Notes under the pieces: generated by a model | Databases searched by the model: none | What the model was told of the DNA's origin: nothing | The model's input: only the letters and a program-made list of their open reading frames with translations | Part shown: positions 1 through 64,000 of the stretch, piece after piece | How the letters are laid out: every line of letters begins with the position of its first letter | How positions within the stretch are numbered: position 1 is the first letter of the stretch | Assembly: GCF_900104695.1 (NCBI RefSeq) | Contig: NZ_FNSW01000001.1 | Span: 4,756,501 to 4,820,500, forward strand | DNA from: Paenibacillus sp. GP183 | Lineage (GTDB): Bacteria > Bacillota > Bacilli > Paenibacillales > NBRC-103111 | Length of the DNA: 64,000 nt | Direction of reading: 5' to 3' | Translations under genes and position numbers: made by a program

Positions 1-1107
1 TTTCTGAATACCCCAGACATGCATGTCGTCTGCCGTAAGATAAGTTTTCATTCTGGAGTTGCATCGTTCTACGCTGGTGCGTTCGTTGTAAAGCTCTTTC
101 CAGCGCTTTGTGTCCCGATGCGGGCTGCAATAACGCCGGAGATCGTCCTTTACATCTACTTTAACGACCATGCCATAGTTGGAAGATGAACAGGCGGCCA
201 TGCCTAACGGACACTCGACTTTGCCTACAGCGTGAGGACAACGGAACTTCAAGTAATCGCCGTCAGCGCCCCAGTATGTCATGGAGAACCCCATCGAGCA
301 ACATGGCGTTCCGTTTGTTGTCATTGCAGCAGGCGGTTCTTTTTCTCCTCGGGGGTTGAGGGGGATAATGGCTTGCGCCCTCACGTTTCGAGCGGCTTCG
401 TAAACCTTCATTTGGTCGTAGCCCGCATCAAGCATGAAGAATTGTGTGTTCGTTTTAACAGCTACTTTCTCAATCAGACCGGGCGCCATCTCCCCGTCAT
501 TGACATGCGCCGGCGTGACTTCCAGTGCTAGCGGAAGCTCACTTTTCGTGTCTACAGCTAGATGGAGCTTATAGCCGAACCAAGTCATTTTGTTGCCGAA
601 TGAATCAAACTTCGCACCCCAGTTCGCATCGCCGGTCTGCTCACTTTTGCGCTTGGGCTGCTTCTTCTCATAAGAATGGATGGCGGCGCTGTCGATCGCG
701 ACATGGCTGCCGTCGATGATGCCCTCATGCTGGCAGCGTTTGACCAAATCCTCGAAAAGCTGCTTTGCCAAGTTTTTCTTGGTCAACACGGCGAAGACTC
801 GGCTTAGCGTAGAGACAGACGGCGCTTCGCGATCTAGCGGAAGTCCACACTGATAGCGAAATCGAAGATCCGTTTCCAGCCGATGATGCAAACCAGTAAA
901 CGTATGGATGTGCTCGAGCGGTGCAGCTAGAAGCGCACGTAGCAAACCTTCTCTACAGTGGCCGTCAGCGCCTCGGGGTGAACGACTTCTCAACTCTTTG
1001 GCGTAAGGACGAAGATCGAGAACGCTAAAAAAGATTGGTAATCGATCTTTTGATTGCATTTTCAGCAGATCCTCAAAGGAAAATAGACTTTCTTGGAGAA
1101 TATACAA
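1..1107 (-). CDS. DDE transposase (3' end outside window)
   Basis: An uninterrupted minus-strand frame of 369 codons runs from a TTG start at 1107 off the left edge. GGAGG at 1116-1120 lies 8 nt before the TTG, which supports this start. The product has an N-terminal DUF772-like helical region (LDLRPYAKELRSRSP and ETDLRFRYQCGL, around residues 30-90). A candidate catalytic triad follows: Asp in AIDSAAIHSY, Asp in FMLDAGYD and Glu in SVERCNSRMK. The Cys-rich stretch CPHAVGKVECPLGMAAC lies between the second and third acid. This is the layout of IS4/IS5/IS1182-type transposases; the exact family was not resolved. No frameshift is visible in the part seen, so it may be active. Confidence 0.85.
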   Translation of the reverse strand, partial: MYILQESLFSFEDLLKMQSKDRLPIFFSVLDLRPYAKELRSRSPRGADGHCREGLLRALLAAPLEHIHTFTGLHHRLETDLRFRYQCGLPLDREAPSVSTLSRVFAVLTKKNLAKQLFEDLVKRCQHEGIIDGSHVAIDSAAIHSYEKKQPKRKSEQTGDANWGAKFDSFGNKMTWFGYKLHLAVDTKSELPLALEVTPAHVNDGEMAPGLIEKVAVKTNTQFFMLDAGYDQMKVYEAARNVRAQAIIPLNPRGEKEPPAAMTTNGTPCCSMGFSMTYWGADGDYLKFRCPHAVGKVECPLGMAACSSSNYGMVVKVDVKDDLRRYCSPHRDTKRWKELYNERTSVERCNSRMKTYLTADDMHVWGIQK

Positions 1108-1185
1108 GGTGACTTCCTCCGTTCTTGGGTTTTTGGTTTGGTCACCGAAAAACTTCGCCAAGTTGGGGTGAAGTCCCTTTTTTTA
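1..1185 (-). mobile_element. Partial insertion sequence (IS4/IS5-like DDE group), right part
   Basis: The window opens inside an insertion sequence carrying a DDE transposase on the minus strand. The coding part starts at 1107. The inner boundary is probably near 1185, where GGGACTTCACCCC (minus strand, about 1184-1172) could be the terminal repeat. The other end lies outside the window, so neither terminal repeats nor a target duplication can be checked. The element sits directly upstream of the phosphorelay kinase gene and may have separated it from its original upstream region. Confidence 0.7.
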
Positions 1186-1217
1186 TGCCTCAAAATCCTT
1201 GCGTATCAAGGGCTCAT

Positions 1218-1311
1218 GTTAATGCAAAATGCTCAAATAAATGCTGGGGAAATCCAGAGACCAGCAATGAATACCGGAGGAGCTCAGGCCTGCCGGTATT
1301 TTGCGTTTAAC
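1218..1311 (+). promoter_or_regulatory. Structured RNA leader, three-way-junction-like
   Basis: Three pairings can be drawn. An outer stem joins GTTAA and GCAAAAT (1218-1230) with ATTTTGC and TTAAC (1298-1311). It encloses hairpin GCTGG/CCAGC (1243-1247 with 1261-1265) and hairpin ACCGG/CCGGT (1273-1277 with 1293-1297). The second helix abuts the outer one. It lies about 80 nt upstream of the kinase start. The conserved cores of the riboswitch classes I compared (c-di-GMP-I and II, glycine, THF, ydaO, fluoride) are not matched. It could be an unclassified leader RNA or a chance fold. Confidence 0.35.
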
Positions 1312-1389
1312 CTTGGTTCGTTTTGCCGTAGAAGGCAGTCAGCGATTATAATGAAGGCACACGCAGTAAGGGCAAGGAGGGATGGAGCC

Positions 1390-3669
1390 GTGAAACAGGT
1401 TTCACTGCGTCTGCGTATGACTGCCAGTATTCTATTAATTACGGTTGCGGCATTCGTCATAATCGGAGTTACTAGCTATGCTGGTACTATTGTTCCATTT
1501 GAAGATTTTGAAGCACCCTTGCAAGCTCTTTTAAGCAAAACCGTACTTGCCATAGCCATAGCCATTGCCCTTATAGCAGGTCTTTTGATTGTTCTGCTCA
1601 ATCGCGAAATCATTCTGATCAGGAAGCTTGTAACCACCAATAGAGATATTATCGAGCAAAAACAAGTTCAGGCGGATTTAATAAAAGCCAAGCAAGAAGC
1701 CGAAGATGCAAATCAAATGAAAGGGGAGTTTGTGGCGCGTATCAGCCATGAAATAAGGACTCCACTCAGCGGTATAATCGGATTAGCCCAATTAATGCAA
1801 AAAACGGCAATGAACGATATTCAAAAAGATTATCTGGACAAAATGCTAAGCTCCTCCTATGCAATGCTCGCCATTATTAATGAAATTCTCGATTTCTCCA
1901 AGGTTGAAGCCGGTAAGCTGGAGCTGGAAAGCATCTCTTTCTCACCGGAGTGGCTGCTTGGCAAGGTTGCCGATATGATTGGTGTATTTCTTATTGAAAA
2001 GGATCAATTCGATTTCATTGTGGAAGTGGAGGATTCGCTGCCTGGTGCCTTGCTCGGTGACCCAACCCGGCTGGAACAAATCTTGCTTAATTTATGTTTT
2101 AATGCCATCAAATTCACCGAGAAGGGCCATGTTATATTGAAGGTGGAAGGGTCGAGCTCTTCCGATAATACAGTGGAGGTTCGATTCTCGGTTGAAGATA
2201 CGGGAATTGGTATGACTGCGATGCAAATAGAGCGTCTCTTCACGCCCTATACTCAAGGAGATGACTCGACCAGCCGCAAATATGGGGGAACTGGATTAGG
2301 CCTATTTATCTCCAAAAGCTTGATTGAGATGATGGGCGGCACATTGGAGGTGGTAAGTGAACCGGGTCAAGGAAGCTGTTTCTATTTTATTCTTAGGCTC
2401 CAAGCGGGAATCGGCAACGAGAGGGAGGTAAACATGCTGCTGCCCAAAGAATTCAGGCATCATCCGGTCTGGTTGGTCGAGGATGGTCCGAGAATGCGTA
2501 CGCATCTTAGCCGGATTATTGCAGGCTTCTCTTTACAGGCTGTGGAATTTGCGGCTTGGAAGGAGGCGCTTGAAAGCCTTTTGGAGGGAAATGCTCCTGA
2601 GGGAACAGTGATGCTGCTCGATATGGAAGCGACCGACATGTTTGGCCATGAAACCTTCTATGAGTTGAGACAAGCAGCAGCCAAACGGGGAGTGTATACT
2701 CTGGCTATGACCTCCGCTTACGGCCGTGAGGAGTTGAATCGGATGCCGCCATCCCTTAAACCTGATGGGATTCTGGTCAAGCCTATCCATAGAATCGACC
2801 TGCATCAGGCTTTGCTATCCCTATTTGATGGAAAGCAATCCGAGCCTGCATCGATGAAAAATAAAAGTCCGGATCCGGCACCGCTCTTAAAAGGACGAAT
2901 ACTTTTGGCCGACGACTATGAGATTAATCGACAGGTTGCTATTACACTGCTCGAAAGCCATGGATATGAAGTAAAAGTAGCATTGAATGGATTTGAATTG
3001 TTAACCATGCTGGAAGAATCCGGGTGGGATTTGATCCTGATGGATATTCAGATGCCGAAAATGGACGGCAGGGAAGCGACACGCCGAATTCGACAGGATC
3101 CTCGCTTTGAGAAGCTGCCGATTATTGCGATGACAGCTTATGCGACGACCGAGGAACTTACTTCTTTTCTTGAAGTTGGCATGAACGATGCACTGATCAA
3201 ACCCATTGAAGAAGGACCTTTGCTGGCGGCCATTGACCAATTGCTGGCGAAGTCAAGAAGCAGGAAGCTTGATGCCGCGAAGAAGCAGCCAGCTGGCCAA
3301 GAAGAAATTCCGATTTTTCTTGAGAATCTTGCCGGCATACAAGCAAAGGATGCGCTCACGAGAATCAATGGAAAAGTGCCCATCTTTATGCATATGCTGC
3401 AAACATTCAAGCGAGATTTCTCCGATCATGAAAAGAAAATCAGGGAGGCTTATGAACAAGGCGAGCAGCAGGAATTGATGCATTTTTTACATTCTTTACG
3501 GGGTGCTGCAGGGACAATTTCCGCAAGAGATCTGTATATGGCAGCAGGCAGGCTGGAGGATTTTTTTGAATCCGATCCAGATGATGAAGCCCAATGGAGC
3601 CGTCTTTTGGATGAAGTCTCAAGCGCACTGCGTGAAATTATCGGTTCCTTGGAGCAGCTGGATGACTGA
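1390..3669 (+). CDS. Hybrid phosphorelay sensor histidine kinase (HK-REC-REC-HPt)
   Basis: Membrane kinase of 759 residues starting at GTG 1390, behind AAGGAGG at 1374-1380 (9-nt spacing); the frame is open further upstream without a better ribosome site. Domains in order: two membrane segments (about residues 12-32 and 48-70) separated by a very short external loop, a coiled coil, HisKA with phospho-acceptor His120 in SHEIRTP, and HATPase_c with N-box NLCFNAIKF, DTGIGM and GGTGLGL. Then come a first receiver (Asp411), a second receiver (Asp552 in LMDIQMPKMDG) and a C-terminal HPt domain with His701 in HSLRGAAG. All phosphorelay residues appear intact. With almost no extracellular domain the signal is probably sensed in the membrane or cytoplasm. 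The OmpR-type regulator 100 bp downstream is the likely partner. Confidence 0.92.
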   Translation: MKQVSLRLRMTASILLITVAAFVIIGVTSYAGTIVPFEDFEAPLQALLSKTVLAIAIAIALIAGLLIVLLNREIILIRKLVTTNRDIIEQKQVQADLIKAKQEAEDANQMKGEFVARISHEIRTPLSGIIGLAQLMQKTAMNDIQKDYLDKMLSSSYAMLAIINEILDFSKVEAGKLELESISFSPEWLLGKVADMIGVFLIEKDQFDFIVEVEDSLPGALLGDPTRLEQILLNLCFNAIKFTEKGHVILKVEGSSSSDNTVEVRFSVEDTGIGMTAMQIERLFTPYTQGDDSTSRKYGGTGLGLFISKSLIEMMGGTLEVVSEPGQGSCFYFILRLQAGIGNEREVNMLLPKEFRHHPVWLVEDGPRMRTHLSRIIAGFSLQAVEFAAWKEALESLLEGNAPEGTVMLLDMEATDMFGHETFYELRQAAAKRGVYTLAMTSAYGREELNRMPPSLKPDGILVKPIHRIDLHQALLSLFDGKQSEPASMKNKSPDPAPLLKGRILLADDYEINRQVAITLLESHGYEVKVALNGFELLTMLEESGWDLILMDIQMPKMDGREATRRIRQDPRFEKLPIIAMTAYATTEELTSFLEVGMNDALIKPIEEGPLLAAIDQLLAKSRSRKLDAAKKQPAGQEEIPIFLENLAGIQAKDALTRINGKVPIFMHMLQTFKRDFSDHEKKIREAYEQGEQQELMHFLHSLRGAAGTISARDLYMAAGRLEDFFESDPDDEAQWSRLLDEVSSALREIIGSLEQLDD

Positions 3670-3771
3670 ACTTGTAGGGCCTATATCAACTATAGTATAT
3701 TAAAAAAATAAGGACACTCTCGAATTCCTTACAAAAAATGACAAGGATTTCGAAACAAAGGTGGACTCGGC

Positions 3772-4488
3772 ATGGATAAAGTGTTGGTAATTGAGGACGA
3801 TGCAATCATTGGTGATATGCTTCTGATGTATTTGAAGGAAGAGGGCTTCGATGTTACAAGGAAAGCGGCTGGAAAAGAAGGCTTGTATGCTTTGAACGCC
3901 TACAAACCGGACATTGTCCTGCTTGATCTCATGCTTCCGGATATAGACGGCCTGGAGCTATGCCGTTTGTTTCGACAAAACTCGAACGTGCCCATTCTGA
4001 TTCTTTCCATGAAAGTCAAGATTACGGAACGTGTCAATGCACTGGCTGCCGGGGCAGATGACTATATGTCCAAGCCATTCAGCATGCACGAGCTGATCGC
4101 CAGAGTTCAGGCGCTTCTGCGCAGATCCCGCAATTTTGAGTCATCCTTGCCGGTGAATCCAACAGCCTTAACCGAGGAATTGCCTGCCGAAAGCAAGCCA
4201 GGCTCGATTGTGCATTTGGACTCGGATACACGCACAATGCGGGTACATAATGAGATGGTGGAAACTACATTTTCTGAATTTGAAATGATGCGCTGCTTTC
4301 TCGAGCACCCCAACAAGGTTTACAGCCGGGAAGAGTTAATTAACGCCATTCGCGGTTTTGATTCTTTCGTTACCGATCGGGCGATTGATGTCCACATCGC
4401 GAATTTGCGCAAGAAAATTGAAGAAAACCCCAAAGAACCAAAGCGCATTCGCACGGTCTGGGGCGTGGGCTATAAGTATGTTCCATGA
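3772..4488 (+). CDS. OmpR/PhoB-family response regulator
   Basis: A 238-residue two-domain regulator. The receiver (1-120) has acidic pocket Glu8-Asp9-Asp10, phospho-acceptor Asp52 in LLDLMLPD, Ser79 at the switch Thr/Ser position and Lys101 in SKPF. A linker of about 40 residues precedes a winged-helix DNA-binding domain (about 150-238) ending in the typical RTVWGVGYKYVP. It follows the phosphorelay kinase in the same direction after 102 bp and is closed by its own terminator, so the two probably form one system. Its targets cannot be deduced here. Confidence 0.93.
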   Translation: MDKVLVIEDDAIIGDMLLMYLKEEGFDVTRKAAGKEGLYALNAYKPDIVLLDLMLPDIDGLELCRLFRQNSNVPILILSMKVKITERVNALAAGADDYMSKPFSMHELIARVQALLRRSRNFESSLPVNPTALTEELPAESKPGSIVHLDSDTRTMRVHNEMVETTFSEFEMMRCFLEHPNKVYSREELINAIRGFDSFVTDRAIDVHIANLRKKIEENPKEPKRIRTVWGVGYKYVP

Positions 4489-4497
4489 AGCTTGAAC

Positions 4498-4525
4498 AAG
4501 AATCCCGCTTGGGATTCTTTTTTTA
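4498..4525 (+). terminator. Rho-independent terminator of the response regulator
   Basis: Stem AAGAATCCC / GGGATTCTT with loop GCTT, followed by a run of T, 10 nt after the stop codon. It separates this unit from the convergent LysR gene. Confidence 0.9.
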
Positions 4526-4537
4526 GTAGAGAGCCGA

Positions 4538-5446
4538 TTATCCTTGATGACTGTCAAAGCACATCTTGGCCCTGGTGATGAACTGCATCGCAGTCGGATT
4601 GGTTAATGCTTCTTCCGTATAAACCAGCGACGTCGTACGCTTGGTCTGTTCCAGCTCGGGAATGTTGCGCAAGATGAGCTCGTTGTTTTGAATCAAGTCT
4701 TTTCGCAAATAGGACTGGGGCAGCAATGTAGCCGTATGGCAGGTGGATACCAGTCGGATAATGGCCTCAAAGGAATCGATCTCCATCCGCACATCAGGGA
4801 AAATGGAAAATCGGTGGAACAGCTCGTCCATAAGAATTCGGTACCAGGTACCTTTGGAGAACAGAATCATCGGCAGTTCGTTTAAGTCGTTGATCGCTAG
4901 GGAAGGCTGGTCAATGTATGGATGTCCGAGCGGAAGCACCAGACAGAGATGATCATCAAAAAGCGACTCACAGAGCATGCCTGATACTTTGACTTCCGAA
5001 GCGACCAGTCCAATATCGACTCTTTTCTCTTTAACCAGGGTAACGACTTCTTGTGTTTTGCCGGTTAATGCCTTGATTTCGGTCATCGGGTATTCGCTCA
5101 AATAAATAGTGATTAAGTCAGGAAGTGTAGCCTGTAAAGTGGTGAGACTAGCGCCAATCGTGATGGAGCTTTGTTTGCCGGAGGATTTATAATCCTGAAT
5201 CGCTTGTTGAAATTTACGTTCTGAATGGCGCTGCTCCAGAGCATGCTCATAACAAAGTTGTCCCACCCGTGTTAATTCCAGCCGTTTTCCTTTACGGGTA
5301 AAGAGCTCGACGCCAAGATCCTGTTCGAGGCGCATGATTTTGCGAGAGAGGGCGGGCTGCGAGAGATTTAATACTTGAGAGGCTTTATTCAAGCTGGCCT
5401 GCTCAACCACAACTGCGAAAATATCCATAAGCTCCACGTTGATCAT
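4538..5446 (-). CDS. LysR-family transcriptional regulator, divergent to sdhCAB
   Basis: A 302-residue LysR-type regulator. The N-terminal winged HTH (1-60) carries NKASQVLNLSQPALSRKIMRLE, and a periplasmic-binding-like effector domain (about 90-295) follows. The start is the ATG at 5446. It is divergent from the succinate dehydrogenase operon with 249 bp between the starts, a classic position for a LysR activator or repressor of the neighbouring operon. The effector is unknown. Family members sense small metabolites, so a TCA-cycle acid would fit, but this is inference. Confidence 0.88.
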   Translation of the reverse strand: MINVELMDIFAVVVEQASLNKASQVLNLSQPALSRKIMRLEQDLGVELFTRKGKRLELTRVGQLCYEHALEQRHSERKFQQAIQDYKSSGKQSSITIGASLTTLQATLPDLITIYLSEYPMTEIKALTGKTQEVVTLVKEKRVDIGLVASEVKVSGMLCESLFDDHLCLVLPLGHPYIDQPSLAINDLNELPMILFSKGTWYRILMDELFHRFSIFPDVRMEIDSFEAIIRLVSTCHTATLLPQSYLRKDLIQNNELILRNIPELEQTKRTTSLVYTEEALTNPTAMQFITRAKMCFDSHQG

Positions 5447-5470
5447 TAACCTCTCTATATGCGTATTTGT

Positions 5471-5580
5471 TATAACAGATTATAAAAAATCGGCACTTCC
5501 ATTATAAGCGATAAAGAGTTACGATGTATATGTCACTTATTGTACATATTTTCCGCAAAACTTGTATAATCGGTACTTGC
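5471..5580. promoter_or_regulatory. lysR/sdh divergent control region
   Basis: The spacer contains TTATAACAGATTATAA (two TTATAA blocks 4 bp apart, 5470-5485). It also has a direct repeat AATCGGYACTTSC at 5488-5500 and 5568-5580, and a TATAAT at 5565-5570 that could be the sdh -10 box, overlapping the second repeat. The T-N11-A type symmetry and the repeated half-sites fit a LysR binding region, but binding is inferred only from layout. Confidence 0.45.
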
Positions 5581-5695
5581 GTTGGAACACTAGGCTTGAT
5601 TCATTCCGATTGACGCTTGTTTATGGCGGGAGTACAATGATATGTGGTTCTGACTGATATTGTCGGATTTTATTAATAGGGGGGAATTGGTTTCA

Positions 5696-6364
5696 ATGAC
5701 CGGGAATTCGTACTACTTTCGAAAAATCCATTCTTTACTCGGCGTTATACCTGTCGGCTTTTTCTTAATTGAGCATTTGCTGACCAACTATTCAGCCGTG
5801 GATGGACATGCAGCTTTTGTGAAACAAATTGACTGGTTGAACAGCTTGCCTCTGGTGCTTTTTCTGGAGATCTTTGGAATTTGGCTACCACTTCTTTATC
5901 ATGGCGTTTATGGGCTTTATGTAGCTTATCAATCACGTAACAATGTATCGAATTACGGCTATTTCCGTAACCAGATGTTCTTTCTGCAGCGTGTAACGGG
6001 TGTGCTGACGTTTATTTTCGTGGCGTGGCATTTTTTTGAAACTCGTTTTCAAGTATCGCTGGGCAATGTGAGTCACGGAGAGCTTGGCATAACCATGCAT
6101 AATATTACAACGAACCCGGTCCTGTTCACGATTTATGTAATCGGGATTATTGCCGCGGTCTTCCATTTCAGCAATGGCATGTGGTCGTTCCTTGTGAGCT
6201 GGGGCATCACCGTTGGTCCCCGTGCGCAGCGAATTTCCACCTATGTTTGGCTTGGCGTTTTTGTAGTCATGTCAGTCATGTTTATTATGTCATTGACTGC
6301 ATTCACGGATACTCAATTTGAGCGGCTGCCAGCCGCTTCATCACATATCGGACTTAACGGATAA
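5696..6364 (+). CDS. sdhC: Succinate dehydrogenase cytochrome b558 subunit
   Basis: A 222-residue integral membrane subunit of complex II that anchors SdhA/B and passes electrons from succinate to menaquinone through two hemes. Five hydrophobic segments are visible with conserved histidines (His12 region KIHSLLG, IEHLLTNY, WHFFETRF, VFHFSNG). The length is near that of the B. subtilis protein. ATG 5696 is preferred because a G-rich ribosome site (5679-5686) precedes it; an in-frame TTG lies 36 bp upstream. It is first in sdhCAB, 16 bp before sdhA. Confidence 0.93.
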   Translation: MTGNSYYFRKIHSLLGVIPVGFFLIEHLLTNYSAVDGHAAFVKQIDWLNSLPLVLFLEIFGIWLPLLYHGVYGLYVAYQSRNNVSNYGYFRNQMFFLQRVTGVLTFIFVAWHFFETRFQVSLGNVSHGELGITMHNITTNPVLFTIYVIGIIAAVFHFSNGMWSFLVSWGITVGPRAQRISTYVWLGVFVVMSVMFIMSLTAFTDTQFERLPAASSHIGLNG

Positions 6365-6380
6365 GGGAGGGCTGACAGAC

Positions 6381-8141
6381 ATGGCGAATTCAAAAGTAAT
6401 TGTCGTTGGCGGCGGCTTGGCCGGACTCATGGCAACAATCAAAGCAGCAGAAGCTGGGGTTCATGTTCAGTTGTTCTCCCTGGTTCCGGTTAAACGTTCC
6501 CACTCGGTATGCGCCCAAGGCGGCATTAACGGAGCGGTGAATACCAAAGGTGAAGGCGACTCCCCTTGGGAGCATTTTGACGATACGGTTTACGGCGGGG
6601 ATTTCCTGGCCAATCAACCGCCGGTTAAAGCGCTCTGCGAAGCGGCCCCAGGGATCATCCATCTGATGGACCGGATGGGCGTGATGTTCAGCCGGACACC
6701 GGAGGGCTTGCTGGATTTCCGCCGTTTCGGCGGTACGCAGTACCATAGAACGGCGTTTGCCGGCGCGACCACTGGACAGCAGCTTCTGTATGCGCTGGAT
6801 GAGCAAGTGCGCCGCTGGGAAACTGCGGGTCTCGTCACCAAGTACGAGCACTGGGAGTTCCTTGGCGCAGTCATCGACGACGATGGCGTCTGCCGCGGGA
6901 TTGCCGCCCAAGATCTGCGCAGCATGCAAGTGCAATCCTTTCCGGCCGATGCCGTCATCCTGGCGACAGGCGGGCCGGGAATCGTGTTCGGCAAGACCAC
7001 GAACTCCGTGATCAACACAGGGACAGCGGCTAGTGCTGTTTATCAGCAGGGCGTTTATTATGCCAATGGCGAAATGATTCAAATTCACCCGACAGCGATT
7101 CCGGGAGACGACAAGCTTCGCTTGATGTCGGAGTCAGCGCGCGGGGAAGGCGGACGGATCTGGACCTATAAGGATGGCAAGCCTTGGTACTTCCTCGAGG
7201 AAAAATATCCGGCCTACGGTAACCTGGTTCCGCGTGACATTGCCACTCGTGAGATTTTCTCAGTGTGTATTGACCAGAAGCTGGGCATCAACGGCGAGAA
7301 CATGGTTTACCTTGATCTTTCTCACAAAGATCCGAAGGAGCTCGATGTGAAGCTGGGAGGCATTATCGAGATTTATGAGAAATTCATGGGCGATGATCCT
7401 CGTAAAATTCCAATGAAGATCTTCCCGGCTGTCCATTATTCCATGGGCGGTATGTGGGTCGATTACAATATGATGACCAATGTTCCCGGACTGTTTGCAG
7501 CCGGCGAATGCGAGTATCAGCACCATGGTGCGAACCGCCTGGGAGCGAATTCGCTCGTATCGGCTATTTTCGACGGAATGGTTGCAGGCCCTAAAGCGAT
7601 TGAATACATCAAGGGGCTCGAGAAGCATGCGGAAGACATGTCCTCCACCCTTTTCGAGCGTGAACAGATGAGACATAACGACCGATATGAAGGCTTGCTG
7701 AAAATGAACGGAACCGAGAATGCTTATGTGATTCACAAGGAGCTCGGCGATATGATGAATGCCAACATGACGGTTGTACGTTATAACGACAGGCTTCAAG
7801 AAACGATCAACAAGATCAAAGATATGAAAGAAAGATATGGCAACATCAACATGACGGATACGGCCCGTTGGAATAATCAGGGCGTAGCTTTTACTCGTCA
7901 GCTGTGGAATATGCTGGAGCTTGCAGAGGCTATGACGGTAGGTGCTTTATTGCGTGATGAAAGCCGCGGAGCTCACTACAAGCCGGATTTCCCTGAGCGT
8001 GACGATGAGAACTTCCTGAAGACAACCAAAGCCAAATGGACGCCGGAAGGACCGCAAATCGAATACGAAGAAGTCGACGTATCATTGATTAAGCCTCGTA
8101 AACGCGATTATTCCGCCAATAAATCGAAGGGAGGACATTAA
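6381..8141 (+). CDS. sdhA: Succinate dehydrogenase flavoprotein subunit
   Basis: A 586-residue catalytic subunit oxidising succinate to fumarate. The N-terminal FAD-binding motif GGGLAG is at residues 10-15, and His41 in RSHSVCAQGG is the expected covalent FAD attachment site. Substrate and FAD motifs HPTAIPG, SARGEGGRIW, HYSMGGMWVD and GANRLGANSL are present. GGGAGG at 6365-6370 precedes ATG 6381. Only 2 nt separate it from sdhB. The length matches the Bacillus enzyme, and no defect is seen. Confidence 0.97.
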   Translation: MANSKVIVVGGGLAGLMATIKAAEAGVHVQLFSLVPVKRSHSVCAQGGINGAVNTKGEGDSPWEHFDDTVYGGDFLANQPPVKALCEAAPGIIHLMDRMGVMFSRTPEGLLDFRRFGGTQYHRTAFAGATTGQQLLYALDEQVRRWETAGLVTKYEHWEFLGAVIDDDGVCRGIAAQDLRSMQVQSFPADAVILATGGPGIVFGKTTNSVINTGTAASAVYQQGVYYANGEMIQIHPTAIPGDDKLRLMSESARGEGGRIWTYKDGKPWYFLEEKYPAYGNLVPRDIATREIFSVCIDQKLGINGENMVYLDLSHKDPKELDVKLGGIIEIYEKFMGDDPRKIPMKIFPAVHYSMGGMWVDYNMMTNVPGLFAAGECEYQHHGANRLGANSLVSAIFDGMVAGPKAIEYIKGLEKHAEDMSSTLFEREQMRHNDRYEGLLKMNGTENAYVIHKELGDMMNANMTVVRYNDRLQETINKIKDMKERYGNINMTDTARWNNQGVAFTRQLWNMLELAEAMTVGALLRDESRGAHYKPDFPERDDENFLKTTKAKWTPEGPQIEYEEVDVSLIKPRKRDYSANKSKGGH

Positions 8142-8143
8142 TC

Positions 8144-8920
8144 ATGGCTGAAACAACAACGGCTGCCCCCGCAGCTGCAAAAACAGTGAAATTTATCGTC
8201 ACCCGCCAAGAAAATCCTGATTCTGCATCCTATACGGAGGAATTTGAAATTCCTTACCGCCCCAATATGAACGTGATTAGCGCACTGATGGAGGTTCAAC
8301 GGAATCCGAAGAACGCCCATGGCCAGAGCACTACCCCGGTATGCTGGGAATCTAACTGTTTGGAGGAAGTATGCGGCGCTTGCTCCATGGTGATCAACGG
8401 CAAACCGCGCCAAGCTTGCTCCGCGTTGGTGGATAAGCTGGAACAGCCGATTCGTGTAGCTCCAATGAGCACATTCCCGATTGTGCGCGACCTGGTGATT
8501 GACCGCGGCCGGATGTTCAATGCGCTCAAGAAAGTGAAAGCCTGGATTCCCATCGACGGCACATACGATCTGGGTCCAGGACCGCGGCTCGCTGAGTCGA
8601 AGCGCCAATGGGCTTATGAGCTTTCCAAATGCATGACCTGCGGCGTTTGCCTGGAGGCTTGCCCGAATGTGAATGATCGTAACAGCTTTATCGGACCTGC
8701 AGCGATTTCGCAAGTTCGTTTGTTCAATACTCACCCGACAGGTGAGATGAACAAGGAAGACCGTCTGGAAGCGCTTATGGAAGATGGAGGCATCGAAGGC
8801 TGCGGAAACTCGCAGAACTGCGTGCGTTCCTGTCCGAAGGGGATTCCGCTCACGACTTCGATTGCGGCGATGAATGCCGATACAACCAAGCATTTGTTTA
8901 AAAGATGGTTGGGCGTGTAA
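8144..8920 (+). CDS. sdhB: Succinate dehydrogenase iron-sulfur subunit
   Basis: A 258-residue electron-transfer subunit. The plant-type [2Fe-2S] ligands are in CWESNCLEEVCGACS plus a later Cys. Two bacterial ferredoxin-type clusters are coordinated by CMTCGVCLEACP and CGNSQNCVRSCPKG. A strong AGGGAGGA precedes ATG 8144, 2 nt after sdhA. Last gene of the operon, followed by a terminator. It has an Ala-rich N-terminal extension before the conserved core. Confidence 0.97.
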   Translation: MAETTTAAPAAAKTVKFIVTRQENPDSASYTEEFEIPYRPNMNVISALMEVQRNPKNAHGQSTTPVCWESNCLEEVCGACSMVINGKPRQACSALVDKLEQPIRVAPMSTFPIVRDLVIDRGRMFNALKKVKAWIPIDGTYDLGPGPRLAESKRQWAYELSKCMTCGVCLEACPNVNDRNSFIGPAAISQVRLFNTHPTGEMNKEDRLEALMEDGGIEGCGNSQNCVRSCPKGIPLTTSIAAMNADTTKHLFKRWLGV

Positions 8921-8932
8921 ATGAATTTAAGC

Positions 8933-8976
8933 AGGAGCTGTCCCAGAAAATGGCTGAGGGATAGCTCCTTTTTTTG
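8933..8976 (+). terminator. Terminator of sdhCAB
   Basis: Stem AGGAGCTGTCCC / GGGATAGCTCCT (one G-T pair) with a 13-nt loop, followed by TTTTTTT, 12 nt after the sdhB stop. Confidence 0.92.
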
Positions 8977-9580
8977 TGTATAGAAAGTAGGTGTGTTTTG
9001 GTGGCATTCTTGAGGAGCATCGCGTAGCTTCGATATATTAGTAAGAAGTAAGATACGTCTTAATCTCTCGAGCGTTAATCTTTATAATTTATTAAGACGT
9101 AAAACACGGCTTAATTCATGGTTTTCTCGAATTTACTCTAGAATTTCTATCGGTAAGACGTAAAATACATCTTATCTCGAATAAAATCCTTTAAGTCCCT
9201 CTAGTAAGACGTAGAATACGCCTTATAATAATCAAGCGGCCTTTATTCTTCCTTTAATCATCTATTAACAGCTGTGCCTTGCTTTTCACAATGAAGTCAA
9301 TTTTTCTTTGACGTGGAATTGGATGCCGGTGCATCTGCTGTCTTTTTGCGTTTTATGAGACTTATCAGGTTAGATAGGTGTGATGGGGATGGAGCTATTT
9401 GAGACGGAATGAAAGTGTTATTTTCATGTAATTGGATATGAAAGTGAACAGAAAACATGACACACCTCCAATTTCATTGTTATGTGTTATGTATTATTAC
9501 ATACATTTCCTTGATACACAAGAGATTGCTCAAGGAACCATTCTAAATTTCTTCGATAATAAAAATTTGTGTTAATTATA
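8977..9580. other. 600-bp intergenic region without a supported gene
   Basis: AT-rich region between the sdh terminator and the next promoter. No frame with a ribosome site was found. It holds the four phased palindromes annotated separately at 9042-9225. The rest shows only short symmetries, such as ATGTA/TACAT around 9490-9505. Confidence 0.7.
9042..9225. repeat. Four phased 21-bp imperfect palindromes
   Basis: Four copies of an imperfect palindrome of the form TAAGACGT-(5 nt)-ACGTCTTA occur at 9042-9062, 9093-9113, 9154-9174 and 9205-9225. Start-to-start distances are 51, 61 and 51 bp, close to 5, 6 and 5 helical turns, so all copies would face the same side of DNA. The spacers are unique apart from a shared TCTCGA at varying offset. 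This looks like an operator array or a small tandem element. No regulator can be assigned. Confidence 0.7.
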
Positions 9581-9609
9581 TTGACATGAAAGCTTGATCT
9601 CAGTATGAT
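9581..9609 (+). promoter_or_regulatory. Sigma-A-type promoter of the riboswitch-controlled ABC operon
   Basis: TTGACA at 9581-9586, a 17-bp spacer and TATGAT at 9604-9609. The start of transcription would be near 9616, about 25 nt before the riboswitch aptamer. Confidence 0.85.
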
Positions 9610-9639
9610 AGAGACAAATTCACACAACAACTACAATGT

Positions 9640-9773
9640 TTTCTAGGGTTCCGCAGAGTGAATATGCTTTGGCTGGTCCAAGAGAGAACACACGGTTCCA
9701 GAAGCCGTGCACACGGAGGGACAAAAGCCCGGGAGGATATCAACATTGATATCTTTTCTGGGCTTTTCCTTTT
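9640..9773 (+). promoter_or_regulatory. ykkC-class (guanidine-I type) riboswitch with terminator platform
   Basis: The aptamer shows the conserved ykkC blocks in order: TCTAGGGTTCCG, GGTCCAAGAGAG, ACACGG and CACGGAGGGACAAAAGCCCG, ending near 9735. The expression platform is an intrinsic terminator whose 5' arm AAAAGCCC (9723-9730) is the 3' end of the aptamer and pairs with GGGCTTTT (9760-9767). Inside it GATATCA pairs with TGATATC. Ligand binding should hold the shared strand and prevent termination, making a genetic ON switch. Assignment to guanidine rather than a ppGpp or PRPP variant rests on the downstream SsuABC-like importer and is inference. Confidence 0.85.
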
Positions 9774-9800
9774 CCAAAATCGGAGAGAGGGATGAATCAA

Positions 9801-10832
9801 ATGAAAAAACGGGTAACTTTGCTCATGCTTGCACTTCTTGTAGCTTTTACAGTTGTCAGCGGTTGTTCCACATCGAAAAATACCACTGGATCCAACAAAG
9901 GAGCTTCCGCAACAGGTGAACCTATTAAACTGGCGTTAAGTCCATGGCCGGGCTGGTTCGTCTGGTATCTGGTGAAGGAGAAGGGTTTTTTTGAGAAAAA
10001 TGGCGTTAAGGTAGATCTGGTATGGTTCCCCGTTTATAGTGATTCTTTATCGGCCTTGTCAACAGGCAAGGTAGATGCCAACAGCCAGACCCTCAGCGAT
10101 ACGCTGGCTCCGGCAAGTAAAGGAATCGGAGTTAAAGCTGTTCTGGTGAACGACAACTCCAATGGTGGAGATGGGCTCGTAGTGAAGCCGGAGATTGCCT
10201 CGATGAAGGATTTGAAAGGGAAAAAGATAGCTACAGAGCTCGGTACCGTAGATCACCTTTTGATGCTTACAGCTCTGGATAAATCAGGTTTAAAAGAAAC
10301 AGATGTGAAGTACACCAATATGACGGTGAACGATGCGGGGCCGGCTTTTATCTCAGGAAATGTCGATGCAGCCGTTCTGTGGGAGCCGTTTCTGACAAAA
10401 GCTTTGCAGGAAGGCAAAGGAAAGCTGCTTTTTTCCTCTAAAGATACACCGGGTTTAATTCCCGACCTGCTTGTGTTCCGTGAAGATGTGACCAAGAATC
10501 GTCCGGACGATGTCAAGAAGATCATCAATGCCTGGTTCGACGCTTTGGACTATTGGAAGGCGAATCCTGATGAATCGCTCAAAATTATGGCAAAAGCAGC
10601 CGAAACACCGCTGGATGAATATAAAGCCGGGGTGGACAGCGTGAAGATTTTTCAACTGGAGGATAACATAAAGGCTTTTACAAAAGGCGTTAATTACTTC
10701 TCCTTGAATTTCACTGCACAAAAAACAGCTGAGTTCCTCAAGGGGCTGGATATGCTGACTTCCATTCCGAAGCCGGAATCCATCCTCGATGGTCATTTTG
10801 TCGAAGAGGTCATGAAAGAACGCAAGAAATAA
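9801..10832 (+). CDS. ABC transporter substrate-binding lipoprotein (NMT1/SsuA-like, probable guanidine importer)
   Basis: A 343-residue lipoprotein. The signal peptide ends in lipobox VVSGC, followed by a Ser/Thr/Gly linker and an NMT1/SsuA-like periplasmic-binding fold with LALSPWPGWFVWYLVKEKGFF and KIATELGTVDHLL. The start is taken at ATG 9801 because AGAGG lies 9 nt upstream; ATG 9792 is too close to the ribosome site. First gene behind a ykkC-class riboswitch and followed by a permease and an ATPase. Guanidine-I riboswitches are known to control such NMT1-type transporters, so uptake of guanidine or a relative is the likely role. Nitrate, sulfonate or taurine uptake is the generic family alternative. 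Confidence 0.85.
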   Translation: MKKRVTLLMLALLVAFTVVSGCSTSKNTTGSNKGASATGEPIKLALSPWPGWFVWYLVKEKGFFEKNGVKVDLVWFPVYSDSLSALSTGKVDANSQTLSDTLAPASKGIGVKAVLVNDNSNGGDGLVVKPEIASMKDLKGKKIATELGTVDHLLMLTALDKSGLKETDVKYTNMTVNDAGPAFISGNVDAAVLWEPFLTKALQEGKGKLLFSSKDTPGLIPDLLVFREDVTKNRPDDVKKIINAWFDALDYWKANPDESLKIMAKAAETPLDEYKAGVDSVKIFQLEDNIKAFTKGVNYFSLNFTAQKTAEFLKGLDMLTSIPKPESILDGHFVEEVMKERKK

Positions 10833-10854
10833 AGCATGGAATGAGGTGCAGCAG

Positions 10855-11664
10855 ATGGGCAAGTCACGCAAATCAAGATTGACCGCCATTCGGGCTGATA
10901 TTGGGAGAAGGTGGTACTTGTCGGGAGTCCTCCTAATTCTGGTTCTTGCATTGGTGCTTTGGAGCATAATGAGCTACGGAAACTTTGTCAATCGCACCTT
11001 TCTGCCAACCCCGGATCAGGTGCTCAGGCAGTTCGCCATTCAGATCCAGACACCACTTTTTTGGCATCATGTAGGGATAAGTATATACCGGGTTGGCATG
11101 GGATTTCTGCTGGCATGTTTGCTTGGTGTACCGCTCGGAATTCTGGCTGGAACCTTTCGTTTTGCTGAAGCAGTGCTGGTACCTCCAACCGAATTTATCC
11201 GATATATGCCGGCAACTGCCTTCATTCCTTTGATTATGGTTTGGGCGGGTATCGGGGAATCGGCGAAGATTATCGTTATTTTCATCGGCTGCTTCTTCCA
11301 GCTTCTCTTAATGGTAGCGGACAATACCCGCGCAGTTTCCAATGACCTGCTGCAAACCTCCTATACGCTTGGAGCAGGTCGCTGGCAGGCGATTGAAAGG
11401 GTGCTTATCCCGGCTCTTCTGCCGGATTTGATGAATACCCTAAGGCTGATTATCGGCTGGGCGTGGACCTATCTGGTCGTGGCTGAGTTGGTTGCGGCCA
11501 GCAGCGGACTTGGCTTCTCGATTATGAAGGCGCAGCGCTTCTTGAATACGGATCTGATCTTTGTGGGCATTATCACCATTGGGTTATTGGGATTGCTGAC
11601 AGATCGAATCTTCGCTTACTGCCATCGGCGATTTTTTCCTTGGCTGGAAGGGAGTCGTCAGTGA
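10855..11664 (+). CDS. ABC transporter permease (SsuC/TauC-like)
   Basis: A 269-residue inner-membrane permease with about six hydrophobic segments. The EAA-type cytoplasmic loop LLQTSYTLGAGRWQAIERVLIPALLPD would contact the ATPase. ATG 10855 follows GAGGTG (10844-10849); an in-frame GTG at 10846 is less likely. It is 22 bp after the binding-protein gene and overlaps the ATPase start by one base (TGATG), so the three genes are translated as one operon under the riboswitch. Confidence 0.9.
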   Translation: MGKSRKSRLTAIRADIGRRWYLSGVLLILVLALVLWSIMSYGNFVNRTFLPTPDQVLRQFAIQIQTPLFWHHVGISIYRVGMGFLLACLLGVPLGILAGTFRFAEAVLVPPTEFIRYMPATAFIPLIMVWAGIGESAKIIVIFIGCFFQLLLMVADNTRAVSNDLLQTSYTLGAGRWQAIERVLIPALLPDLMNTLRLIIGWAWTYLVVAELVAASSGLGFSIMKAQRFLNTDLIFVGIITIGLLGLLTDRIFAYCHRRFFPWLEGSRQ

Positions 11665-12437
11665 TGCAGAGCAAAATTATGGCAACCGATCTGACTAAGT
11701 GGTACAAAAGCAAAAAAAGCGAGCTTTTAGCTCTGGATCAGGTTTCTTTTCATGTGGAGCAAAATGAGTTTGTCAGCTTCGTCGGCCCATCCGGCTGCGG
11801 CAAATCCTCCTTATTGCGCATATTGGCTGGTCTTGAGGATATGACATCGGGCACACTTCTGGTTTCCGGCAAGGAAGTTGATGGACCGGGTGCAGATCGG
11901 GGGATGGTGTTCCAATCCTACACGTTATTTCCCTGGCTGACGGTGCGGGAGAACATCGAATTTGGCCTTACTCTGAAAGGAGTTCCACTATTTGAAAAGC
12001 GCCGGATCTCCGATCATTTCATGGAGCTGGTCGGCCTTCACCGCTTTGCCAGATCGCTCCCCAAGGAGCTGTCCGGCGGAATGAAACAGCGGGTGGCCAT
12101 CGCCAGAGCTCTGGCTAATAATCCTGAAGTGCTGCTGATGGATGAGCCATTTGGGGCGTTGGACCCGCAAACGAAAAACTCGATGCAGGAGCTGCTGCTG
12201 CGGATTTGGGAGCATGAGAAGACGACCGTTGTTTTTATCACGCATGATATTGAGGAAGCGATTTTCTTATCGCAGCGTGTGTATGTGATGCAGGCGCATC
12301 CAGGCAGAATTCACAAGGAGGTCATCGTGCCGGAACGGCTGCGCGAAACACCGGATGTCAAGGACTCAGAAGCTTTTATCCAACTCAAAAAACAAATCAT
12401 TTCCCTCATAGGCGAGGCACATCCGGAGGAGAGTTAA
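11664..12437 (+). CDS. ABC transporter ATPase (SsuB/TauB-like)
   Basis: A 257-residue nucleotide-binding subunit. Walker A is GPSGCGKSS, the signature is LSGGMKQR, Walker B is VLLMDEPFGALD and the H-loop is VFITHDIEEA. The C-terminal tail is short, without a sensor domain. ATG 11664 overlaps the permease stop; AAGGGAG at 11648-11654 serves as ribosome site. No terminator is obvious before the LacI gene 129 bp downstream. Confidence 0.93.
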   Translation: MQSKIMATDLTKWYKSKKSELLALDQVSFHVEQNEFVSFVGPSGCGKSSLLRILAGLEDMTSGTLLVSGKEVDGPGADRGMVFQSYTLFPWLTVRENIEFGLTLKGVPLFEKRRISDHFMELVGLHRFARSLPKELSGGMKQRVAIARALANNPEVLLMDEPFGALDPQTKNSMQELLLRIWEHEKTTVVFITHDIEEAIFLSQRVYVMQAHPGRIHKEVIVPERLRETPDVKDSEAFIQLKKQIISLIGEAHPEES

Positions 12438-12527
12438 CACAAACAATAACCATGCGAAGAGCGTGCACTTGGAAATAATACCCTGTATGACTTGATTGAC
12501 GTTAGAGTTTATTCATTATAAACTTAT

Positions 12528-12541
12528 GTTTAAACGTTTCA
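12528..12541. promoter_or_regulatory. Probable LacI-type operator
   Basis: The 8-bp palindrome AAACGTTT at 12532-12539 lies inside a larger half-symmetric GTTTAAACGTTTCA, 27 bp before the LacI-family start. The CG-centred palindrome is typical of LacI-family operators, so autoregulation is likely. Binding is inferred. Confidence 0.5.
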
Positions 12542-12566
12542 ATGGATAGTATGAGGGAGTTTATAG

Positions 12567-13634
12567 ATGAGTAAGAACCGACAACCGACCATTGTGGATG
12601 TAGCCAAAGAAGCGGGAGTTTCGATTGCCACGGTGTCCAATGTGTTGAATCGCCGCAATGTCCCGCTGACGGAAGAAACGATCCGCAAAGTAGAGCAGGC
12701 TGTCAAGCGATTAGGTTACCGCCGCAATGTAATGGCTGCCAATCTAAGCAGCCGCAAGTCCAATGAGCTTGGACTTATCATACCCAACTTTGTTGGCTAT
12801 TACGGGCGCTTTGCTGAGGAGCTGGAGCAAAAGTTTCACCGTAACGGCTACCATCTTTCCGTATTCTCCTCGAACGGCATGAATCCCGATTTGGAGCGGC
12901 GGCATATTGAACTGCTTCTGCAGCGCCGAGCAGATGGACTCGTTTGCCATGGACTCGCCATGAGTGTGGAATCGACGCGGCAGATCGTGGGGGAGGGAAC
13001 ACCGCTTGTGATTTTTAACGGTTGGGGATGGCCGAGTGATATTGCCTCTTTGGCCGTCAATCTTGATTTTGCTGAGGCTTCTAAGGAAGCCGTACGCCAC
13101 TTGGTGGAGCAGGGCTGCCTCTGTGTTTATTATGCAGCCAATACCCATTCCCTGGGCGCTAATGCGCAGCGGGAGCAGGGCTTTAGGGTTGGAATGCTGC
13201 AGTACGCTGCAGACGCGGTCAGCGCTGTCCTGGATGCAGGAGAGCTCGGCGTTGAAGGCTTAATCGATGAAGTGCTGCGGCTCAGCGGAGATCACAGACC
13301 GATAGGAATCTATGCCTTCAACGATGTTCTTGCCCTGCAGATTTTATCCGCTTGCCAGGCACGCGGATTCCGCATACCGGAGGAGATCAAGCTGGTCGGC
13401 ATGGACAATGAGCTGTACTCGCAGGCCAGCTACCCGGCGATCACCAGCTTCCATATGCCGGTTGAGGAGCAGACCCGCTTGATCACGTCCTGGTTGCTGC
13501 AGCAGCTGGGTGAAGAGCTGGAGGCGGCGGCATTGGAGCTCTTGTCCGGCATCCGCCTGACAGCCGATGGGCGCCGCCAGATTGATCTGCCGCTAACGCT
13601 TGTGCCGCGGCGCTCATCGGAAGCGGGAACCTAG
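12567..13634 (+). CDS. LacI-family transcriptional regulator
   Basis: A 355-residue repressor. The LacI helix-turn-helix (TIVDVAKEAGVSIATVSNVLN, residues 8-28) and hinge helix region precede a ribose-binding-like effector domain (about 65-345) with KLVGMDN and SFHMPVEEQT. GAGGGAG about 8 nt upstream supports ATG 12567. It is flanked by an ABC importer operon and a convergent metal exporter, so its target is not obvious; self-control through the operator at 12528 is likely. The effector could be a sugar or a nucleoside. Confidence 0.9.
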   Translation: MSKNRQPTIVDVAKEAGVSIATVSNVLNRRNVPLTEETIRKVEQAVKRLGYRRNVMAANLSSRKSNELGLIIPNFVGYYGRFAEELEQKFHRNGYHLSVFSSNGMNPDLERRHIELLLQRRADGLVCHGLAMSVESTRQIVGEGTPLVIFNGWGWPSDIASLAVNLDFAEASKEAVRHLVEQGCLCVYYAANTHSLGANAQREQGFRVGMLQYAADAVSAVLDAGELGVEGLIDEVLRLSGDHRPIGIYAFNDVLALQILSACQARGFRIPEEIKLVGMDNELYSQASYPAITSFHMPVEEQTRLITSWLLQQLGEELEAAALELLSGIRLTADGRRQIDLPLTLVPRRSSEAGT

Positions 13635-13646
13635 GCGGCTTACATT

Positions 13647-13684
13647 AAAAACAGCCTTCCGCTATTGATAGCGGAAGGCTGTTT
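13647..13684. terminator. Bidirectional terminator between LacI and CDF genes
   Basis: Perfect long stem: AAAACAGCCTTCCGCTA pairs with TAGCGGAAGGCTGTTTT around loop TTGA. The A- and T-runs on both sides allow termination from either direction, serving both convergent genes. Confidence 0.93.
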
Positions 13685-13716
13685 TCGCGTCGTAACTGAC
13701 GTGGCTGATTGCTATT

Positions 13717-14718
13717 TTAAACCAACTCATTTACGTACTCGTGCTTTTGCTTTTCTTCCTCTTCTTTGTGCTTCAAAAACTCCTTGCCGTAATCGCCGTG
13801 AGGATGGATATTCGCTTCCTCCATTTGAATCGTGGAATGCTCGATGCCGTACTTGGTTTTCAGCGTTTCATTGATCGCCAGGATGATGCAGAACGGCTGA
13901 ATTTTATCATCGATAAAGACGTGCGCGGTCAGTGAATAATGGTCCGTCGAAATCGCCCATAAGTGCATCTCGTGGACATCCTCTACACCTTCAACCAACC
14001 CGATATCCTTGCGGATCTCATCCAGATCAAACTTCTCTGGAACCGACTCCATGAGAATCAGGTAGGATTCGCGGATGATTTTGGCCCCGCCGGTAAAGAT
14101 GATGCCCCCAATCACGATACTGATCAATGGATCGAAAAAATACCAGCCTGAAAAATAAATCAGGATCGAAGACACAATGACGCCGACCGAGCTCAGCAGA
14201 TCCCCAAGAAAATGCCAAAGCGCGCTTTGCATGTTCAAGTTGGATTCCTCCTTCATGCTTCTTTGAAGCACAATGGTTGTGACCAGGTTGACTACCAAAC
14301 CGATGGAGCTGATGATGAGCATCAATTGGAAATCAATTTGCTCCGGATGGATCATACGTCGGACCCCTTCAATGAAAATGCCCAGGGAGATAATCGCCAA
14401 AGCCAATCCATTCAAAAAGGAAGCCACAATCTCAAAGCGCAAATAGCCAAAGGTAAACCGCGCATTGGGATGCCGGGTAGCCAGATACAACGCAACCATA
14501 CTAAGCCCCAGCGCCAAAACATCCGAAATCATGTGCGCAGAGTCCGAAAGGAGCGCCAGTGAGTTGGAAAGCAAGCCGCCGACAATTTCAACAATGGTAA
14601 AAAATAAAGTGAGAAACAAGACGATCCACAGCGTTTTTTTGGTTTTGGTTTGTTCTTTTACATGGTCTAAGTGATGAAAATCGTATTCGGATGCATTGTC
14701 GTGTACATATTCGCTCAT
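13717..14718 (-). CDS. Cation diffusion facilitator (CzcD-like metal exporter)
   Basis: A 333-residue membrane exporter for Zn2+/Co2+/Cd2+-type ions. Six membrane segments are visible. Metal-site motif LLSDSAHMISDVLALGLS in TM2 and HFLGDLLSSVGVIV in TM5 supply the HxxxD ligands. The cytoplasmic C-terminal domain contains VHEMHLWAISTDHYSLTAHV. N- and C-termini are His/Glu/Lys-rich, common in this family. ATG 14718 is chosen because AGAGG precedes it; the frame is open further upstream. An 18-bp palindrome covers the promoter, pointing to metal-responsive repression. Confidence 0.93.
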   Translation of the reverse strand: MSEYVHDNASEYDFHHLDHVKEQTKTKKTLWIVLFLTLFFTIVEIVGGLLSNSLALLSDSAHMISDVLALGLSMVALYLATRHPNARFTFGYLRFEIVASFLNGLALAIISLGIFIEGVRRMIHPEQIDFQLMLIISSIGLVVNLVTTIVLQRSMKEESNLNMQSALWHFLGDLLSSVGVIVSSILIYFSGWYFFDPLISIVIGGIIFTGGAKIIRESYLILMESVPEKFDLDEIRKDIGLVEGVEDVHEMHLWAISTDHYSLTAHVFIDDKIQPFCIILAINETLKTKYGIEHSTIQMEEANIHPHGDYGKEFLKHKEEEEKQKHEYVNELV

Positions 14719-14745
14719 GTTAGCATACCTCTTATTTAGAATTGT

Positions 14746-14763
14746 TATAATGTACACATTATA
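14746..14763 (-). promoter_or_regulatory. Perfect palindrome over the CDF promoter
   Basis: TATAATGTACACATTATA is an 18-bp palindrome apart from its central two bases. It contains a -10-like TATAAT in the gene's direction and lies 28 bp before the CDF start. A partial second copy (TATAATGTATG) is near 14798. The position suggests a repressor site, perhaps for an ArsR/CzrA-like metal sensor. Confidence 0.55.
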
Positions 14764-14939
14764 CGCTACGACCCTTGTTCGTGCAATTACAATATCTATA
14801 ATGTATGTATGCCTAGGTTTTCCGATCTGAAAGTGTAGCGCTTTCAAAATTGTTACATAAATGAAATATTCCTGTTATGGTTTCATAATGTTTATTAGGT
14901 ACTATAATAACCAAGACCCCCTTTTTAATATAAACACTT

Positions 14940-14974
14940 TGGATCTGGCCCCGTTGGCTAGGTCCACTTTTTTT
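14940..14974 (+). terminator. Orphan plus-strand terminator
   Basis: Stem TGGATCTGGCC / GGCTAGGTCCA (with G-T pairs) and loop CCGTT, followed by a T7 run. No plus-strand gene precedes it, since the CDF gene runs the other way. A weak TATAAT at 14903-14908 could start a transcript of about 60 nt ending here. Confidence 0.6.
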
Positions 14975-14986
14975 GTAAATAGGAAA

Positions 14987-15015
14987 GGGCAGACCGAAAA
15001 TTAATTCGTCTGCCC
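14987..15015 (-). terminator. Terminator of the VOC gene
   Basis: Stem GGGCAGAC / GTCTGCCC directly after the stop codon of the minus-strand gene, followed on that strand by TTTCC. The T-run is short, so efficiency is uncertain. Confidence 0.6.
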
Positions 15016-15027
15016 TATATCGTCTAA

Positions 15028-15498
15028 TTATTTCTCATAGGCTTGTTTTAATGCCTTTATATCAATTTTATTCATCTGAAGCATGGCTTCCATGACATTT
15101 CTGGCTTTTCGGGCATCCTCGTCTTGCATCAGCTCGCCTAACGCTGTTGGAATGATCTGCCATGACAATCCAAATTTGTCTTCAAGCCAGCCGCATCTTC
15201 CTTCTTTTCCGCCTTCGGATAGTTTCTCCCATAGCTCGTCAACTTCTTCTTGCGTCTCACAATTCACGAAGAATGAGATGGCTGGTGTAAAATTGAACTG
15301 TGGACCGCCGTTTAAGGCTATGAAAGTTTGTCCCTCCAGCTCAAATGTCGCGGACATTAATGTGCCTTTCGGTGCAGGACTGCCTTCTCCATAACGGGTA
15401 ATATTCACCGTTTTTGAATTTTTAAAAATAGAGCTGTAAAAATGAATGGCTTCTTCAGCATTATCATTGAACCATAAGTATGGGCTGATTTTTTGCAT
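15028..15498 (-). CDS. VOC/PhnB-like glyoxalase-fold protein
   Basis: A 156-residue protein of the PhnB/3-demethylubiquinone-methyltransferase-like branch of the VOC superfamily. It has the paired beta-alpha-beta modules beginning ISPYLWFNDNAEEAIHFYSS, and C-terminal GRCGWLEDKFGLSWQI and MEAMLQMNKIDI. Such proteins are often annotated as methyltransferases, but catalytic activity is not established. It lies 43 bp after the SRPBCC gene in the same direction, probably the third gene of an ArsR-SRPBCC-VOC unit. Confidence 0.88.
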   Translation of the reverse strand: MQKISPYLWFNDNAEEAIHFYSSIFKNSKTVNITRYGEGSPAPKGTLMSATFELEGQTFIALNGGPQFNFTPAISFFVNCETQEEVDELWEKLSEGGKEGRCGWLEDKFGLSWQIIPTALGELMQDEDARKARNVMEAMLQMNKIDIKALKQAYEK

Positions 15499-15541
15499 GG
15501 AAAATAGACATCTCCTTTGTTATCGAAATTGTATTATTTGT

Positions 15542-16045
15542 TCATTGAAGCTGCGAGCCAATACTTGCTGCAAGCTTATCAAGCGACTGGTTCATGCCGA
15601 TTACGGCATATTCGGACATTTGACCCAATGTCCAGTCGTATTCAGTGATCGTTAGCTCCGTCTGGTCGCCTTGGGCCTTAAATTCGATGACGAATTTTAC
15701 TTCTTTCGGGAAGTCTGGGGGCATGCCTACATCAACGGGATCCATGATGTTACCGTCTTTGTCGGCCAGGCTCTGTGTGAATTCAAGGCGTTCCATGGGC
15801 ACAATCTTGTTGTAGACACCTGTGGAGTAGTAATCTTGACCGCCTTGTTCTTTCGGCGCACGCATACAAAAAAGATAGCTCCCTCCCTCACGAAAGTCTA
15901 TTTCGCATCTTGGGGAAATGTAGTTTGCTGGCCCCCACCAGAGCAAAACCAGCTTGGGATCTGTCCAAGCCTTCCATACAAGCTCTACAGGGATGTCGAA
16001 GACACGGTTAATGACAAGATCTTGCTTGTTCGTATTAGGATTCAA
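15542..16045 (-). CDS. SRPBCC/AHSA1-domain protein
   Basis: A 167-residue START-like helix-grip protein (Aha1 C-terminal domain family): VINRVFDIPVELVWKAWTDPKLVLLWWGP at the start, GGSYLFCMRAP in the middle, LTITEYDW and QSLDKLAASI at the end. Such proteins bind hydrophobic ligands; the exact ligand is unknown. The ATG at 16045 overlaps the stop of the ArsR gene, a common two-gene unit in Bacillota, and translation is probably coupled. Confidence 0.9.
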   Translation of the reverse strand: MNPNTNKQDLVINRVFDIPVELVWKAWTDPKLVLLWWGPANYISPRCEIDFREGGSYLFCMRAPKEQGGQDYYSTGVYNKIVPMERLEFTQSLADKDGNIMDPVDVGMPPDFPKEVKFVIEFKAQGDQTELTITEYDWTLGQMSEYAVIGMNQSLDKLAASIGSQLQ

Positions 16046-16395
16046 TTGAATTCCTCCTGATCATTGTGTGGTTTTAAGGTCTTTTTCATTTCTGCTTTCA
16101 AGACAGCATCCAAAGCATCCAAGCGACGGTTCCACCGATGTCTCATGCTTTTGGACCATTCCTCCAGTTCAACCATTGCATCGGTATTAATCCGATAGAT
16201 GCGTTGCTGCGCCCTCTTTTCCACATGGATCAAATTCGCCTCACGAAGAATTTTCAGATGTTGGGAGATGGCCTGTGGACTGACTTTAAAGTTATTGTGG
16301 ATCTCAGATGCGGGAAGCTCGTTATTGTCAGCAAGCATCTCCATAATACTGCGTCGTGTTGGGTCAGCGAGTGCGGAAAATATATCATTAGGCAT
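16042..16395 (-). CDS. ArsR-family regulator of the SRPBCC gene
   Basis: A 117-residue winged-helix repressor beginning MPNDIFSALADPTRRSIMEML, with recognition region VSPQAISQHLKILREANLI and LEEWSKSMRHRW at the end. No cysteine metal site is visible, so it belongs to the non-metal branch that typically sits next to SRPBCC genes. The 4-base overlap with the following gene indicates an operon. Confidence 0.92.
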   Translation of the reverse strand: MPNDIFSALADPTRRSIMEMLADNNELPASEIHNNFKVSPQAISQHLKILREANLIHVEKRAQQRIYRINTDAMVELEEWSKSMRHRWNRRLDALDAVLKAEMKKTLKPHNDQEEFN

Positions 16396-16552
16396 ACAAC
16401 TTTTTTTTCTCCTCCTTTTGTTATTAGATGATCAGTTTGATGTTCTTTATTGATTCGTTGGTATAAAAAATATTCTGTGACTTTATAATAAACCAATTTA
16501 TTGATAAAGTAAATACTTAAATAAAATATTTTTTGAACATAAAAATAAAACC

Positions 16553-16581
16553 AAAAAAGCCTTGTCCCCCACAAGGCTTTT
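16553..16581 (-). terminator. Terminator of the small acidic protein gene
   Basis: Stem AAAAGCCTTG / CAAGGCTTTT with loop TCCCCCA. On the minus strand it ends in TTTTTT and lies about 70 nt after the stop codon at 16650. It could also block plus-strand transcription. Confidence 0.8.
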
Positions 16582-16649
16582 CCCTCGCATGACAGCGAAG
16601 ATATCATGCAACTGAATTATACGAGTTTGGTAGAGTTTATGGCAGCAGC

Positions 16650-16811
16650 TTACTTGTCGGGTGTTCTATCTAGATATAGCTGAGTGACTGAGGTGGAATC
16701 GCCTTTATTGATTTCCTCCTCTGTAGCTTTCTCCTCCAGCTCCTGATGATTGCTCATACCTGGGGCTATAGTGGGCTTATCGTCCTTTAACTTTTTATCC
16801 AATTGGTTCAC
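16650..16811 (-). CDS. Small acidic protein, uncharacterised
   Basis: A short minus-strand frame of 53 codons from GTG 16811, or 50 from TTG 16802, which has the better spacing to AGGCGGTG. The product is highly charged and acidic (KKLKDDKPTIAPG, HQELEEKATEEEINKG) and ends STSVTQLYLDRTPDK; it has no membrane segment or cysteine. Coding support comes from the ribosome site, the downstream terminator and the otherwise unexplained 400-bp gap. It resembles small hypothetical proteins of spore-formers, but I do not recognise a named family. Confidence 0.55.
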   Translation of the reverse strand: MNQLDKKLKDDKPTIAPGMSNHQELEEKATEEEINKGDSTSVTQLYLDRTPDK

Positions 16812-16950
16812 CGCCTTTACGCTAGTTTGTTTAGGTGGGCGGAGAACTATGCAAATGTGAGCTTTAATAACATCAGAGTAGATGATTTTATCCCTCCTTT
16901 ATCGAAATGTGAACCTGCCCATATATTAGGATCAGTTCTATAATAGAAAT

Positions 16951-16965
16951 GCAACCATATGTTGC
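16951..16965. promoter_or_regulatory. Palindrome in the leader of the sugar ABC operon
   Basis: GCAACCATATGTTGC (5-bp arms) lies just after a TATAAT-like box at 16939-16944 and 30 bp before the first gene, the position expected of a regulator site. Confidence 0.4.
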
Positions 16966-16995
16966 GATTATGATTTCTGGGAGGGTCAATTAAGT

Positions 16996-18384
16996 ATGAA
17001 AAAGAGATTGCCTTTAATTTTCACATCCGTTCTCAGTTTGTCCGTCCTGCTTGCGGGCTGCGGCACCACAGCCAAAACTGGTAGTACTGCAACACCAACT
17101 ACCCAGGCAACAGCTGCTGCTACAACTGCGGCAACACCAGCTCCAAAAAAAGATGCAGAGCCTTTCACGGTTTCGCTTCGGCACATCCAGATCGGTGATG
17201 CGCAAAAATTCCGCAAAGCTATTTTGGATGACGTCGTCAAAAAGACGGAAGGCGAAATTCCAGGCCTGAAGTTCGAGCTTGACGGAGTGGAAGACCAGGT
17301 AAACCGCTTCACAAAGCTGCCGGCTGAAATGGCAGCAAACAACCCTCCGAAAATTTTTGACTTGTTCGGGGGAACCGGCGATGCACTTAAATTTGCGAAA
17401 GCAGGCCGCCTTTTGGATTTGACTCCGATCATCACGGAGCTTGGCATTAAAGATAAATTCGTCAACCTAAGCCAATTTTCATTGGACGGTAAAGTATATG
17501 GCTTGCCGATTGGTGGCAGCTCGGAAGGATTTTACTACAATGTCCCTATGTTCGAGAAGTACGGAATTAAACCTCCAACTACTTGGGATGAGTTGACTGC
17601 CGCTGCTGAAACTCTAAAGAAGAACGGCATAACTCCTATTGCAATGGGCTCCAAAGGCGCATGGGTGCCAAATATGCTTGTAAATACTCTGATGGGACGT
17701 TATGCGGGACCTGATATCGTGAACCAGATTCCAGCAGGCACCAAAAAATGGTCCGATCCGGAAGTCGTTGCGGCTCTTACAACCTTCCAGGATTGGGAGA
17801 AGAAAGGCTACTTCACCAAAGGTGAACTCGGTCTGGAATATCCCGATATGCTGAATCAGTTCGTAACCGGCAAAGCAGGTATGATGTTTGACGGCAGCTG
17901 GCGTTCCTCTGTATTCAAGGATCCTGCTCAAGCGAAAGACCTCACTAATAAAGTTTCCTATATCGCCCTGCCAGGTGTAGCAAACGGAAAAGGCGACCAA
18001 ACTGCAATCAACGGTAACTATTCGAACGGATATGGCTTCTCGTCCAGCTTGAAAGACAACGAATTGAAAGCAGTCAAAGCCTTTATCAAAAACTTGTACA
18101 ATGAAGATATGCAGGTGAGAGGACTTCTCGAGGATAATCTGCTTCCGTCGATGAAGCTTTCCGATGCGGCTGTGGGCAAGGTAACAGATCCAATAGTTAA
18201 ACAAGTATTGGAATCCTACAAAAAAGCAGGCAGCGTCTTCTCGCATTTCGACTCCACAGTGCCGTCGGATGTTTACAAAGAGACTGAAAGCCAGCTACAG
18301 AAGCTGATTGCAGGAAAAGCGACTCCGCAGGAAATGGCTGATGCCATTCAAAAGGTACAAGACGCAGCGATCGCAAAAAAGTAA
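16996..18384 (+). CDS. Sugar ABC transporter substrate-binding lipoprotein (family 1)
   Basis: A 462-residue extracellular binding lipoprotein. The signal peptide ends in lipobox LLAGC, a Thr/Ala-rich linker follows (about residues 25-50), and then a family-1 (MalE/MsmE-like) solute-binding fold with PPTTWDELTAAAETLKKNGITPIA and MFDGSWRSSVF. It is the first gene of an operon with two permeases, a YesM/YesN pair and a NagZ-type hexosaminidase. An N-acetylhexosamine oligomer such as a chitin- or wall-derived fragment is therefore the most likely ligand (inference). No dedicated ATPase is present; a shared MsmX-type ATPase would be needed. Confidence 0.93.
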   Translation: MKKRLPLIFTSVLSLSVLLAGCGTTAKTGSTATPTTQATAAATTAATPAPKKDAEPFTVSLRHIQIGDAQKFRKAILDDVVKKTEGEIPGLKFELDGVEDQVNRFTKLPAEMAANNPPKIFDLFGGTGDALKFAKAGRLLDLTPIITELGIKDKFVNLSQFSLDGKVYGLPIGGSSEGFYYNVPMFEKYGIKPPTTWDELTAAAETLKKNGITPIAMGSKGAWVPNMLVNTLMGRYAGPDIVNQIPAGTKKWSDPEVVAALTTFQDWEKKGYFTKGELGLEYPDMLNQFVTGKAGMMFDGSWRSSVFKDPAQAKDLTNKVSYIALPGVANGKGDQTAINGNYSNGYGFSSSLKDNELKAVKAFIKNLYNEDMQVRGLLEDNLLPSMKLSDAAVGKVTDPIVKQVLESYKKAGSVFSHFDSTVPSDVYKETESQLQKLIAGKATPQEMADAIQKVQDAAIAKK

Positions 18385-18411
18385 TGCAATGAGATTAGAG
18401 CTTCACCGGAA

Positions 18412-18440
18412 AATGCCGCCCGGAAGAGGGCGGCGTTTTT
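18412..18440 (+). terminator. Attenuator hairpin between binding protein and permeases
   Basis: Stem GCCGCCC / GGGCGGC with loop GGAAGA, followed by GTTTTTC. Placed between the binding-protein gene and the permease genes, it probably lowers downstream transcription and protects the upstream mRNA, giving an excess of binding protein. Confidence 0.75.
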
Positions 18441-18485
18441 CTTTGACCTAAGAATGAATCTAAAGGCTTTGTGAGGAGAGCAGCC

Positions 18486-19367
18486 ATGAGCCATACTTTG
18501 AAAAACCCCTACGTCTATCTGATGTTCATCCTTCCGACAATTCTTCTCTATTTCATGTTTTTTATTTATCCCATGCTGAGTTCCGTATATTACGGATTTA
18601 CGAACTGGGACGGTCTGAATGTCGCCAAATTCAATGGATTTGACAATTTCAGCAAAGCTTTTAAAGATCAAGATTTTTGGAATGCGGTTAGAAACAATCT
18701 GTATTTCATCTTCTTTTCCGTGTTTATCCAGATTCCTTTGATCATCTTGTTCGCACTTCTGATCAGCAGCGTCAAAAGGTTTCAGGGATTTTATAAAACG
18801 ACGGTATTTATGCCTTCCATTTTATCCACAGCTGTTGTCGGAATCCTGTGGGGCTTTATTTATGAGCCGGAGGTCGGCATTGTCAACCAAATACTTGGGA
18901 AGCTTGGAATCGATAAAATTTATTGGCTGGCTGATGAGAAATGGGCGATGATGTCCGTTCTTTTTACGAATGCCTGGCAATGGATGGGCTTTTATATTGT
19001 TTTAGTGCTTGCGGCGATTTTGTCGATCCCCAAAGAAATTGGTGAGGCAGCCGCAATCGACGGCGCTACCGGGTTTCAGCGAGCGTTTTACCTTACTCTG
19101 CCGCTGATCAAACCGATTATATCTGTCATCATTATGCTTTCCATTGCCGGGGCCTTAAGGGTGATTGATATCGTGCTGGTCATGACAAACGGCGGTCCCG
19201 CGGGAGCAACGGAAGTCATGGCTTCTTATATGGTTTCTAAAGCCGTCAGTACCGGGGATTACGGATACGGAACTGCTCTATCTCTATTGATTTTCGCATT
19301 CGCCCTAGTCCTGACCGCACTGTATCAGATTGTGTTTGGAAGAAATAGCGAAAGGATTGAATTTTGA
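18486..19367 (+). CDS. Sugar ABC transporter permease (MsmF/LacF-like)
   Basis: A 293-residue permease of the CUT1 type. It has six membrane segments, and the EAA loop is EIGEAAAIDGATGFQRAFYLTLPLIKP. ATG 18486 follows GAGGAGAG; an in-frame GTG 15 bp upstream is less likely. Its stop overlaps the start of the second permease (TGATG), so the two are translationally coupled. Confidence 0.93.
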   Translation: MSHTLKNPYVYLMFILPTILLYFMFFIYPMLSSVYYGFTNWDGLNVAKFNGFDNFSKAFKDQDFWNAVRNNLYFIFFSVFIQIPLIILFALLISSVKRFQGFYKTTVFMPSILSTAVVGILWGFIYEPEVGIVNQILGKLGIDKIYWLADEKWAMMSVLFTNAWQWMGFYIVLVLAAILSIPKEIGEAAAIDGATGFQRAFYLTLPLIKPIISVIIMLSIAGALRVIDIVLVMTNGGPAGATEVMASYMVSKAVSTGDYGYGTALSLLIFAFALVLTALYQIVFGRNSERIEF

Positions 19368-20197
19368 TGCCGATCGCATGGAAAAAAACATTGCCTCATC
19401 TGGTTTTGCTTGCATATGTGGTCATTATATTAGTTCCTTTTCTGTTTGTAATTTTATCGTCGTTTAAACAGGACAATATTGAGATTGCAAGCTACCCTTT
19501 CAGATTGCCGAGCACATGGTATTTTCATAACTATGTTGAAGCTTGGGTAAAAGCCAAAATAAACGTTTATTTCTTTAATAGTCTCTATCTTTCCTTAACT
19601 GCAGCTTTCACGGGTGTTTTTCTCTCGGCCGGAACGGCTTTTGCCATCACCCGGATGAAATTTATTAAAACGAGCCGGTGGATTTACCAGTTTGTATTGA
19701 TTGGAATGCTCATTCCGGGAAATGTGCTGTTTATTGCCCAGTACATCCTGGTGAAAAACCTGGGTATTTTGAACACTCACTGGTCTTTGTTTTTGCCATA
19801 TACGGCCGGTGCCCTGCCGATCAGTGTGCTTCTCGTTTCAGCGTTTATGCGAGCTATTCCAACTGAACTTGAGGAAGCGGGAATTATTGATGGATTGAGT
19901 TCTCCGGGACTCTTTGTTAGAATCATATTACCAATAACTTTGCCCGCTCTCATTACGGTATTTATCGTGAATTTCCTGGGCAACTGGAACGAATACCTGC
20001 TTTCGAACTTTTTCTTGAGCAAGGATGCACTGAAAACACTGCCGACCGGTATGGTCGGGTTCCGCAATACATTTAAAACCAACTACGCACTTATCAGCAC
20101 GGGAATCGTATACAGCGTTGTGCCGGTCCTCATTCTTTACGCATTTTTGCAGGAGAAGATTATCGACGGTTTGACGGCGGGGAGTGTGAAAGGATAG
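19367..20197 (+). CDS. Sugar ABC transporter permease (MsmG/LacG-like)
   Basis: A 276-residue CUT1 permease, partner of the preceding one. EAA loop ELEEAGIIDGLSSPGLFVRIILPITLP; the C-terminus ends QEKIIDGLTAGSVKG, typical of the family. ATG 19367 overlaps the previous stop codon. The YesM kinase gene begins 25 bp downstream. Confidence 0.94.
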   Translation: MPIAWKKTLPHLVLLAYVVIILVPFLFVILSSFKQDNIEIASYPFRLPSTWYFHNYVEAWVKAKINVYFFNSLYLSLTAAFTGVFLSAGTAFAITRMKFIKTSRWIYQFVLIGMLIPGNVLFIAQYILVKNLGILNTHWSLFLPYTAGALPISVLLVSAFMRAIPTELEEAGIIDGLSSPGLFVRIILPITLPALITVFIVNFLGNWNEYLLSNFFLSKDALKTLPTGMVGFRNTFKTNYALISTGIVYSVVPVLILYAFLQEKIIDGLTAGSVKG

Positions 20198-20221
20198 CCG
20201 AATGAAGGGCGGTGAATAGGA

Positions 20222-22060
20222 TTGAGCCTGCGGTTTAAACTGTTTGCCGCTTTTTTTACGCTAGTTATCACACCCCTGTTTTTACTGGGGATAGCTGCTG
20301 ATTTCTTTGTATCGGGTATCATTGAACAGAAATATTCGAGGCAGGCTGAAATAACACTGCGAGCGCTCAGTCAAAGTGTTGACTTCCTGTTTCTTGAGAT
20401 GAACAAGGTGACGGACAGCTCCATAGCGAGTAAAGCTCTACAAGATGTGATGAACAGGCAAGGAACGGATGCCAGTAATCTGACGAGTATTAATTACCTG
20501 GAATTGAACGAAATCCAAAGGAATTTTCGCGACCTGCTGGTTAATTTCCCGACTCTCGGTTACGCGCTGGCGTATACGCTGAATGATGAGCGGATCTTAC
20601 GGATCTATGCAAAAGATAATTTTACAGCCATGCCCTTTGACGAGTTTAAAAAGCAGCCGCTCTATCAAACCGTGATAGAACGGCAGGGTTTCCCGGTCTG
20701 GGTGGGTCCTAATGAATTCCCGAAGTTAACGGGAAATGAGCCGGTGTTTACCCAAGTTCGCGTCGTGAAAGACATCAATACCCTGGATGATAAAGGCATT
20801 TTGCTTGTGCAGATCCGGAATTCCGCCGTGGACGGAATCTTCCGGTATTTCAGTTTCAAGCAGGAAAAATACAACACTCGTTTTTTTATCGTAAACGATA
20901 ACGGTCTCATCCTATTTGACAGCTCCGATCTAAGCCTTGGTCGTAATTTGCAAGATCAAATAAAAGGTAAAGTTCAATTCAACGCTGACTATCAAACCTA
21001 TAGGAAAGTTTTTGCGGGAGAGGACAGTGTCATATCCGGGATACCGCTGGGGACTGAAAAATGGCATTTGATCTCCGTCACTTCATGGAGTTCGTTATCC
21101 AAAGAAACTTTGCTTTACGGGAAATGGGTAGCAGGGATAATTGGTCTATGTCTGCTTCTTGCTTCCGTATTCATTTTTGTTTTTGTTAACCGGATTGCAC
21201 GCAAAATTAATCGTATTGTTCGTTTTATGCGGCGGGTGGAAAACGGCGAATTGGATCTTCGTGTGGAAGAAACCGGAGCAGATGAGCTCTTTCTGCTGTC
21301 CAAAGGGTTTAACAGCTTGATCTCCCGTGTACAAGAATTACTCCGCCGGGTCAAAAGGGAGCAGGAACAGAAAAATCGGTCAGAAATCCGGCTGCTGCAA
21401 GCCCAAATTAAACCTCATTTTATTTTCAATACTTTGGAATCCATCAATGCGCTCGCCGTCCAAAATGAGGGAAAGAAGGTCAGCCAAATGGTGCTGCGCC
21501 TTGCCAACATTTTGCGGATCAGCTTTAAGGGGGCCGAGGAAGTCCAGCTTCGCCAAGAGATTGAGCATCTCAGGAGCTACATGGAAATCCAACAATATCG
21601 GTTCGGTGAAGTATTCGAATATGAAATTGAGATACCCGAGGAGCTCTTGGATTGCGCTGTCCAGAAGCTGACGCTTCAACCGCTGGTGGAGAACTGCATC
21701 CAGTACGCTTTCGACGGCTTGAACCGGAAGGGGAAAATCACAATTCGGGCGGAAGATGAGAATAATCGGCTTTTGTTGACCGTGCAGGATAATGGGAAAG
21801 GCATTCCGAACGATGTGCTTTTCCGGTTCCAATACATGGTGAGCGATGAAGGATTCGCTGAAGGGTCGGAAGACAACGACCGAAACCTGGAAAGGCGCGG
21901 ACTCGGCGTGCGAAGTGTGGCGGACCGCATTCGCATCCAATATGGACGCGAATATGGATTGATTATTTGTTCCGAGGAGCTGCAAGGTACAATCATCAGA
22001 TGCATTTTACCTAAATACGAACCGGGTGAACGCTATGAAACTAAAAGCAATGCTGGTTGA
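20222..22060 (+). CDS. YesM-type sensor histidine kinase
   Basis: A 612-residue membrane sensor. Membrane segment near residues 8-30, a large extracellular Cache-like domain (about 30-290), a second membrane segment (about 298-320), HAMP, then a His_kinase domain with LLQAQIKPHFIFNTLESINALA (phospho-His in KPHF) and HATPase motifs VENCIQYAF and VQDNGKGIPND. TTG 20222 is the only reasonable start, preceded by GGGCGGTG. These LytS/YesM kinases sense extracellular sugars, sometimes through the neighbouring binding protein, and signal to AraC-type regulators like the next gene. Confidence 0.92.
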   Translation: MSLRFKLFAAFFTLVITPLFLLGIAADFFVSGIIEQKYSRQAEITLRALSQSVDFLFLEMNKVTDSSIASKALQDVMNRQGTDASNLTSINYLELNEIQRNFRDLLVNFPTLGYALAYTLNDERILRIYAKDNFTAMPFDEFKKQPLYQTVIERQGFPVWVGPNEFPKLTGNEPVFTQVRVVKDINTLDDKGILLVQIRNSAVDGIFRYFSFKQEKYNTRFFIVNDNGLILFDSSDLSLGRNLQDQIKGKVQFNADYQTYRKVFAGEDSVISGIPLGTEKWHLISVTSWSSLSKETLLYGKWVAGIIGLCLLLASVFIFVFVNRIARKINRIVRFMRRVENGELDLRVEETGADELFLLSKGFNSLISRVQELLRRVKREQEQKNRSEIRLLQAQIKPHFIFNTLESINALAVQNEGKKVSQMVLRLANILRISFKGAEEVQLRQEIEHLRSYMEIQQYRFGEVFEYEIEIPEELLDCAVQKLTLQPLVENCIQYAFDGLNRKGKITIRAEDENNRLLLTVQDNGKGIPNDVLFRFQYMVSDEGFAEGSEDNDRNLERRGLGVRSVADRIRIQYGREYGLIICSEELQGTIIRCILPKYEPGERYETKSNAG

Positions 22061-23645
22061 CGATGAACTGCCGATCCTGAACAACCTGAACCGTGTGCTT
22101 CCCTGGGATAATATGGATATTGAAGTAGTGAAGCTGGCTCGTAATGGGTCGGAAGCGATGGAGGGAGTCCGATTGCATCGCCCCGACATCATCCTCTGCG
22201 ATATCCGCATGCCTATTATGGACGGGATGACCTTTCTTGCGGAAGTCCGGAAGATTGATTCGGTTTGCGAAATTCTGATGCTCACCGGTTATCAGGAATT
22301 CGAATATGCACGAACCGCGATTCAGTTTGGAGTTAGAGACTATATTTTGAAACCGATTGATTACGATAAATTGGAGAAAACCGTCCGTAAAATTGCAGAT
22401 TCCCTGCTTGCCGAGCGAGCAATGCGAATGAAGAAAGATTCTCAATGGGACAAAGCGGCTCACCTGGCTAATGATAAAATTTTGTATGATGTGTTGATGG
22501 GGCTTTCCGCAGCCGATGAGCATCACTTGCTTCCTTTTGACGATCAGGATGCGGACGATTTAATTTTCACTTTTTTACTTGTCGATATCGAAGGATACAG
22601 CCAGCACTCATTGCACTGGACGGACAAGGAACGGAAGCTTTGGAATTTTGCGGTGGGAAATGTATTGAGGGAGGCGCTTTTGCAGTTTCAGTTGAAATAT
22701 TCTGCACTGCAGATCCGTGAAGGTGAGTGGTGCGTCCTGATTGAACATCATCACAGCGATGCTTCCGATGCCTCCCTTTCGGCTCAAGTCTGGCTGCAAA
22801 CACTGCAAAATGCGGTAAGCGACAATGTGAAGCTCAGCGTCAATGTCGGGGTTTATCCAGGAACGGTTTCATTTGACGGTCTAGCCGGTGCGTACAAAAA
22901 CATGCAAAGAATCATGCTGCAGCATGCCGGGAGCAACCGGATTTTTTCTGTGACCGAAGAGAATCTCGAGAATCAGGAAGCGAATCGGTCCCTTTGGAAC
23001 ATAATGGAGGAGATCATGTCCGGTCTCAGACAGCTTGAGCGAACCAAAATGGATAAGGCTCTGCAAAATTTACGATTCTATTTAGCGGCAGACGACGTAC
23101 AGTTTCCAATAAAATCGGAGTCTTTCATGAGCTATCTTCTCATCCAACTGCTTCGGGAAATGCGGGAAATGGACATCGTCACGTCAAAGTTAGAAGAATC
23201 AGTGTGGAAAAAGCTGCAGTACAGCATGAGTATGAAAGATGTGATGGAAACCATCGTTCATCTTACCGATCATGCGCTGGAAACGGCTTTAAGCAAGAAA
23301 ACAAGCGAGCTCCTCATGATCTCGGCCAAGGAATACATTCACCGTTGTCTGTCAAGCGATATCGGGGTGGAGGAAGTTGCCGATCATCTCGGCATCAGCA
23401 ACAGTTATTTCAGCTTGCTGTTCAAAGCTTATTTCGGTGAAACCTTCGTTGAATATGTGACGAAGCAGCGGATGGAGCAAGCGAAATCGATGCTGCGGGC
23501 AAGCGACAAGAGCATAGCGAAAATTTGCTCGCTTGTCGGATTTGCGCAGCGGCGTTATTTTACAAAAGTATTCCAAAAATATACGGGGATGACGCCTTCC
23601 GAATATCGGGAAATCAAGGGAGGCAGCGGAGGCGAAACAGGATGA
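22035..23645 (+). CDS. YesN-type response regulator (receiver + AraC HTH)
   Basis: A 536-residue regulator. The N-terminal receiver has MLVDDELPILNNL and LCDIRMPIMDG (phospho-Asp) with Lys in LKPIDYDKL. A long variable middle follows (about 130-430), then a C-terminal AraC/XylS double HTH (VEEVADHLGISNSYFSLLFK and SIAKICSLVGFAQRRYFTKVFQKYTGMTPSEYR). It overlaps the kinase gene by 26 bp, so the pair is co-translated. GTG 22026 is an alternative start. It most likely activates this ABC/NagZ operon. Confidence 0.93.
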   Translation: MKLKAMLVDDELPILNNLNRVLPWDNMDIEVVKLARNGSEAMEGVRLHRPDIILCDIRMPIMDGMTFLAEVRKIDSVCEILMLTGYQEFEYARTAIQFGVRDYILKPIDYDKLEKTVRKIADSLLAERAMRMKKDSQWDKAAHLANDKILYDVLMGLSAADEHHLLPFDDQDADDLIFTFLLVDIEGYSQHSLHWTDKERKLWNFAVGNVLREALLQFQLKYSALQIREGEWCVLIEHHHSDASDASLSAQVWLQTLQNAVSDNVKLSVNVGVYPGTVSFDGLAGAYKNMQRIMLQHAGSNRIFSVTEENLENQEANRSLWNIMEEIMSGLRQLERTKMDKALQNLRFYLAADDVQFPIKSESFMSYLLIQLLREMREMDIVTSKLEESVWKKLQYSMSMKDVMETIVHLTDHALETALSKKTSELLMISAKEYIHRCLSSDIGVEEVADHLGISNSYFSLLFKAYFGETFVEYVTKQRMEQAKSMLRASDKSIAKICSLVGFAQRRYFTKVFQKYTGMTPSEYREIKGGSGGETG

Positions 23646-25285
23646 TTGAAGTTGGTTTGCTCTCACTTGAGGAGAAGGTCGGGCAAATGTTCATGTGCGG
23701 GTTTGACGGCAAGGTGCCGATGGCCGAGATCATTACAATGATCGAAAAGCACAGGATCGGAGGTATCATTTACTTCAGGCGCAATGTGCAGGATACCAAA
23801 CAATTGTCGCGGATGTCTCTTGAACTGCAGCAAATAAACGCAGTGCACAGCGCGGTTCCCCTCTTTCTCGCAATCGACCAGGAGGGAGGGATGGTTTCGC
23901 GAATCGATCGCGAAGTGACCCTTATTCCCGGGGCCATGGCACTCGGCGCTACAAGGAACAAGGATGCTGCCTGGAAGACGGCCGCGATAAGCGGGAGAGA
24001 GCTTCGGGGGATGGGCATCAATATGAATTTTGCGCCGAGTGTGGATGTAAACAACAATCCACAGAATCCGGTCATCGGCGTCCGTTCTTATGGCGCAGAT
24101 CCGATACTGGTTGGGGAGATGGGCGCTGCCGCAGTCCGCGGTTATCAGGAAGCCGGAGTAGCGGCGACTGCCAAGCATTTCCCCGGCCATGGGGACACGG
24201 ACGTCGATTCGCATCTCGGAGTGCCGATCGTAAGACACGAAACCGAGCGCCTCGAGCGGATCGAACTATCCCCGTTCATTCGAGTGATTGAAGCGGGTGT
24301 GGATGCGATCATGACGGCTCACATCATCTTTCCCGCATTTGGGGAGGAAAAGCGCCCTGCCACATTATCTCCGAACATTCTTATGGGCTTGCTGCGCGGC
24401 AGGCTTGGCTTCAGTGGTGTCATTGTCACAGATTGTCTGGAGATGCATGCGATCTCCAAGGAATATGGCATCCCGCAAGCAGCTGTGATGGCCATCGAGG
24501 CAGGTGCTGACCTGGTGCTTGTCAGTCATACATACGAAGAACAACAGGCTGCAGTTGTCGCAGTCATGGAAGCTGTTCGTTCGGGCAGAATTCCGGAATC
24601 CCGCATTGACGAATCAGTCGAACGAATTTTGGCGCTGAAAAAAAAGCGGAATATGGAGGGTTTTATAGGCGGCATGGGAGAGGCCTTTGGGTTAGCCCAG
24701 GATTGGGACCTCGTACGTGAAGTGAGCGAACAGAGCATAACTTTGGTAAAAGACGAAGGTGGTCTCCCGCTGGATCCCGATGAACCAACACTCATTGTTT
24801 GGGCGGAGCCTCGAGAAGCGTCAGAGGTCGTAGAGATCATTCACCAGGAGGAGGCGTTAGAATCGGCTTTGTCTCCTTTTCTCAAAAAAGTGGAAGAAAT
24901 CCGGATAGGCCTAAAACCCATGGAAGATGAAATTGTTTTAGTGCTGGGAAGAGGCAGCCAATTTAAGCAAATTGTCGTGGCTACTCACAATCCGGTTTCG
25001 CGGCTGGATCAAGGACAGATCCAATTAGTCAAAAAATTGGCTAGTCTTACTGGTATTAGGCTCGTCGTTGCAGCAACTCGAAACCCATATGACCTGAATG
25101 AGTTTCCGGAGGTCAAAACCTATTTGTGCACGTACGAGAATCGTCCAATGGCCATACAATCATTAGCGCGTGTTCTTATGGGCAAGACACGTCCACAGGG
25201 GAAACTGCCGGTTACTTTGTCGGAAACATACGGGTTCGGCTGGGGAATGACCACATTTCATAGCGCCGAGCGCTCTCAAAAGTAA
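23642..25285 (+). CDS. nagZ: GH3 beta-N-acetylhexosaminidase (NagZ type)
   Basis: A 547-residue glycoside hydrolase family 3 enzyme. It has the NagZ signature KHFPGHGDTDVDSH (residues about 180-193), including the catalytic His/Asp dyad loop, and the nucleophile Asp in VIVTDCLEMHAI. A C-terminal Rossmann-like domain (about 365-547) is present. No signal peptide is seen, so it should act in the cytoplasm on imported GlcNAc-containing saccharides or muropeptides. ATG 23642 overlaps the regulator stop (ATGA) with GGAGG upstream. It gives the best clue to the substrate of the upstream transporter. Confidence 0.9.
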   Translation: MIEVGLLSLEEKVGQMFMCGFDGKVPMAEIITMIEKHRIGGIIYFRRNVQDTKQLSRMSLELQQINAVHSAVPLFLAIDQEGGMVSRIDREVTLIPGAMALGATRNKDAAWKTAAISGRELRGMGINMNFAPSVDVNNNPQNPVIGVRSYGADPILVGEMGAAAVRGYQEAGVAATAKHFPGHGDTDVDSHLGVPIVRHETERLERIELSPFIRVIEAGVDAIMTAHIIFPAFGEEKRPATLSPNILMGLLRGRLGFSGVIVTDCLEMHAISKEYGIPQAAVMAIEAGADLVLVSHTYEEQQAAVVAVMEAVRSGRIPESRIDESVERILALKKKRNMEGFIGGMGEAFGLAQDWDLVREVSEQSITLVKDEGGLPLDPDEPTLIVWAEPREASEVVEIIHQEEALESALSPFLKKVEEIRIGLKPMEDEIVLVLGRGSQFKQIVVATHNPVSRLDQGQIQLVKKLASLTGIRLVVAATRNPYDLNEFPEVKTYLCTYENRPMAIQSLARVLMGKTRPQGKLPVTLSETYGFGWGMTTFHSAERSQK

Positions 25286-25296
25286 AAACCCAAACT

Positions 25297-25324
25297 AAAA
25301 AAGCCTTGTCCGCAAGGCTTTTTC
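25297..25324 (+). terminator. Terminator of the NagZ operon
   Basis: Stem AAAAGCCTTG / CAAGGCTTTT with loop TCCG and flanking A/T runs, 12 nt after the nagZ stop. The same stem sequence occurs at 16553-16581. Confidence 0.9.
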
Positions 25325-25403
25325 TGTGTTCAAATTTAATTTCGTGTCAATTGTATCTGGCATACCCTATTTATTACCCCTGTATGGATAAAAAGAACCA
25401 GCA

Positions 25404-26279
25404 TCAAGACAAAGCCCGCAGCTTCCGATAGGTCATGGGGGTGATGGCGGCAATATTTTTAAAAGTCCGGTCAAAATGTCCGATGCTGTCAAAACCGACG
25501 GCCTCCGCAATGTCGATAATTTTGTGATCCGTTTCTTTGAGCAGACGCTGTGCTTCCTTAATTCGGGTGAGGTTAACGTATTCGATCAGGGTGAAGCCTG
25601 TAACGGCTTTAAAAGTGCGGCTCAAATAATAAGGGCTGATGAAAAAGGTATCCGAAAGCCCCGTTAAACTGAGATGGCTGTGATATTGCTCGTTAATATA
25701 TTTGACGATATCGGTAATTTTGGTGTGCAGCGGATTTGCAGGCACCGTATCCTCTGTAACACTTCGATCCATATGGCGGGCCGCAAACAAAAGCAGCTCG
25801 ATGAGCAGCAGACGAATATAGCGTTCATAGCCGACATCCTGCTTGACCAGCTCTTTGGACAGCTTGTTCAGTATCGACTCCACGAAGGCCTGTTCAGGAG
25901 GATTAAGGCGAAGCAAATGGCAATTCTGCTCAAAAATCCGGAACAAGACTGGATCGTAAAGCGGATGATCGGAACCCAGAAAGAAGTCGCTGAAATTGAT
26001 GACGATGCGCTCATGGCCCAGCTTGCCCAGATCGGTGGATTGGTGAAGATCGTGCTTGTTGATGAATATGAGGTCACCGCCGTAGATTCGATAGGTTTTG
26101 TCCTTGATAAAATAGGTTCTTTGCCCCGAGAGCAAATAGTAAATTTCATAAGTGCTGTGATAATGATTCATCCGTTCAAAAGCTTTGGTGCGGTGCACAT
26201 GCTGAAAATAAAACTCTCCTTCTTCATCTCCAAAAGTCAGTGAATTGGCTTCCCTTACTCTTTCCTTTTCCATTTGCAT
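25404..26279 (-). CDS. AraC-family regulator divergent to uxaC
   Basis: A 291-residue regulator. The N-terminal cupin-like sensor domain has RMNHYHSTYEIYYLLSGQRTYFI and GGDLIFINKHDLHQS. The C-terminal AraC HTH pair is LTGLSDTFFISPYYLSRTFKAVTGFTLIEY and IIDIAEAVGFDSIGHFDRTFKNIAAITPMTYRKL. ATG 26279 is 8 nt after a G7 ribosome site. The divergent position and direct repeats at 26310 and 26340 make it the probable regulator of uxaC, with a sugar acid as effector (inference). Confidence 0.9.
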   Translation of the reverse strand: MQMEKERVREANSLTFGDEEGEFYFQHVHRTKAFERMNHYHSTYEIYYLLSGQRTYFIKDKTYRIYGGDLIFINKHDLHQSTDLGKLGHERIVINFSDFFLGSDHPLYDPVLFRIFEQNCHLLRLNPPEQAFVESILNKLSKELVKQDVGYERYIRLLLIELLLFAARHMDRSVTEDTVPANPLHTKITDIVKYINEQYHSHLSLTGLSDTFFISPYYLSRTFKAVTGFTLIEYVNLTRIKEAQRLLKETDHKIIDIAEAVGFDSIGHFDRTFKNIAAITPMTYRKLRALS

Positions 26280-26309
26280 GCTGCAATCCCCCCCAAACAA
26301 GTTCGAAAG

Positions 26310-26370
26310 TTATAGCAAGATAAGTTAATATTAACATGATTATAGCAAAAAAAGCGAAGATCATTCGCTT
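26310..26370. promoter_or_regulatory. AraC-type direct repeats and palindrome in uxaC control region
   Basis: TTATAGCAA occurs twice, at 26310-26318 and 26340-26348, 30 bp (about three turns) apart. This is the arrangement expected for an AraC-family dimer. A palindrome with arms AAGCGAA / TTCGCTT follows at 26352-26370, and TTAATATTAA lies between the repeats. Confidence 0.5.
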
Positions 26371-26437
26371 ATATTGCGCTATACTGGAGGGGATGGAATA
26401 GCTGGCTCAGCAAAAACCTTGAAGGCGGTGTGCGAAT

Positions 26438-27844
26438 ATGAGAAAGTTTATGGATGAAAATTTTTTGCTGATGAATGATACGGCAGTTGACCTGTACAAC
26501 CATTATGCCAAAGAGATGCCGATCATTGATTATCATTGCCATCTGGATCCGCGGGAAATTTACGAGAACAAACGCTACAGCAATATAACCGAGGTTTGGT
26601 TATACGGAGATCACTATAAATGGCGGGCGATGCGCGCAAACGGAGTAGAAGAGAAGCTCGTTACCGGCGGGGAAGGCGTTACGGACTACGATCGTTTTAT
26701 GGCTTGGGCGAAAACAGTGCCGGATACATTAGGCAATCCGTTGTACCATTGGTCGCATTTGGAGCTGCAGCGGATTTTTGGGATCCACGATATCATCAAT
26801 GGCGATAATGCTCCTCATATTTGGGAAAAAGCTAACAAACAGCTCACCGGGGACGGCTTTTCTGTAAGGGATCTCATTCGTAAATCGAATGTGGAAGTGG
26901 TTTGTACGACTGATGATCCGGCGGATTCGTTGGAATACCATATCAAGCTTAAAGAAATCGAAGATTTGGGCTTCCAGGTGCTGCCGGCCTTCAGACCGGA
27001 CAAGTTTCTTGAAATCAATCGCAGCACCTACCTGCCATGGATCAAGAAATTAGAGGATGCATCCCAAAAGAAGATCGCCGCGTATGACCATTTATTGGAT
27101 GCGTTGAAATCGCGGGTGGAGTTCTTCCATAGTGTGGGCGGCCGTGTATCCGATCATGCTCTGGACTATGTTCCTTATGAGGATGCAACGCTTGAGCAGG
27201 CTTCAGCGATTTTTACAAAAGCGCTCCGTGGTGAATCGGTGAGTTTGCTGGAAGAACAGCAATATAAAACTTATACGCTGATATTTTTGGGCAAGCTGTA
27301 TGCGGAGCATGGTTGGGCGATGCAGTTTCATATGAATGCATATCGTAACACAAGCACTCGAATGTTTCATGAGCTTGGACCCGATACCGGTTATGACAGC
27401 ATGAATGACTCTTCCGTTGCGGGCCCGCTGGTTAAGCTTTTGGATGCTTTGGAGCGGGAAAAGGCGCTTCCCAGAACGATTTTATATTCGCTCAATGCCA
27501 AGGACAATGACGTGATTGGTGCAATGATTGGAAGCTTTCAGGGCGACGGGATTCCCGGCAAAATTCAACTCGGTGCAGCTTGGTGGTACAACGATACAAA
27601 ATCGGGCATGCTGGATCAGATGAATACACTGGCCAACATGGGGCTGCTCAGCCGTTTTGTCGGCATGCTGACGGATTCTCGCAGCTTTCTCTCCTATACC
27701 AGGCATGAATATTTCCGTCGTATTCTCTGCAATATGTTCAGCGAGTGGGTGGAGCAAGGGGAAGCTCCGAACGACATGGAGTGGCTGGGCGGAATTGTTC
27801 AAAACATTTGCTATAAGAATGCGAAGGCATATTTCCGATTCTAG
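26438..27844 (+). CDS. uxaC: Uronate isomerase
   Basis: A 468-residue amidohydrolase-fold enzyme that converts glucuronate to fructuronate and galacturonate to tagaturonate. It shows the metal motif DYHCHLDPREI (His-x-His), SNITEVWLYGDHYKWRAMRANG, the middle block TTDDPADSLEYH and the late block GMLTDSRSFLSYTRHEYFRRILC. The length equals that of the E. coli and Bacillus enzymes. AAGGCGG precedes ATG 26438. It stands alone, without uxaB/uxuA beside it, but a GH88 uronyl hydrolase lies 4 kb downstream. Confidence 0.96.
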   Translation: MRKFMDENFLLMNDTAVDLYNHYAKEMPIIDYHCHLDPREIYENKRYSNITEVWLYGDHYKWRAMRANGVEEKLVTGGEGVTDYDRFMAWAKTVPDTLGNPLYHWSHLELQRIFGIHDIINGDNAPHIWEKANKQLTGDGFSVRDLIRKSNVEVVCTTDDPADSLEYHIKLKEIEDLGFQVLPAFRPDKFLEINRSTYLPWIKKLEDASQKKIAAYDHLLDALKSRVEFFHSVGGRVSDHALDYVPYEDATLEQASAIFTKALRGESVSLLEEQQYKTYTLIFLGKLYAEHGWAMQFHMNAYRNTSTRMFHELGPDTGYDSMNDSSVAGPLVKLLDALEREKALPRTILYSLNAKDNDVIGAMIGSFQGDGIPGKIQLGAAWWYNDTKSGMLDQMNTLANMGLLSRFVGMLTDSRSFLSYTRHEYFRRILCNMFSEWVEQGEAPNDMEWLGGIVQNICYKNAKAYFRF

Positions 27845-27846
27845 CT

Positions 27847-28183
27847 ATCGCACTCTATTTTGTCTTTTTGGCAAAGTAGAGGGCGATCTTAGTCTTTTCA
27901 GGGTAAGGGAGAGAATCCCGAGGGTTAATTTAATAAGGTTAAACTCAGGTTTAATGACTCTAAAGTCATTATTTTTCCCAATTCTTGGGGGCAGTGCGCA
28001 ACAGTGAACCAAATGTACTTATTCGGAAAGTTTGGTTCATTAATAATGAGCTTTAGATCACTATAACTAGTCACATTAAGATTATGCTGAAAAATAATGA
28101 GGCCAGGCTTATTGTTTGTGAGTTTATCCTCATTAACCCTAAACAGCCGATCCAACTGTCGTGGCTTTCTCGAGCAGACCGGG
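27847..28183. other. Intergenic region rich in hairpins
   Basis: About 340 bp without a gene. It holds a long-loop hairpin after uxaC (ATCGC-CTCTA with TAGAG-GCGAT, 27847-27890), the terminator at 27952-27977, and an inverted repeat TGAACCAAA / TTTGGTTCA (28005-28013 with 28031-28039). AATAATGAG is repeated near 28043 and 28094. It could be a decayed element. No coding signal was seen. Confidence 0.6.
27952..27977 (+). terminator. Probable terminator downstream of uxaC
   Basis: Stem TAATGAC / GTCATTA with loop TCTAAA followed by TTTTT. It is 107 nt after the uxaC stop. Confidence 0.65.
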
Positions 28184-28208
28184 CCGTCAGGATGATCTTC
28201 CCTGACGG
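28184..28208. repeat. CCGTCAGG hairpin overlapping a stop codon
   Basis: CCGTCAGG / CCCTGACGG hairpin containing the stop codon of the GntR gene (28187-28189). Nearly the same 26-bp sequence occurs at 61368-61393, where it again contains a stop codon. See findings. Confidence 0.75.
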
Positions 28209-28945
28209 TTCTTTCTATTGGGCTCGATTCCGCTTTGAGCAGCCAACTGCTGCACGACTTTATCCACCTTTAGAATATGCTGCATCATCTTGTCGGCTGC
28301 GAGCCTTTCATCTTGGGCTTCAATCGCTTGATAGATGTCGCGATGCTCCTGAAGCAGCAGCTCAGCTGATGCGCGCTCGGCAAAGAACCAAAGGCGTCGG
28401 GACGACTTCATGCTTGCTTGCAGACGTTCCGTCAACGATTCCATCATTCCGTTCAGAAGAGTATTATGAGAGGCTTTGGCAATCTGCAGATGGAAGCGAA
28501 TGTCCGCTTGTTCGCTTTCCTCTTCATTGCCCAAAGCTGCTCCCATCTGGCCAAGAATTTGCTTTAAATCGGCAAGATCCTCTGGAGATCGCCGCTCAGC
28601 GGCCAGAGAGGCGCAGCCGACTTCAATAAATTTACGAACCTCCTGCACTTCCTGCAAGGAGTCTGTTTGCTCAAAGAGTCCGCCGCTGACATCGAATTCC
28701 TCTTCCACGGGTAATTTCTTACTGACGAAGGTTCCGCCGCCGTGGCGAATATCGACCCATCCCATGGCCTTCAGAGCACTCAGCGCTTCACGAACGGTTG
28801 AGCGACCAACTTCAAAGCTGGCTGACAATTCAACCACAGTAGGCAGCTTGGTACCAGACGTATAGGCACCGGACACAATTTGCTGTTTAATCTGCTCCAA
28901 AACGATTTCAGAGCTCTTTTGAGGCCGCACCTGCTGAAATCCCAT
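28187..28945 (-). CDS. FCD-domain GntR-family regulator (FadR/LldR-like)
   Basis: A 252-residue regulator. The N-terminal winged HTH is IVLEQIKQQIVSGAYTSGTKLPT, and the recognition part is VGRSTVREALSALKAMGWV. The all-helical FCD effector domain (about 90-235) has the metal-binding pattern FHLQIAKASHNTLL and EHRDIYQAI. ATG 28945 has GGAGG 8 nt upstream. It is divergent from glcDF, so a 2-hydroxy acid such as glycolate or lactate is the likely effector. The C-terminal codons run through a hairpin. Confidence 0.93.
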   Translation of the reverse strand: MGFQQVRPQKSSEIVLEQIKQQIVSGAYTSGTKLPTVVELSASFEVGRSTVREALSALKAMGWVDIRHGGGTFVSKKLPVEEEFDVSGGLFEQTDSLQEVQEVRKFIEVGCASLAAERRSPEDLADLKQILGQMGAALGNEEESEQADIRFHLQIAKASHNTLLNGMMESLTERLQASMKSSRRLWFFAERASAELLLQEHRDIYQAIEAQDERLAADKMMQHILKVDKVVQQLAAQSGIEPNRKNRQGRSS

Positions 28946-28966
28946 GAAAATTCCTCCATTGGTATC

Positions 28967-28978
28967 TATACATGTATA
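28967..28978. promoter_or_regulatory. Probable operator for the FCD-GntR regulator
   Basis: TATACATGTATA is a perfect 12-bp palindrome between the divergent regulator and glcD. With flanks it reads TGGTATC...GTATACAA, which fits the TGGT-ACCA-like sites of FadR-subfamily regulators only loosely. Confidence 0.6.
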
Positions 28979-29063
28979 CAATCATAAGCTAAAATAGATG
29001 AAAAGTCATCAGATCACATGATGAATAACATGTGAAATCAATCATTTTCATGAGGAGGACCCT

Positions 29064-30479
29064 ATGATTGAAAGTCAGGCCAAACAAATGCTTCGAGATA
29101 TAGTGGGAGAGTCTTATTTTAAAGATGATATGGAATCGCTGGTGACCCATTCTTATGACGGAACGCCCATGCTTCAATCGCTGCCTGATGGAGTGATTTA
29201 CCCTAAGGATACTGCGCAAGTATCGGAAATCATGAAGGTGTTAAGCCAGTATCGGATTCCGCTCGTCAGCAGAGGTTCTGGCACCAATCTTTGCGGCGGC
29301 ACGGTTCCCGTTCAAGGCGGGATTGTGATGGTCATGCACCGGATGAATGCCATCCTTGATGTCGACCTGCAGAATCTGACGGCAACGGTACAACCGGGCA
29401 TCATTACCAAAAAGTTCATTGAGCATATTGAAAGTCTCGGCCTTTTTTATCCCCCTGATCCTAGCAGTATGGGGATTTCGACGATCGGCGGCAATATCGC
29501 CGAATGCTCTGGAGGGTTGCGCGGGCTGAAATACGGGACAACCAAGGATTATGTGATCGGATTGGAATGTGTCCTAGCTTCCGGAGAAATTTTGCGCACT
29601 GGCGGCAAACTAATGAAGGATGTAGCCGGCTATGATTTGACGAAGCTGCTGGTCGGCTCAGAAGGCACCTTGGCGGTGATTACGGAAGCTACGCTTAAGC
29701 TCATACCGCCGCCCAAGTATAAGAAAACCATGCTGGCCATGTATAAGGATATTTACGGGGCCGCTCGGGCTGTGTCCAAAATTATTGAGAACCGCATCAT
29801 CCCGGCCACTCTGGAATTCCTGGATAATCCCACGATTCGTGTGGTTGATGACTTTGCCAAGCTGGGGCTTCCACTCGATATGGCTGCTGTTCTCTTAATC
29901 GAGCAGGACGGTGATATGGAAACCGTGGAGCGGGATATCTCGCTCATCTCGCAGATTTGTCTGGAGGAGCAGGCCGCACAAATCAGCATCGCCACAAATG
30001 CCGAGGAAGCTTTGAAGCTGCTGACTGCACGGAGAAGTGCTTTTACAGCGCTCGCCAGGCTGCGGCCGACAACGATTCTGGAGGACGCGACTGTGCCGCG
30101 ATCGAAAATCGCCGATATGGTGCTGGAAATCAATCGGATTGCAGAGAAGCATCGAGTCCAGATCTGCACCTTCGGCCATGCAGGCGACGGCAATCTTCAT
30201 CCGACAGCGACCACTGATGCGAGAAATCCGGAAGAAATCCACCGGGTGGAGGCGGCGTTCGAGGAAATATTCGAGGTTGCTATTCGCCTTGGAGGAACCA
30301 TTACCGGCGAGCATGGCGTTGGACTGGTGAAAGCGCCATACCTGGAGTGGAAAGTGGGCAGCGCAGGGATTTCCATCATGAAAGGCATCAAACAAGCCTT
30401 CGATCCGCTGGGCCTTTTAAATCCTGGGAAAATGTTCGCCAAAGAATCCAGACGAAGGGTGGTGATCGATCGTGTCTAG
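29064..30479 (+). CDS. glcD: Glycolate oxidase subunit GlcD (FAD-linked)
   Basis: A 471-residue flavoprotein that oxidises glycolate or D-lactate to the 2-oxo acid. The FAD_binding_4 domain (about 35-215) has SRGSGTNLCGGTVP, PPDPSSMGISTIGGNIAE and KDVAGYDLTKLLVGSEGTL. The C-terminal FAD-oxidase domain has CTFGHAGDGNLHP and GGTITGEHGVGLVK. GAGGAGG precedes ATG 29064. It overlaps glcF by 8 bases; no GlcE is present, as in Bacillus GlcD/GlcF (YsfC/YsfD) pairs. Confidence 0.93.
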   Translation: MIESQAKQMLRDIVGESYFKDDMESLVTHSYDGTPMLQSLPDGVIYPKDTAQVSEIMKVLSQYRIPLVSRGSGTNLCGGTVPVQGGIVMVMHRMNAILDVDLQNLTATVQPGIITKKFIEHIESLGLFYPPDPSSMGISTIGGNIAECSGGLRGLKYGTTKDYVIGLECVLASGEILRTGGKLMKDVAGYDLTKLLVGSEGTLAVITEATLKLIPPPKYKKTMLAMYKDIYGAARAVSKIIENRIIPATLEFLDNPTIRVVDDFAKLGLPLDMAAVLLIEQDGDMETVERDISLISQICLEEQAAQISIATNAEEALKLLTARRSAFTALARLRPTTILEDATVPRSKIADMVLEINRIAEKHRVQICTFGHAGDGNLHPTATTDARNPEEIHRVEAAFEEIFEVAIRLGGTITGEHGVGLVKAPYLEWKVGSAGISIMKGIKQAFDPLGLLNPGKMFAKESRRRVVIDRV

Positions 30480-31812
30480 CTCTTCAACAGGCTTATTACA
30501 GCAAACCTTAAAAGCGAAGCTGGATTACGAGCAGTTGACGAATTGCATGCGCTGCGGTTTTTGTCTTCCTGCATGCCCAACCTTCAAGGAAACGGGTGTA
30601 GAAGCGGAGTCGCCAAGAGGTCGAATCGCTTTGATGAAAGCAACCGTGGATGGCCTTATGGAACCGAATCTTCGTTTCGAAGACCAAATGAACCATTGCT
30701 TGGGCTGCAGAGCGTGTGAACCCATCTGCCCGGCGGATGTGAAATACGGCCAATTGATTGAACAGGCTCGTGACGCAATCGAGACGCATACCCAGCATCA
30801 TCGTTGGTGGGTGCGAGGTGTTCGGAAGTTCGTGTTCAAACAGCTTTTTCCCTATCAAAATCGCATGCGTCTGCTTGGAAGCGGCCTCCATTTTTATAAG
30901 AAGACAGGCCTTCAATCTTTAGTCCAGAAGACGGGAATTGTCGGGTCATTTTCCAAACATCTGGAGTCCATGGAAAAAATATTGCCAGATGCGTCGGGTA
31001 AAGGAATTGTGGAGAGATTGGGCAGCCGAATTCCGGCCAAAGGAGACAAAATTGCAACGGTTGGCATGTTCCGAGGCTGTTTAATGGATGTGATGTTCAC
31101 AGAAACGAACATCAAAACCGTGTCGCTGCTCTCCGAAGCCGGGTTCGAGGTCGTGATTCCGGATACGCAGAATTGCTGCGGAGCACTGCATGCCCACAGC
31201 GGAGAAAGCGCTCAAGCCAATGCGCTTGCCAAGCGTAATATTCGCGCTTTTCAGGAAGCTGGCGTGGATTACATTGTGTCCAATGCGGGCGGCTGCGGCG
31301 CGATTCTGGTTGAATATGACCACCTGCTGCAGGATGAGCCGGAATGGAAGGAATCAGCAGCTTGGTTTGCTGCACGGGTAAAGGACATCAGCGCCATTTT
31401 GGTCGAACAAGGACGGCCGCTTCAATTCGCAGAAGCCGTGGATCATGATGCTCATTCACGTATTACGTATCAAGATTCCTGTCACTTGCGCAATGTCATG
31501 CACGGTGGAAACCAGTCCAGGCAGCTTTTAAAGTCAGTATCAAACGTACAATTTATTGAAATGCAGGATGCAGGTTCATGCTGCGGCTCGGCAGGCATTT
31601 ATAATATCACCCAACCCGAAATGGCGAACCGGATTCTTGAGAACAAGATGGATCACGCCAACGCTACGGGTGCCCATTATCTGGTTACAAGCAACCCGGG
31701 CTGCTTGCTGCAAATGAAACTGGGTATCGACAAGCACGGGCAGCAAGGCAGGATGGAAGCCGTCCATATTGCCGACTTTTTATATGATCGATTTATAAAA
31801 GCATCCCGATAA
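30472..31812 (+). CDS. glcF: Glycolate oxidase iron-sulfur subunit GlcF
   Basis: A 446-residue Fe-S protein that takes electrons from GlcD. It has two 4Fe-4S motifs CMRCGFCLPACP (near residue 24) and CLGCRACEPICP (near residue 78), then two CCG domains with CCGALHAHSG and CCGSAGIYN. GTG 30472 lies within the end of glcD, giving tight coupling. No membrane segment is visible, so electrons probably pass on to the quinone pool through a surface-associated complex. Confidence 0.94.
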   Translation: MSSSSTGLLQQTLKAKLDYEQLTNCMRCGFCLPACPTFKETGVEAESPRGRIALMKATVDGLMEPNLRFEDQMNHCLGCRACEPICPADVKYGQLIEQARDAIETHTQHHRWWVRGVRKFVFKQLFPYQNRMRLLGSGLHFYKKTGLQSLVQKTGIVGSFSKHLESMEKILPDASGKGIVERLGSRIPAKGDKIATVGMFRGCLMDVMFTETNIKTVSLLSEAGFEVVIPDTQNCCGALHAHSGESAQANALAKRNIRAFQEAGVDYIVSNAGGCGAILVEYDHLLQDEPEWKESAAWFAARVKDISAILVEQGRPLQFAEAVDHDAHSRITYQDSCHLRNVMHGGNQSRQLLKSVSNVQFIEMQDAGSCCGSAGIYNITQPEMANRILENKMDHANATGAHYLVTSNPGCLLQMKLGIDKHGQQGRMEAVHIADFLYDRFIKASR

Positions 31813-31950
31813 ATCATAACCATTTTTCATCTCAAAAAGCTGTCCATGTTGTGCTGGATGGCTTAGTTATCAGCGTTTCAGCGGAAGGAATGGAAACTGT
31901 ATTTATTGAAGTAAAATGAGCCATAAAACAGTTGAAAGGAGACTTGTTAG

Positions 31951-33045
31951 ATGAATATAAATGAACTGTGGCCCGTCATTCAGCAAAAAGTGGATGGGAT
32001 GCTGGAGCAAATCGGTGATAAATCTCCACATGTTGCTGTGGAAGGCTGCTATGATGATGCTCGAAAGGATTGGTGGACATCCGGCTTTTGGCCGGGAATC
32101 CTGTGGATCATGCACGACATGACCAAAGATGACACCTATAAGCTGCGAGCTTGGGATTGGGATGCAAGGATAGAACAATGCTTTATGCAGGACAACAATT
32201 TTCATCATGATGTAGGATTTCAATTTCTTCCTACAGCTGTAATCAAATTTAAGCTGACTGGAGACAAGGATGCCCGAAGAAGAGGCCTGCAGGCTGCGAG
32301 CTTTCTTGCCGGTCGATTTAATCCGGCGGGAAGTTTCCTGCGCGCATGGAATCAAGACAAGCATGGTTGGGCGATCATCGATTCATGTATGAATTTGCCT
32401 TTGCTGTTATGGGCGGCAGAAGAAAGCGGAGATCCACGTTTACGCTATATAGCATGCGATCATGCGGATACCGTGCTGCAGCATTTTATCCGGGCTGACG
32501 GTTCGGTAAGACATATCGTGAGCTTCGATCCTGCCACGGGTGAGTTCATCGAAGCTATTGGCGGTCAAGGTCACTCGGCAAGCTCATCCTGGAGCCGGGG
32601 ACAGGCTTGGGCTTTACATGGCTTAGCCAATGTATATCGTTATACCGGTGAACTTCGGTATTTGCATGCTGCAAAACGGGTGGCTCACTACTTCATCGCT
32701 TGTACATCTGCTGACCCTATACCCTTATGGGATTTTCGCACCGAAGATCCGGCTGCTCAGCCTAAGGATACTTCGGCCGCTGCTTGTGCCGCTTCCGGCT
32801 TGCTGGAAATCGCTGCTCTTGTTTCAGAAGAAGAAGCAGATATGTACAGGTTTCATGCCAACCGAATACTGACCGCTCTTGCAGAACGCTATGCTGTGTT
32901 CGATCAAACAAAAGAACAAATCCTCATCGAAGGTACGGGTCATAAACCGGCTAACCAAAATGTGAATGTCGGTTTGATCTATGGAGATTACTTCTTTGTG
33001 GAAGCGATAGCTAAATGCAATCAATGGAAACAGCGGATATTTTAG
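31951..33045 (+). CDS. GH88 unsaturated uronyl hydrolase
   Basis: A 364-residue (alpha/alpha)6-barrel enzyme that removes the 4,5-unsaturated uronic acid from oligosaccharides made by polysaccharide lyases. The two catalytic aspartates appear to be Asp87 in HHDVGF and Asp144 in IIDSCMNLPLL; WTSGFWPGILW and SWSRGQAWALHG are family motifs. It lacks a signal peptide and acts in the cytoplasm on imported oligomers. AAAGGAG precedes ATG 31951. The substrate could be glycosaminoglycan, gellan or rhamnogalacturonan type. It shares a uronate theme with uxaC. Confidence 0.92.
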   Translation: MNINELWPVIQQKVDGMLEQIGDKSPHVAVEGCYDDARKDWWTSGFWPGILWIMHDMTKDDTYKLRAWDWDARIEQCFMQDNNFHHDVGFQFLPTAVIKFKLTGDKDARRRGLQAASFLAGRFNPAGSFLRAWNQDKHGWAIIDSCMNLPLLLWAAEESGDPRLRYIACDHADTVLQHFIRADGSVRHIVSFDPATGEFIEAIGGQGHSASSSWSRGQAWALHGLANVYRYTGELRYLHAAKRVAHYFIACTSADPIPLWDFRTEDPAAQPKDTSAAACAASGLLEIAALVSEEEADMYRFHANRILTALAERYAVFDQTKEQILIEGTGHKPANQNVNVGLIYGDYFFVEAIAKCNQWKQRIF

Positions 33046-33228
33046 TTGAGCAGAAAGTATAAGATTTTCTAAACTTATCTTGCTTCGCATCAACCTAGAC
33101 AAACGCGCTCGTCATTAAGGACGGCGTAGCCGTTTATCCTTGGATGATAAGATAAAGCACATCTATACAATTGAATATGGGTAAAGGGGGAGGTATAGTA
33201 AGGATATACCAAATTTAAGGAGATACTT

Positions 33229-34632
33229 ATGAGCTCACCCGAAGCTAAAGCAGCACGTCCATCCTTGACGGAAGGACCGATAGCCAAAACACTCTTTATG
33301 TTTTCATTGCCCATCTTGTTCGGGAATGTGCTTCAGTCATTAAACGGCTCGATTAATACGATTTGGGTCGGGAAGTTTCTCGGGGAACAGGCACTTGCCG
33401 CAACGTCGAATGCCAATATCATTATGTTCCTGCTCATCAGTGCCATATTTGGTATAGCCATGGCTGCAGTTATTCTAATCGGACAAAATCTCGGAGCTCA
33501 AAGGGTAGAGGATGCCAAGAAAGTCGTCGGAACCAGCGCTACTTTTTTCCTGGTTTTGTCTTTACTCGTCGGCTGTATCGGGGTCATTTTTTCTCGGACC
33601 ATTCTGGGTTGGATGAACACACCTCCCGATGTGCTGCCATATGCCATATCGTACACCCGCATTATTTTCGCGGGAGTCCCGTTTATTTTTGGCTTTAACC
33701 TGGTAATGGCTGTGCTCAGGGGATCGGGTGATGCCAAAACGCCGTTCTATTTTCTGCTGTTATCTGCGGTCTTGGACATTGGGCTTAATCCTCTCTTGAT
33801 TCTGGGGGTAGGCCCGTTCCCCAAAATGGGAATATCGGGTTCGGCCCTGGCTACATTCATTGCTCAATTCATTAGCTTGCTGCTCCTGATCGGGTACATA
33901 TACCGCAAAAAGTATTTCCTGCGCATTACCAAAGAAGATACCCATATGCTTCGCATGAAGTGGAGCATTATCCGTACTCTTTTTCAAAAAGGCCTGCCCA
34001 TGGGACTCAATATGATTGTGGTTTCCCTTAGCAATTTAATCCTGATTCATTTGGTGAACGGGTATGGCTCCGAAGCATCGGCAGCTTTTGGTGTCTCGAT
34101 ACAAATAGCCAGTTATGTCCAGATGCCGGCCTTGGCCATAGGAGGGGCTGTAACCTCCATGGTGGCGCAAAATGTCGGTGCGGGAAAATGGGACCGAATC
34201 CATCGCATTACCTGGACCGGTGTGTCTTTTAATATGGTATTAACCGGAAGCCTAGTCGCTTTATTGCTGTTGTTTAACAGGGAAACCGTAGGCCTCTTCC
34301 TTCCAAGTGGAGGAAAAGCAATTGAACTCGGAATGCATATCAATAACCTTTGCCTGTGGTCCTATATTCTATTTGGCATCTTTAATGTGGTGGCAGGGGT
34401 GGTAAGAGCATCAGGATCTGTCGTAATTCCACTTGTCGTTACAACAGTTGCATTATTGTTTGTTCGCAACCCGCTTGCCTACTATTTTGGTTATCAATAT
34501 GGGTTTGATAACATTTGGTGGAGCTTTTCGATTGGTTTCTCGATCGCTGTCATTCTGAATGTTTTATATTACCTATTCGGCAACTGGAAGAAATCCCGAA
34601 TGATCGCAAATGGACCCATTGCTAAAGATTGA
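33229..34632 (+). CDS. MATE-family efflux transporter
   Basis: A 467-residue exporter with about twelve membrane segments in two MatE repeats (AKTLFMFSLPILFGNVLQSLNGSINTIWVG and KGLPMGLNMIVVSLSNLILIHLVN). It uses H+ or Na+ gradients to expel cationic or hydrophobic compounds. AAGGAGA precedes ATG 33229. It stands alone; no regulator is adjacent. The C-terminus is basic (GNWKKSR). Confidence 0.94.
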   Translation: MSSPEAKAARPSLTEGPIAKTLFMFSLPILFGNVLQSLNGSINTIWVGKFLGEQALAATSNANIIMFLLISAIFGIAMAAVILIGQNLGAQRVEDAKKVVGTSATFFLVLSLLVGCIGVIFSRTILGWMNTPPDVLPYAISYTRIIFAGVPFIFGFNLVMAVLRGSGDAKTPFYFLLLSAVLDIGLNPLLILGVGPFPKMGISGSALATFIAQFISLLLLIGYIYRKKYFLRITKEDTHMLRMKWSIIRTLFQKGLPMGLNMIVVSLSNLILIHLVNGYGSEASAAFGVSIQIASYVQMPALAIGGAVTSMVAQNVGAGKWDRIHRITWTGVSFNMVLTGSLVALLLLFNRETVGLFLPSGGKAIELGMHINNLCLWSYILFGIFNVVAGVVRASGSVVIPLVVTTVALLFVRNPLAYYFGYQYGFDNIWWSFSIGFSIAVILNVLYYLFGNWKKSRMIANGPIAKD

Positions 34633-34704
34633 TTCACATTCTAAATTAACAATAAAATTCATAGGAATTATCCCAAAATCATAGCTCCAAAATGCAATCT
34701 CATC

Positions 34705-34752
34705 TAAAAAAAAGGCCGCCTCAGCAGCATAAATCTGCTTTAGGGACGGCTT
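34705..34752 (-). terminator. Terminator of the TrpXYZ-like operon
   Basis: On the minus strand, arms AAGCCGTCC and GGCGGCCTT (imperfect, long loop with CAGCA/TGCTG) are followed by TTTTTTT. It lies 24 nt after the ATPase stop. Confidence 0.75.
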
Positions 34753-34775
34753 TATTTGTTGAAAGTATTCAATCG

Positions 34776-35570
34776 TCATCCAAGCAGAGTGCGATCATCG
34801 GACAGCTGGCTGCCGCTGATTTGCTCGAACTCACCGAGCAGCTGAGCTACGGTCAAATCCTTTTTCCGCTGTTCGTCGATGTCGAGAATGATTCGGCCTC
34901 TGTCCATCATGATCAGGCGATTCCCCAGACGAATAGCTTGCTCCATGTTGTGGGTGACCATCAGCGTGGTCAGCTTCATACCGGTCACAATTTCCTTCGT
35001 GAGTCGAGTGATGAGTTCCGCACGCGCAGGGTCAAGAGCGGCTGTATGCTCATCAAGCAGCAGGATCTGCGGCTTGGTGAACGTTGCCATCAGCAGGCTG
35101 AGGGCCTGCCTCTCTCCTCCGGACAGCATGCCGACCTTGGCATGCAAGCGATCCTCAAGACCGATGCCAAGGCGCCTCAGCTCTTGGCGAAAGATTGTGC
35201 GCTTGCTCGCGGTGACGCCGAAACGAAGTCCGCGCTTCTTGCCCCTCGAGTAAGCCATTGCGAGATTCTCCTCGATCGTCATGCGCGGAGCTGTTCCGGC
35301 CATCGGGTCTTGAAAGACGCGTCCGATCCACTCGCTTCGACGATACTCCGGAAGCTGCTGAATCGCATGGCCATCGATCCGAACCTCGCCCGTATCCGGG
35401 GTCATGACACCGGAAATTACGTTCATCAGGGTCGATTTGCCCGCGCCGTTGCTGCCGATTACCGTAATAAAGTCGCCGGGGTTCAGCTTCAGGTTGATGC
35501 CCATCAAAGCAATCTTCTCATCCGGCGTACCGGGATTAAACAGCTTGGATACATTGGACAGCTGAAGCAT
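34776..35570 (-). CDS. ABC transporter ATPase (TrpZ-like)
   Basis: A 264-residue ATPase. Walker A GSNGAGKST, signature LSGGERQA, Walker B ILLLDEHTAALDP (His in place of the usual Pro, common in this subgroup) and H-loop VTHNMEQA. Its ATG shares a base with the stop codon of the permease. Third gene of a binding protein-permease-ATPase operon of the ABC_sub_bind (PF04392) type. Confidence 0.92.
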   Translation of the reverse strand: MLQLSNVSKLFNPGTPDEKIALMGINLKLNPGDFITVIGSNGAGKSTLMNVISGVMTPDTGEVRIDGHAIQQLPEYRRSEWIGRVFQDPMAGTAPRMTIEENLAMAYSRGKKRGLRFGVTASKRTIFRQELRRLGIGLEDRLHAKVGMLSGGERQALSLLMATFTKPQILLLDEHTAALDPARAELITRLTKEIVTGMKLTTLMVTHNMEQAIRLGNRLIMMDRGRIILDIDEQRKKDLTVAQLLGEFEQISGSQLSDDRTLLG

Positions 35571-36505
35571 TAGCGGTCACCTCCCGATTTGGGCTGTGCA
35601 GCCAAGCCCAGCAGCTCCGCTGAACGTTTCCGGGCCAAGCCCTTTTGTTTCCAGGAACGCTGCAGCGATGGTACCACAAGTGCAATGATGACAATGACAG
35701 CCGTGATAAGCTTCAAGTCCGAGGCTCTCAGCCATTCCACGCGCAAAGCAAGCGCATACACTATCCGATACACAATGGATCCAAGAACAGCGGCCAAAGT
35801 GGCGAAGAATACCGTTCGAGCTCCAAAAATCGCCTCGCCGATGATCACGGAAGCCAGTCCAAGGACGATCATGCCGATCCCCATTGAGATGTCCGCAAAA
35901 CCGGACTGCTGAGCGATAAGTGAACCGGAGAGCGCAACCAGTCCATTGGACAGGCTTACACCGAGAATCGTAGTGTTATCGGTATGAGCGCCCAGGCTTC
36001 GAATCATGCGCGCGTTATCACCTGTTGCCCTTAGTGCCAGGCCTAAGTCTGTTTGAAAAAATGCATCAAGCAACAGCTTCACAATGATAACCACAATAAC
36101 CATTAGAATCAGCGGCTTGATCGAGACGAATATAGTGTCAGCTCCGAGCAGGGAAATATTCGGCTTAACCATAATCCGCAAATTGATCGAGTACAAGGCG
36201 ATCATCATCAAAATCCCGGACAGCAGTCCATTAATTTTACCTTTGGTATGCAGCAGCCCCGTGCAAGCTCCTGCGATCAGGCCGCCGGCAAAAGCAGCCA
36301 AGCAAGCTAATATCGGAGAAAATCCTTTGGTAATCAGGACCGCGGCTATGGCTCCACCTGTTGTGAAGCTTCCATCTACAGTCAGATCAGGAAAATCCAG
36401 AATGCGGTACGTAATGTAAACCCCGAGCGCCATTAAAGCATATAGTAAGCCGAGCTCCACCGCTCCGACCATCGAGCCTAGCGCTCCGTCCATCGAGCCA
36501 AGCAT
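35570..36505 (-). CDS. ABC transporter permease (TrpY-like, branched-chain-permease fold)
   Basis: A 311-residue integral membrane protein with eight or nine hydrophobic segments and family motifs LYALMALGVYITYRILDFPDLTVDGSFTTGGA and GLASVIIGEAIFGART. The start is taken at ATG 36505, 7 nt after AGGAGGT; ATG 36511 is too close. The N-terminus has the quasi-repeat GSMDGALGSMVGA. A hairpin separates it from the binding-protein gene. Confidence 0.92.
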   Translation of the reverse strand: MLGSMDGALGSMVGAVELGLLYALMALGVYITYRILDFPDLTVDGSFTTGGAIAAVLITKGFSPILACLAAFAGGLIAGACTGLLHTKGKINGLLSGILMMIALYSINLRIMVKPNISLLGADTIFVSIKPLILMVIVVIIVKLLLDAFFQTDLGLALRATGDNARMIRSLGAHTDNTTILGVSLSNGLVALSGSLIAQQSGFADISMGIGMIVLGLASVIIGEAIFGARTVFFATLAAVLGSIVYRIVYALALRVEWLRASDLKLITAVIVIIALVVPSLQRSWKQKGLARKRSAELLGLAAQPKSGGDR

Positions 36506-36529
36506 AATCATACCTCCTAAAATTAAGAA

Positions 36530-36560
36530 ATGGGGTGAACATCAGGGACGTTCACCCCAT
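36530..36560 (-). terminator. Intercistronic hairpin between binding protein and permease
   Basis: Perfect 11-bp stem ATGGGGTGAAC / GTTCACCCCAT with a 9-nt loop, just after the binding-protein stop. The following T-run is weak (TTTCTTAATTTT). It probably stabilises the upstream message or attenuates the downstream genes. Confidence 0.8.
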
Positions 36561-36570
36561 TACCTGTTGT

Positions 36571-37641
36571 TTACTTAATGATGTTCTTTTCTTTATCCTT
36601 GACGGCATTTTTCATGGCATCCGTAACTTCAATGCCTTGGTCGGCAGCAGCTTTTAAGTTAAGAATGACGTCCAGCTTGTCGGGTACAGTGACTTTCATA
36701 TCAGCTGGCTTTTTACCATTCTTCAAAATCTCAACAGCCATTTGGCCTACCTGGTAGCCGTGGTCATAATATTTGAAGCCGACTGTGGCAAAAGCACCTT
36801 TCTCAACCGTATCGCGATCACTTGAGAAGAATGGAATGTGCTTATCCTTTGCCAATTTAAGGATGGTATCCACGCCGGTCACGACTGTGTTGTCGAGTGT
36901 AATATAGAAAGCATCCGCGCGTCCTACCAAGGATTCTGCAGCTTGCTTAACTTCGGATGTGTTGGTAACCGGTGCTTTGATCAATTTAATGCCGCGCTTG
37001 GTTAGGCCTTCTTCCGCCTTCTTGGCCATGATCACCGCATTAGGCTCGCCTTCATTGATGACAAGGCCCACGGTCTTAATTTTCGGAAAGTTGCTGCCGA
37101 TGAAATCCATCAATTGGGTAATAGCTTCTGGGTTGGTATCTGATGCACCGGAGACATTGCCGCCGGGCTTATCCATACTGCTTACGATTTTGGCGGCAAG
37201 CGGGTCCGTAACTGCAGCGAAAAGTATAGGAGACTTCTTTACTTGCTGCACAACGGCCAGTGCGGATGGTGTTGCAATCCCAAGAACAAGGTCATTTTCT
37301 TCTGCCGCGATTTTTTGGGCGATCGATAAGTTATTGGCAGAGTCGCCTTGAGCATTGTTAAAGCTGACTTTCAAATTCGTGCCTTCCACAATGCCCGCTT
37401 CTTTCAAGGCAGCCAGGAATCCTTGACGAGTGGCGTCCAGGGATGGATGCTCGACGATTTGCGATATCGCGATTTTATACGTTTTGGCTGCAGGTGTTGT
37501 GGCTGCTGCTGCTGTCGGTGCCGCCGATGGTGTTGCGGTTCCGCCGGCTGCAGTGTTCGTATTCTGGGCCTTTTGCCCACATCCTGCTACGGTTAATAAA
37601 GCTGCAGATAATACTAATGATAGCCAAACCTTCTTTTTCAA
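36571..37641 (-). CDS. ABC transporter substrate-binding lipoprotein (TrpX-like, PF04392)
   Basis: A 356-residue lipoprotein. Signal peptide with lipobox TVAGC, an Ala/Thr-rich linker to about residue 50, then the ABC_sub_bind fold: KIAISQIVEHPSLDATRQGF, FNNAQGDSANN, GIATPSALA and FAAVTDPLAA. TTG 37641 is preferred (9 nt from AGGGG); TTG 37647 is an alternative. Known relatives transport aromatic amino acids such as tryptophan. That substrate is inference; no tRNA-like or T-box element was recognised in the leader. Confidence 0.9.
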   Translation of the reverse strand: MKKKVWLSLVLSAALLTVAGCGQKAQNTNTAAGGTATPSAAPTAAAATTPAAKTYKIAISQIVEHPSLDATRQGFLAALKEAGIVEGTNLKVSFNNAQGDSANNLSIAQKIAAEENDLVLGIATPSALAVVQQVKKSPILFAAVTDPLAAKIVSSMDKPGGNVSGASDTNPEAITQLMDFIGSNFPKIKTVGLVINEGEPNAVIMAKKAEEGLTKRGIKLIKAPVTNTSEVKQAAESLVGRADAFYITLDNTVVTGVDTILKLAKDKHIPFFSSDRDTVEKGAFATVGFKYYDHGYQVGQMAVEILKNGKKPADMKVTVPDKLDVILNLKAAADQGIEVTDAMKNAVKDKEKNIIK

Positions 37642-37724
37642 ATTCAATTACCCCTCTCAAATGATCAATTTCCTGCTGTGCAAATTTATCGCGTAGACTC
37701 TTCAGCACTTTTGTCTAATAAAGT

Positions 37725-37791
37725 AAAAAAGCGCCTGACGACACTTTTCCAAGCAGAATCAAACAAATGAATTAAGCATAGTTTAATTCAT
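37725..37791 (-). promoter_or_regulatory. Operator-like palindrome and leader terminator of the TrpX-like operon
   Basis: On the minus strand TTGACG and TAAACT form a possible promoter (about 37812-37783). The inverted repeat ATGAATTAA / TTAATTCAT (37767-37775 and 37783-37791) overlaps the -10. About 35 nt further on, AAAAGTG / CGCTTTT (37727-37748) followed by TTTT forms an intrinsic terminator some 85 nt before the start codon. The layout fits initiation control plus attenuation. Confidence 0.55.
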
Positions 37792-37892
37792 TGTTTTCGT
37801 TTCCGTCAATTGTTTTTCCTGATTGTCTCTTGGCGGATTTGTCAGCAATTGTGTCGGATTAAGAGTTATTTCCCGGTCACGAAAATAAAACT

Positions 37893-37941
37893 GGACCGAT
37901 CCTCTGTTCGCAGTTTGCAAACTGACGATAAGGATCGGTCC
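37893..37941 (-). terminator. Terminator of the PHP-phosphatase gene
   Basis: An 11-bp stem GGACCGATCCT / AGGATCGGTCC encloses the inner palindrome CAGTTTGCAAACTG. On the minus strand it is followed by AGTTTTATTTT. It lies 40 nt after the stop at 37983. Confidence 0.8.
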
Positions 37942-37982
37942 ACGACTAAAGCTTTAGCTGAGCTATTCATATAGAGGACTCG

Positions 37983-38789
37983 TTAAAGGGGAACCACTTG
38001 CTTTTCCTTGTTTTTAAAATAAACCCATTGCTTGAAGCCAATCTCCTTGAGCCGTGAGCTGACCAAATCCCAGTCGTCCCCGATACGCTGCGGAATATGT
38101 GAATCAGATCCAAAGGTAACCTCCACGCCGTAAAAAAGGGCTCTCTCCAGCATCTCATCGGATGGATACCAGCCGCCGACATCTTTCGTTTTACCGGATG
38201 TATTGATTTCAATGGCAACTCCCTGCTCTCCAATCACTTTCAGCGTTTCATTGACCTTGGAGGTTGGGATTGCCGAAAAGGCGGGATAAAATCCTTTCAT
38301 CGCATCAATATGACCCAGAATTTGAAACATTCCCGAGCGAGCCGACTCCTGGATGAGGCGATAGTATTCTTCCTTTTGCTCGATTTGCTGGACATCGTTT
38401 AAACCTTTCCAACGATTCCGATTGAAAATGCTGGTTCCCCCCGATAAATGAACAGAACCGATGATATAGTCAAAAGGATACTTCGCATACTGTTTGTGGT
38501 ACACCTTAGCATGCTCGGGAAAAAAATCAGACTCCACTCCCAGCAATACGTCGATTTTGCCGGCATATTCCTCTTTTAATTGCAGCACTTCGGCTACATA
38601 GGAAGGAAATTCACTTTGCCCCATAGCAATAGCAGGCTGTGGCTTATCCTCTTTACTCCCGAAATAAGGGGAATGGTCGGATATGCCGATCACAGAAAAA
38701 CCGGCTTGCCTGGCAGCTTCTATATATTCCCGGATCTCTCCTTGGGCATGTCCGCAGCGGTAATGATGTGTATGCAAATCGAATTTCAT
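37983..38789 (-). CDS. PHP-domain phosphatase (histidinol-phosphatase HisK-like)
   Basis: A 268-residue metal-dependent phosphatase of the PHP family, with DLHTHHYRCGHAQG at the start, ISDHSPYF, DVLLGVESDF, IIGSVH, LGHIDAMKGF and VTFGSDSHIPQRIGDDW supplying metal ligands. The layout matches HisK-type histidinol-phosphatases of Bacillota. No his operon is adjacent, though hisC lies 15 kb away. Other small phosphate monoesters are possible substrates. TAGGGAG precedes ATG 38789. Confidence 0.88.
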   Translation of the reverse strand: MKFDLHTHHYRCGHAQGEIREYIEAARQAGFSVIGISDHSPYFGSKEDKPQPAIAMGQSEFPSYVAEVLQLKEEYAGKIDVLLGVESDFFPEHAKVYHKQYAKYPFDYIIGSVHLSGGTSIFNRNRWKGLNDVQQIEQKEEYYRLIQESARSGMFQILGHIDAMKGFYPAFSAIPTSKVNETLKVIGEQGVAIEINTSGKTKDVGGWYPSDEMLERALFYGVEVTFGSDSHIPQRIGDDWDLVSSRLKEIGFKQWVYFKNKEKQVVPL

Positions 38790-38835
38790 GATCGTTCACT
38801 CCCTAGAAATGATGATTTTCTCGTGGTAAGGCTGC

Positions 38836-39738
38836 TTATTCCGAACCGAGGAACTGTGTCTCCGGCATGCCCTTTAAATCCCTTAAAAACTGCTGCATGG
38901 CCGAGTTCAAATAGCGTCCTGATTTATATACTACACCCACCGGATGGGTAATATCCAATTCACTTACCTTGATCATTTTAAGTGTGCCGCGGCGCAGTTC
39001 GTTGAATACTGACAGCTTGGAAATAATGGCCACCCCGAGATTGAGCTCGACCATGCGCTTTACTTCCTCACTGCTCGAAAGCTCCATGATGATCTGAGGG
39101 GTTATATCCAGCGATTTGAACAGCTGGTCCACAAATCTTCTTCCTGCTGTTTCCGGAGAAAGCATGATGAACGGGATGTTGCGCAGCTTTTCCATCGAGA
39201 GATGGGAGAAGCGGCTTAGCGGATGCTGAGAGGAAACAATCAGCTCGAAGGTGTCGAAGTAAAGCACAGAAGTTTCAAGTGCCGGATTTTTTTCAAACAA
39301 ATATGCAATGCCGATGTCAACTTGACCGTTTTCCACACTGCTCATAATCTGGGAAGAGGTCATGGAATGGATCGTTGTTTTGATCAGCGGGAATTGGTCC
39401 TGGAAGTAAGATAATACTCTCGGCAAAATTTCCATCGCAATGGAGGTCGTGGTACCAATATGAATGTGCCCTTGGGGTGTATGGTACAAATCATCGAGCC
39501 GTTGTTTAAGATCATCGACAGTCCTTAAGATCCGTTCCGCATGCTCGAGGAATAAACGGCCGCTATCCGTAAGGGTAACAGGCTGATTACGGTCGATGAG
39601 AATCGTGCCGAATTCGTCTTCAAGACTTTTAATCTGTGCAGATACCGCAGGCTGGGTCAAATTAAGAATCTCACCAGCCTTGCGGAAACTCATGGTCTTG
39701 GAAATGGTAAGAAGCGTTTCCAACTGGTTGATATTCAT
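38836..39738 (-). CDS. LysR-family transcriptional regulator
   Basis: A 300-residue regulator with HTH SFRKAGEILNLTQPAVSAQIKSLEDEFG and a substrate-binding-like effector domain (about 90-295). AAGGAGG precedes ATG 39738. It resembles the CysL/CbbR branch in general layout, but no target is evident; it is divergent from cheX and upstream of the PHP gene. Its promoter region shares ACTTCCATTATAAG with that of the LysR gene near sdh. Confidence 0.88.
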   Translation of the reverse strand: MNINQLETLLTISKTMSFRKAGEILNLTQPAVSAQIKSLEDEFGTILIDRNQPVTLTDSGRLFLEHAERILRTVDDLKQRLDDLYHTPQGHIHIGTTTSIAMEILPRVLSYFQDQFPLIKTTIHSMTSSQIMSSVENGQVDIGIAYLFEKNPALETSVLYFDTFELIVSSQHPLSRFSHLSMEKLRNIPFIMLSPETAGRRFVDQLFKSLDITPQIIMELSSSEEVKRMVELNLGVAIISKLSVFNELRRGTLKMIKVSELDITHPVGVVYKSGRYLNSAMQQFLRDLKGMPETQFLGSE

Positions 39739-39960
39739 GACCCGGCCTCCTTCATAGACAAAATTTATCGGAATTGTAAAAAGAATAAAAACCTTTTGTT
39801 ACTTCCATTATAAGGTACGTACACGGTGTCGGCAATCCGGAAATGAAAAATGGAAACAACCATCCAATATACATAAAACCAGTATACTTGTCCTAAATGA
39901 TTAGGTATAATGTAGGAAGTTAATTGGCGGGGAATCATTCATGAAGGAGACCTGTATATA

Positions 39961-40419
39961 ATGAAGGCGGAGTACATCAACCCCTTTTTGGAATCTGCTA
40001 GAATTGTGATTGAGCAAGTGGCCAATATTCGTCCTACCACGGGTAAGCTGGGCATCAAGGACCTGAAAATTGTGGAGAGCTATATTTGGATCCAAATCGG
40101 CATGACCGGTCAGATGCAAGGAGATATTGTTTTTGGACTGGCGGAAGATGTCGCTTTGAGAATGGTATCGGCCATGATGGGCGGATATGTCATTACCGAG
40201 ATGGATGAGATGGGCAAAAGCGCAATTTCGGAGCTCGGCAACATGATCAGCGGCAATGCCAGTACGATGCTCTTCAATCAGGGAGTCAGAGTGGATATCA
40301 CGCCTCCAAAAATCGTTCAGTCCGGAAGCAGCGACGGCTTTGTTGCGAAGAAAGCACTAACCATTCCACTGATTATGGATGGCATAGGCGAACTGGACAT
40401 TCAAGTGCTGATTAATTAA
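39961..40419 (+). CDS. cheX: CheX-like chemotaxis phosphatase
   Basis: A 152-residue CheC/CheX/FliY-family protein that removes phosphate from CheY-P. The single active-site motif is SELGNMISGNA (Glu and Asn, around residues 95-105), as in CheX. The N-terminus MKAEYINPFLESARIVIEQV is typical. AAGGAGA precedes ATG 39961. It stands apart from other chemotaxis genes in this window. Confidence 0.92.
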   Translation: MKAEYINPFLESARIVIEQVANIRPTTGKLGIKDLKIVESYIWIQIGMTGQMQGDIVFGLAEDVALRMVSAMMGGYVITEMDEMGKSAISELGNMISGNASTMLFNQGVRVDITPPKIVQSGSSDGFVAKKALTIPLIMDGIGELDIQVLIN

Positions 40420-40486
40420 GTGAAGCGGAGAGTCTGCCAGGATGCAGAAACCGCTTTTTCTCATTTTTAAGACAGGAGAATGATGA

Positions 40487-41263
40487 ATGAACGTGAATGC
40501 GAAAATTGTGCTGATCACCGGAGCCTCCAGCGGGATCGGAGCCTTGATGGCTGAAGCCTTTGCTGCCAAAGGCGCTGTTCCCATATTGACGGCGCGCACC
40601 CTTCCCAAGCTGGAGGAAATCGCTGCGCGTCTGCCGGGAAAGCATGCAGTCTTCTATCTGGATGTGACGAAGTACGATCAGGTCACGGAAACAGTGCGGC
40701 AGATTATGGAGCAATTCGGGCGCATCGATATATTGATCAACAACGCGGGCTATGGGCAGTTTGAATCCTTCACTGACGCGGCAATCGAACATTTTGAAGA
40801 GATGATGGACGTGAATTATTTGGGTACTGTTCGCTGTACCAAAGCTGTACTTCCGCACATGCTCAAGGCAGGCAGTGGACATATCGTCAATATCGCCTCC
40901 ATAGCGGGCAAGGTTGGCTCGGCCAAATCAACAGGATACTCAGCCACCAAACATGCGGTGCTAGGGTTCACAAACAGCTTGCGTCTGGAGCTGGTCGGCA
41001 CAGGAGTTTCATTGACAGCCATTAATCCTGGACCGATAAATACTCCGTTCTTTGATCGAGCTGATCCGGAGGGCACTTATGTAAAGAACATTTCCTGGAT
41101 GATGCTGAAACCGGAAAAGGTAGTCTCGGAAATCATTCACGCGATAGAACATAAGAGAGCCGAGAAGAATTTACCGAGAATGGCTGGGTTCGCCTCCAAG
41201 CTCGCACTGCTTTTCCCGCGTTCCTATGACAGGCTTGCTCACCGAATCATGAATAAAAAATGA
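40487..41263 (+). CDS. Short-chain dehydrogenase/reductase
   Basis: A 258-residue NAD(P)-dependent oxidoreductase. Cofactor motif TGASSGIG (residues 11-18), NNAG, catalytic Ser in NIASIAGKVG and YSATKHA (Tyr-x-x-x-Lys), and NPGPINTPFF. The C-terminal positive helix suggests membrane association, as in ketoacyl-reductase-like members. The substrate is unknown. It is 67 bp downstream of cheX and ends at a terminator. Confidence 0.92.
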   Translation: MNVNAKIVLITGASSGIGALMAEAFAAKGAVPILTARTLPKLEEIAARLPGKHAVFYLDVTKYDQVTETVRQIMEQFGRIDILINNAGYGQFESFTDAAIEHFEEMMDVNYLGTVRCTKAVLPHMLKAGSGHIVNIASIAGKVGSAKSTGYSATKHAVLGFTNSLRLELVGTGVSLTAINPGPINTPFFDRADPEGTYVKNISWMMLKPEKVVSEIIHAIEHKRAEKNLPRMAGFASKLALLFPRSYDRLAHRIMNKK

Positions 41264-41268
41264 AGAAT

Positions 41269-41306
41269 AAGCGGAAATTCCCTGGAGAGGGAACTCCGCT
41301 TCTTTT
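41269..41306. terminator. Terminator between convergent genes
   Basis: Stem AAGCGGA-TTCCC / GGGAA-TCCGCTT with a short bulge, followed by CTTTT; it sits between the SDR gene and the small minus-strand gene. Confidence 0.85.
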
Positions 41307-41332
41307 GTCATTGATAAGAATGTTTATCCTTG

Positions 41333-41584
41333 CTACGGCTTAGGCTGATCCTTTAATGCTTGATTGAGATCGTGAATTTCTTCAAAAATGCGGCGCATTT
41401 CCAACTGGCTGTCCGGATGTACTTGATTCCAGTGCTTCGTCAATGCGGGCATGGATTTATGAATATGATTGTAAACAGCCCATACTTTCACTTTGTCAGC
41501 CATTTCAGCCGAGCTGTCGCCTGTTAGAAGCTCTGCTGTTTTTTCCAAAAGCGCTTGAAAATCTCGTTCAAATTCGGAGTTCAT
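41333..41584 (-). CDS. DUF2573-like (YusU-type) small protein
   Basis: An 83-residue, all-helical acidic protein (NSEFERDFQALLEKTAELLTG, VKVWAVYNHIHKSMPALTKHW, MRRIFEEIHDLNQAL). It resembles the YusU/DUF2573 proteins of Bacillota, whose function is unknown. AAGGAAGG precedes ATG 41584. Divergent from the alpha/beta hydrolase gene. Confidence 0.75.
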   Translation of the reverse strand: MNSEFERDFQALLEKTAELLTGDSSAEMADKVKVWAVYNHIHKSMPALTKHWNQVHPDSQLEMRRIFEEIHDLNQALKDQPKP

Positions 41585-41684
41585 AGGACCCGCCCTTCCT
41601 TGCCAATCAGCATTTGGTTTGATTCCCCCAAGTCTAGCTTACAACCGGCATTTCTGTCAAAAATACTTGGAAGGAGACATTCGT

Positions 41685-42512
41685 ATGCAAACTGAGGAAC
41701 ATTCATATCAAGACGGAGATATGATCAGCAAAGAACAGGTTAGATGCCCGATCAAGAAGATGTCCTTATATTTGATTACCTATATGAGCCAAGGGCTGAA
41801 GGTGAAAGGATATTTGGCGATACCCGAATGCAGCTCCCCGCTTCCTCCCCTGATTTATTGCCGAGGCGGGATTCGCCGGGTTGGCATGGTTCGCAAGCAC
41901 AGAATTATCATCTTGGCGCAAAGAGGCTATGCGGTGTTCGCACCCTTTTATAGAGGAAATGAAGGAGGAGAAGGCCGGGAGGATTTTGGAGGAGAGGATC
42001 GCTATGATCTGTTCCATGCGGTATCGCTTATGAAATCTCTGCCGGAGGTCATACCTGGGCCTGTTCCTTTGCTCGGCTTTTCACGAGGTGCACTGATGGC
42101 CCTGCTGGCAGGGGCTTATTGCCCAGGTGTAGGTCCGATTGTCGTATGGGGCGGTGTCAGTGATTTATGGGCTACTTATGAAGAACGAGTGGATCTGCGA
42201 AGGATGCTGAAGCGTGTGGTAGGGCATCCCCAGAAGCAGGCTGATGCTTATCTGCAAAGATCGCCTGTACACTTTGCCAATCTGATCAAGCCTCCTGTAT
42301 TGATCATTCATGGAACGATGGATCCCCAGGTAGACGTGAGTCATGCGAGAAAGCTGGCGTTCGCGCTCGAAGAGGCAGGCAAGGATTTCGCGATGGAGCT
42401 CTATGAAGGCAGAGGGCATCGTTTTCCCAAGGATGAGGATGCGCTTGCGCTCGATGGGATTTTTGCATGGATTGTCAAAAAAAGATCAGAGATGCTTCTG
42501 CAGAGCCCATAG
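41685..42512 (+). CDS. Alpha/beta hydrolase (prolyl-oligopeptidase-like, S9)
   Basis: A 275-residue cytoplasmic serine hydrolase. The nucleophile Ser is in LLGFSRGALMALL, the likely Asp in IIHGTMDPQVDVSHAR and the His in YEGRGHRFP. GGIRRVGMVRKHRIIILAQRGYAVFAPFYRGNEGGEG forms the oxyanion region. GGAAGGAG 8 nt upstream favours ATG 41685 over the earlier in-frame start. It lacks the beta-propeller of true peptidases, so it is probably an esterase or acylaminoacyl-type hydrolase. Confidence 0.88.
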   Translation: MQTEEHSYQDGDMISKEQVRCPIKKMSLYLITYMSQGLKVKGYLAIPECSSPLPPLIYCRGGIRRVGMVRKHRIIILAQRGYAVFAPFYRGNEGGEGREDFGGEDRYDLFHAVSLMKSLPEVIPGPVPLLGFSRGALMALLAGAYCPGVGPIVVWGGVSDLWATYEERVDLRRMLKRVVGHPQKQADAYLQRSPVHFANLIKPPVLIIHGTMDPQVDVSHARKLAFALEEAGKDFAMELYEGRGHRFPKDEDALALDGIFAWIVKKRSEMLLQSP

Positions 42513-42628
42513 AGGAGGAACTCATCAATTATTTTGGTGTTTAATATTGTTAACTATTCGTATATGCCCTAATATGGTAAAAGGACGTATTTGCAGAAGT
42601 AAGTACCACTCTGTACCAGGGGGCTGTT

Positions 42629-43210
42629 ATGTCGAAGTATTTGATTGAGTTGTTTACTAATGATTTTCATACTTTGGATAAGGGCTTGCAGGAGAAGGTG
42701 TACCAAGAATATTACATGTTTGTTTATCCCACCATTTATTTTATTCTAAGAGATCATGCCGGAGTGGAAGATATTATTCAGGAATCGTTTTTGCGTGCTG
42801 TTCGAAAAGCTCCTTTGCTTAAAGAAAAGGATAAGTACGAAGGCTGGATTAAAAAGCTGACGAGAAATGTAACTTTAAACCATTTACGCAAATATAAAAG
42901 AAACCGTGATGAATTGGATGCCGAAGGTGTCTTCATATTGAAAGAGTCGGCGCCCGCCGTCCAAAAGACGATTCCACTGGAAAAAGAAGTTGAGCTGAAA
43001 ATCATGCGCGAAGCGATAATTGCCTACATCAATGAACTAAGCCCTGCCTATCGTCAAATTATCGCAATGAAATGGATACATAATTTATCGTACAAAGATA
43101 TGGCGACCGAACTCGGAGTAACGGAGGGAGTCATCCGACAGCGGCTTTATCGGGCTAGGGATGCCATCAGGCACAAATTGCTGGAGGAGTGGGGAAATTT
43201 CGATGAGTGA
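42629..43210 (+). CDS. Sigma-70 family RNA polymerase sigma factor (ECF-like)
   Basis: A 193-residue sigma factor with region 2 (YYMFVYPTIYFILRDHAGVEDIIQESFLRAVRKAP, WIKKLTRNVTLNHLRKYKR) and region 4 (LSPAYRQIIAMKWIHNLSYKDMATELGVTEGVIRQRLYRARDAI). There is no region 1 or 3. GGGGG 6 nt upstream supports ATG 42629. It overlaps the next small membrane-protein gene by 8 bp, the usual place of an anti-sigma factor. Confidence 0.92.
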   Translation: MSKYLIELFTNDFHTLDKGLQEKVYQEYYMFVYPTIYFILRDHAGVEDIIQESFLRAVRKAPLLKEKDKYEGWIKKLTRNVTLNHLRKYKRNRDELDAEGVFILKESAPAVQKTIPLEKEVELKIMREAIIAYINELSPAYRQIIAMKWIHNLSYKDMATELGVTEGVIRQRLYRARDAIRHKLLEEWGNFDE

Positions 43211-43433
43211 AAAAGAACCGAATGACAGCTTGGAGGAGCTGTTCCGGTTTGTTGTCATCCGACAGTATATAGAGCTTGTCAACCTTGTGATTTATGACCG
43301 CAATTCCTGGAACTTGATCCAAATAAGATTGGAACAAGGTAGGCTTCGCAAAAAAAGGATGCAAACTGTGCAAACTATTGGTTTATTATGTGTAGCGGGT
43401 ATTCTTGGTCTTTTTATTTTTTTGAAAATCTAG
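43203..43433 (+). CDS. Small single-pass membrane protein, possible anti-sigma factor
   Basis: A 76-residue protein: an acidic N-terminal helix (SEKEPNDSLEELFRFVVIRQYIELV), a basic middle (RLEQGRLRKKRMQ) and a C-terminal membrane segment (IGLLCVAGILGLFIFLKI). ATG 43203 lies in the end of the sigma gene, so expression is coupled. It lacks the HxxxCxxC zinc motif of classical anti-sigma factors and is shorter than most. An anti-sigma role rests on position and topology only. Confidence 0.6.
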   Translation: MSEKEPNDSLEELFRFVVIRQYIELVNLVIYDRNSWNLIQIRLEQGRLRKKRMQTVQTIGLLCVAGILGLFIFLKI

Positions 43434-43447
43434 GGCGGAGTCCTCTT

Positions 43448-43475
43448 TACCCTGTGTCCTTTGGGAGACAGGGTA
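43448..43475 (+). terminator. Hairpin after the sigma-factor unit
   Basis: Stem TACCCTGT / ACAGGGTA with a 12-nt loop, 14 nt after the stop. No clear T-run follows, so termination is uncertain. Confidence 0.5.
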
Positions 43476-43563
43476 TTCGTGTGTATGAAGGTCAAGTCGA
43501 TTTGTGCAGAAGATTAGGGTGCTTTATAATTGGAAAAAAGAATGCTTGAAATGAGGTTAATCC

Positions 43564-45015
43564 GTGGCAGCAAGCTTTGAAGAGCTACAAATAGACCCCC
43601 TTTATGTTCAAAAGCTGGAAGAATCGGGCTTGCAGCAGCCTACACCGATCCAGTCGGAGGCGATTCCTTTGCTTTTGCAGGGGAAGGATGTCATTCTGCA
43701 ATCGCAAACAGGAACGGGAAAGACACTGGCTTATTTGCTGCCCGCTTTGCAGCGGATAGATCCAAGCCAAAAACAGCTTCAGATCATGGTGCTGGTGCCG
43801 ACCCGCGAGTTAGGGATCCAAATCATGCACGAAATTGAAAAGCTTACGGTTGGTGGACTGATTCGCTCCCAAGCGTTGATCGGGGGAGCGGCGACTTTCC
43901 GCCAAATTGAGAAGCTGAGGCTTCATCCCCATATAGTGGTCGGCACACCCGGACGGATTCAGGAGCTGGTGAAGGTGCGCAAGCTAAGCCTGCACCATGT
44001 CCTGACCGTCATTGTGGATGAAGTGGACCAAGTGTTTGAGCTGGGCTCGATGAATGAAGTTCAAACGATTCTGGGGGGCATGCTCAAAACGAAGCAGCTT
44101 GTTTTCGTATCCGCGACGATCCCTAAGCCTATTCATGATGCAGCGAGCAAATGGATGCAGGAGCCGGAAGTGGTCAGGATCAATCCAGAGCAAATCACGG
44201 CTGAGAGTTTGGAGCATATCTACTTTCTCTGTGAGGAGCGAGAGAAAATTGATACCCTCCGCCGATTGGTGAGGCTGATTGAACCTCCTTCGGCCATTGT
44301 GTTCATAAACGCAACCCAAGATATTGCAGAAGTCGTGGGCAAGCTTCAATACGCGGGTCTTTCCGTGGAAGCCTTGTACGGAGAAGCAAGCAAACAGGAT
44401 CGAGCAAAGGTGATGGGCAATTTCCGCGAGAGGAAGTTCCAACTGCTGCTGGCGACCGACATCGCCGCCAGGGGGCTGGACATCGAAGGCGTGACGCACG
44501 TCTTCCACCTGGACCCCCCGGTGAACGCAGAGCATTACGTTCACCGTGTCGGCCGAACCGGCCGTATGGGCCGCAAGGGCACGGCCGTCTCTATCATTAC
44601 GAGGAAGGAGCAATTCATCCTCGACAAGTTCGAGAAAGCCCTCGGCATCACGATCGCGCCGAAGGCGATGTATGAAGGCCGGATTGTTGATCCGGCCGAT
44701 GACCGCAGCGCGGCTGCTAGGCGCAGCCGCCGCGCTGAAGCGCGCCCGGCGGGCGGCTCAGCGCGCGAAAGCGGCGATGCCGCCGGGGTGCGCCCGGGTG
44801 CCGCGCCGCGCGCGGGTGCCCAAGGCGCCGCGATGCGCAGCGCCAACGGCGGCGCAGGCCGTGCGGCGGCGAAACCCGGTGCCGCCGCAGGCGGGGCTCG
44901 CCCGGCAGCGGCGCCGAGCGGCAAAGCCGCGGGCCCGAGCAAGGCGCAGCTCGAGCGCGAGCGCAAGAACAAGGGCGCGCCGAAGTGGCTGAAGGCCAAG
45001 CCGCAGAAAGAGTAG
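43564..45015 (+). CDS. DEAD-box-type RNA helicase with GC-rich tail
   Basis: A 483-residue ATP-dependent RNA helicase. Q motif QQPTPIQ, motif I SQTGTGKT, Ia PTRELG, motif II DEVD (not DEAD), III SAT and VI HRVGRTGRMGRKG. After about residue 375 comes a low-complexity tail rich in Ala, Gly, Arg and Pro that ends in a basic stretch, presumably binding RNA. The tail DNA (about 44700-45015) is far more GC-rich than its surroundings. GTG 43564 has GAGG 8 nt upstream. Likely role: ribosome assembly or cold-adapted RNA remodelling. Confidence 0.93.
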   Translation: MAASFEELQIDPLYVQKLEESGLQQPTPIQSEAIPLLLQGKDVILQSQTGTGKTLAYLLPALQRIDPSQKQLQIMVLVPTRELGIQIMHEIEKLTVGGLIRSQALIGGAATFRQIEKLRLHPHIVVGTPGRIQELVKVRKLSLHHVLTVIVDEVDQVFELGSMNEVQTILGGMLKTKQLVFVSATIPKPIHDAASKWMQEPEVVRINPEQITAESLEHIYFLCEEREKIDTLRRLVRLIEPPSAIVFINATQDIAEVVGKLQYAGLSVEALYGEASKQDRAKVMGNFRERKFQLLLATDIAARGLDIEGVTHVFHLDPPVNAEHYVHRVGRTGRMGRKGTAVSIITRKEQFILDKFEKALGITIAPKAMYEGRIVDPADDRSAAARRSRRAEARPAGGSARESGDAAGVRPGAAPRAGAQGAAMRSANGGAGRAAAKPGAAAGGARPAAAPSGKAAGPSKAQLERERKNKGAPKWLKAKPQKE

Positions 45016-45121
45016 CGCAGCTGGCGGTGCCAGCCGCCTTTCCTGATGCACCGTATAGCTGATTCGTGTATCGCCGCCGTCGGCGGTGCATGCCAAACTC
45101 GGGAGAGGGGAGGCTGCACAA

Positions 45122-45664
45122 TTGTTGAGGAAATTGATCTTTACCATCGTCATTTTGGCCGTAATTAGTTTTGGGTTGTATTGGGCAGCCGTGCAAGCAG
45201 TTAAGCCTGATCAAGATTTGGATTTGAAGTATAAGGAAGTATCTGTCGTCGAAAAGATACTGGACATGGTGAAAAACCGTAAGCTGGAGGTTCAGCTCAC
45301 GGAGCAGGATCTCAATAATCTGGTGAAAAAGCAACTCTCCGAGCATGCCGATTTGCCGAATAATGTAACCATTACCGGTGCGCAGTTCAAGCTGAATGGT
45401 AATCGTGTGGAGGCTGACGTGAATTTGCTGTGGAATCATAAGGTGGCAGCAGCTGCCAAATTATTTTTCCTCATGGAATGGAAAAACCCTGATCTGGTAA
45501 TCACTCACCTCAGCACCCAAATCAAACAGATGGAAGTACCTCAGGAATGGTTTCATTTGAATCCGCTCCGAATTCAGATGGCACAGAATATGCCTCAAAT
45601 GATCGGGATCAAAGACATCGCCTTTGACCCAAACGCGATTCGCATCTTACTGACGCTGAGGTAA
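45122..45664 (+). CDS. Membrane-anchored extracytoplasmic protein, uncharacterised
   Basis: A 180-residue protein with one N-terminal membrane anchor (LIFTIVILAVISFGLYWAAVQAV) and an extracytoplasmic domain containing LEVQLTEQDLNNLVKKQLSEH and VTITGAQFKLNGNRVEADVNLLW. The layout resembles YpmS/DUF2140-like proteins, but I am not certain of the family. TTG 45122 is 8 nt after GGGGAGG. It follows the helicase by 106 bp in the same direction. Confidence 0.65.
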   Translation: MLRKLIFTIVILAVISFGLYWAAVQAVKPDQDLDLKYKEVSVVEKILDMVKNRKLEVQLTEQDLNNLVKKQLSEHADLPNNVTITGAQFKLNGNRVEADVNLLWNHKVAAAAKLFFLMEWKNPDLVITHLSTQIKQMEVPQEWFHLNPLRIQMAQNMPQMIGIKDIAFDPNAIRILLTLR

Positions 45665-45706
45665 AATCGCATCTCGCTGATGTGACACAGATCATGCTGA
45701 ATTCAC

Positions 45707-45752
45707 CCAATTACATCCAATTACATCCAATTACATCCAATTACATCCAATT
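45707..45752. repeat. Four and a half tandem copies of a 10-bp unit
   Basis: CCAATTACAT repeats at 45707, 45717, 45727 and 45737, with a partial CCAATT at 45747. A further CCAATTAC occurs at 45869. The period equals about one helical turn. It lies between convergent genes. Confidence 0.95.
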
Positions 45753-45769
45753 CAATTGTTCAAACTAGG

Positions 45770-45905
45770 AACATTGCATTACGTGCACTGTTATTTAGAT
45801 AAAGCTTCGCCAATGTGGAGAACAGTGTAAAAAGTACATTCAAATCAGCTGGAATTCACCTGACCGCTCCAATTACCTAAGTAACAGTGTACAGATTGCA
45901 ATGTT
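45770..45905. repeat. 136-bp element with about 33-bp inverted repeats
   Basis: The left arm 45770-45802 begins AACATTGCA and contains ACTGTTA-TTTAG-TAA. The right arm 45873-45905 is its near reverse complement, with AACATTGCA, ACACTGTTA and TTAG-TAA all matching in order and about eight mismatches. The interior is about 70 bp with no gene, and another AACAGTGTA occurs at 45821. It could be a MITE-like element or a large transcript hairpin between the convergent genes that end at 45664 and 45986. Confidence 0.75.
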
Positions 45906-45985
45906 TGGCTATATCCAATATTTCCCTCAGATTTCATTGTACGAAATGCAATGAAAATGCAAAATGACTACCAAACCTTTGCCGA

Positions 45986-46630
45986 CTACCTGACAAATTC
46001 CGTGTACCCATTGAAAAACACTTGAATGGCCAAATACAAAAACAGCAAAGATGAGAGGATGGAGAAGATCTGGTGCAGCCGGGCTCCCATCCTCTTTCCG
46101 CCTTCGCTGCTAATGAGTGCCATGAAGAACGACCAGACGATGGAGGCTGTAAAAAAGCCGAGCAAGAATGGAGTCAGCGCTCCTTTGATGCGATCTCCCT
46201 GAGAAGCTACGATACTTCCTCCCACCATAGCAAACCAAAGAATTACGGACGGCGAGGAGAGAGCCAGTCCCAATCCCAATGCGGCGTCCCGATACCAAGG
46301 CCGACGGACCATTTTGTCGGCTTCATCTGAGCCTTGCACCTCTTTGGGCTTCAAGGAAGCTCTCAGCATTTGCACGGTCATGTAGATCAGAACCAGCGTT
46401 CCTCCGATCCACAATATCCAGCGCAGCACGGCAAATTGATTCAAGATGTAGGACACACCCATCACGGCTAACACCGCGTAGGTCAGATCCCCAAAGCTCG
46501 AACCGACACCGATCATAAACGAAGGCAGAAATCCGCGTTTAATCCCAGCCTGCAGAATAGCCACATTGACGATCCCCAAATCCAAACACAAGGAAATAGA
46601 AAGAAGAAAGCCGGTGATAAACATCGTCAT
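45986..46630 (-). CDS. LysE-family translocator
   Basis: A 214-residue membrane exporter of the LysE/RhtB superfamily with about six hydrophobic segments: FITGFLLSISLCLDLGIVNVAILQAGIKRGF, SFGDLTYAVLAVMGVSYIL and LALSSPSVILWFAMVGGSI. ATG 46630 overlaps the stop of the preceding MFS gene (ATGA), so the frame further upstream is not used. Last gene of a four-gene operon behind a DeoR regulator. The substrate is probably an amino acid or related metabolite. Confidence 0.88.
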   Translation of the reverse strand: MTMFITGFLLSISLCLDLGIVNVAILQAGIKRGFLPSFMIGVGSSFGDLTYAVLAVMGVSYILNQFAVLRWILWIGGTLVLIYMTVQMLRASLKPKEVQGSDEADKMVRRPWYRDAALGLGLALSSPSVILWFAMVGGSIVASQGDRIKGALTPFLLGFFTASIVWSFFMALISSEGGKRMGARLHQIFSILSSLLFLYLAIQVFFNGYTEFVR

Positions 46631-47802
46631 GCTGTTTGCTGCTCCCACCGTTTGGAATATAAAATGATGGCAAAAGAAATCAGAATAAGAAAGACAAAGA
46701 TCCACAAGGTGACATCGCTGGCAAACCGATCCATACTCCAACCGGCTCCCAGGGGCAAAAGAGAACCGCCCAGACCACCGGACGCAATCAGCAAGCTCGT
46801 CGTTCGTTCTGTCATTCCAGGGATGAAGCGATTGGCAAAAATCAGACCCACAGCAAACATGCCGGCCATTAACAATCCGAGTAAGAGGACAATGGCATAG
46901 CCGCCCCAGATTGTAGTATTAAATGCCAGCAGCATCAGCAAAATGACACTTCCGCCGCAGGTAAAAGCCAGAAAGCTGAAGTAAGAGTATTTTTCGGCGA
47001 TAATCCCTGCGAAAACTCTTCCGATCACCATCGTCAGCCAATAAGCGGATACCGTAAGCGTTGCTATGGATGTGCTGGAGTGCATTTTCTCAATGAAAAT
47101 GGAGGGCAGGAAATTGATGATCGATGTTTCCATCCCTACATAGAGAAAAAAGAAAAACATAAAGCTGCCTAGGATAGGCAGGCTTGCTTTGGTATAGGCA
47201 GGTCTTCGGGTTCCTCGTTGTTCGGTGGACATTTTATGAGCGAGAAGATCATCCATGCCGCCATCGCGCATGGAGATTCGAGACCAGATGACAGCCATTA
47301 TGAGCGCGCTCCCGCCCAGGATGAGAAAGGAATAGCTCCACACCCCCCGGGTAATCAGGAAGCTGGAGATGAACGGCATGACGAGCGCGCCAATTCCGAA
47401 TGCTACTTCCAGCTTGCTCATAGCAATGGCCTGTTTCTCTTTGGATGCGACCATGACAAAGGTGCCGATTCCGGATTCAATCACTCCGAATGAGAAGCCT
47501 GCTACGAGGGCGAGGCCGTTGACCATGAACCATGGCGGCAGCAAGGCGATCCAGATTTCAGAAAGGGCGAGCAGGGTAAATGCCCCGCAAATCGATGCCC
47601 TGCGGCTAAAGCTGCGAATGAAATAAGGCATGCATAGGACACCCCATAAAAATCCGGCGAATTCGAGGAAAATAAGCATGCCGCCGTCGCTGTAGCTTCG
47701 CGCGTAATGCTGCAGCATTTCCGTTAATACGGCGCCCAAGATTACGTGAGTGAAGCCAGTAAGCAAATAGGAAAGCGAGCCCATTCCGACTAATCGATTC
47801 AT
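46627..47802 (-). CDS. MFS transporter
   Basis: A 391-residue major-facilitator protein with about twelve membrane segments (LGAVLTEMLQHY, GFLWGVLCMPYFIRSFSRR, GFSFGVIESGIGTF, VIGRVFAGIIAEKYSYFSF). It resembles YfkF/FucP-like sugar or drug transporters only in general pattern. Its ATG overlaps the stop of the HAD gene by 4 bases. It is co-expressed with a sugar-phosphate-type HAD phosphatase, which hints at sugar handling. Confidence 0.9.
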   Translation of the reverse strand: MNRLVGMGSLSYLLTGFTHVILGAVLTEMLQHYARSYSDGGMLIFLEFAGFLWGVLCMPYFIRSFSRRASICGAFTLLALSEIWIALLPPWFMVNGLALVAGFSFGVIESGIGTFVMVASKEKQAIAMSKLEVAFGIGALVMPFISSFLITRGVWSYSFLILGGSALIMAVIWSRISMRDGGMDDLLAHKMSTEQRGTRRPAYTKASLPILGSFMFFFFLYVGMETSIINFLPSIFIEKMHSSTSIATLTVSAYWLTMVIGRVFAGIIAEKYSYFSFLAFTCGGSVILLMLLAFNTTIWGGYAIVLLLGLLMAGMFAVGLIFANRFIPGMTERTTSLLIASGGLGGSLLPLGAGWSMDRFASDVTLWIFVFLILISFAIILYSKRWEQQTA

Positions 47803-48620
47803 GAAGGGATCTCCTGCTGCTCATAGGGCTGGCCGTTATTATATGCTTTTATCCTGGCGAGAGCTTCGGCAACTGAATGCACTTGATAGTTGGCAGCCTT
47901 TTTCACATCGGGATGAGCGCTTGCCATGGCAAAGCTGTGAGGCGTTATCCCGAACATCGAGACATCATTGAATGAATCGCCGATACAGGCGATTTCATCT
48001 GCTTGCAGTCCGATACTCTCAAGGAGTAATGGCAGCGAATCCCCCTTGGATACATGAAGCGGCATGATGTCGAGACAGTCGTGATCGGACACATACATCG
48101 TGAGTTGATCTCCAAGAAGGGTGTTCAGTTCCGTACGAACCTGCTGCAATATCTCCATTTCACCGAAAAAGGAAAATTTGGCGGCCGGAAGATCCCGGGT
48201 TAATGCTTCCTCAGCCATAGGATATACGATGAAGGGCTCAAACATCCGAGTTTGAATCCGGTCAGATGCTTCAGTCAAGTGCGTAATGTGATTCCCGTCT
48301 TCATTACAAATGAGCTTGACTAAATCATATGGCTTGGCGATATCGAATATTTTAACGGCCAGCTCGGGGACAAATGATTTGGACTGCAGCAAGCGTCCGT
48401 CCTTCAGATGAATAAAAGCGCCGTTTTGCGACACGGAGTACGCGGCAAACCCGATTTCATTCATGACCTGTGTGATCTCACTATGCATTCTGCCAGAAGC
48501 GAGGCAGATCGCCAGACCTTGCCGAGCGGCCTCAGTGAGAGCCTCACGGTCGCGTAAGGATACTTTTTTAGTATGATCCAGCAATGTACCGTCCAAATCA
48601 CTAACAAGCAATTTAATCAT
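47799..48620 (-). CDS. Cof-type HAD-family phosphatase
   Basis: A 273-residue HAD hydrolase of the Cof/YidA type. Motif I LVSDLDGTLLD with the nucleophile Asp at residue 8, motif II LASGR, motif III Lys in HVSKGDSL and motif IV CIGDSFNDVSMF; a C2 cap lies between. It dephosphorylates sugar phosphates or related small molecules. It overlaps the DeoR gene by 8 bases and the MFS gene by 4, so the operon is tightly coupled. Confidence 0.93.
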   Translation of the reverse strand: MIKLLVSDLDGTLLDHTKKVSLRDREALTEAARQGLAICLASGRMHSEITQVMNEIGFAAYSVSQNGAFIHLKDGRLLQSKSFVPELAVKIFDIAKPYDLVKLICNEDGNHITHLTEASDRIQTRMFEPFIVYPMAEEALTRDLPAAKFSFFGEMEILQQVRTELNTLLGDQLTMYVSDHDCLDIMPLHVSKGDSLPLLLESIGLQADEIACIGDSFNDVSMFGITPHSFAMASAHPDVKKAANYQVHSVAEALARIKAYNNGQPYEQQEIPS

Positions 48621-49407
48621 GGATGCTTCCTCCAGTAGCTAGTATAATTTCCACGCCGCAATTCATAAGCAGATCTTTAATTTCCGCGATGGGCTCCTGA
48701 TCCGTAATGAGGATGTCGATATCCTGAAAATCGGCAAGACGATAGAAAAGTCTTTTTCCGAATTTGGAATGATCGGCGAGCACGATGACCTGATCTGCCC
48801 GGCGCATCATTTCACGAGTTAAATAACCGTCTTCTTCATTGGGAGCAGACAAGCCTTCGCTGGTAATTCCGCATGTCCCGATGAACAACTTATCCACGTG
48901 ATAATCCGCAAGCATTTCCAAGGCCTTTGCCCCGACGACACTATGATGCTTTTTATCCAGCAATCCTCCCAAAATATGAATGGTCACATCCTCTTTTCGA
49001 GTCAGTATGGCTGCAATTTCTATTGAGCTGGTCACCACGATATTATGCCTAGCCTGCATGGCAGCAGCTGCATGAAAAACGGTCGTTGACGCATCCATCA
49101 GTAAATAATCGCCGTCCTGAATCAGAGTTGCAGCCAGTCTCCCGATGGTCAGCTTGGAGGAGGATTCATCTTTCATCCTCTGTTCGTAATTGCCGACCTC
49201 TTTGGAGAGTGTAGGAAGAATAGCTCCTCCCCTTGTGCGGATAATATGTCCAGACTCTTCCAGCTTAACCATATCGCGCCGTGCTGTATCTCGAGAAACT
49301 TCATACAGGTCGCAAATTTCTTCCACGCTTATACGCTTATGATTTTTTAAATATTTCACGATTGCGATCAGACGCTCTTCTTGAAAAATGGGATTTTCCC
49401 CTTTCAT
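48613..49407 (-). CDS. DeoR-family transcriptional regulator
   Basis: A 264-residue repressor with N-terminal HTH (QEERLIAIVKYLKNHKRISVEEICDLYEVSRDTARRDMVKLEESGHI) and the DeoR sensor domain (DYLLMDASTTVFHAAAAM, LGGLLDKKHHSVVG, KLFIGTCGITSEGL). It probably senses a sugar phosphate, matching the HAD phosphatase and transporter it precedes. The start at ATG 49407 has no strong ribosome site. First gene of the minus-strand operon. Confidence 0.92.
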   Translation of the reverse strand: MKGENPIFQEERLIAIVKYLKNHKRISVEEICDLYEVSRDTARRDMVKLEESGHIIRTRGGAILPTLSKEVGNYEQRMKDESSSKLTIGRLAATLIQDGDYLLMDASTTVFHAAAAMQARHNIVVTSSIEIAAILTRKEDVTIHILGGLLDKKHHSVVGAKALEMLADYHVDKLFIGTCGITSEGLSAPNEEDGYLTREMMRRADQVIVLADHSKFGKRLFYRLADFQDIDILITDQEPIAEIKDLLMNCGVEIILATGGSIHD

Positions 49408-49408
49408 T

Positions 49409-49474
49409 ACTTAAGTAAACGTAAGTATTTATAAGTAATATACTTATTATACAAAGGGATCAACGATTAATCAA
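49409..49474 (-). promoter_or_regulatory. Promoter and operator region of the deoR operon
   Basis: On the minus strand TTGATT (49474-49469), a 17-bp spacer and TATAAT (49451-49446) form a good promoter. Between it and the start codon lie several TACTTA or AAGTA half-sites, including the palindrome TTACTTAAGTAA at 49408-49419. Repeated half-sites are typical for DeoR-family autoregulation. Confidence 0.75.
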
Positions 49475-49636
49475 TGTATTTTTTTATTGCATGCAAAACA
49501 TATTTCGATAAATTTTCCAGATAGACCCCCCGAAAAATAAAAACATGGGCGAATTTTAGTAGCATAAGACAGGTACCCTTCGCGAAGGTCCTTACTCAGC
49601 ATTATCAATCTACTATTCTATTAAAGGAGAGGGAAC

Positions 49637-50845
49637 TTGAAGATGAAAAATATTTTGCTTAAAAAGGTGCTGGCATCCGGTTTGGCGTTGACATTGATTT
49701 TTGGAGGCGGCACTGCAGCATTTGCTGATGGTAAAGGCCATGATAAAAATGATGATCATGGAGACAATGGCAATTCCAAGCAATATGTGAAAGTGAAGAA
49801 CAACACTGACATCCGTGTATCCTTCGATGACGTTCAAGGCAATGATGTGGATTGGGCAATGAGGTATATCGCCAGCCTAGCCTCCAAGCGTGTATTTGAA
49901 GGCTATGAGGATGGAAGCTTCAAACCAAGAAATGTGGTTTCCCGTATTGATGCTATTACTGCAGCGGTTCGTTTGATGGGCCTTCGTGATCAAGCTGAAT
50001 CTCCTGCCAAAATGGCAACCCAACTTAATTTTAAAGATGCGGGCAAAGTACCTGCATGGGCTGTTGGATATGTAGCTGTAGCACTTGAAAATGATTTATT
50101 CAACGTAAATGATACCTCCGTACAACCACAAAAAGAAGCTGATCGTTTATGGGCGACTACGCTTTTAGTCAAAGCTCTTAAGCTGGACGCTGAAGCAAAA
50201 GCTAAAATGAACACCAAGCTTACTTTTAAAGATGCTAATGAGATTCCAGCCGGATCTGTAGGCTACGTGGCTGTAGCGATTGAAAAGGGCTTGATTGAAG
50301 GCTTTGAAAATAACACTTTCAGACCTTATGATCCAGTAACTCGTGCTCAATTAGCTAAATTGCTTGCTGTTTCAGGTGATCAAATCGGAGATAATAGCAC
50401 TGTAACTGGCACAGTTAACACAGCAGTTTATAACAATGTGCTTGTGATTAACAAAGGTGGAGTACCCACAACTCTTACTCTTGATGCCAATGCATTCATT
50501 TACCGTAATGGGGTAAAAGTTGCAGCATCTGCGCTGCAGGTTGGCGACCAAATCAAAGTTGGCAGCTACAATAACCTCGTTATTTTTGTAGAGGTAGTTA
50601 CTCCAGTTGTGGTGACTCCTCCAAGCGTTAATCCAATTGGAACTCTTGCGGGTACAACGACTAATGCTACTGGCGGTATTGCCACCATTTCCATTACGCA
50701 AACCATTAACGGCGTTACCCAAACTACGATCTATAATGTTAGTCCCAACGTTCAAATCAGTGGAAATCTTACCATGTTTGTACAAGGTCATCTTATTGAA
50801 TTAGTAAGTACTAACCAGCTTGTTACAACTATTGTTATCAAATAA
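49637..50845 (+). CDS. SLH-domain cell-surface protein
   Basis: A secreted protein of 402 residues. The signal peptide ends near AFADGKG (residue 34), followed by a His/Asp/Asn-rich linker (GHDKNDDHGDNGN). S-layer-homology repeats occupy about 55-250: DVDWAMRYIASLASKRVFEGYEDGSFKPRNVVSRIDA, AWAVGYVAVALENDLF and SVGYVAVAIEKGLIEGFENNTFRPYDPVTRAQLAKLL. They should bind pyruvylated wall polymer. The C-terminal 150 residues are Thr/Val/Asn-rich beta structure of unknown role. TTG 49637 is 7 nt from AAGGAG; ATG 49643 is an alternative. CCTTCGCGAAGG, a 12-bp palindrome in the leader, lies near 49579-49590. Confidence 0.92.
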   Translation: MKMKNILLKKVLASGLALTLIFGGGTAAFADGKGHDKNDDHGDNGNSKQYVKVKNNTDIRVSFDDVQGNDVDWAMRYIASLASKRVFEGYEDGSFKPRNVVSRIDAITAAVRLMGLRDQAESPAKMATQLNFKDAGKVPAWAVGYVAVALENDLFNVNDTSVQPQKEADRLWATTLLVKALKLDAEAKAKMNTKLTFKDANEIPAGSVGYVAVAIEKGLIEGFENNTFRPYDPVTRAQLAKLLAVSGDQIGDNSTVTGTVNTAVYNNVLVINKGGVPTTLTLDANAFIYRNGVKVAASALQVGDQIKVGSYNNLVIFVEVVTPVVVTPPSVNPIGTLAGTTTNATGGIATISITQTINGVTQTTIYNVSPNVQISGNLTMFVQGHLIELVSTNQLVTTIVIK

Positions 50846-50898
50846 GTAACTAAACACCTGATATATAAGCATTATTATAAAAAAGGTTAGAAACACAG

Positions 50899-50936
50899 AC
50901 GCAGCCCTAGCTAATGATTTGCATGGGCTGCGTTTT
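50899..50936 (+). terminator. Terminator of the SLH gene
   Basis: Stem ACGCAGCCC / GGGCTGCGT with a 17-nt loop and TTTTTA tail. Confidence 0.92.
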
Positions 50937-51085
50937 TAATTTGCGAAATTTGTATAAATATAGATATAGATCATTGGTCAAATAATGATAGACATTCCCT
51001 GATACATTATGTATCATTATGATGACGAGATCCATCTTCCAGACATGAGCCTAATATTGAACCTTCAAATGACAGGGGAGATTTT

Positions 51086-51688
51086 ATGAAAATAGAGACA
51101 ATGATTGATATGCCTTTAAAAGTTGCTTATACAGATCCTGCAGCTTCGATACAGCTAGTTCGACAACTGAGCGGGTTTCTGGCGGAGCTTCCTCCGAGAA
51201 AACGAATTGCTGTTGTTTGCTTGGGAACAGACCGTTCCACGGGTGATTCTCTAGGTCCGCTCACAGGTTCAGCACTCAGTAAGTACCATTCTTCATCATT
51301 TGACCTATTTGGCACGCTTGAAGTGCCTGTTCATGCGTTGAATCTCGATGATACCCTTGAGCAAATTCACCATAACATCCGCGATCCCTTCATTATCGGT
51401 ATCGATGCCTGTCTCGGAAGAGCTGCCAATGTAGGCTGTATTCAAGTAGGACAAGGCCCTGTTCGTCCGGGAGCAGGTGTGCACAAGGAATTGCCCTCTG
51501 TTGGAGACATACATATTACAGGAGTGGTAAATGTCGGAGGGTTCATGGAATATGTCGTGCTTCAGAACACCCGTCTTCATGTTGTCATGCGCATGGCGGA
51601 ACTGATTTCAAGAACTGTATTCAGAGCAGTTTCAATCTCGGCAATGGAACAGTCAAATAAAAGCAACTCGCTGAACTCATTCGGCTGA
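51086..51688 (+). CDS. yyaC: YyaC-type sporulation protein (DUF1256)
   Basis: A 200-residue protein of the YyaC family, related in fold to the germination protease GPR and expressed in the forespore in B. subtilis. Motifs: VVCLGTDRSTGDSLGPLTG, PVHALNLDDTL, IIGIDACLGR and GQGPVRPGAGVHKELPSVGDIHITGVVN. The length is normal. An inverted repeat TGATACATTATGTATCA (51000-51016) lies upstream. It supports the view that the host makes endospores. Confidence 0.9.
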   Translation: MKIETMIDMPLKVAYTDPAASIQLVRQLSGFLAELPPRKRIAVVCLGTDRSTGDSLGPLTGSALSKYHSSSFDLFGTLEVPVHALNLDDTLEQIHHNIRDPFIIGIDACLGRAANVGCIQVGQGPVRPGAGVHKELPSVGDIHITGVVNVGGFMEYVVLQNTRLHVVMRMAELISRTVFRAVSISAMEQSNKSNSLNSFG

Positions 51689-51772
51689 GCTGCTTATTTC
51701 CTGACAATGGGTTTCTTTATACCGCTTTTATTATGGATCGCTGGTTTGTTGAAGAAAAAACGTCAATCCAAG

Positions 51773-51818
51773 CTGAAAAGCAGCTAATCTCGTAACCGGC
51801 TAGCTGCTTTTCAGTTTA
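51773..51818 (+). terminator. Terminator after yyaC
   Basis: Stem CTGAAAAGCAGCTA / TAGCTGCTTTTCAG with a 14-nt loop, then TTTATTTT. It is 84 nt after the yyaC stop. Confidence 0.85.
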
Positions 51819-51979
51819 TTTTGGTATCGAACAATTTTTTGGTACATGCTCTTGTCTTTTAAATGTTTAAATCCATAGATGGCCGGACGGAGTATGTGCC
51901 AATCGATAGTATTGCTTGTGTGAATAACCCGTTGAGATGTTACAATAGGAAGAGTAGATATCCGAAGGAGGCTGATGAT

Positions 51980-52699
51980 ATGAAGGCAGCATTTATATCT
52001 GATATACATGGGAATGCCAAGGCCTTGGAAGCTGTGTTGGCGGATATTCAAAAAAAGCGTGTAGATCAAATTTATGTGCTGGGAGATATTTGTTATCGCG
52101 GCCCAGAGCCGAAACGGTCGCTTGAATTGATTCGTTCATTGGAAACAGAAGTGATTAAAGGCAATGCCGATGAATGGGTCGTTCGAGGTGTTGAAAAGGG
52201 TGAAGTGCCTGAGCAGGCATTAGAAATGATGAATCGCGAACGGGACTGGACCGTCTCTCAATTGGACCGGGCAGATCTTGATTATTTAGACAAGCTGCCG
52301 TTGGAAATGAATCTCATCTTGGACGGCATTTCCATACACGTTTTCCATGCTACACCCGAAAGCTTATTTGATATCGTACTTCCAGGTGTGGATGATGAAC
52401 TGCTGAAGTCAAAGTTAATGTCGTCCAAGGATGCTCAAATCTATATGTACGGACACATACACAAGCCGTATGTTAAATATATCAACGGTAAAATAGTAAT
52501 GAACACTGGCAGTGTAGGTCTGCCTTTTGATGGTCTTGCCATGGCTTCGTATGCTATCGTTGAAGCTGCAGATGGCAGTCTCACAACTTCGATAGACCGA
52601 GTGAGCTACAATATTGAGAAGGTTGCTGAGCAATATAGAAAAGCGAACTACCCCAACGCAGATACGATGATCAAAATTATCAGGAACGGCAGTCTGTAA
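51980..52699 (+). CDS. Calcineurin-like metallophosphoesterase
   Basis: A 239-residue phosphoesterase of the YfcE/MJ0936-like group. Metal motifs: ISDIHGNAKALEAVL, VLGDICYRGPEP, KGNADEWVV, HVFHATPE, MYGHIHKPYV and NTGSVGLPFDG. GAAGGAGG 8 nt upstream supports ATG 51980; the longer open frame is not used. It could act on cyclic nucleotides or phosphorylated small molecules. Confidence 0.9.
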   Translation: MKAAFISDIHGNAKALEAVLADIQKKRVDQIYVLGDICYRGPEPKRSLELIRSLETEVIKGNADEWVVRGVEKGEVPEQALEMMNRERDWTVSQLDRADLDYLDKLPLEMNLILDGISIHVFHATPESLFDIVLPGVDDELLKSKLMSSKDAQIYMYGHIHKPYVKYINGKIVMNTGSVGLPFDGLAMASYAIVEAADGSLTTSIDRVSYNIEKVAEQYRKANYPNADTMIKIIRNGSL

Positions 52700-52758
52700 A
52701 AATATGCAGAGTGGCGATATTTTTTCGCAAAATATTTTCCCTTCAAGGAGTATAGTAC

Positions 52759-52787
52759 TTTACTAGAGTAATGTATTATAGTATTAT
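52759..52787 (+). promoter_or_regulatory. Promoter of hisC
   Basis: TTTACT at 52759-52764, a 17-bp spacer and TATTAT at 52782-52787, about 40 bp before the hisC start. Confidence 0.6.
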
Positions 52788-52827
52788 CGTGTTAAAGCTA
52801 AATGTATGAATGTCAACGGAGAGGTAG

Positions 52828-53946
52828 ATGCATAGAATGTCCAATAATAACGAAATTCAGGCTCGAAATGCCTTGCAGAAGATGAAACCGTACTCGCCCG
52901 GAAAGTCGATTACCGAGGTACAGCGCGAGCTCGGACTCACGAATGTAATCAAGCTGGCATCAAATGAAAATCCGCTTGGTCCATCACCGAAGGCACTTAA
53001 AGCTATCCAGGCATCATTGCTGGAGCTGCATCGTTATCCGGATGCCCAAACGACCGATTTAAAACAAACCATTGCGTCCAAGATTGGCATAGCGCCTGAA
53101 CAGTTAGTGGTAACCAACGGGGCGGACGAGCTCATTACGCTCGTTTCCGAAGCATTTCTGGATCCGGGCGACGAAGTTATTGTACCGGACCCTTCCTTTA
53201 GCGAATATGAATTCGGCGCTACCCTGATGGGGGCAGTCACGATCCAAGTGCCTCTTCAAGAGGGGTATCTTTACAATGCGGATGCTATACTTGCCGCTGT
53301 AACAAGCCGTACCAAGATGCTCTATCTGTGCTCTCCCAATAATCCAACAGGAACCTATCTGACAAAGTCGGACCTTCAGCAAATATTGAATCAGCTGCCT
53401 AGTCACGTGCTTGTTGTGCTTGATGCGGCTTACAGCCATTACGCTTCTGCTGAGGATTATACGGATGGACTGGAATTTGTCAAAGCTGGTTATCCGGTGC
53501 TTGTATTGCAGACATTTTCGAAAATTTACGGCCTGGCAGGAATTCGTGTCGGTTTTGGTGCAGCGCCTAAGGAAGTTATCCAGAGCATTTTGCAAGTGAA
53601 GGAACCGTTTAATGTGAACGCCCTGGCTCAGGCAGCCTCCATAGCGGCGGCAGGGGATGATGAACATGTTCGTCGATCGCAGGAATTAGTAGTTGGGGAG
53701 CGTCAAAGGTTCTATGAGGCTTTTCGCCGGCTCGGGCTTGAATATACAGAGAGTATGAGCAATTTTGTGCTTGTAAAACTGGGATCTGATGCATTTGCAT
53801 GTTATGAAAAATTGATGGCCAAAGGGGTAATTGTGCGCTATGGCCGCATTTGGGGTTTGCCTGAGCATGTACGGATAACCATTGGTACCCCTGAAGAAAA
53901 TGATAGATTGATCACAGTCCTTCAAGAAGTTATAGCTTCATCTTGA
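52828..53946 (+). CDS. hisC: Histidinol-phosphate aminotransferase
   Basis: A 372-residue class-I PLP enzyme catalysing imidazole-acetol phosphate to histidinol phosphate; in Bacillus it also serves Tyr/Phe synthesis. Motifs: KLASNENPLGPSPKA, CSPNNPTGTY, the Schiff-base Lys in TFSKIYGLAGIRVGFG, and LGSDAFACYEKLMAKGVIVRYG. ATG 52828 has GGAG at 6 nt; ATG 52837 is possible. It is monocistronic, with its own promoter and terminator, and not part of a his cluster here. Confidence 0.93.
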   Translation: MHRMSNNNEIQARNALQKMKPYSPGKSITEVQRELGLTNVIKLASNENPLGPSPKALKAIQASLLELHRYPDAQTTDLKQTIASKIGIAPEQLVVTNGADELITLVSEAFLDPGDEVIVPDPSFSEYEFGATLMGAVTIQVPLQEGYLYNADAILAAVTSRTKMLYLCSPNNPTGTYLTKSDLQQILNQLPSHVLVVLDAAYSHYASAEDYTDGLEFVKAGYPVLVLQTFSKIYGLAGIRVGFGAAPKEVIQSILQVKEPFNVNALAQAASIAAAGDDEHVRRSQELVVGERQRFYEAFRRLGLEYTESMSNFVLVKLGSDAFACYEKLMAKGVIVRYGRIWGLPEHVRITIGTPEENDRLITVLQEVIASS

Positions 53947-53963
53947 CAGGCAGCAGTAGGAAC

Positions 53964-53995
53964 AACTCTCGTCTCCAAAGGACGGGAGTTTTTTT
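53964..53995 (+). terminator. Terminator of hisC
   Basis: Stem AACTCTCGTC / GACGGGAGTT around CTCCAAAG, with a T7 run. Confidence 0.88.
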
Positions 53996-54085
53996 AATAC
54001 ATATTTTTCTCGTGACATGCTTAACAATTTAATCCAGGGTGATGATATAATAAGTTCCATTAGAATAAAAAATAGGAGGATTATC

Positions 54086-55270
54086 ATGCTATACAACTTT
54101 GGTGAACTAGTAGATCAAGTGGAATCATCAGTTAAATGGGGAATGACAGAGAAGTATTTCGGTGCGAAAGACCTCATTCCGATGTGGGTGGCCGATATGG
54201 ATTTCAGGGGGCCCCAGCCTGTTATTGATGCGTTAAAGAAAAGAGCCGAAGTTGGCGTATACGGCTATACGGCTCGCACAGATTCTTTACTGGAGGCAAT
54301 CAGCGGTTGGCTTTCCAGAAGACATAATTGGAACATAGAGCAGGACTGGATCTGTTTTTCGCCGGGCGTGATTCCAGCTCTTACCGCTTGTATCAGAGAA
54401 TTCACGAAGCCAGGGGACAGTATTATTATTCAGCCGCCCGTTTATGCTCCTTTCGCCAAAGTTGTGAAAGAGAATAATCGCGAGCTTGTCACAAACCCAT
54501 TGAAATACATCAATGGCCGGTATGAAATGGATTTTGATGATTTAAAGGAAAAAATCAAATCTTCAAACGCCAAAATGCTCATCTTGTGCAGTCCTCATAA
54601 TCCAATCGGCCGAGTATGGACGAGAGAAGAATTGCAGGAATTAACGGAGATTTGCCTGGCGAACGATATGTTGATCATTTCCGATGAAATCCATGCGGAT
54701 TTGGTTTTTAGCAATTACAAGCACATCCCTCTTTCCGCCCTTTCCGACAAGGCGGCTGAACAAACGATCGTCTGCATGGCACCCAGCAAAACCTTCAATA
54801 TGGCAGGTCTTCAGGCATCATTTATCTTTATTCAAAACAAGGAGATGCGCGATGCATTTAATAAATCGATGCAAGATGCCCACACAACCATGACCAATAC
54901 ATTTGCCGTCATTGCCTCAGAAACAGCCTATACATCCGGCGATGAATGGCTGGATCAAGTAATGACCTATATTCGTGGAAACTTTGATTACTTAATCGAA
55001 TTCACACAAAAAAATCTTCCGGAATTGAAGGTGGTTGATGCCGAAGGAACCTACCTGGCATGGATGGACTGCCGCGATTTGGGAATGAACGCAGAAGAAC
55101 TGAAGCTGTTTATGCTGGGTGAAGCCAAAGTAGCACTCAATGAAGGAGCCGGATTTGGTGAAGAAGGTAAAGGCTTTTACCGCATGAACTTAGCCTGTAC
55201 GCGGTCGACTCTTGAAGAGGCTCTAAACAGGATTCACAAGGCTGTAAGGAATAGAGCTGCCATCAAATAA
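54086..55270 (+). CDS. patB: PatB/MalY-type C-S lyase aminotransferase
   Basis: A 394-residue PLP enzyme of the cystathionine beta-lyase (PatB/MalY) type: KWGMTEKYFGAKDLIPMWVADMDF, LCSPHNPIGRVWT, ISDEIHADLVF, PSKTFNMAGLQ (Schiff-base Lys) and GEGGFYRMNLACTRS-like end motif. It cleaves cystathionine or cysteine S-conjugates. TAGGAGGA precedes ATG 54086, so the upstream in-frame TTG is not needed. An MFS transporter follows 75 bp downstream. Confidence 0.92.
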   Translation: MLYNFGELVDQVESSVKWGMTEKYFGAKDLIPMWVADMDFRGPQPVIDALKKRAEVGVYGYTARTDSLLEAISGWLSRRHNWNIEQDWICFSPGVIPALTACIREFTKPGDSIIIQPPVYAPFAKVVKENNRELVTNPLKYINGRYEMDFDDLKEKIKSSNAKMLILCSPHNPIGRVWTREELQELTEICLANDMLIISDEIHADLVFSNYKHIPLSALSDKAAEQTIVCMAPSKTFNMAGLQASFIFIQNKEMRDAFNKSMQDAHTTMTNTFAVIASETAYTSGDEWLDQVMTYIRGNFDYLIEFTQKNLPELKVVDAEGTYLAWMDCRDLGMNAEELKLFMLGEAKVALNEGAGFGEEGKGFYRMNLACTRSTLEEALNRIHKAVRNRAAIK

Positions 55271-55345
55271 AATAAAGCGAAAGAGAGTCTTAAGGTTTCA
55301 TGCCAATACCCAGCAAAGTGGTCTGGCTCAAAAAGGAGTTGTAAA

Positions 55346-56656
55346 ATGGAGTTACCAAAAACGTTTGCTTCTTTGGGATTTAAACAATTTCGCTTATTAT
55401 GGTTTAGCACGGCTATGGCAAATAGTGGACAATACGCATTTACAGTTGCTGCCAGTTGGTTGGTCTTTTCAATATCACAATCGACATCATTGGTAGGAAC
55501 TACGGTATTTGCTTCCATGATTCCAGGTGTAATATTTGGCCCATTGATAGGAGTGCTATGTGACCGTTTTGATCGGGGACGATTGTTGACAATAGCCCAC
55601 ACATTAAGCGGTTGCAATATAGGAATTCTGGGGGTACTGATTTTATTAGGTTTTACGAGCCCGTGGTTTATTATTGCCAGTGCGTTTTTGCTCGGGATTT
55701 CATTCAATATCCAGATTACTTGTACCAATTCTCTGATCCCTGAGCTAGTTCCTAAAGCCTCGTTGTTCAATGCAACAGCCCTGCAAGGGAGTGTTCAGCA
55801 GGGAGCCGGATTTTTTGGCTCTGGGATTGCGACGCCGATACTTGCTCTATTGGGGCCAGTCGCTGTTTTTTTCACCTGCTTGGCGCTATATATGGGTGCA
55901 ATGCTGCAAACTTTAAAGGTACGGCCTAATTCGTCCCTGACCACACCTGAAACGAGCTCATCCGAAGTCAAGCGAGGAAACTTTTCCATTCATAATGTTT
56001 TCAAACCCATCTTTCAAGGCTTCGCCTATATTATGCGAACACCGGAAATCAGAAGCTTGATTGTTATTGTTGGAGCGCATTGTGTGTTAACCATGTCTTA
56101 TATGTCACTCCTGCCGGAACATATCCAAAATTATTTGAAAGCAGGTCAAGGTGTCTACGGCACGCTGATGATGTTTATCGGTTTGGGGGCAATCGCAGGA
56201 ACTCTTGCCATTGCTTCAATTACATCTCGCAAGGGTCAAGGCAGAATCTATCTCTTTTCAGCGATATTAAGCGGTTTAACCCTTTGCATGCTGTCCTTGG
56301 TGCAGATTCCAGCCATTATTTATATCATTGGGGTCGCTATTGGAGGAACACAAGCCATCTTCATGTCCATCAATTTGTCGTTTGTTCTTGAACGGGCAAG
56401 CAGCGAGTATCGAGGTCGTGTAGCGAGCGCGAACTTTATTGTTGCGAGTGGAGGCATGGCTCTTGGTAACTTTGTTTATGGGCAAATTGCCGGCAGAATT
56501 CCGGGTCACGTTACCATGTTGGTAACTGGTGGAGCCTTTGTCATTTTGGTATTTGTTCTCATCATGTTCTCGGATACATTTCGTAGATTTTACCGCAGAG
56601 CTGAGCCGATTGAGTCTGAGGCTGTGTTTAGAAAAGGTGAAGTTACTACTATGTAG
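55346..56656 (+). CDS. MFS transporter (DHA3-like)
   Basis: A 436-residue transporter with twelve membrane segments, starting ELPKTFASLGFKQFRLLWFSTAMANSGQYAFTVAASWLVF. The loop motif GVLCDRFDRGRLL and NSLIPELVPKASLFNATALQGSVQQGAGFFG match macrolide-efflux-like (DHA3) proteins. AAAGGAG precedes ATG 55346. Substrate unknown. It may be co-transcribed with patB, as no terminator separates them. Confidence 0.92.
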   Translation: MELPKTFASLGFKQFRLLWFSTAMANSGQYAFTVAASWLVFSISQSTSLVGTTVFASMIPGVIFGPLIGVLCDRFDRGRLLTIAHTLSGCNIGILGVLILLGFTSPWFIIASAFLLGISFNIQITCTNSLIPELVPKASLFNATALQGSVQQGAGFFGSGIATPILALLGPVAVFFTCLALYMGAMLQTLKVRPNSSLTTPETSSSEVKRGNFSIHNVFKPIFQGFAYIMRTPEIRSLIVIVGAHCVLTMSYMSLLPEHIQNYLKAGQGVYGTLMMFIGLGAIAGTLAIASITSRKGQGRIYLFSAILSGLTLCMLSLVQIPAIIYIIGVAIGGTQAIFMSINLSFVLERASSEYRGRVASANFIVASGGMALGNFVYGQIAGRIPGHVTMLVTGGAFVILVFVLIMFSDTFRRFYRRAEPIESEAVFRKGEVTTM

Positions 56657-56740
56657 GAAGGATCAATTCGTAGACACAGCGGCAGTCGTCTGCGGCGGCG
56701 CGCTTGTGCTTGAAGAAAACTAATCCATGCTTTAGCGGTC

Positions 56741-56787
56741 TCCTCCCCCTCTCAGGATTTTTCCTTTGCAGGGGTGGGGATTTTTTT
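56741..56787 (+). terminator. Terminator after the MFS gene
   Basis: Stem TCC-CCCCT / AGGGG-GGGGA (one mismatch, G-T pairs) followed by TTTTTTT. Confidence 0.8.
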
Positions 56788-56888
56788 GCGTACACATTTT
56801 AGTCTATTCATTCCGTTAAAGCCCAAAATGGAGTATACTGAGACTTAAGAACTAGAGCAATGATCACTTACAGGAAGGAAGCTGGAAT

Positions 56889-58280
56889 GTGGACAAGACG
56901 AATCCGGATAAGGAATTACCTATTCTTCGAATCTTACGCATGATCTCGCTTATTTTTGAACTGCCTGCTGTATTCATTTCATCGGATCCAAAGGGCAGCC
57001 ATCAATTTTATTACGAAGGGACCTCTGAGGAACTGAAGCAATTGGAAGAAATTAATCAGCAATCCGCATTTTGTCGAGAAGTGGTGGAACATGACGTACC
57101 CTTCACATTCGTTGACTTATTAACCTCTGGGCGAAATGCGAATTATTCATCTGGCAGCTCATTGGATGGAATTCGCTCCTATGCAGGTATTCCTTTAGTT
57201 ATCAGAGCTGAGCAAAGAATAGGAACCTTGTGTGTCATTGATTCTCAGCCAAGGGCTTTCTCTTCCAAGGAAATGGAGCTTCTTCAGGCGTTAAGTGAAT
57301 TGATTCTGATTCAAGCAGAACTGGAAGAGGAAATTAAATTGCGAATTAAGACGGAAATCCGTTTGAAAAATAGTGAAGAACGTTACAAAACTCTTGTCGA
57401 GCTTTCACCGGAAATGATAGATGTACGTCATAAGGGCACCATCCTCTATATGAATCCGGCCGGGATTCAAATGCTCGAGGCAGCCAGCCAGGAGCAGGTA
57501 ATCGGCAGACCGGTCCTGGACTTTATCCATCCTAATGATTGGAATACAATCAAGCAGCAGGAACAGGAAAATCTGGAGATTGGGATGCTCAGCCAAAAAA
57601 CGGAAGAGAAATTCGTCACCATGCAGGGGAAAAATCTCGATGTAGAGGTCAAAGCCACACGTATTCCCTATGATGGAAAAAATGCTATTCTGGCGATCAG
57701 CCGTGACATCACGAAGCAAAAGCGGATGGAGCGAAATTTGCTTAAGGCCAATAAGCAGCTTACGGAAATAGCAACCGTGGATGGCCTTACAGGAGTTGCA
57801 AACCGGCGAAGAATGGACGATTTTCTCAAGAGTGAATGGAGCCGCTCGATCAGGAATTCTACTCTGCTGTCTTTTATTATGCTGGATATTGATTTTTTCA
57901 AAAATTATAACGATACCTACGGCCATCTGATTGGGGATGAATGCTTAATAGCAGTAGCGGGAGCTATCCGAAAAGGGCTCTCACGTCCCTCAGACTTTCT
58001 GGCTCGTTATGGCGGTGAAGAATTCGCCATTATTTTGCCCGAGACTCATCTGGAAGGAGCCATTCACGTAGCCGAGCGCATTCGTAGTCAAGTGGAAGCT
58101 CTCGCGATTCCGCACAGCAATTCCAAAATCGCAAAAATCATTACAGTGAGTGTCGGTGTCTCCACGTTGATGGGCAATGTATTCAAGGAAGCTGCCTCAT
58201 TGATGGATTCGGCAGATAAAGCGTTGTATGCCTCGAAAAGAAATGGGCGCAATCAAGTAACCTCTTATAAATTCGAGTAG
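56889..58280 (+). CDS. GAF-PAS-GGDEF diguanylate cyclase
   Basis: A 463-residue soluble signalling enzyme making c-di-GMP from GTP. A GAF domain (about 15-150, SYAGIPLVIRAEQRIGTLCVIDSQPR), a PAS domain (about 165-290, ELSPEMIDVRHKGTILYMNPAG) and GGDEF (about 300-463: DGLTGVANRRRMDDFL, MLDIDFFKNYNDTYGH, ARYGGEEFAIILPE). The active site is GGEEF, preceded by an RPSD inhibitory I-site five residues upstream, so product inhibition is expected. GTG 56889 has GGAAGGAAG at 7 nt. No EAL domain. Confidence 0.94.
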   Translation: MDKTNPDKELPILRILRMISLIFELPAVFISSDPKGSHQFYYEGTSEELKQLEEINQQSAFCREVVEHDVPFTFVDLLTSGRNANYSSGSSLDGIRSYAGIPLVIRAEQRIGTLCVIDSQPRAFSSKEMELLQALSELILIQAELEEEIKLRIKTEIRLKNSEERYKTLVELSPEMIDVRHKGTILYMNPAGIQMLEAASQEQVIGRPVLDFIHPNDWNTIKQQEQENLEIGMLSQKTEEKFVTMQGKNLDVEVKATRIPYDGKNAILAISRDITKQKRMERNLLKANKQLTEIATVDGLTGVANRRRMDDFLKSEWSRSIRNSTLLSFIMLDIDFFKNYNDTYGHLIGDECLIAVAGAIRKGLSRPSDFLARYGGEEFAIILPETHLEGAIHVAERIRSQVEALAIPHSNSKIAKIITVSVGVSTLMGNVFKEAASLMDSADKALYASKRNGRNQVTSYKFE

Positions 58281-58282
58281 AT

Positions 58283-59236
58283 TTATAGAAACGAAAAGGA
58301 TAGCTGAACCGGATCAGTCTCCTGGGCAGGATTTACGGGCAGACCGGCCGGTTTCTCTGCTTCATAGGCTTTATAAGCACTCAATTGATATTGCTCCAGC
58401 CAAATTCCGATCTGTTTGCGGATCGGTTCCCGATAGCTGGCAGGAGCATGTGCTGCGCTTCCGTAAAGAGTGCTGTAAGGCATCACAAGCTCCGGGTAGT
58501 AAATCTGTAAATTTTGAAAAAACCAAACCTTGACTTCACGTGTGCTTAGCCTCAAAAAATTAGCCATCACAAACTCGGCTCGATGCGTGGAGGCTTGCTG
58601 AATAAGTTCATGAAGATCTTCCGGGCTATCAGTGAGATAAGGCAAAATAGGAGCCATGAATATACCGGCAGGAATACCAGCTTCTATTAGCTGTTGGACT
58701 GTTTCAAGTCTCTTCATCGGAGATGGCGTAGAGGGCTCCATACTTCTCCAAACATTTGGATTCAATGTATTGATGCTCAAGTTGACAGACGTAATCGGAA
58801 TCTCCTTGAGAATATCGATATCTCTCAAGACGAGTGGAGAACGGGTCGTGATGCTGATGGTGAGCTGGTATTTGGCGGCTACTTTTAAGCATTCCCGAGT
58901 CAGCTTCATCTTGCCCTCAATAGGCTGATATGGATCTGTTGCTGTGCCTATGGCGATTCGGCCTATAGGTTTTTTTCTTTTGCCGGGGCGCAGCTGCTTG
59001 AGTACCTCTGCCTCCAAAGCTTCGGCTGCATTGGATTTAAGCAGAATGTGCTTTTGAAAGGTATCGTCGCCTTCCATCCCCAGAAAGCTGTGAGTCGAAC
59101 GCGCATAGCAAAAACTGCAGCCATGCAGGCAGCCGCGATAGGGATTTATCGACTTCTCAAAAGGCATGGAGGGCGCTTTGACTTCATTTAGTATCGTTTT
59201 GCAGCTGACGGCTTCATATTGAGTGGATTTCGACAT
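58283..59236 (-). CDS. Radical SAM protein of SPL-like (Rv2578c) type
   Basis: A 317-residue radical SAM protein with the cluster motif CLHGCSFCYAR (Cys-x3-Cys-x2-Cys; residues about 36-46), FEKSINPYRG just before it and GTATDPYQPIEGK. The family is related to spore photoproduct lyase but lacks known conserved SPL-specific cysteines as far as I can see. It is widespread and uncharacterised. Minus strand, ending 3 bp from the convergent diguanylate cyclase gene. Confidence 0.88.
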   Translation of the reverse strand: MSKSTQYEAVSCKTILNEVKAPSMPFEKSINPYRGCLHGCSFCYARSTHSFLGMEGDDTFQKHILLKSNAAEALEAEVLKQLRPGKRKKPIGRIAIGTATDPYQPIEGKMKLTRECLKVAAKYQLTISITTRSPLVLRDIDILKEIPITSVNLSINTLNPNVWRSMEPSTPSPMKRLETVQQLIEAGIPAGIFMAPILPYLTDSPEDLHELIQQASTHRAEFVMANFLRLSTREVKVWFFQNLQIYYPELVMPYSTLYGSAAHAPASYREPIRKQIGIWLEQYQLSAYKAYEAEKPAGLPVNPAQETDPVQLSFSFL

Positions 59237-59333
59237 AACGTTTCACCGCCTTTGCAGGATTGGAGAGATTAACAGGAAAATTACCCGGGAAATTATTCTT
59301 ATTCAGAACAAATGTTCTGACTATGCACATACC

Positions 59334-59397
59334 TCAGGCAACCGCGAAAGGGGTAGAAGCAAGGCATGCATTCAGAAGTCGTCCGAATAATTCTTTA
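59334..59397 (-). pseudogene. Detached 3' end of the outer IS1595 transposase
   Basis: This minus-strand fragment encodes LFGRLLNACLASTPFAVA and a stop. Joined to 61629 across the ATTCTTTA duplication it continues the frame of the outer transposase exactly and matches the C-terminus of the inner one (FNRLLTACIST). It is the severed last 18 codons of the gene. Confidence 0.85.
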
Positions 59398-59434
59398 TTT
59401 GTATATCAAGTTGCCTCAGCAAATCCTTCCAACG

Positions 59435-59474
59435 CGAACGTTTGTTTGATATACTAAATACAAACGAATGTTCG
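59435..59474 (+). promoter_or_regulatory. Paired LexA-box-like sites around the inner IS promoter
   Basis: CGAACGTTTGTTTG (59435-59448) and CAAACGAATGTTCG (59461-59474) each match GAAC-N4-GTTC with one mismatch. Between them lies TATACT (59450-59455), a likely -10 box. The second site touches the ribosome site. The same arrangement precedes the outer transposase. Confidence 0.6.
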
Positions 59475-59484
59475 GGAGGTTGAC

Positions 59485-60393
59485 ATGGCTCAACAAGAAG
59501 TGATGACACTGAAGAGATTTCAAGAGAAGTTTCACTCTGATGATGCATGCCGTGAGCATCTGTTCCAGATGCGATGGGCGAACGGCTACTCTTGCCCTAA
59601 ATGCGGGCACAGTACATTCTATTTTTTAGAAAGCCGAAAGCTGTATCAATGCATGCGCTGCAAGCATCAGGCGTCTGTAACTGCCGGCACGATTATGCAT
59701 AAATCGCATACTCCGCTGCTGACCTGGTTTTGGGCGATTTTCCTTGTAGCGCACGATAAACGCGGTGTTTCCGCCGTCTTTCTAGCGCGTGAGCTGGAAA
59801 TCTCCTACCCAACCGCATGGTTGATGCTTCACAAGATACGCAAAGCAATGAGTGATCGAGATGCCCACTACCAACTGGCTGGTTTGGTTGAGTTGGATGA
59901 CGCATTCTTCGGAGCGCCAACAGAAGGCGGCAAACGTGGGCGTGGCACGGATCAAACGCCAGTGCTTGTTGGGGTTTCGCTCAATAAACAAGGAGCACCG
60001 CAATACGTCAAGATGCAAGTGATTCCAGACGTGAAAGGTAAGACGCTTGTTGAGTTTGCGAAACTGCACATCGAGCCAGGTTCAACGATCAGTAGCGACG
60101 CATATCGGTCTTATAACGCACTCGCTGAAGAATATGACCACCAACCAATCAAGTTCAATGTAAAGGATAATCCTGATCACTTGAAGTGGCTGCATACGAT
60201 GATTTCCAACGCCAAAGCCTTTATTGGCGGCACATTTCACGGATTAGATTCCAAGCATCTGCAATCCTATTTGAATGAATTCTGCTTTCGAACCAATCGT
60301 CGGCAGTTTGGAGGTCAGATGTTTAACCGTTTGCTAACTGCTTGTATCTCTACTGATACCATCACTTACGGCGATCTGACCGCAAAGGTTTAG
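59485..60393 (+). CDS. IS1595-family transposase (inner element)
   Basis: A 302-residue transposase. The N-terminal zinc ribbon CPKCGHSTFYFLESRKLYQCMRCKHQASVTAGTIM is followed by a helical region (WFWAIFLVAHDKRGVSAVFLAREL) and an ISXO2-like catalytic core: Asp in GLVELDDAFFG, Asp in TISSDAYRSY, then HTMISNAKAFIGGTFHG and FCFRTNRR. GGGAGG 5 nt upstream supports ATG 59485. It appears intact and probably active. About half identical by eye to the outer transposase. Confidence 0.95.
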   Translation: MAQQEVMTLKRFQEKFHSDDACREHLFQMRWANGYSCPKCGHSTFYFLESRKLYQCMRCKHQASVTAGTIMHKSHTPLLTWFWAIFLVAHDKRGVSAVFLARELEISYPTAWLMLHKIRKAMSDRDAHYQLAGLVELDDAFFGAPTEGGKRGRGTDQTPVLVGVSLNKQGAPQYVKMQVIPDVKGKTLVEFAKLHIEPGSTISSDAYRSYNALAEEYDHQPIKFNVKDNPDHLKWLHTMISNAKAFIGGTFHGLDSKHLQSYLNEFCFRTNRRQFGGQMFNRLLTACISTDTITYGDLTAKV

Positions 60394-60418
60394 TAGCGGT
60401 GCTAACTTGATATTCAAA

Positions 60419-60550
60419 AAGAAAAAAATGTTTATTGTATCCAATCTTTTTTCGGGAATAGCAATCCATGAGAAATCTGTTCACATGTCTCATGCTATAA
60501 TATAGTTCGTGAACAACGAAAAATGCAACTGCGGAAGGAGTAACCAGGTC
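60419..60550 (+). promoter_or_regulatory. Promoter with two inverted repeats before the efflux remnant
   Basis: TATAAT at 60496-60501 is flanked by CATGAGA / TCTCATG (60467-60473 with 60488-60494) and TTCGTGAACAACGAA (60506-60520). GGAAGGAG lies at about 60533-60540. This looks like the regulated promoter of a drug-efflux gene, kept although the gene itself is truncated. It may now drive the DHFR-like gene. Confidence 0.55.
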
Positions 60551-60670
60551 GTGGAAATGAAGAAAAATAATTTGGGACTTATCGTCGCGGGACTGATGCT
60601 GGGCTTGTTTATTGCGTCCGTCGACAATACCTGGTACATGTCAGCACTACACGCGCTAACGTACAATTAA
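60551..60670 (+). pseudogene. 5' stump of an EmrB/QacA-like MFS efflux gene
   Basis: GTG 60551 starts a 39-codon frame VEMKKNNLGLIVAGLM.. that continues LGLFIASVDNT, the conserved first membrane segment of DHA2-type drug exporters. After SVDNT the sequence departs (WYMSALHALTYN, stop). Normal proteins of this family have over 450 residues. The break at about 60630 marks a deletion joining it to the DHFR-like gene region. Confidence 0.75.
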
Positions 60671-60695
60671 GCTAAAAGAAAGGATGAAAAGCAAA

Positions 60696-61301
60696 ATGGG
60701 AAAACTTGTTGTGCATATGTTCATGACCTTGGATGGCGTTGTTCAAGCTCCTGGAGAGAACAATGAAGATCGTGATGGTAGTTTTGGCTATGGCGGGTGG
60801 CAGGTTTCGTATCGCGATGCGGAGTCCGGACAACAGATTGCGGCTGATTATGCGAGCCTCGACGCTCTGTTGTTCGGTCGTAAGACGTACGAAATCTTCG
60901 CGCAGTATTGGCCGCAGGCGCCAGAAGAAAACCCGTTCACCAAGCTGCTGAACGAGAAACCGAAATATGTCGCATCTCGGACATTGACCAGCGTCGATTG
61001 GAAAAATACAAAGCTGCTCGACGCGGATGTGACCACAAGTGTGCCTTTGTTGAAGGAGCGGTACGCGGAGGTGCACGTCGTCGGCAGCGGCGACTTGGTC
61101 CAGACATTGCTACGTCACGAGCTGATTGACCGAATGAACATCTGGCAGTTTCCGGTATTGCTCGGAAAGGGAAAACGATTCTTCGGCGATGGAACGATAC
61201 CGACAGCCCTGCAATTGATTGAATCCAGAACGTTCTCCAAAGGCACGGTTCTATTGCGCTACGAGCTTGCGGGAAAACCGTCTTTCGGCAACATGGCGTG
61301 A
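60696..61301 (+). CDS. Dihydrofolate-reductase-like protein (RibD C-terminal family)
   Basis: A 201-residue protein of the YyaP/YwjB-like RibD_C family: VVHMFMTLDGVVQAPGENNED at the start, LLFGRKTYEIFAQYWP, VASRTLT, VHVVGSGDLVQTLLRHELIDRMNIWQFPVLLGKGKRFF. It is probably an NADPH-dependent reductase with unproven substrate. ATG 60696 gives a plausible spacing to AAAGG (12 nt); ATG 60684 is adjacent to it. It is a passenger in the IS1595-type transposon. Local base use is more GC-rich than the IS. Confidence 0.88.
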   Translation: MGKLVVHMFMTLDGVVQAPGENNEDRDGSFGYGGWQVSYRDAESGQQIAADYASLDALLFGRKTYEIFAQYWPQAPEENPFTKLLNEKPKYVASRTLTSVDWKNTKLLDADVTTSVPLLKERYAEVHVVGSGDLVQTLLRHELIDRMNIWQFPVLLGKGKRFFGDGTIPTALQLIESRTFSKGTVLLRYELAGKPSFGNMA

Positions 61302-61368
61302 GATGCTGACGGACTGAAGACTAATTACCAGTTACTGACTTGAACTGCATAGGTCATGATAAGAAAAA

Positions 61369-61400
61369 CCGTCAGGGAAGTTCGCCCTGACGGTCCTTTT
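61369..61400 (+). terminator. Terminator of the DHFR-like passenger gene, overlapping a stop codon on the other strand
   Basis: Stem CCGTCAGGG / CCCTGACGG with loop AAGTTCG and TCCTTTT tail. It contains the stop codon (61372-61374) of the minus-strand small gene and is 23/26 identical to the hairpin at 28184-28208. Confidence 0.85.
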
Positions 61401-61527
61401 GAGTTTGGAGGATATCCGAAACACTGTATTCGTACCCATACACTCCTTTGTAATACTCCGGGTACATCTCTCCTCCACACTGTTCACATGCGAATTTAGG
61501 CGGGACACTTGGGTCTCCTCCATCCAT
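61372..61527 (-). CDS. Small zinc-ribbon-like protein, possibly 5'-truncated
   Basis: A 51-codon minus-strand frame starting MDGGDPSVPPKF and containing CEQCGGEMYPEYYKGVYGYEY, with one CxxC pair and many aromatic residues, ending TQKDRQGELP. The composition and motif look coding, unlike the other frames here. It could be shortened at its 5' side, because the IS remnant begins 14 bp upstream. It resembles short phage- or plasmid-type proteins with a CxxC motif. Function unknown. Confidence 0.55.
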   Translation of the reverse strand: MDGGDPSVPPKFACEQCGGEMYPEYYKGVYGYEYSVSDILQTQKDRQGELP

Positions 61528-61540
61528 ACGGTCAAAATCC

Positions 61541-61620
61541 TGCTTATATCTTCACCGATACCATCACCTACGGCGATCTGACCGCAAAGGTTTAGCAGCG
61601 GAGCTAACTTGATATTCAAA
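61541..61620 (+). repeat. Diverged second right end of the inner IS1595 element
   Basis: 80 bp aligning without gaps to 60339-60418 with about seven mismatches. They cover the last codons of a transposase gene (..DTITYGDLTAKV-like) through the terminal repeat. It is the remnant of another, related IS copy. It forms the right boundary of the inserted unit. Confidence 0.9.
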
Positions 61621-62455
61621 ATTCTTTATTGAAAAAACGACGATTGAATCGATAGCAAAATTCATACAGATACGTCTGCAAATACTCAGAGCCTAGTCCG
61701 TGGTAGGTCCCTTCAACGAAAGCTTTTGCGTTGCTAATCACGGTGTGAAGCCATTTGAGGAATTCATCTTTGTCCTCTTTGTAATAGTTTTTGCTGATAT
61801 GCTGGTATCCCATTGTGCTCAGTTGCTTGTAAGAGACATGACCATCGGAAAGGATCGTTGAGCCTTTAGCAATGCACTCTTCAGCCACTCGATGTATTTC
61901 TTGAATGCTGACCTTTTCAATGACCTTCATTCGAAGATGCCTGGGTCTACCTTCTTCATCCGTGGACAGAGCAATAGCGACCTTTATTTTTCTTGTACCT
62001 CTGCCATCGGTTCCTGTCTTTTGACCGCCGAAATAAGCATCATCCATCACCACCAAGCCACTCAACTGATAGTTGGCATCTTGTGCTCTCATCGCTTCTC
62101 GAATTTTACGCAGTAAGCGTAACGCTGTTCTATAGTTGATTTCGAGAACATCGGATAGTGCAAGTGCGGACTTTCCTCTTTTGTCATGAACAACTAAGTA
62201 GATCGCCCAAAACCAGGTCAACAGAGGCAGCTTCGACTTATGCATGATGGTTCCCGCGGTTACGGAAGTTTGATGAGAACATTGCTGGCACTCGTACAAT
62301 CTTCGGTTTTGGATGAAGTAGTATTGTTCATGCTTACATCGTGGGCATTGAAAGCCATTTTTCCATTTCTGGGCCGAAAGAAAGGACTCACAATCTTCTT
62401 CGGTTCGAAATTCTTTTTGAAACTTAATTAATGACATTTCAACTGCTTTTGCCAT
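61616..62455 (-). pseudogene. IS1595-family transposase (outer element), C-terminus cut off
   Basis: The remaining frame has 279 codons; the intact product would have 296. N-terminal zinc ribbon CPRCKHEQYYFIQNRRLYECQQCSH, catalytic-core residues in GLVVMDDAYFGG, TILSDGHVSY and HTVISNAKAFVEGTYHG, ending now at FNRRFFNKEF by reading into the inner element's terminal repeat. The start ATG 62455 has GGAGTG 8 nt upstream. Only the last 18 residues were replaced, so residual activity cannot be excluded. Catalytic residues are intact. Confidence 0.88.
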
Positions 62456-62468
62456 CTTCCAATCACTC

Positions 62469-62511
62469 CGAACGTATGTTTGATATTTCCATTTTATCAC
62501 ACGTATGTTCG
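62469..62511 (-). promoter_or_regulatory. Paired LexA-box-like sites around the outer IS promoter
   Basis: CGAACGTATGTTTG (62469-62482) differs from GAAC-N4-GTTC by one base; CACACGTATGTTCG (62498-62511) differs by two. They bracket a 15-bp AT-rich segment with a probable -10 (TAAAAT on the minus strand), as in the inner element. Confidence 0.55.
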
Positions 62512-62615
62512 TATTAAAAGGTGTTCCTGAGCAGAGTGCATAGTCAGAACAAATGTTCTTATTGAGTTTAACAAATCCTGATAGAAATCTCAAATGGAAA
62601 TGAATAGAAACGACA

Positions 62616-62646
62616 AAAAGCCCGCTAACGGAGCTCAGCGGGCTTT
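62616..62646 (-). terminator. Terminator of the aminotransferase gene
   Basis: Stem AAAGCCCGCT / AGCGGGCTTT with a 10-nt loop. On the minus strand TTTTTG follows. It lies 14 nt after the stop codon. Confidence 0.92.
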
Positions 62647-62659
62647 GTCGATCATTGAA

Positions 62660-64000
62660 TTATTTGGCGGAAACGGTCTCGAGATCCTTGACACCCTGAT
62701 AAATCAGATCGAACAGCTCTTCGAGATTCTCCTCTTCAATACAGGAGAAAGCAATTCGCAAATCGGAGGTCCCCAGCGCGATGGTGCCGACACCGTATTT
62801 GTCCAACAGATGGGAGCGAAGCGTCTCCGCTTCAACCGTCTTCAACCTCAAGCACATGAAGTATCCGGAATTGAACGGATAGTAACCCCAGACATCATCA
62901 AATTTGCCGCTGTCAAGCAGCTCTTTGGTGCGGTTTGCGCGGCCCTTCATGATTTCATACTTCTCCTGCTTTTGTCCAGCAAAGTCGGGTGAATTCAAGG
63001 CATGCAGGACGAAGGTCTGGGAAGGATGCGGTCCGCTGGAAATGGTGGCGCGAATAATTCCCATCGTTTTTTGCTCCAAGGCGCTGAGCATAGCGTCGCT
63101 GCTGCCGGCATATGTGATGAAGCCGACACGAAAGCCCCAAACATATTCTTCCTTGGTAGCTCCGTCAACCTTAATGGCCAGCACACGCGGATGCAAGCCT
63201 GCCAATTGACTGAATATGGACTCATGCAGCGAGTTTTCAAAGAAAAGGCCGAAATAGGCGTCATCTGTCAATGCAACAACGTTGATTCCTGCTTCCGCAG
63301 CTTCCAAAATTGCAGCAACGATTTCTTTGGCCTCCTGAGCGTCCGGCGTATAGCCGGTTGGATTATTTGGAAAGTTTAGCACAACAATCGCTTTACCTTT
63401 GCTTTTTTGAGCGAATAGTGCCTCGCGCAGGCCTGTTGAATTAAATCGGTCCTCATCGTTAAACAACGGATAAGTGACTATTTGGGCACCGCGGCGGATT
63501 TCAAAGGTGAGCTCGTAATTTTCCCAATTTTTATCCGGGTAAATGACAGGGTCGCCTTCATCAGCGAAAAGGTCGGCAACGATGCTTAAACCGTGAGTCA
63601 ATGCATTCGTCACAAGCGGATTGCCGATATGTTTATCGGAGAGACCCGGATTTTCTTCAAGCATTTTGCGGCGCCAAGCTGATCTTAGCTCCGGTTTGCC
63701 CGCCGGAGGAGCATATTCATAAATATCTTTAGGCGCATAAGCGGACAAAGTATCTTGGATCACCTTCAGATGCATGGGCTGTCCGTCTTCCAAAGCGATG
63801 CCGATCGTAGCATTGTAAGCTTTGGCCTTAGCTTTGGCCTCAGCGGATTGGCTGAGGATTCCTTCCTTGGGGAAGTAAATCGATTTGCCCAGTGAAGAAA
63901 GCATCGCGTACACATGAGGATTTTCCCGTTCCAAGGTCTCGTTTAACTGTCTGGCCATAGGGTTCATTGTAAATTTCATTCCTTCCAAAAGTGGCTTCAT
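62660..64000 (-). CDS. Class I/II PLP-dependent aminotransferase
   Basis: At most 446 residues. Motifs: YEYAPPAGKPELRSAWRRKM, LVTNALTHGLSIVADLF, VVLNFPNNPTGYTPD, ALTDDAYFGLFF and, around the Schiff-base Lys, IKVDGATKEEYVWGFRVGF. The open frame reaches the window edge. ATG 63979 or ATG 63967 (MNPMARQLNETLERENPHVYAML) is a more likely start than 64000, since GGAAGG lies just before 63979. It transaminates an amino acid, perhaps aspartate or an aromatic one; the substrate is unresolved. Confidence 0.85.
   Translation of the reverse strand: MKPLLEGMKFTMNPMARQLNETLERENPHVYAMLSSLGKSIYFPKEGILSQSAEAKAKAKAYNATIGIALEDGQPMHLKVIQDTLSAYAPKDIYEYAPPAGKPELRSAWRRKMLEENPGLSDKHIGNPLVTNALTHGLSIVADLFADEGDPVIYPDKNWENYELTFEIRRGAQIVTYPLFNDEDRFNSTGLREALFAQKSKGKAIVVLNFPNNPTGYTPDAQEAKEIVAAILEAAEAGINVVALTDDAYFGLFFENSLHESIFSQLAGLHPRVLAIKVDGATKEEYVWGFRVGFITYAGSSDAMLSALEQKTMGIIRATISSGPHPSQTFVLHALNSPDFAGQKQEKYEIMKGRANRTKELLDSGKFDDVWGYYPFNSGYFMCLRLKTVEAETLRSHLLDKYGVGTIALGTSDLRIAFSCIEEENLEELFDLIYQGVKDLETVSAK

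Follow-up and report, generated by a model that had tools for sequence, protein, structure and literature searches.

Results and discussion

Two nested IS1595 elements beside an SPL-like gene

The region analysed is a 64,000-nucleotide stretch of the genome of Paenibacillus sp. GP183, referred to here as the window, the end of which reads as two IS1595 elements, one inside the other. The outer element has the ends TCTGACTATGCAC, with the 5' end of the IS at 62548 and the 3' end at 59316, and is flanked on both sides by the exact 8-bp target duplication ACAAATGT. Its transposase gene, which starts at 62455-62453 and has its stop codon at 59335-59333, is interrupted in the 3' part by the inner element; a relative of the outer element that carries no such interruption (L144) is 1002 bp long. 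The inner element measures 2223 bp and is compound, with an extra copy of its own right end and a passenger gene; its target duplication ATTCTTTA is found at 59390-59397 and 61621-61628. Zinc-ribbon and ISXO2-like DDE transposase domains were detected well above the curated cut-offs in both transposases, which are 50% identical to each other. Together with the terminal inverted repeats and the 8-bp target duplications of both elements, this places them in the IS1595 family, and exact 8-bp repeats are likewise found at other intact IS1595 copies. No close relative of the outer transposase was detected on plasmids at E 1e-60, and the relatives on viral contigs share only 28-38% identity with it. 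An overview of the features is given in Table 1.

Table 1. Features of the nested IS1595 elements and the adjoining gene (positions in the window; scores from the host-operator matrix described in the text).
Feature	Position	Strand	Basis or remark
SPL-like radical-SAM gene, its predicted operator being the target of the outer element	58283..59236	-	Radical_SAM match
Left junction box AGAACAAATGTTCT	59305..59318		Perfect GAAC-N4-GTTC core; score 18.8, joint top of the window
Outer IS1595 element, nested inner element included	59316..62548	-	End reading and exact 8-bp duplication
Outer transposase gene, last codons past the inner element	59333..59397	-	Comparison with uncut copies
Inner IS1595 element, compound	59398..61620	+	End reading and 8-bp duplication
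Predicted LexA box 1, inner promoter, CGAACGTTTGTTTG	59435..59448		One mismatch; score 15.64
Predicted LexA box 2, inner promoter, CAAACGAATGTTCG	59461..59474		One mismatch; score 15.64
Inner transposase gene	59485..60393	+	IS1595 models
Outer transposase gene, main portion, interrupted by the inner element	61629..62455	-	DDE_Tnp_IS1595 and Zn_ribbon_IS1595
Predicted LexA box 2, outer promoter, CGAACGTATGTTTG (minus strand CAAACATACGTTCG)	62469..62482		One mismatch; score 17.58
Predicted LexA box 1, outer promoter, CACACGTATGTTCG	62498..62511		Two mismatches; score 10.32
Right junction box AGAACAAATGTTCT	62546..62559		Perfect GAAC-N4-GTTC core

Predicted LexA boxes on the transposase promoters

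Six palindromes of the GAAC-N4-GTTC type had been listed at this locus in the sequence-only reading, and all of them were recovered at the same positions and with the same numbers of mismatches. They were scored with a matrix trained exclusively on host SOS operators, comprising 43 distinct sites from lexA, recA, uvrX, the SPL-like gene and tag and none from any IS. Among all 14-mers of the window, the six sites rank 1-5 and 7, and outside the elements no 14-mer attains the score of the top five. The perfect form GAAC-N4-GTTC is present three times in the 64 kb as opposed to 0.91 times expected, and two of the three are the boxes at the junctions of the outer element.

The remaining four sites form the pairs that had been described as surrounding the -10 region just before the ribosome site in both elements, an arrangement which the sequence confirms. 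Box 1 is located in both cases within the 17-bp spacer between the -35-like and -10 hexamers, which are TTTTAA (62519-62514) and TAAAAT (62496-62491) in the outer promoter and TTCCAA (59427-59432) and TATACT (59450-59455) in the inner promoter, while box 2 spans the expected transcription start as far as the ribosome site. Box 2 of the outer promoter is conserved in the loci L055 and L129-L132, and box 1 is found there at the same position. In the window, the box at 62498 in the outer promoter is a weak site.

The published consensus of B. subtilis is CGAAC-N4-GTTCG (PMC4551915). In the genome that contains the window, the same motif is present in the promoters of lexA (CGAACAAATGTTTG, AGAACTTATGTTTG and CGAACTCCGGTTCT) and recA (CGAATATATGTTCG) and in the Y-family polymerase operon uvrX (CGAATACACGTTCG). 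The pattern CGAAC-N4-GTTYG was found 27 times in the 5.83 Mb of this genome, and 18 of these matches are IS1595 promoters; many inner-type copies in it are near-identical and hence not independent. A blind scan of 299 genomes of the phylum for two CGAAC-N4-GTTYG-type boxes at a distance of 8-20 bp matched four genomes and only two kinds of promoter, namely those of IS1595 in the genome studied here and in one of another class (G087), and those of lexA-yneA in two others (G044 and G162). With the pattern reversed as a control, a single genome (G286) was matched.

The scan of IS1595 upstream regions that had been suggested for this motif revealed boxes with a score of at least 10 at 29 of 34 Bacillota transposases, with two boxes in 23 of them, as opposed to 0 of 22 in other phyla. 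In these counts, the loci are grouped by phylum rather than by the LexA motif of each host and are not fully independent, four of them being from P. tianmuensis, and L109, which carries GGAACATCTGTTCG, is counted as negative owing to a misplaced start. No box at this threshold was found at L073 or at L078, L080 and L081 from Clostridia-type MAGs. The relative L111 from Cohnella, which is only 30% identical, has the box AGAACATTTGTTCG, so that distance alone does not explain the difference between Bacillota and other phyla. The paired layout persists among transposases that share about 50% identity. In 12 aligned pairs with a spacing of 26 bp, the half-sites are 97% conserved, as opposed to 72% for the N4 centres and 73-76% for the flanks and the spacer. 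This conservation of the half-sites with drifting centres is the mark of a protein-binding dyad and not merely of a young sequence. The assignment of the promoter pairs as predicted LexA operators is strongly supported by these comparisons and is their best reading, and the transposase is probably LexA-repressed. On the timing of transposition, the motif, its conservation, its position and its restriction to Bacillota hosts are seen in the sequences, and LexA would be expected to bind there and DNA damage to induce the transposase.

Target sites of the outer subgroup

The two perfect palindromes had been placed inside the terminal repeats of the outer element, which proved to be wrong. In each of them the 8-bp target duplication stands between three bases of the host flank and three bases of the IS end: the left box consists of the flank AGA, the duplication at 59308-59315 and the IS end TCT, and the right box of the IS end AGA, the duplication at 62549-62556 and the flank TCT. 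As a part of the terminal repeats they were also rejected because the N4 differs among copies and because the box is already present in relatives that lack the IS. The interpretation originally given to these sites is partly supported: the LexA reading is retained for the promoter pairs, which share their motif with host lexA, recA and uvrX, are conserved and are found in Bacillota only, and the perfect palindromes are target sites and not parts of the element.

The subgroup of the outer element, with ends beginning TCTGAC, was located by protein and end-pattern searches and comprises six copies in five genomes as well as the decayed relic L248. When 329 genomes were searched for the pattern of the IS end beside a box, most of the returns were unrelated one-mismatch matches; this relic, a short remnant in G048 and a remnant in G162 were also obtained. 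All six copies and the relic adjoin XRAAC-N4-GT. Both ends are present in five copies, each of which shows the full palindrome and an exact 8-bp duplication, ACNNNNGT, bordered on the outside by GA or AA at one junction and by TC at the opposite one. With equal base frequencies, the sequence GAAC...GTTC with at most one mismatch in eight positions is expected at 25 of 65,536 random sites, so that its occurrence in five of five copies is not due to chance. The IS end TCT provides the missing half, resulting in a complete box at each junction. Inner-type copies are found in AT-rich octamers that contain no GAAC-N4-GTTC motif. Three of the six copies, including that of the window, are oriented along the downstream host gene and three away from it; there is thus no fixed orientation, as a symmetric target would predict. 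Other neighbours of these copies are an MFS-like gene (G393), an sspB-sspC-like operon, upstream of which the copy is located (G316), and another IS1595-like gene (G496).

The conservation of the empty site was evaluated for three insertions, namely the window copy, a second copy in the same genome and the copy in G513, leaving out the loci themselves. All 27 of 27 relatives of the SPL-like radical-SAM gene have a box that lies no more than about 90 bp from the start and deviates by one mismatch or none, and 16 of these boxes are perfect; with the window locus counted in, the numbers are 28 and 17, as opposed to 2.0 and 0.18 in shuffled sequences. The second copy is inserted at tag, which encodes a 3-methyladenine glycosylase and whose relatives have the box in 25 of 29 cases, with 21 perfect matches; counting in the locus itself gives 26 and 22 of 30, as opposed to 1.8 and 0.04 in shuffled sequences. 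In these relatives, the box typically follows directly 3' of TATAAT, with about 39 bp separating it from the start codon, and the empty tag site rebuilt from the joined flanks, TGGACA-17-TACAAT-box, has the same layout. For the copy in G513, boxes are present in 26 of 28 relatives of the small first gene beside a yolD gene (27 of 29 with the own locus; shuffles 0.35), and in B. subtilis and S. aureus the known or predicted SOS genes include YolD-polymerase operons (PMC6511836). Judged by these relatives, the target at each of the three insertions is a conserved SOS-type operator that preceded the insertion, and the SPL-like radical-SAM gene and tag are probable SOS genes in Paenibacillales. 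Since the same kind of site recurs in the six copies and the relic, and the box is found at all three sites compared, the outer subgroup probably seeks out SOS operators as its targets and rebuilds them.

Proposed mechanism and alternative explanations

We propose that one Bacillota lineage of IS1595 very probably uses predicted LexA operators in two ways, for the timing and for the place of its transposition, a proposal that draws throughout on comparative sequence evidence and, for the targeting subgroup, on a few copies in the sampled genomes (six and one relic). With LexA at the two boxes of its promoter, the transposase would stay repressed until LexA is destroyed upon DNA damage, whereupon repression would be lifted and the element would move. 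Elements of the outer subgroup would then insert at the centre of GAAC-N4-GTTC palindromes with duplication of the central 8 bp, and the terminal TCT would stand in for the lost half, restoring a complete box at both junctions. The target sequence, the duplication, the boxes at the junctions and the operator in relatives were each found in the sequences compared, and the regenerated boxes may be functional and still control the host gene. The transposase might read either the palindrome itself or LexA bound to it.

It is conceivable that the promoter boxes bind the transposase, for autoregulation or for transposition, and not LexA, as had been offered as the alternative in the sequence-only reading. 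The same palindrome evidently serves the outer transposase as its target, and the distance between the boxes and the IS end is 50-100 bp. However, the 3' ends examined, which do not include that of the window copy because its stretch holds the promoter of the inner element, contain no comparable box (best score 6.2), so that transposase-binding sites at both ends were rejected for these boxes. Moreover, elements of the inner type have the boxes but plain AT-rich targets, the identical motif controls lexA, recA and uvrX, and boxes are absent from the IS1595 relatives outside Bacillota but present in the Bacillota relative of about 30% identity. Transposase binding is thus disfavoured, and we consider it quite improbable. 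Even less credible, to the point of being negligible, is an origin of the palindromes by chance or by plain inheritance of functionless sequence. The near-identity of many inner-type copies would fit inheritance, but not the drift of centres and flanks around constant half-sites or the outcome of the blind scan, and a chance origin was excluded by the matrix ranks in the window together with the distribution between Bacillota and other phyla.

The predicted LexA operators on the promoters are left intact by a different explanation for the targeting, according to which the transposase recognises GAAC-N4-GTTC by the DNA sequence alone and makes no contact with LexA. Its recognition of the palindrome may have evolved to mimic the LexA site, and SOS operators would be hit as good, gene-free sites. 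A target that is symmetric and fixed to the base, with the duplication centred on it, agrees with this explanation, as do the mixed orientation and the fact that the element encodes no partner protein. About 80 chance palindromes are expected per genome when scaled from the window, yet the targets at three of three insertions compared are conserved operators; purifying selection could account for this, and chance palindromes probably outnumber operators. A palindrome preference combined with selection is therefore a real rival for the mechanism, although not for the pattern, and we give targeting by sequence alone an even chance. The stronger form of our proposal, in which LexA is used twice, as the repressor that times the transposase and as a beacon for the target whose operator is rebuilt at each end, is put forward tentatively and somewhat against our expectation. 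If it is true, SOS control would persist both for the newly inserted IS and for the gene that it interrupts.

With the twofold use of predicted LexA operators, the timing of the jump and the landing place both appear to be tied to DNA damage. The surprising part is the targeting, in which an IS seems to land in SOS operators beside genes opened by damage, DNA-repair genes among them, with the operator rebuilt on both sides. This would offer a small example, amenable to direct testing, of a mobile element whose moment and place are both chosen by one host switch, and it might serve as a model for the contact of a transposase with a bound repressor.

Comparison with known systems

The elements resemble the IS1595 family in the zinc-ribbon and DDE transposase, the size of about 1 kb, the terminal inverted repeats and the 8-bp duplication. 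In a literature search with most subscription journals outside its scope, no paper was found that links this family to LexA boxes or to the targeting of SOS operators, only chance co-mentions of LexA and IS1595, and within the same scope no report of an IS targeting SOS boxes.

LexA-controlled transposases are known for a few Gram-negative elements, and here such control seems to be a design that has been conserved in an IS1595 lineage across Bacillota. ISCR elements, which are related to IS91, have a LexA box on the transposase promoter, and the SOS response raises its expression in E. coli (PMC13393415). A LexA box, predicted in our case, on the transposase promoter is thus shared, whereas ISCR elements differ in their unrelated HUH transposase, the Gram-negative LexA motif, the single box and the lack of SOS-operator targeting. 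IS10 is cited as SOS-controlled in the same source (PMC13393415), and in a survey of C. difficile a putative LexA site is listed for one transposase (PMC4234289).

With regard to targeting, ISAjo2-type elements of the IS1202 family target dif/pdif, the binding site of the host protein XerC, and direct contact of the transposase with the bound protein has been proposed (PMC10132070). Like the outer subgroup, they land at the site of a host protein, but they belong to another transposase family, have another target and insert 5 bp beside the site without rebuilding it. The Mutator-like elements of the TnGBS, ISLre2 and ISKra4 group are specific for promoter regions, a preference believed to reduce harm to the host (PMC3942029); in contrast to the outer subgroup, they target sigma-A promoters in general, upstream of the -35 region, and not the operator of a regulator. 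Phage GIL01 of Bacillus thuringiensis relies on the LexA of its host and has two SOS boxes on its promoter (PMC4551915). It is likewise a Gram-positive mobile element with paired SOS boxes, but these overlap, serve a phage lysogeny switch and involve the co-repressor gp7.

Structure of the inner element and its relatives

The inner IS1595 element is compound, with a right end that is present in two copies sharing 91% identity, between which a dihydrofolate-reductase-like passenger gene is placed. Because the target duplication ATTCTTTA encloses the entire 2.2 kb, the element was transposed as a single unit. A truncated inner-type copy on a 399-kb contig of the same genome (L041, C2:36956) retains the IS end and the complete promoter pair, its transposase being reduced to the first codons. 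Two distant IS1595-like genes of this genome (L010, C1:2213547; L011, C1:4440006), with 43-47% identity, carry one LexA-type box only, AGAACGTATGTTTG, immediately 5' of a -10, and the same arrangement is found in P. eucommiae (L104, L108).

Coordinates of the features in the window
Feature	Position	Strand
SPL-like radical-SAM gene	58283-59236	-
Inner element	59398-61620	+
Right end, copy 1	60338-60419	
RibD_C passenger gene	60684-61301	
Right end, copy 2	61540-61621	

LexA-type boxes and outer-type insertions

The SPL-like radical-SAM gene, whose operator is the target of the outer element, is probably an SOS gene, since the GAAC-N4-GTTC box upstream of it is conserved family-wide. A short putative outer-type remnant, GTTCTGGCTATG-TG-CATAGCCAGAAC, is located in a lexA-yneA promoter (L066, genome G162, around 1410-1455), and a comparable short stretch lies 3' of a TATAAT (L227, genome G048, around 1500-1550). 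LexA-type boxes adjoin both remnants, which look like the two ends of one outer-type element joined together.

In genome G316, an outer-type copy (L141) is positioned before genes matching two proteins of phosphorothioate defence, SspB and SspC, an insertion which raises the question of whether the operon behind it has a LexA operator. Beside another outer-type copy (L142, genome G513) lies a yolD gene, adjoined by two further genes that by eye look like TnsA and TnsB of a putative Tn7-like element.
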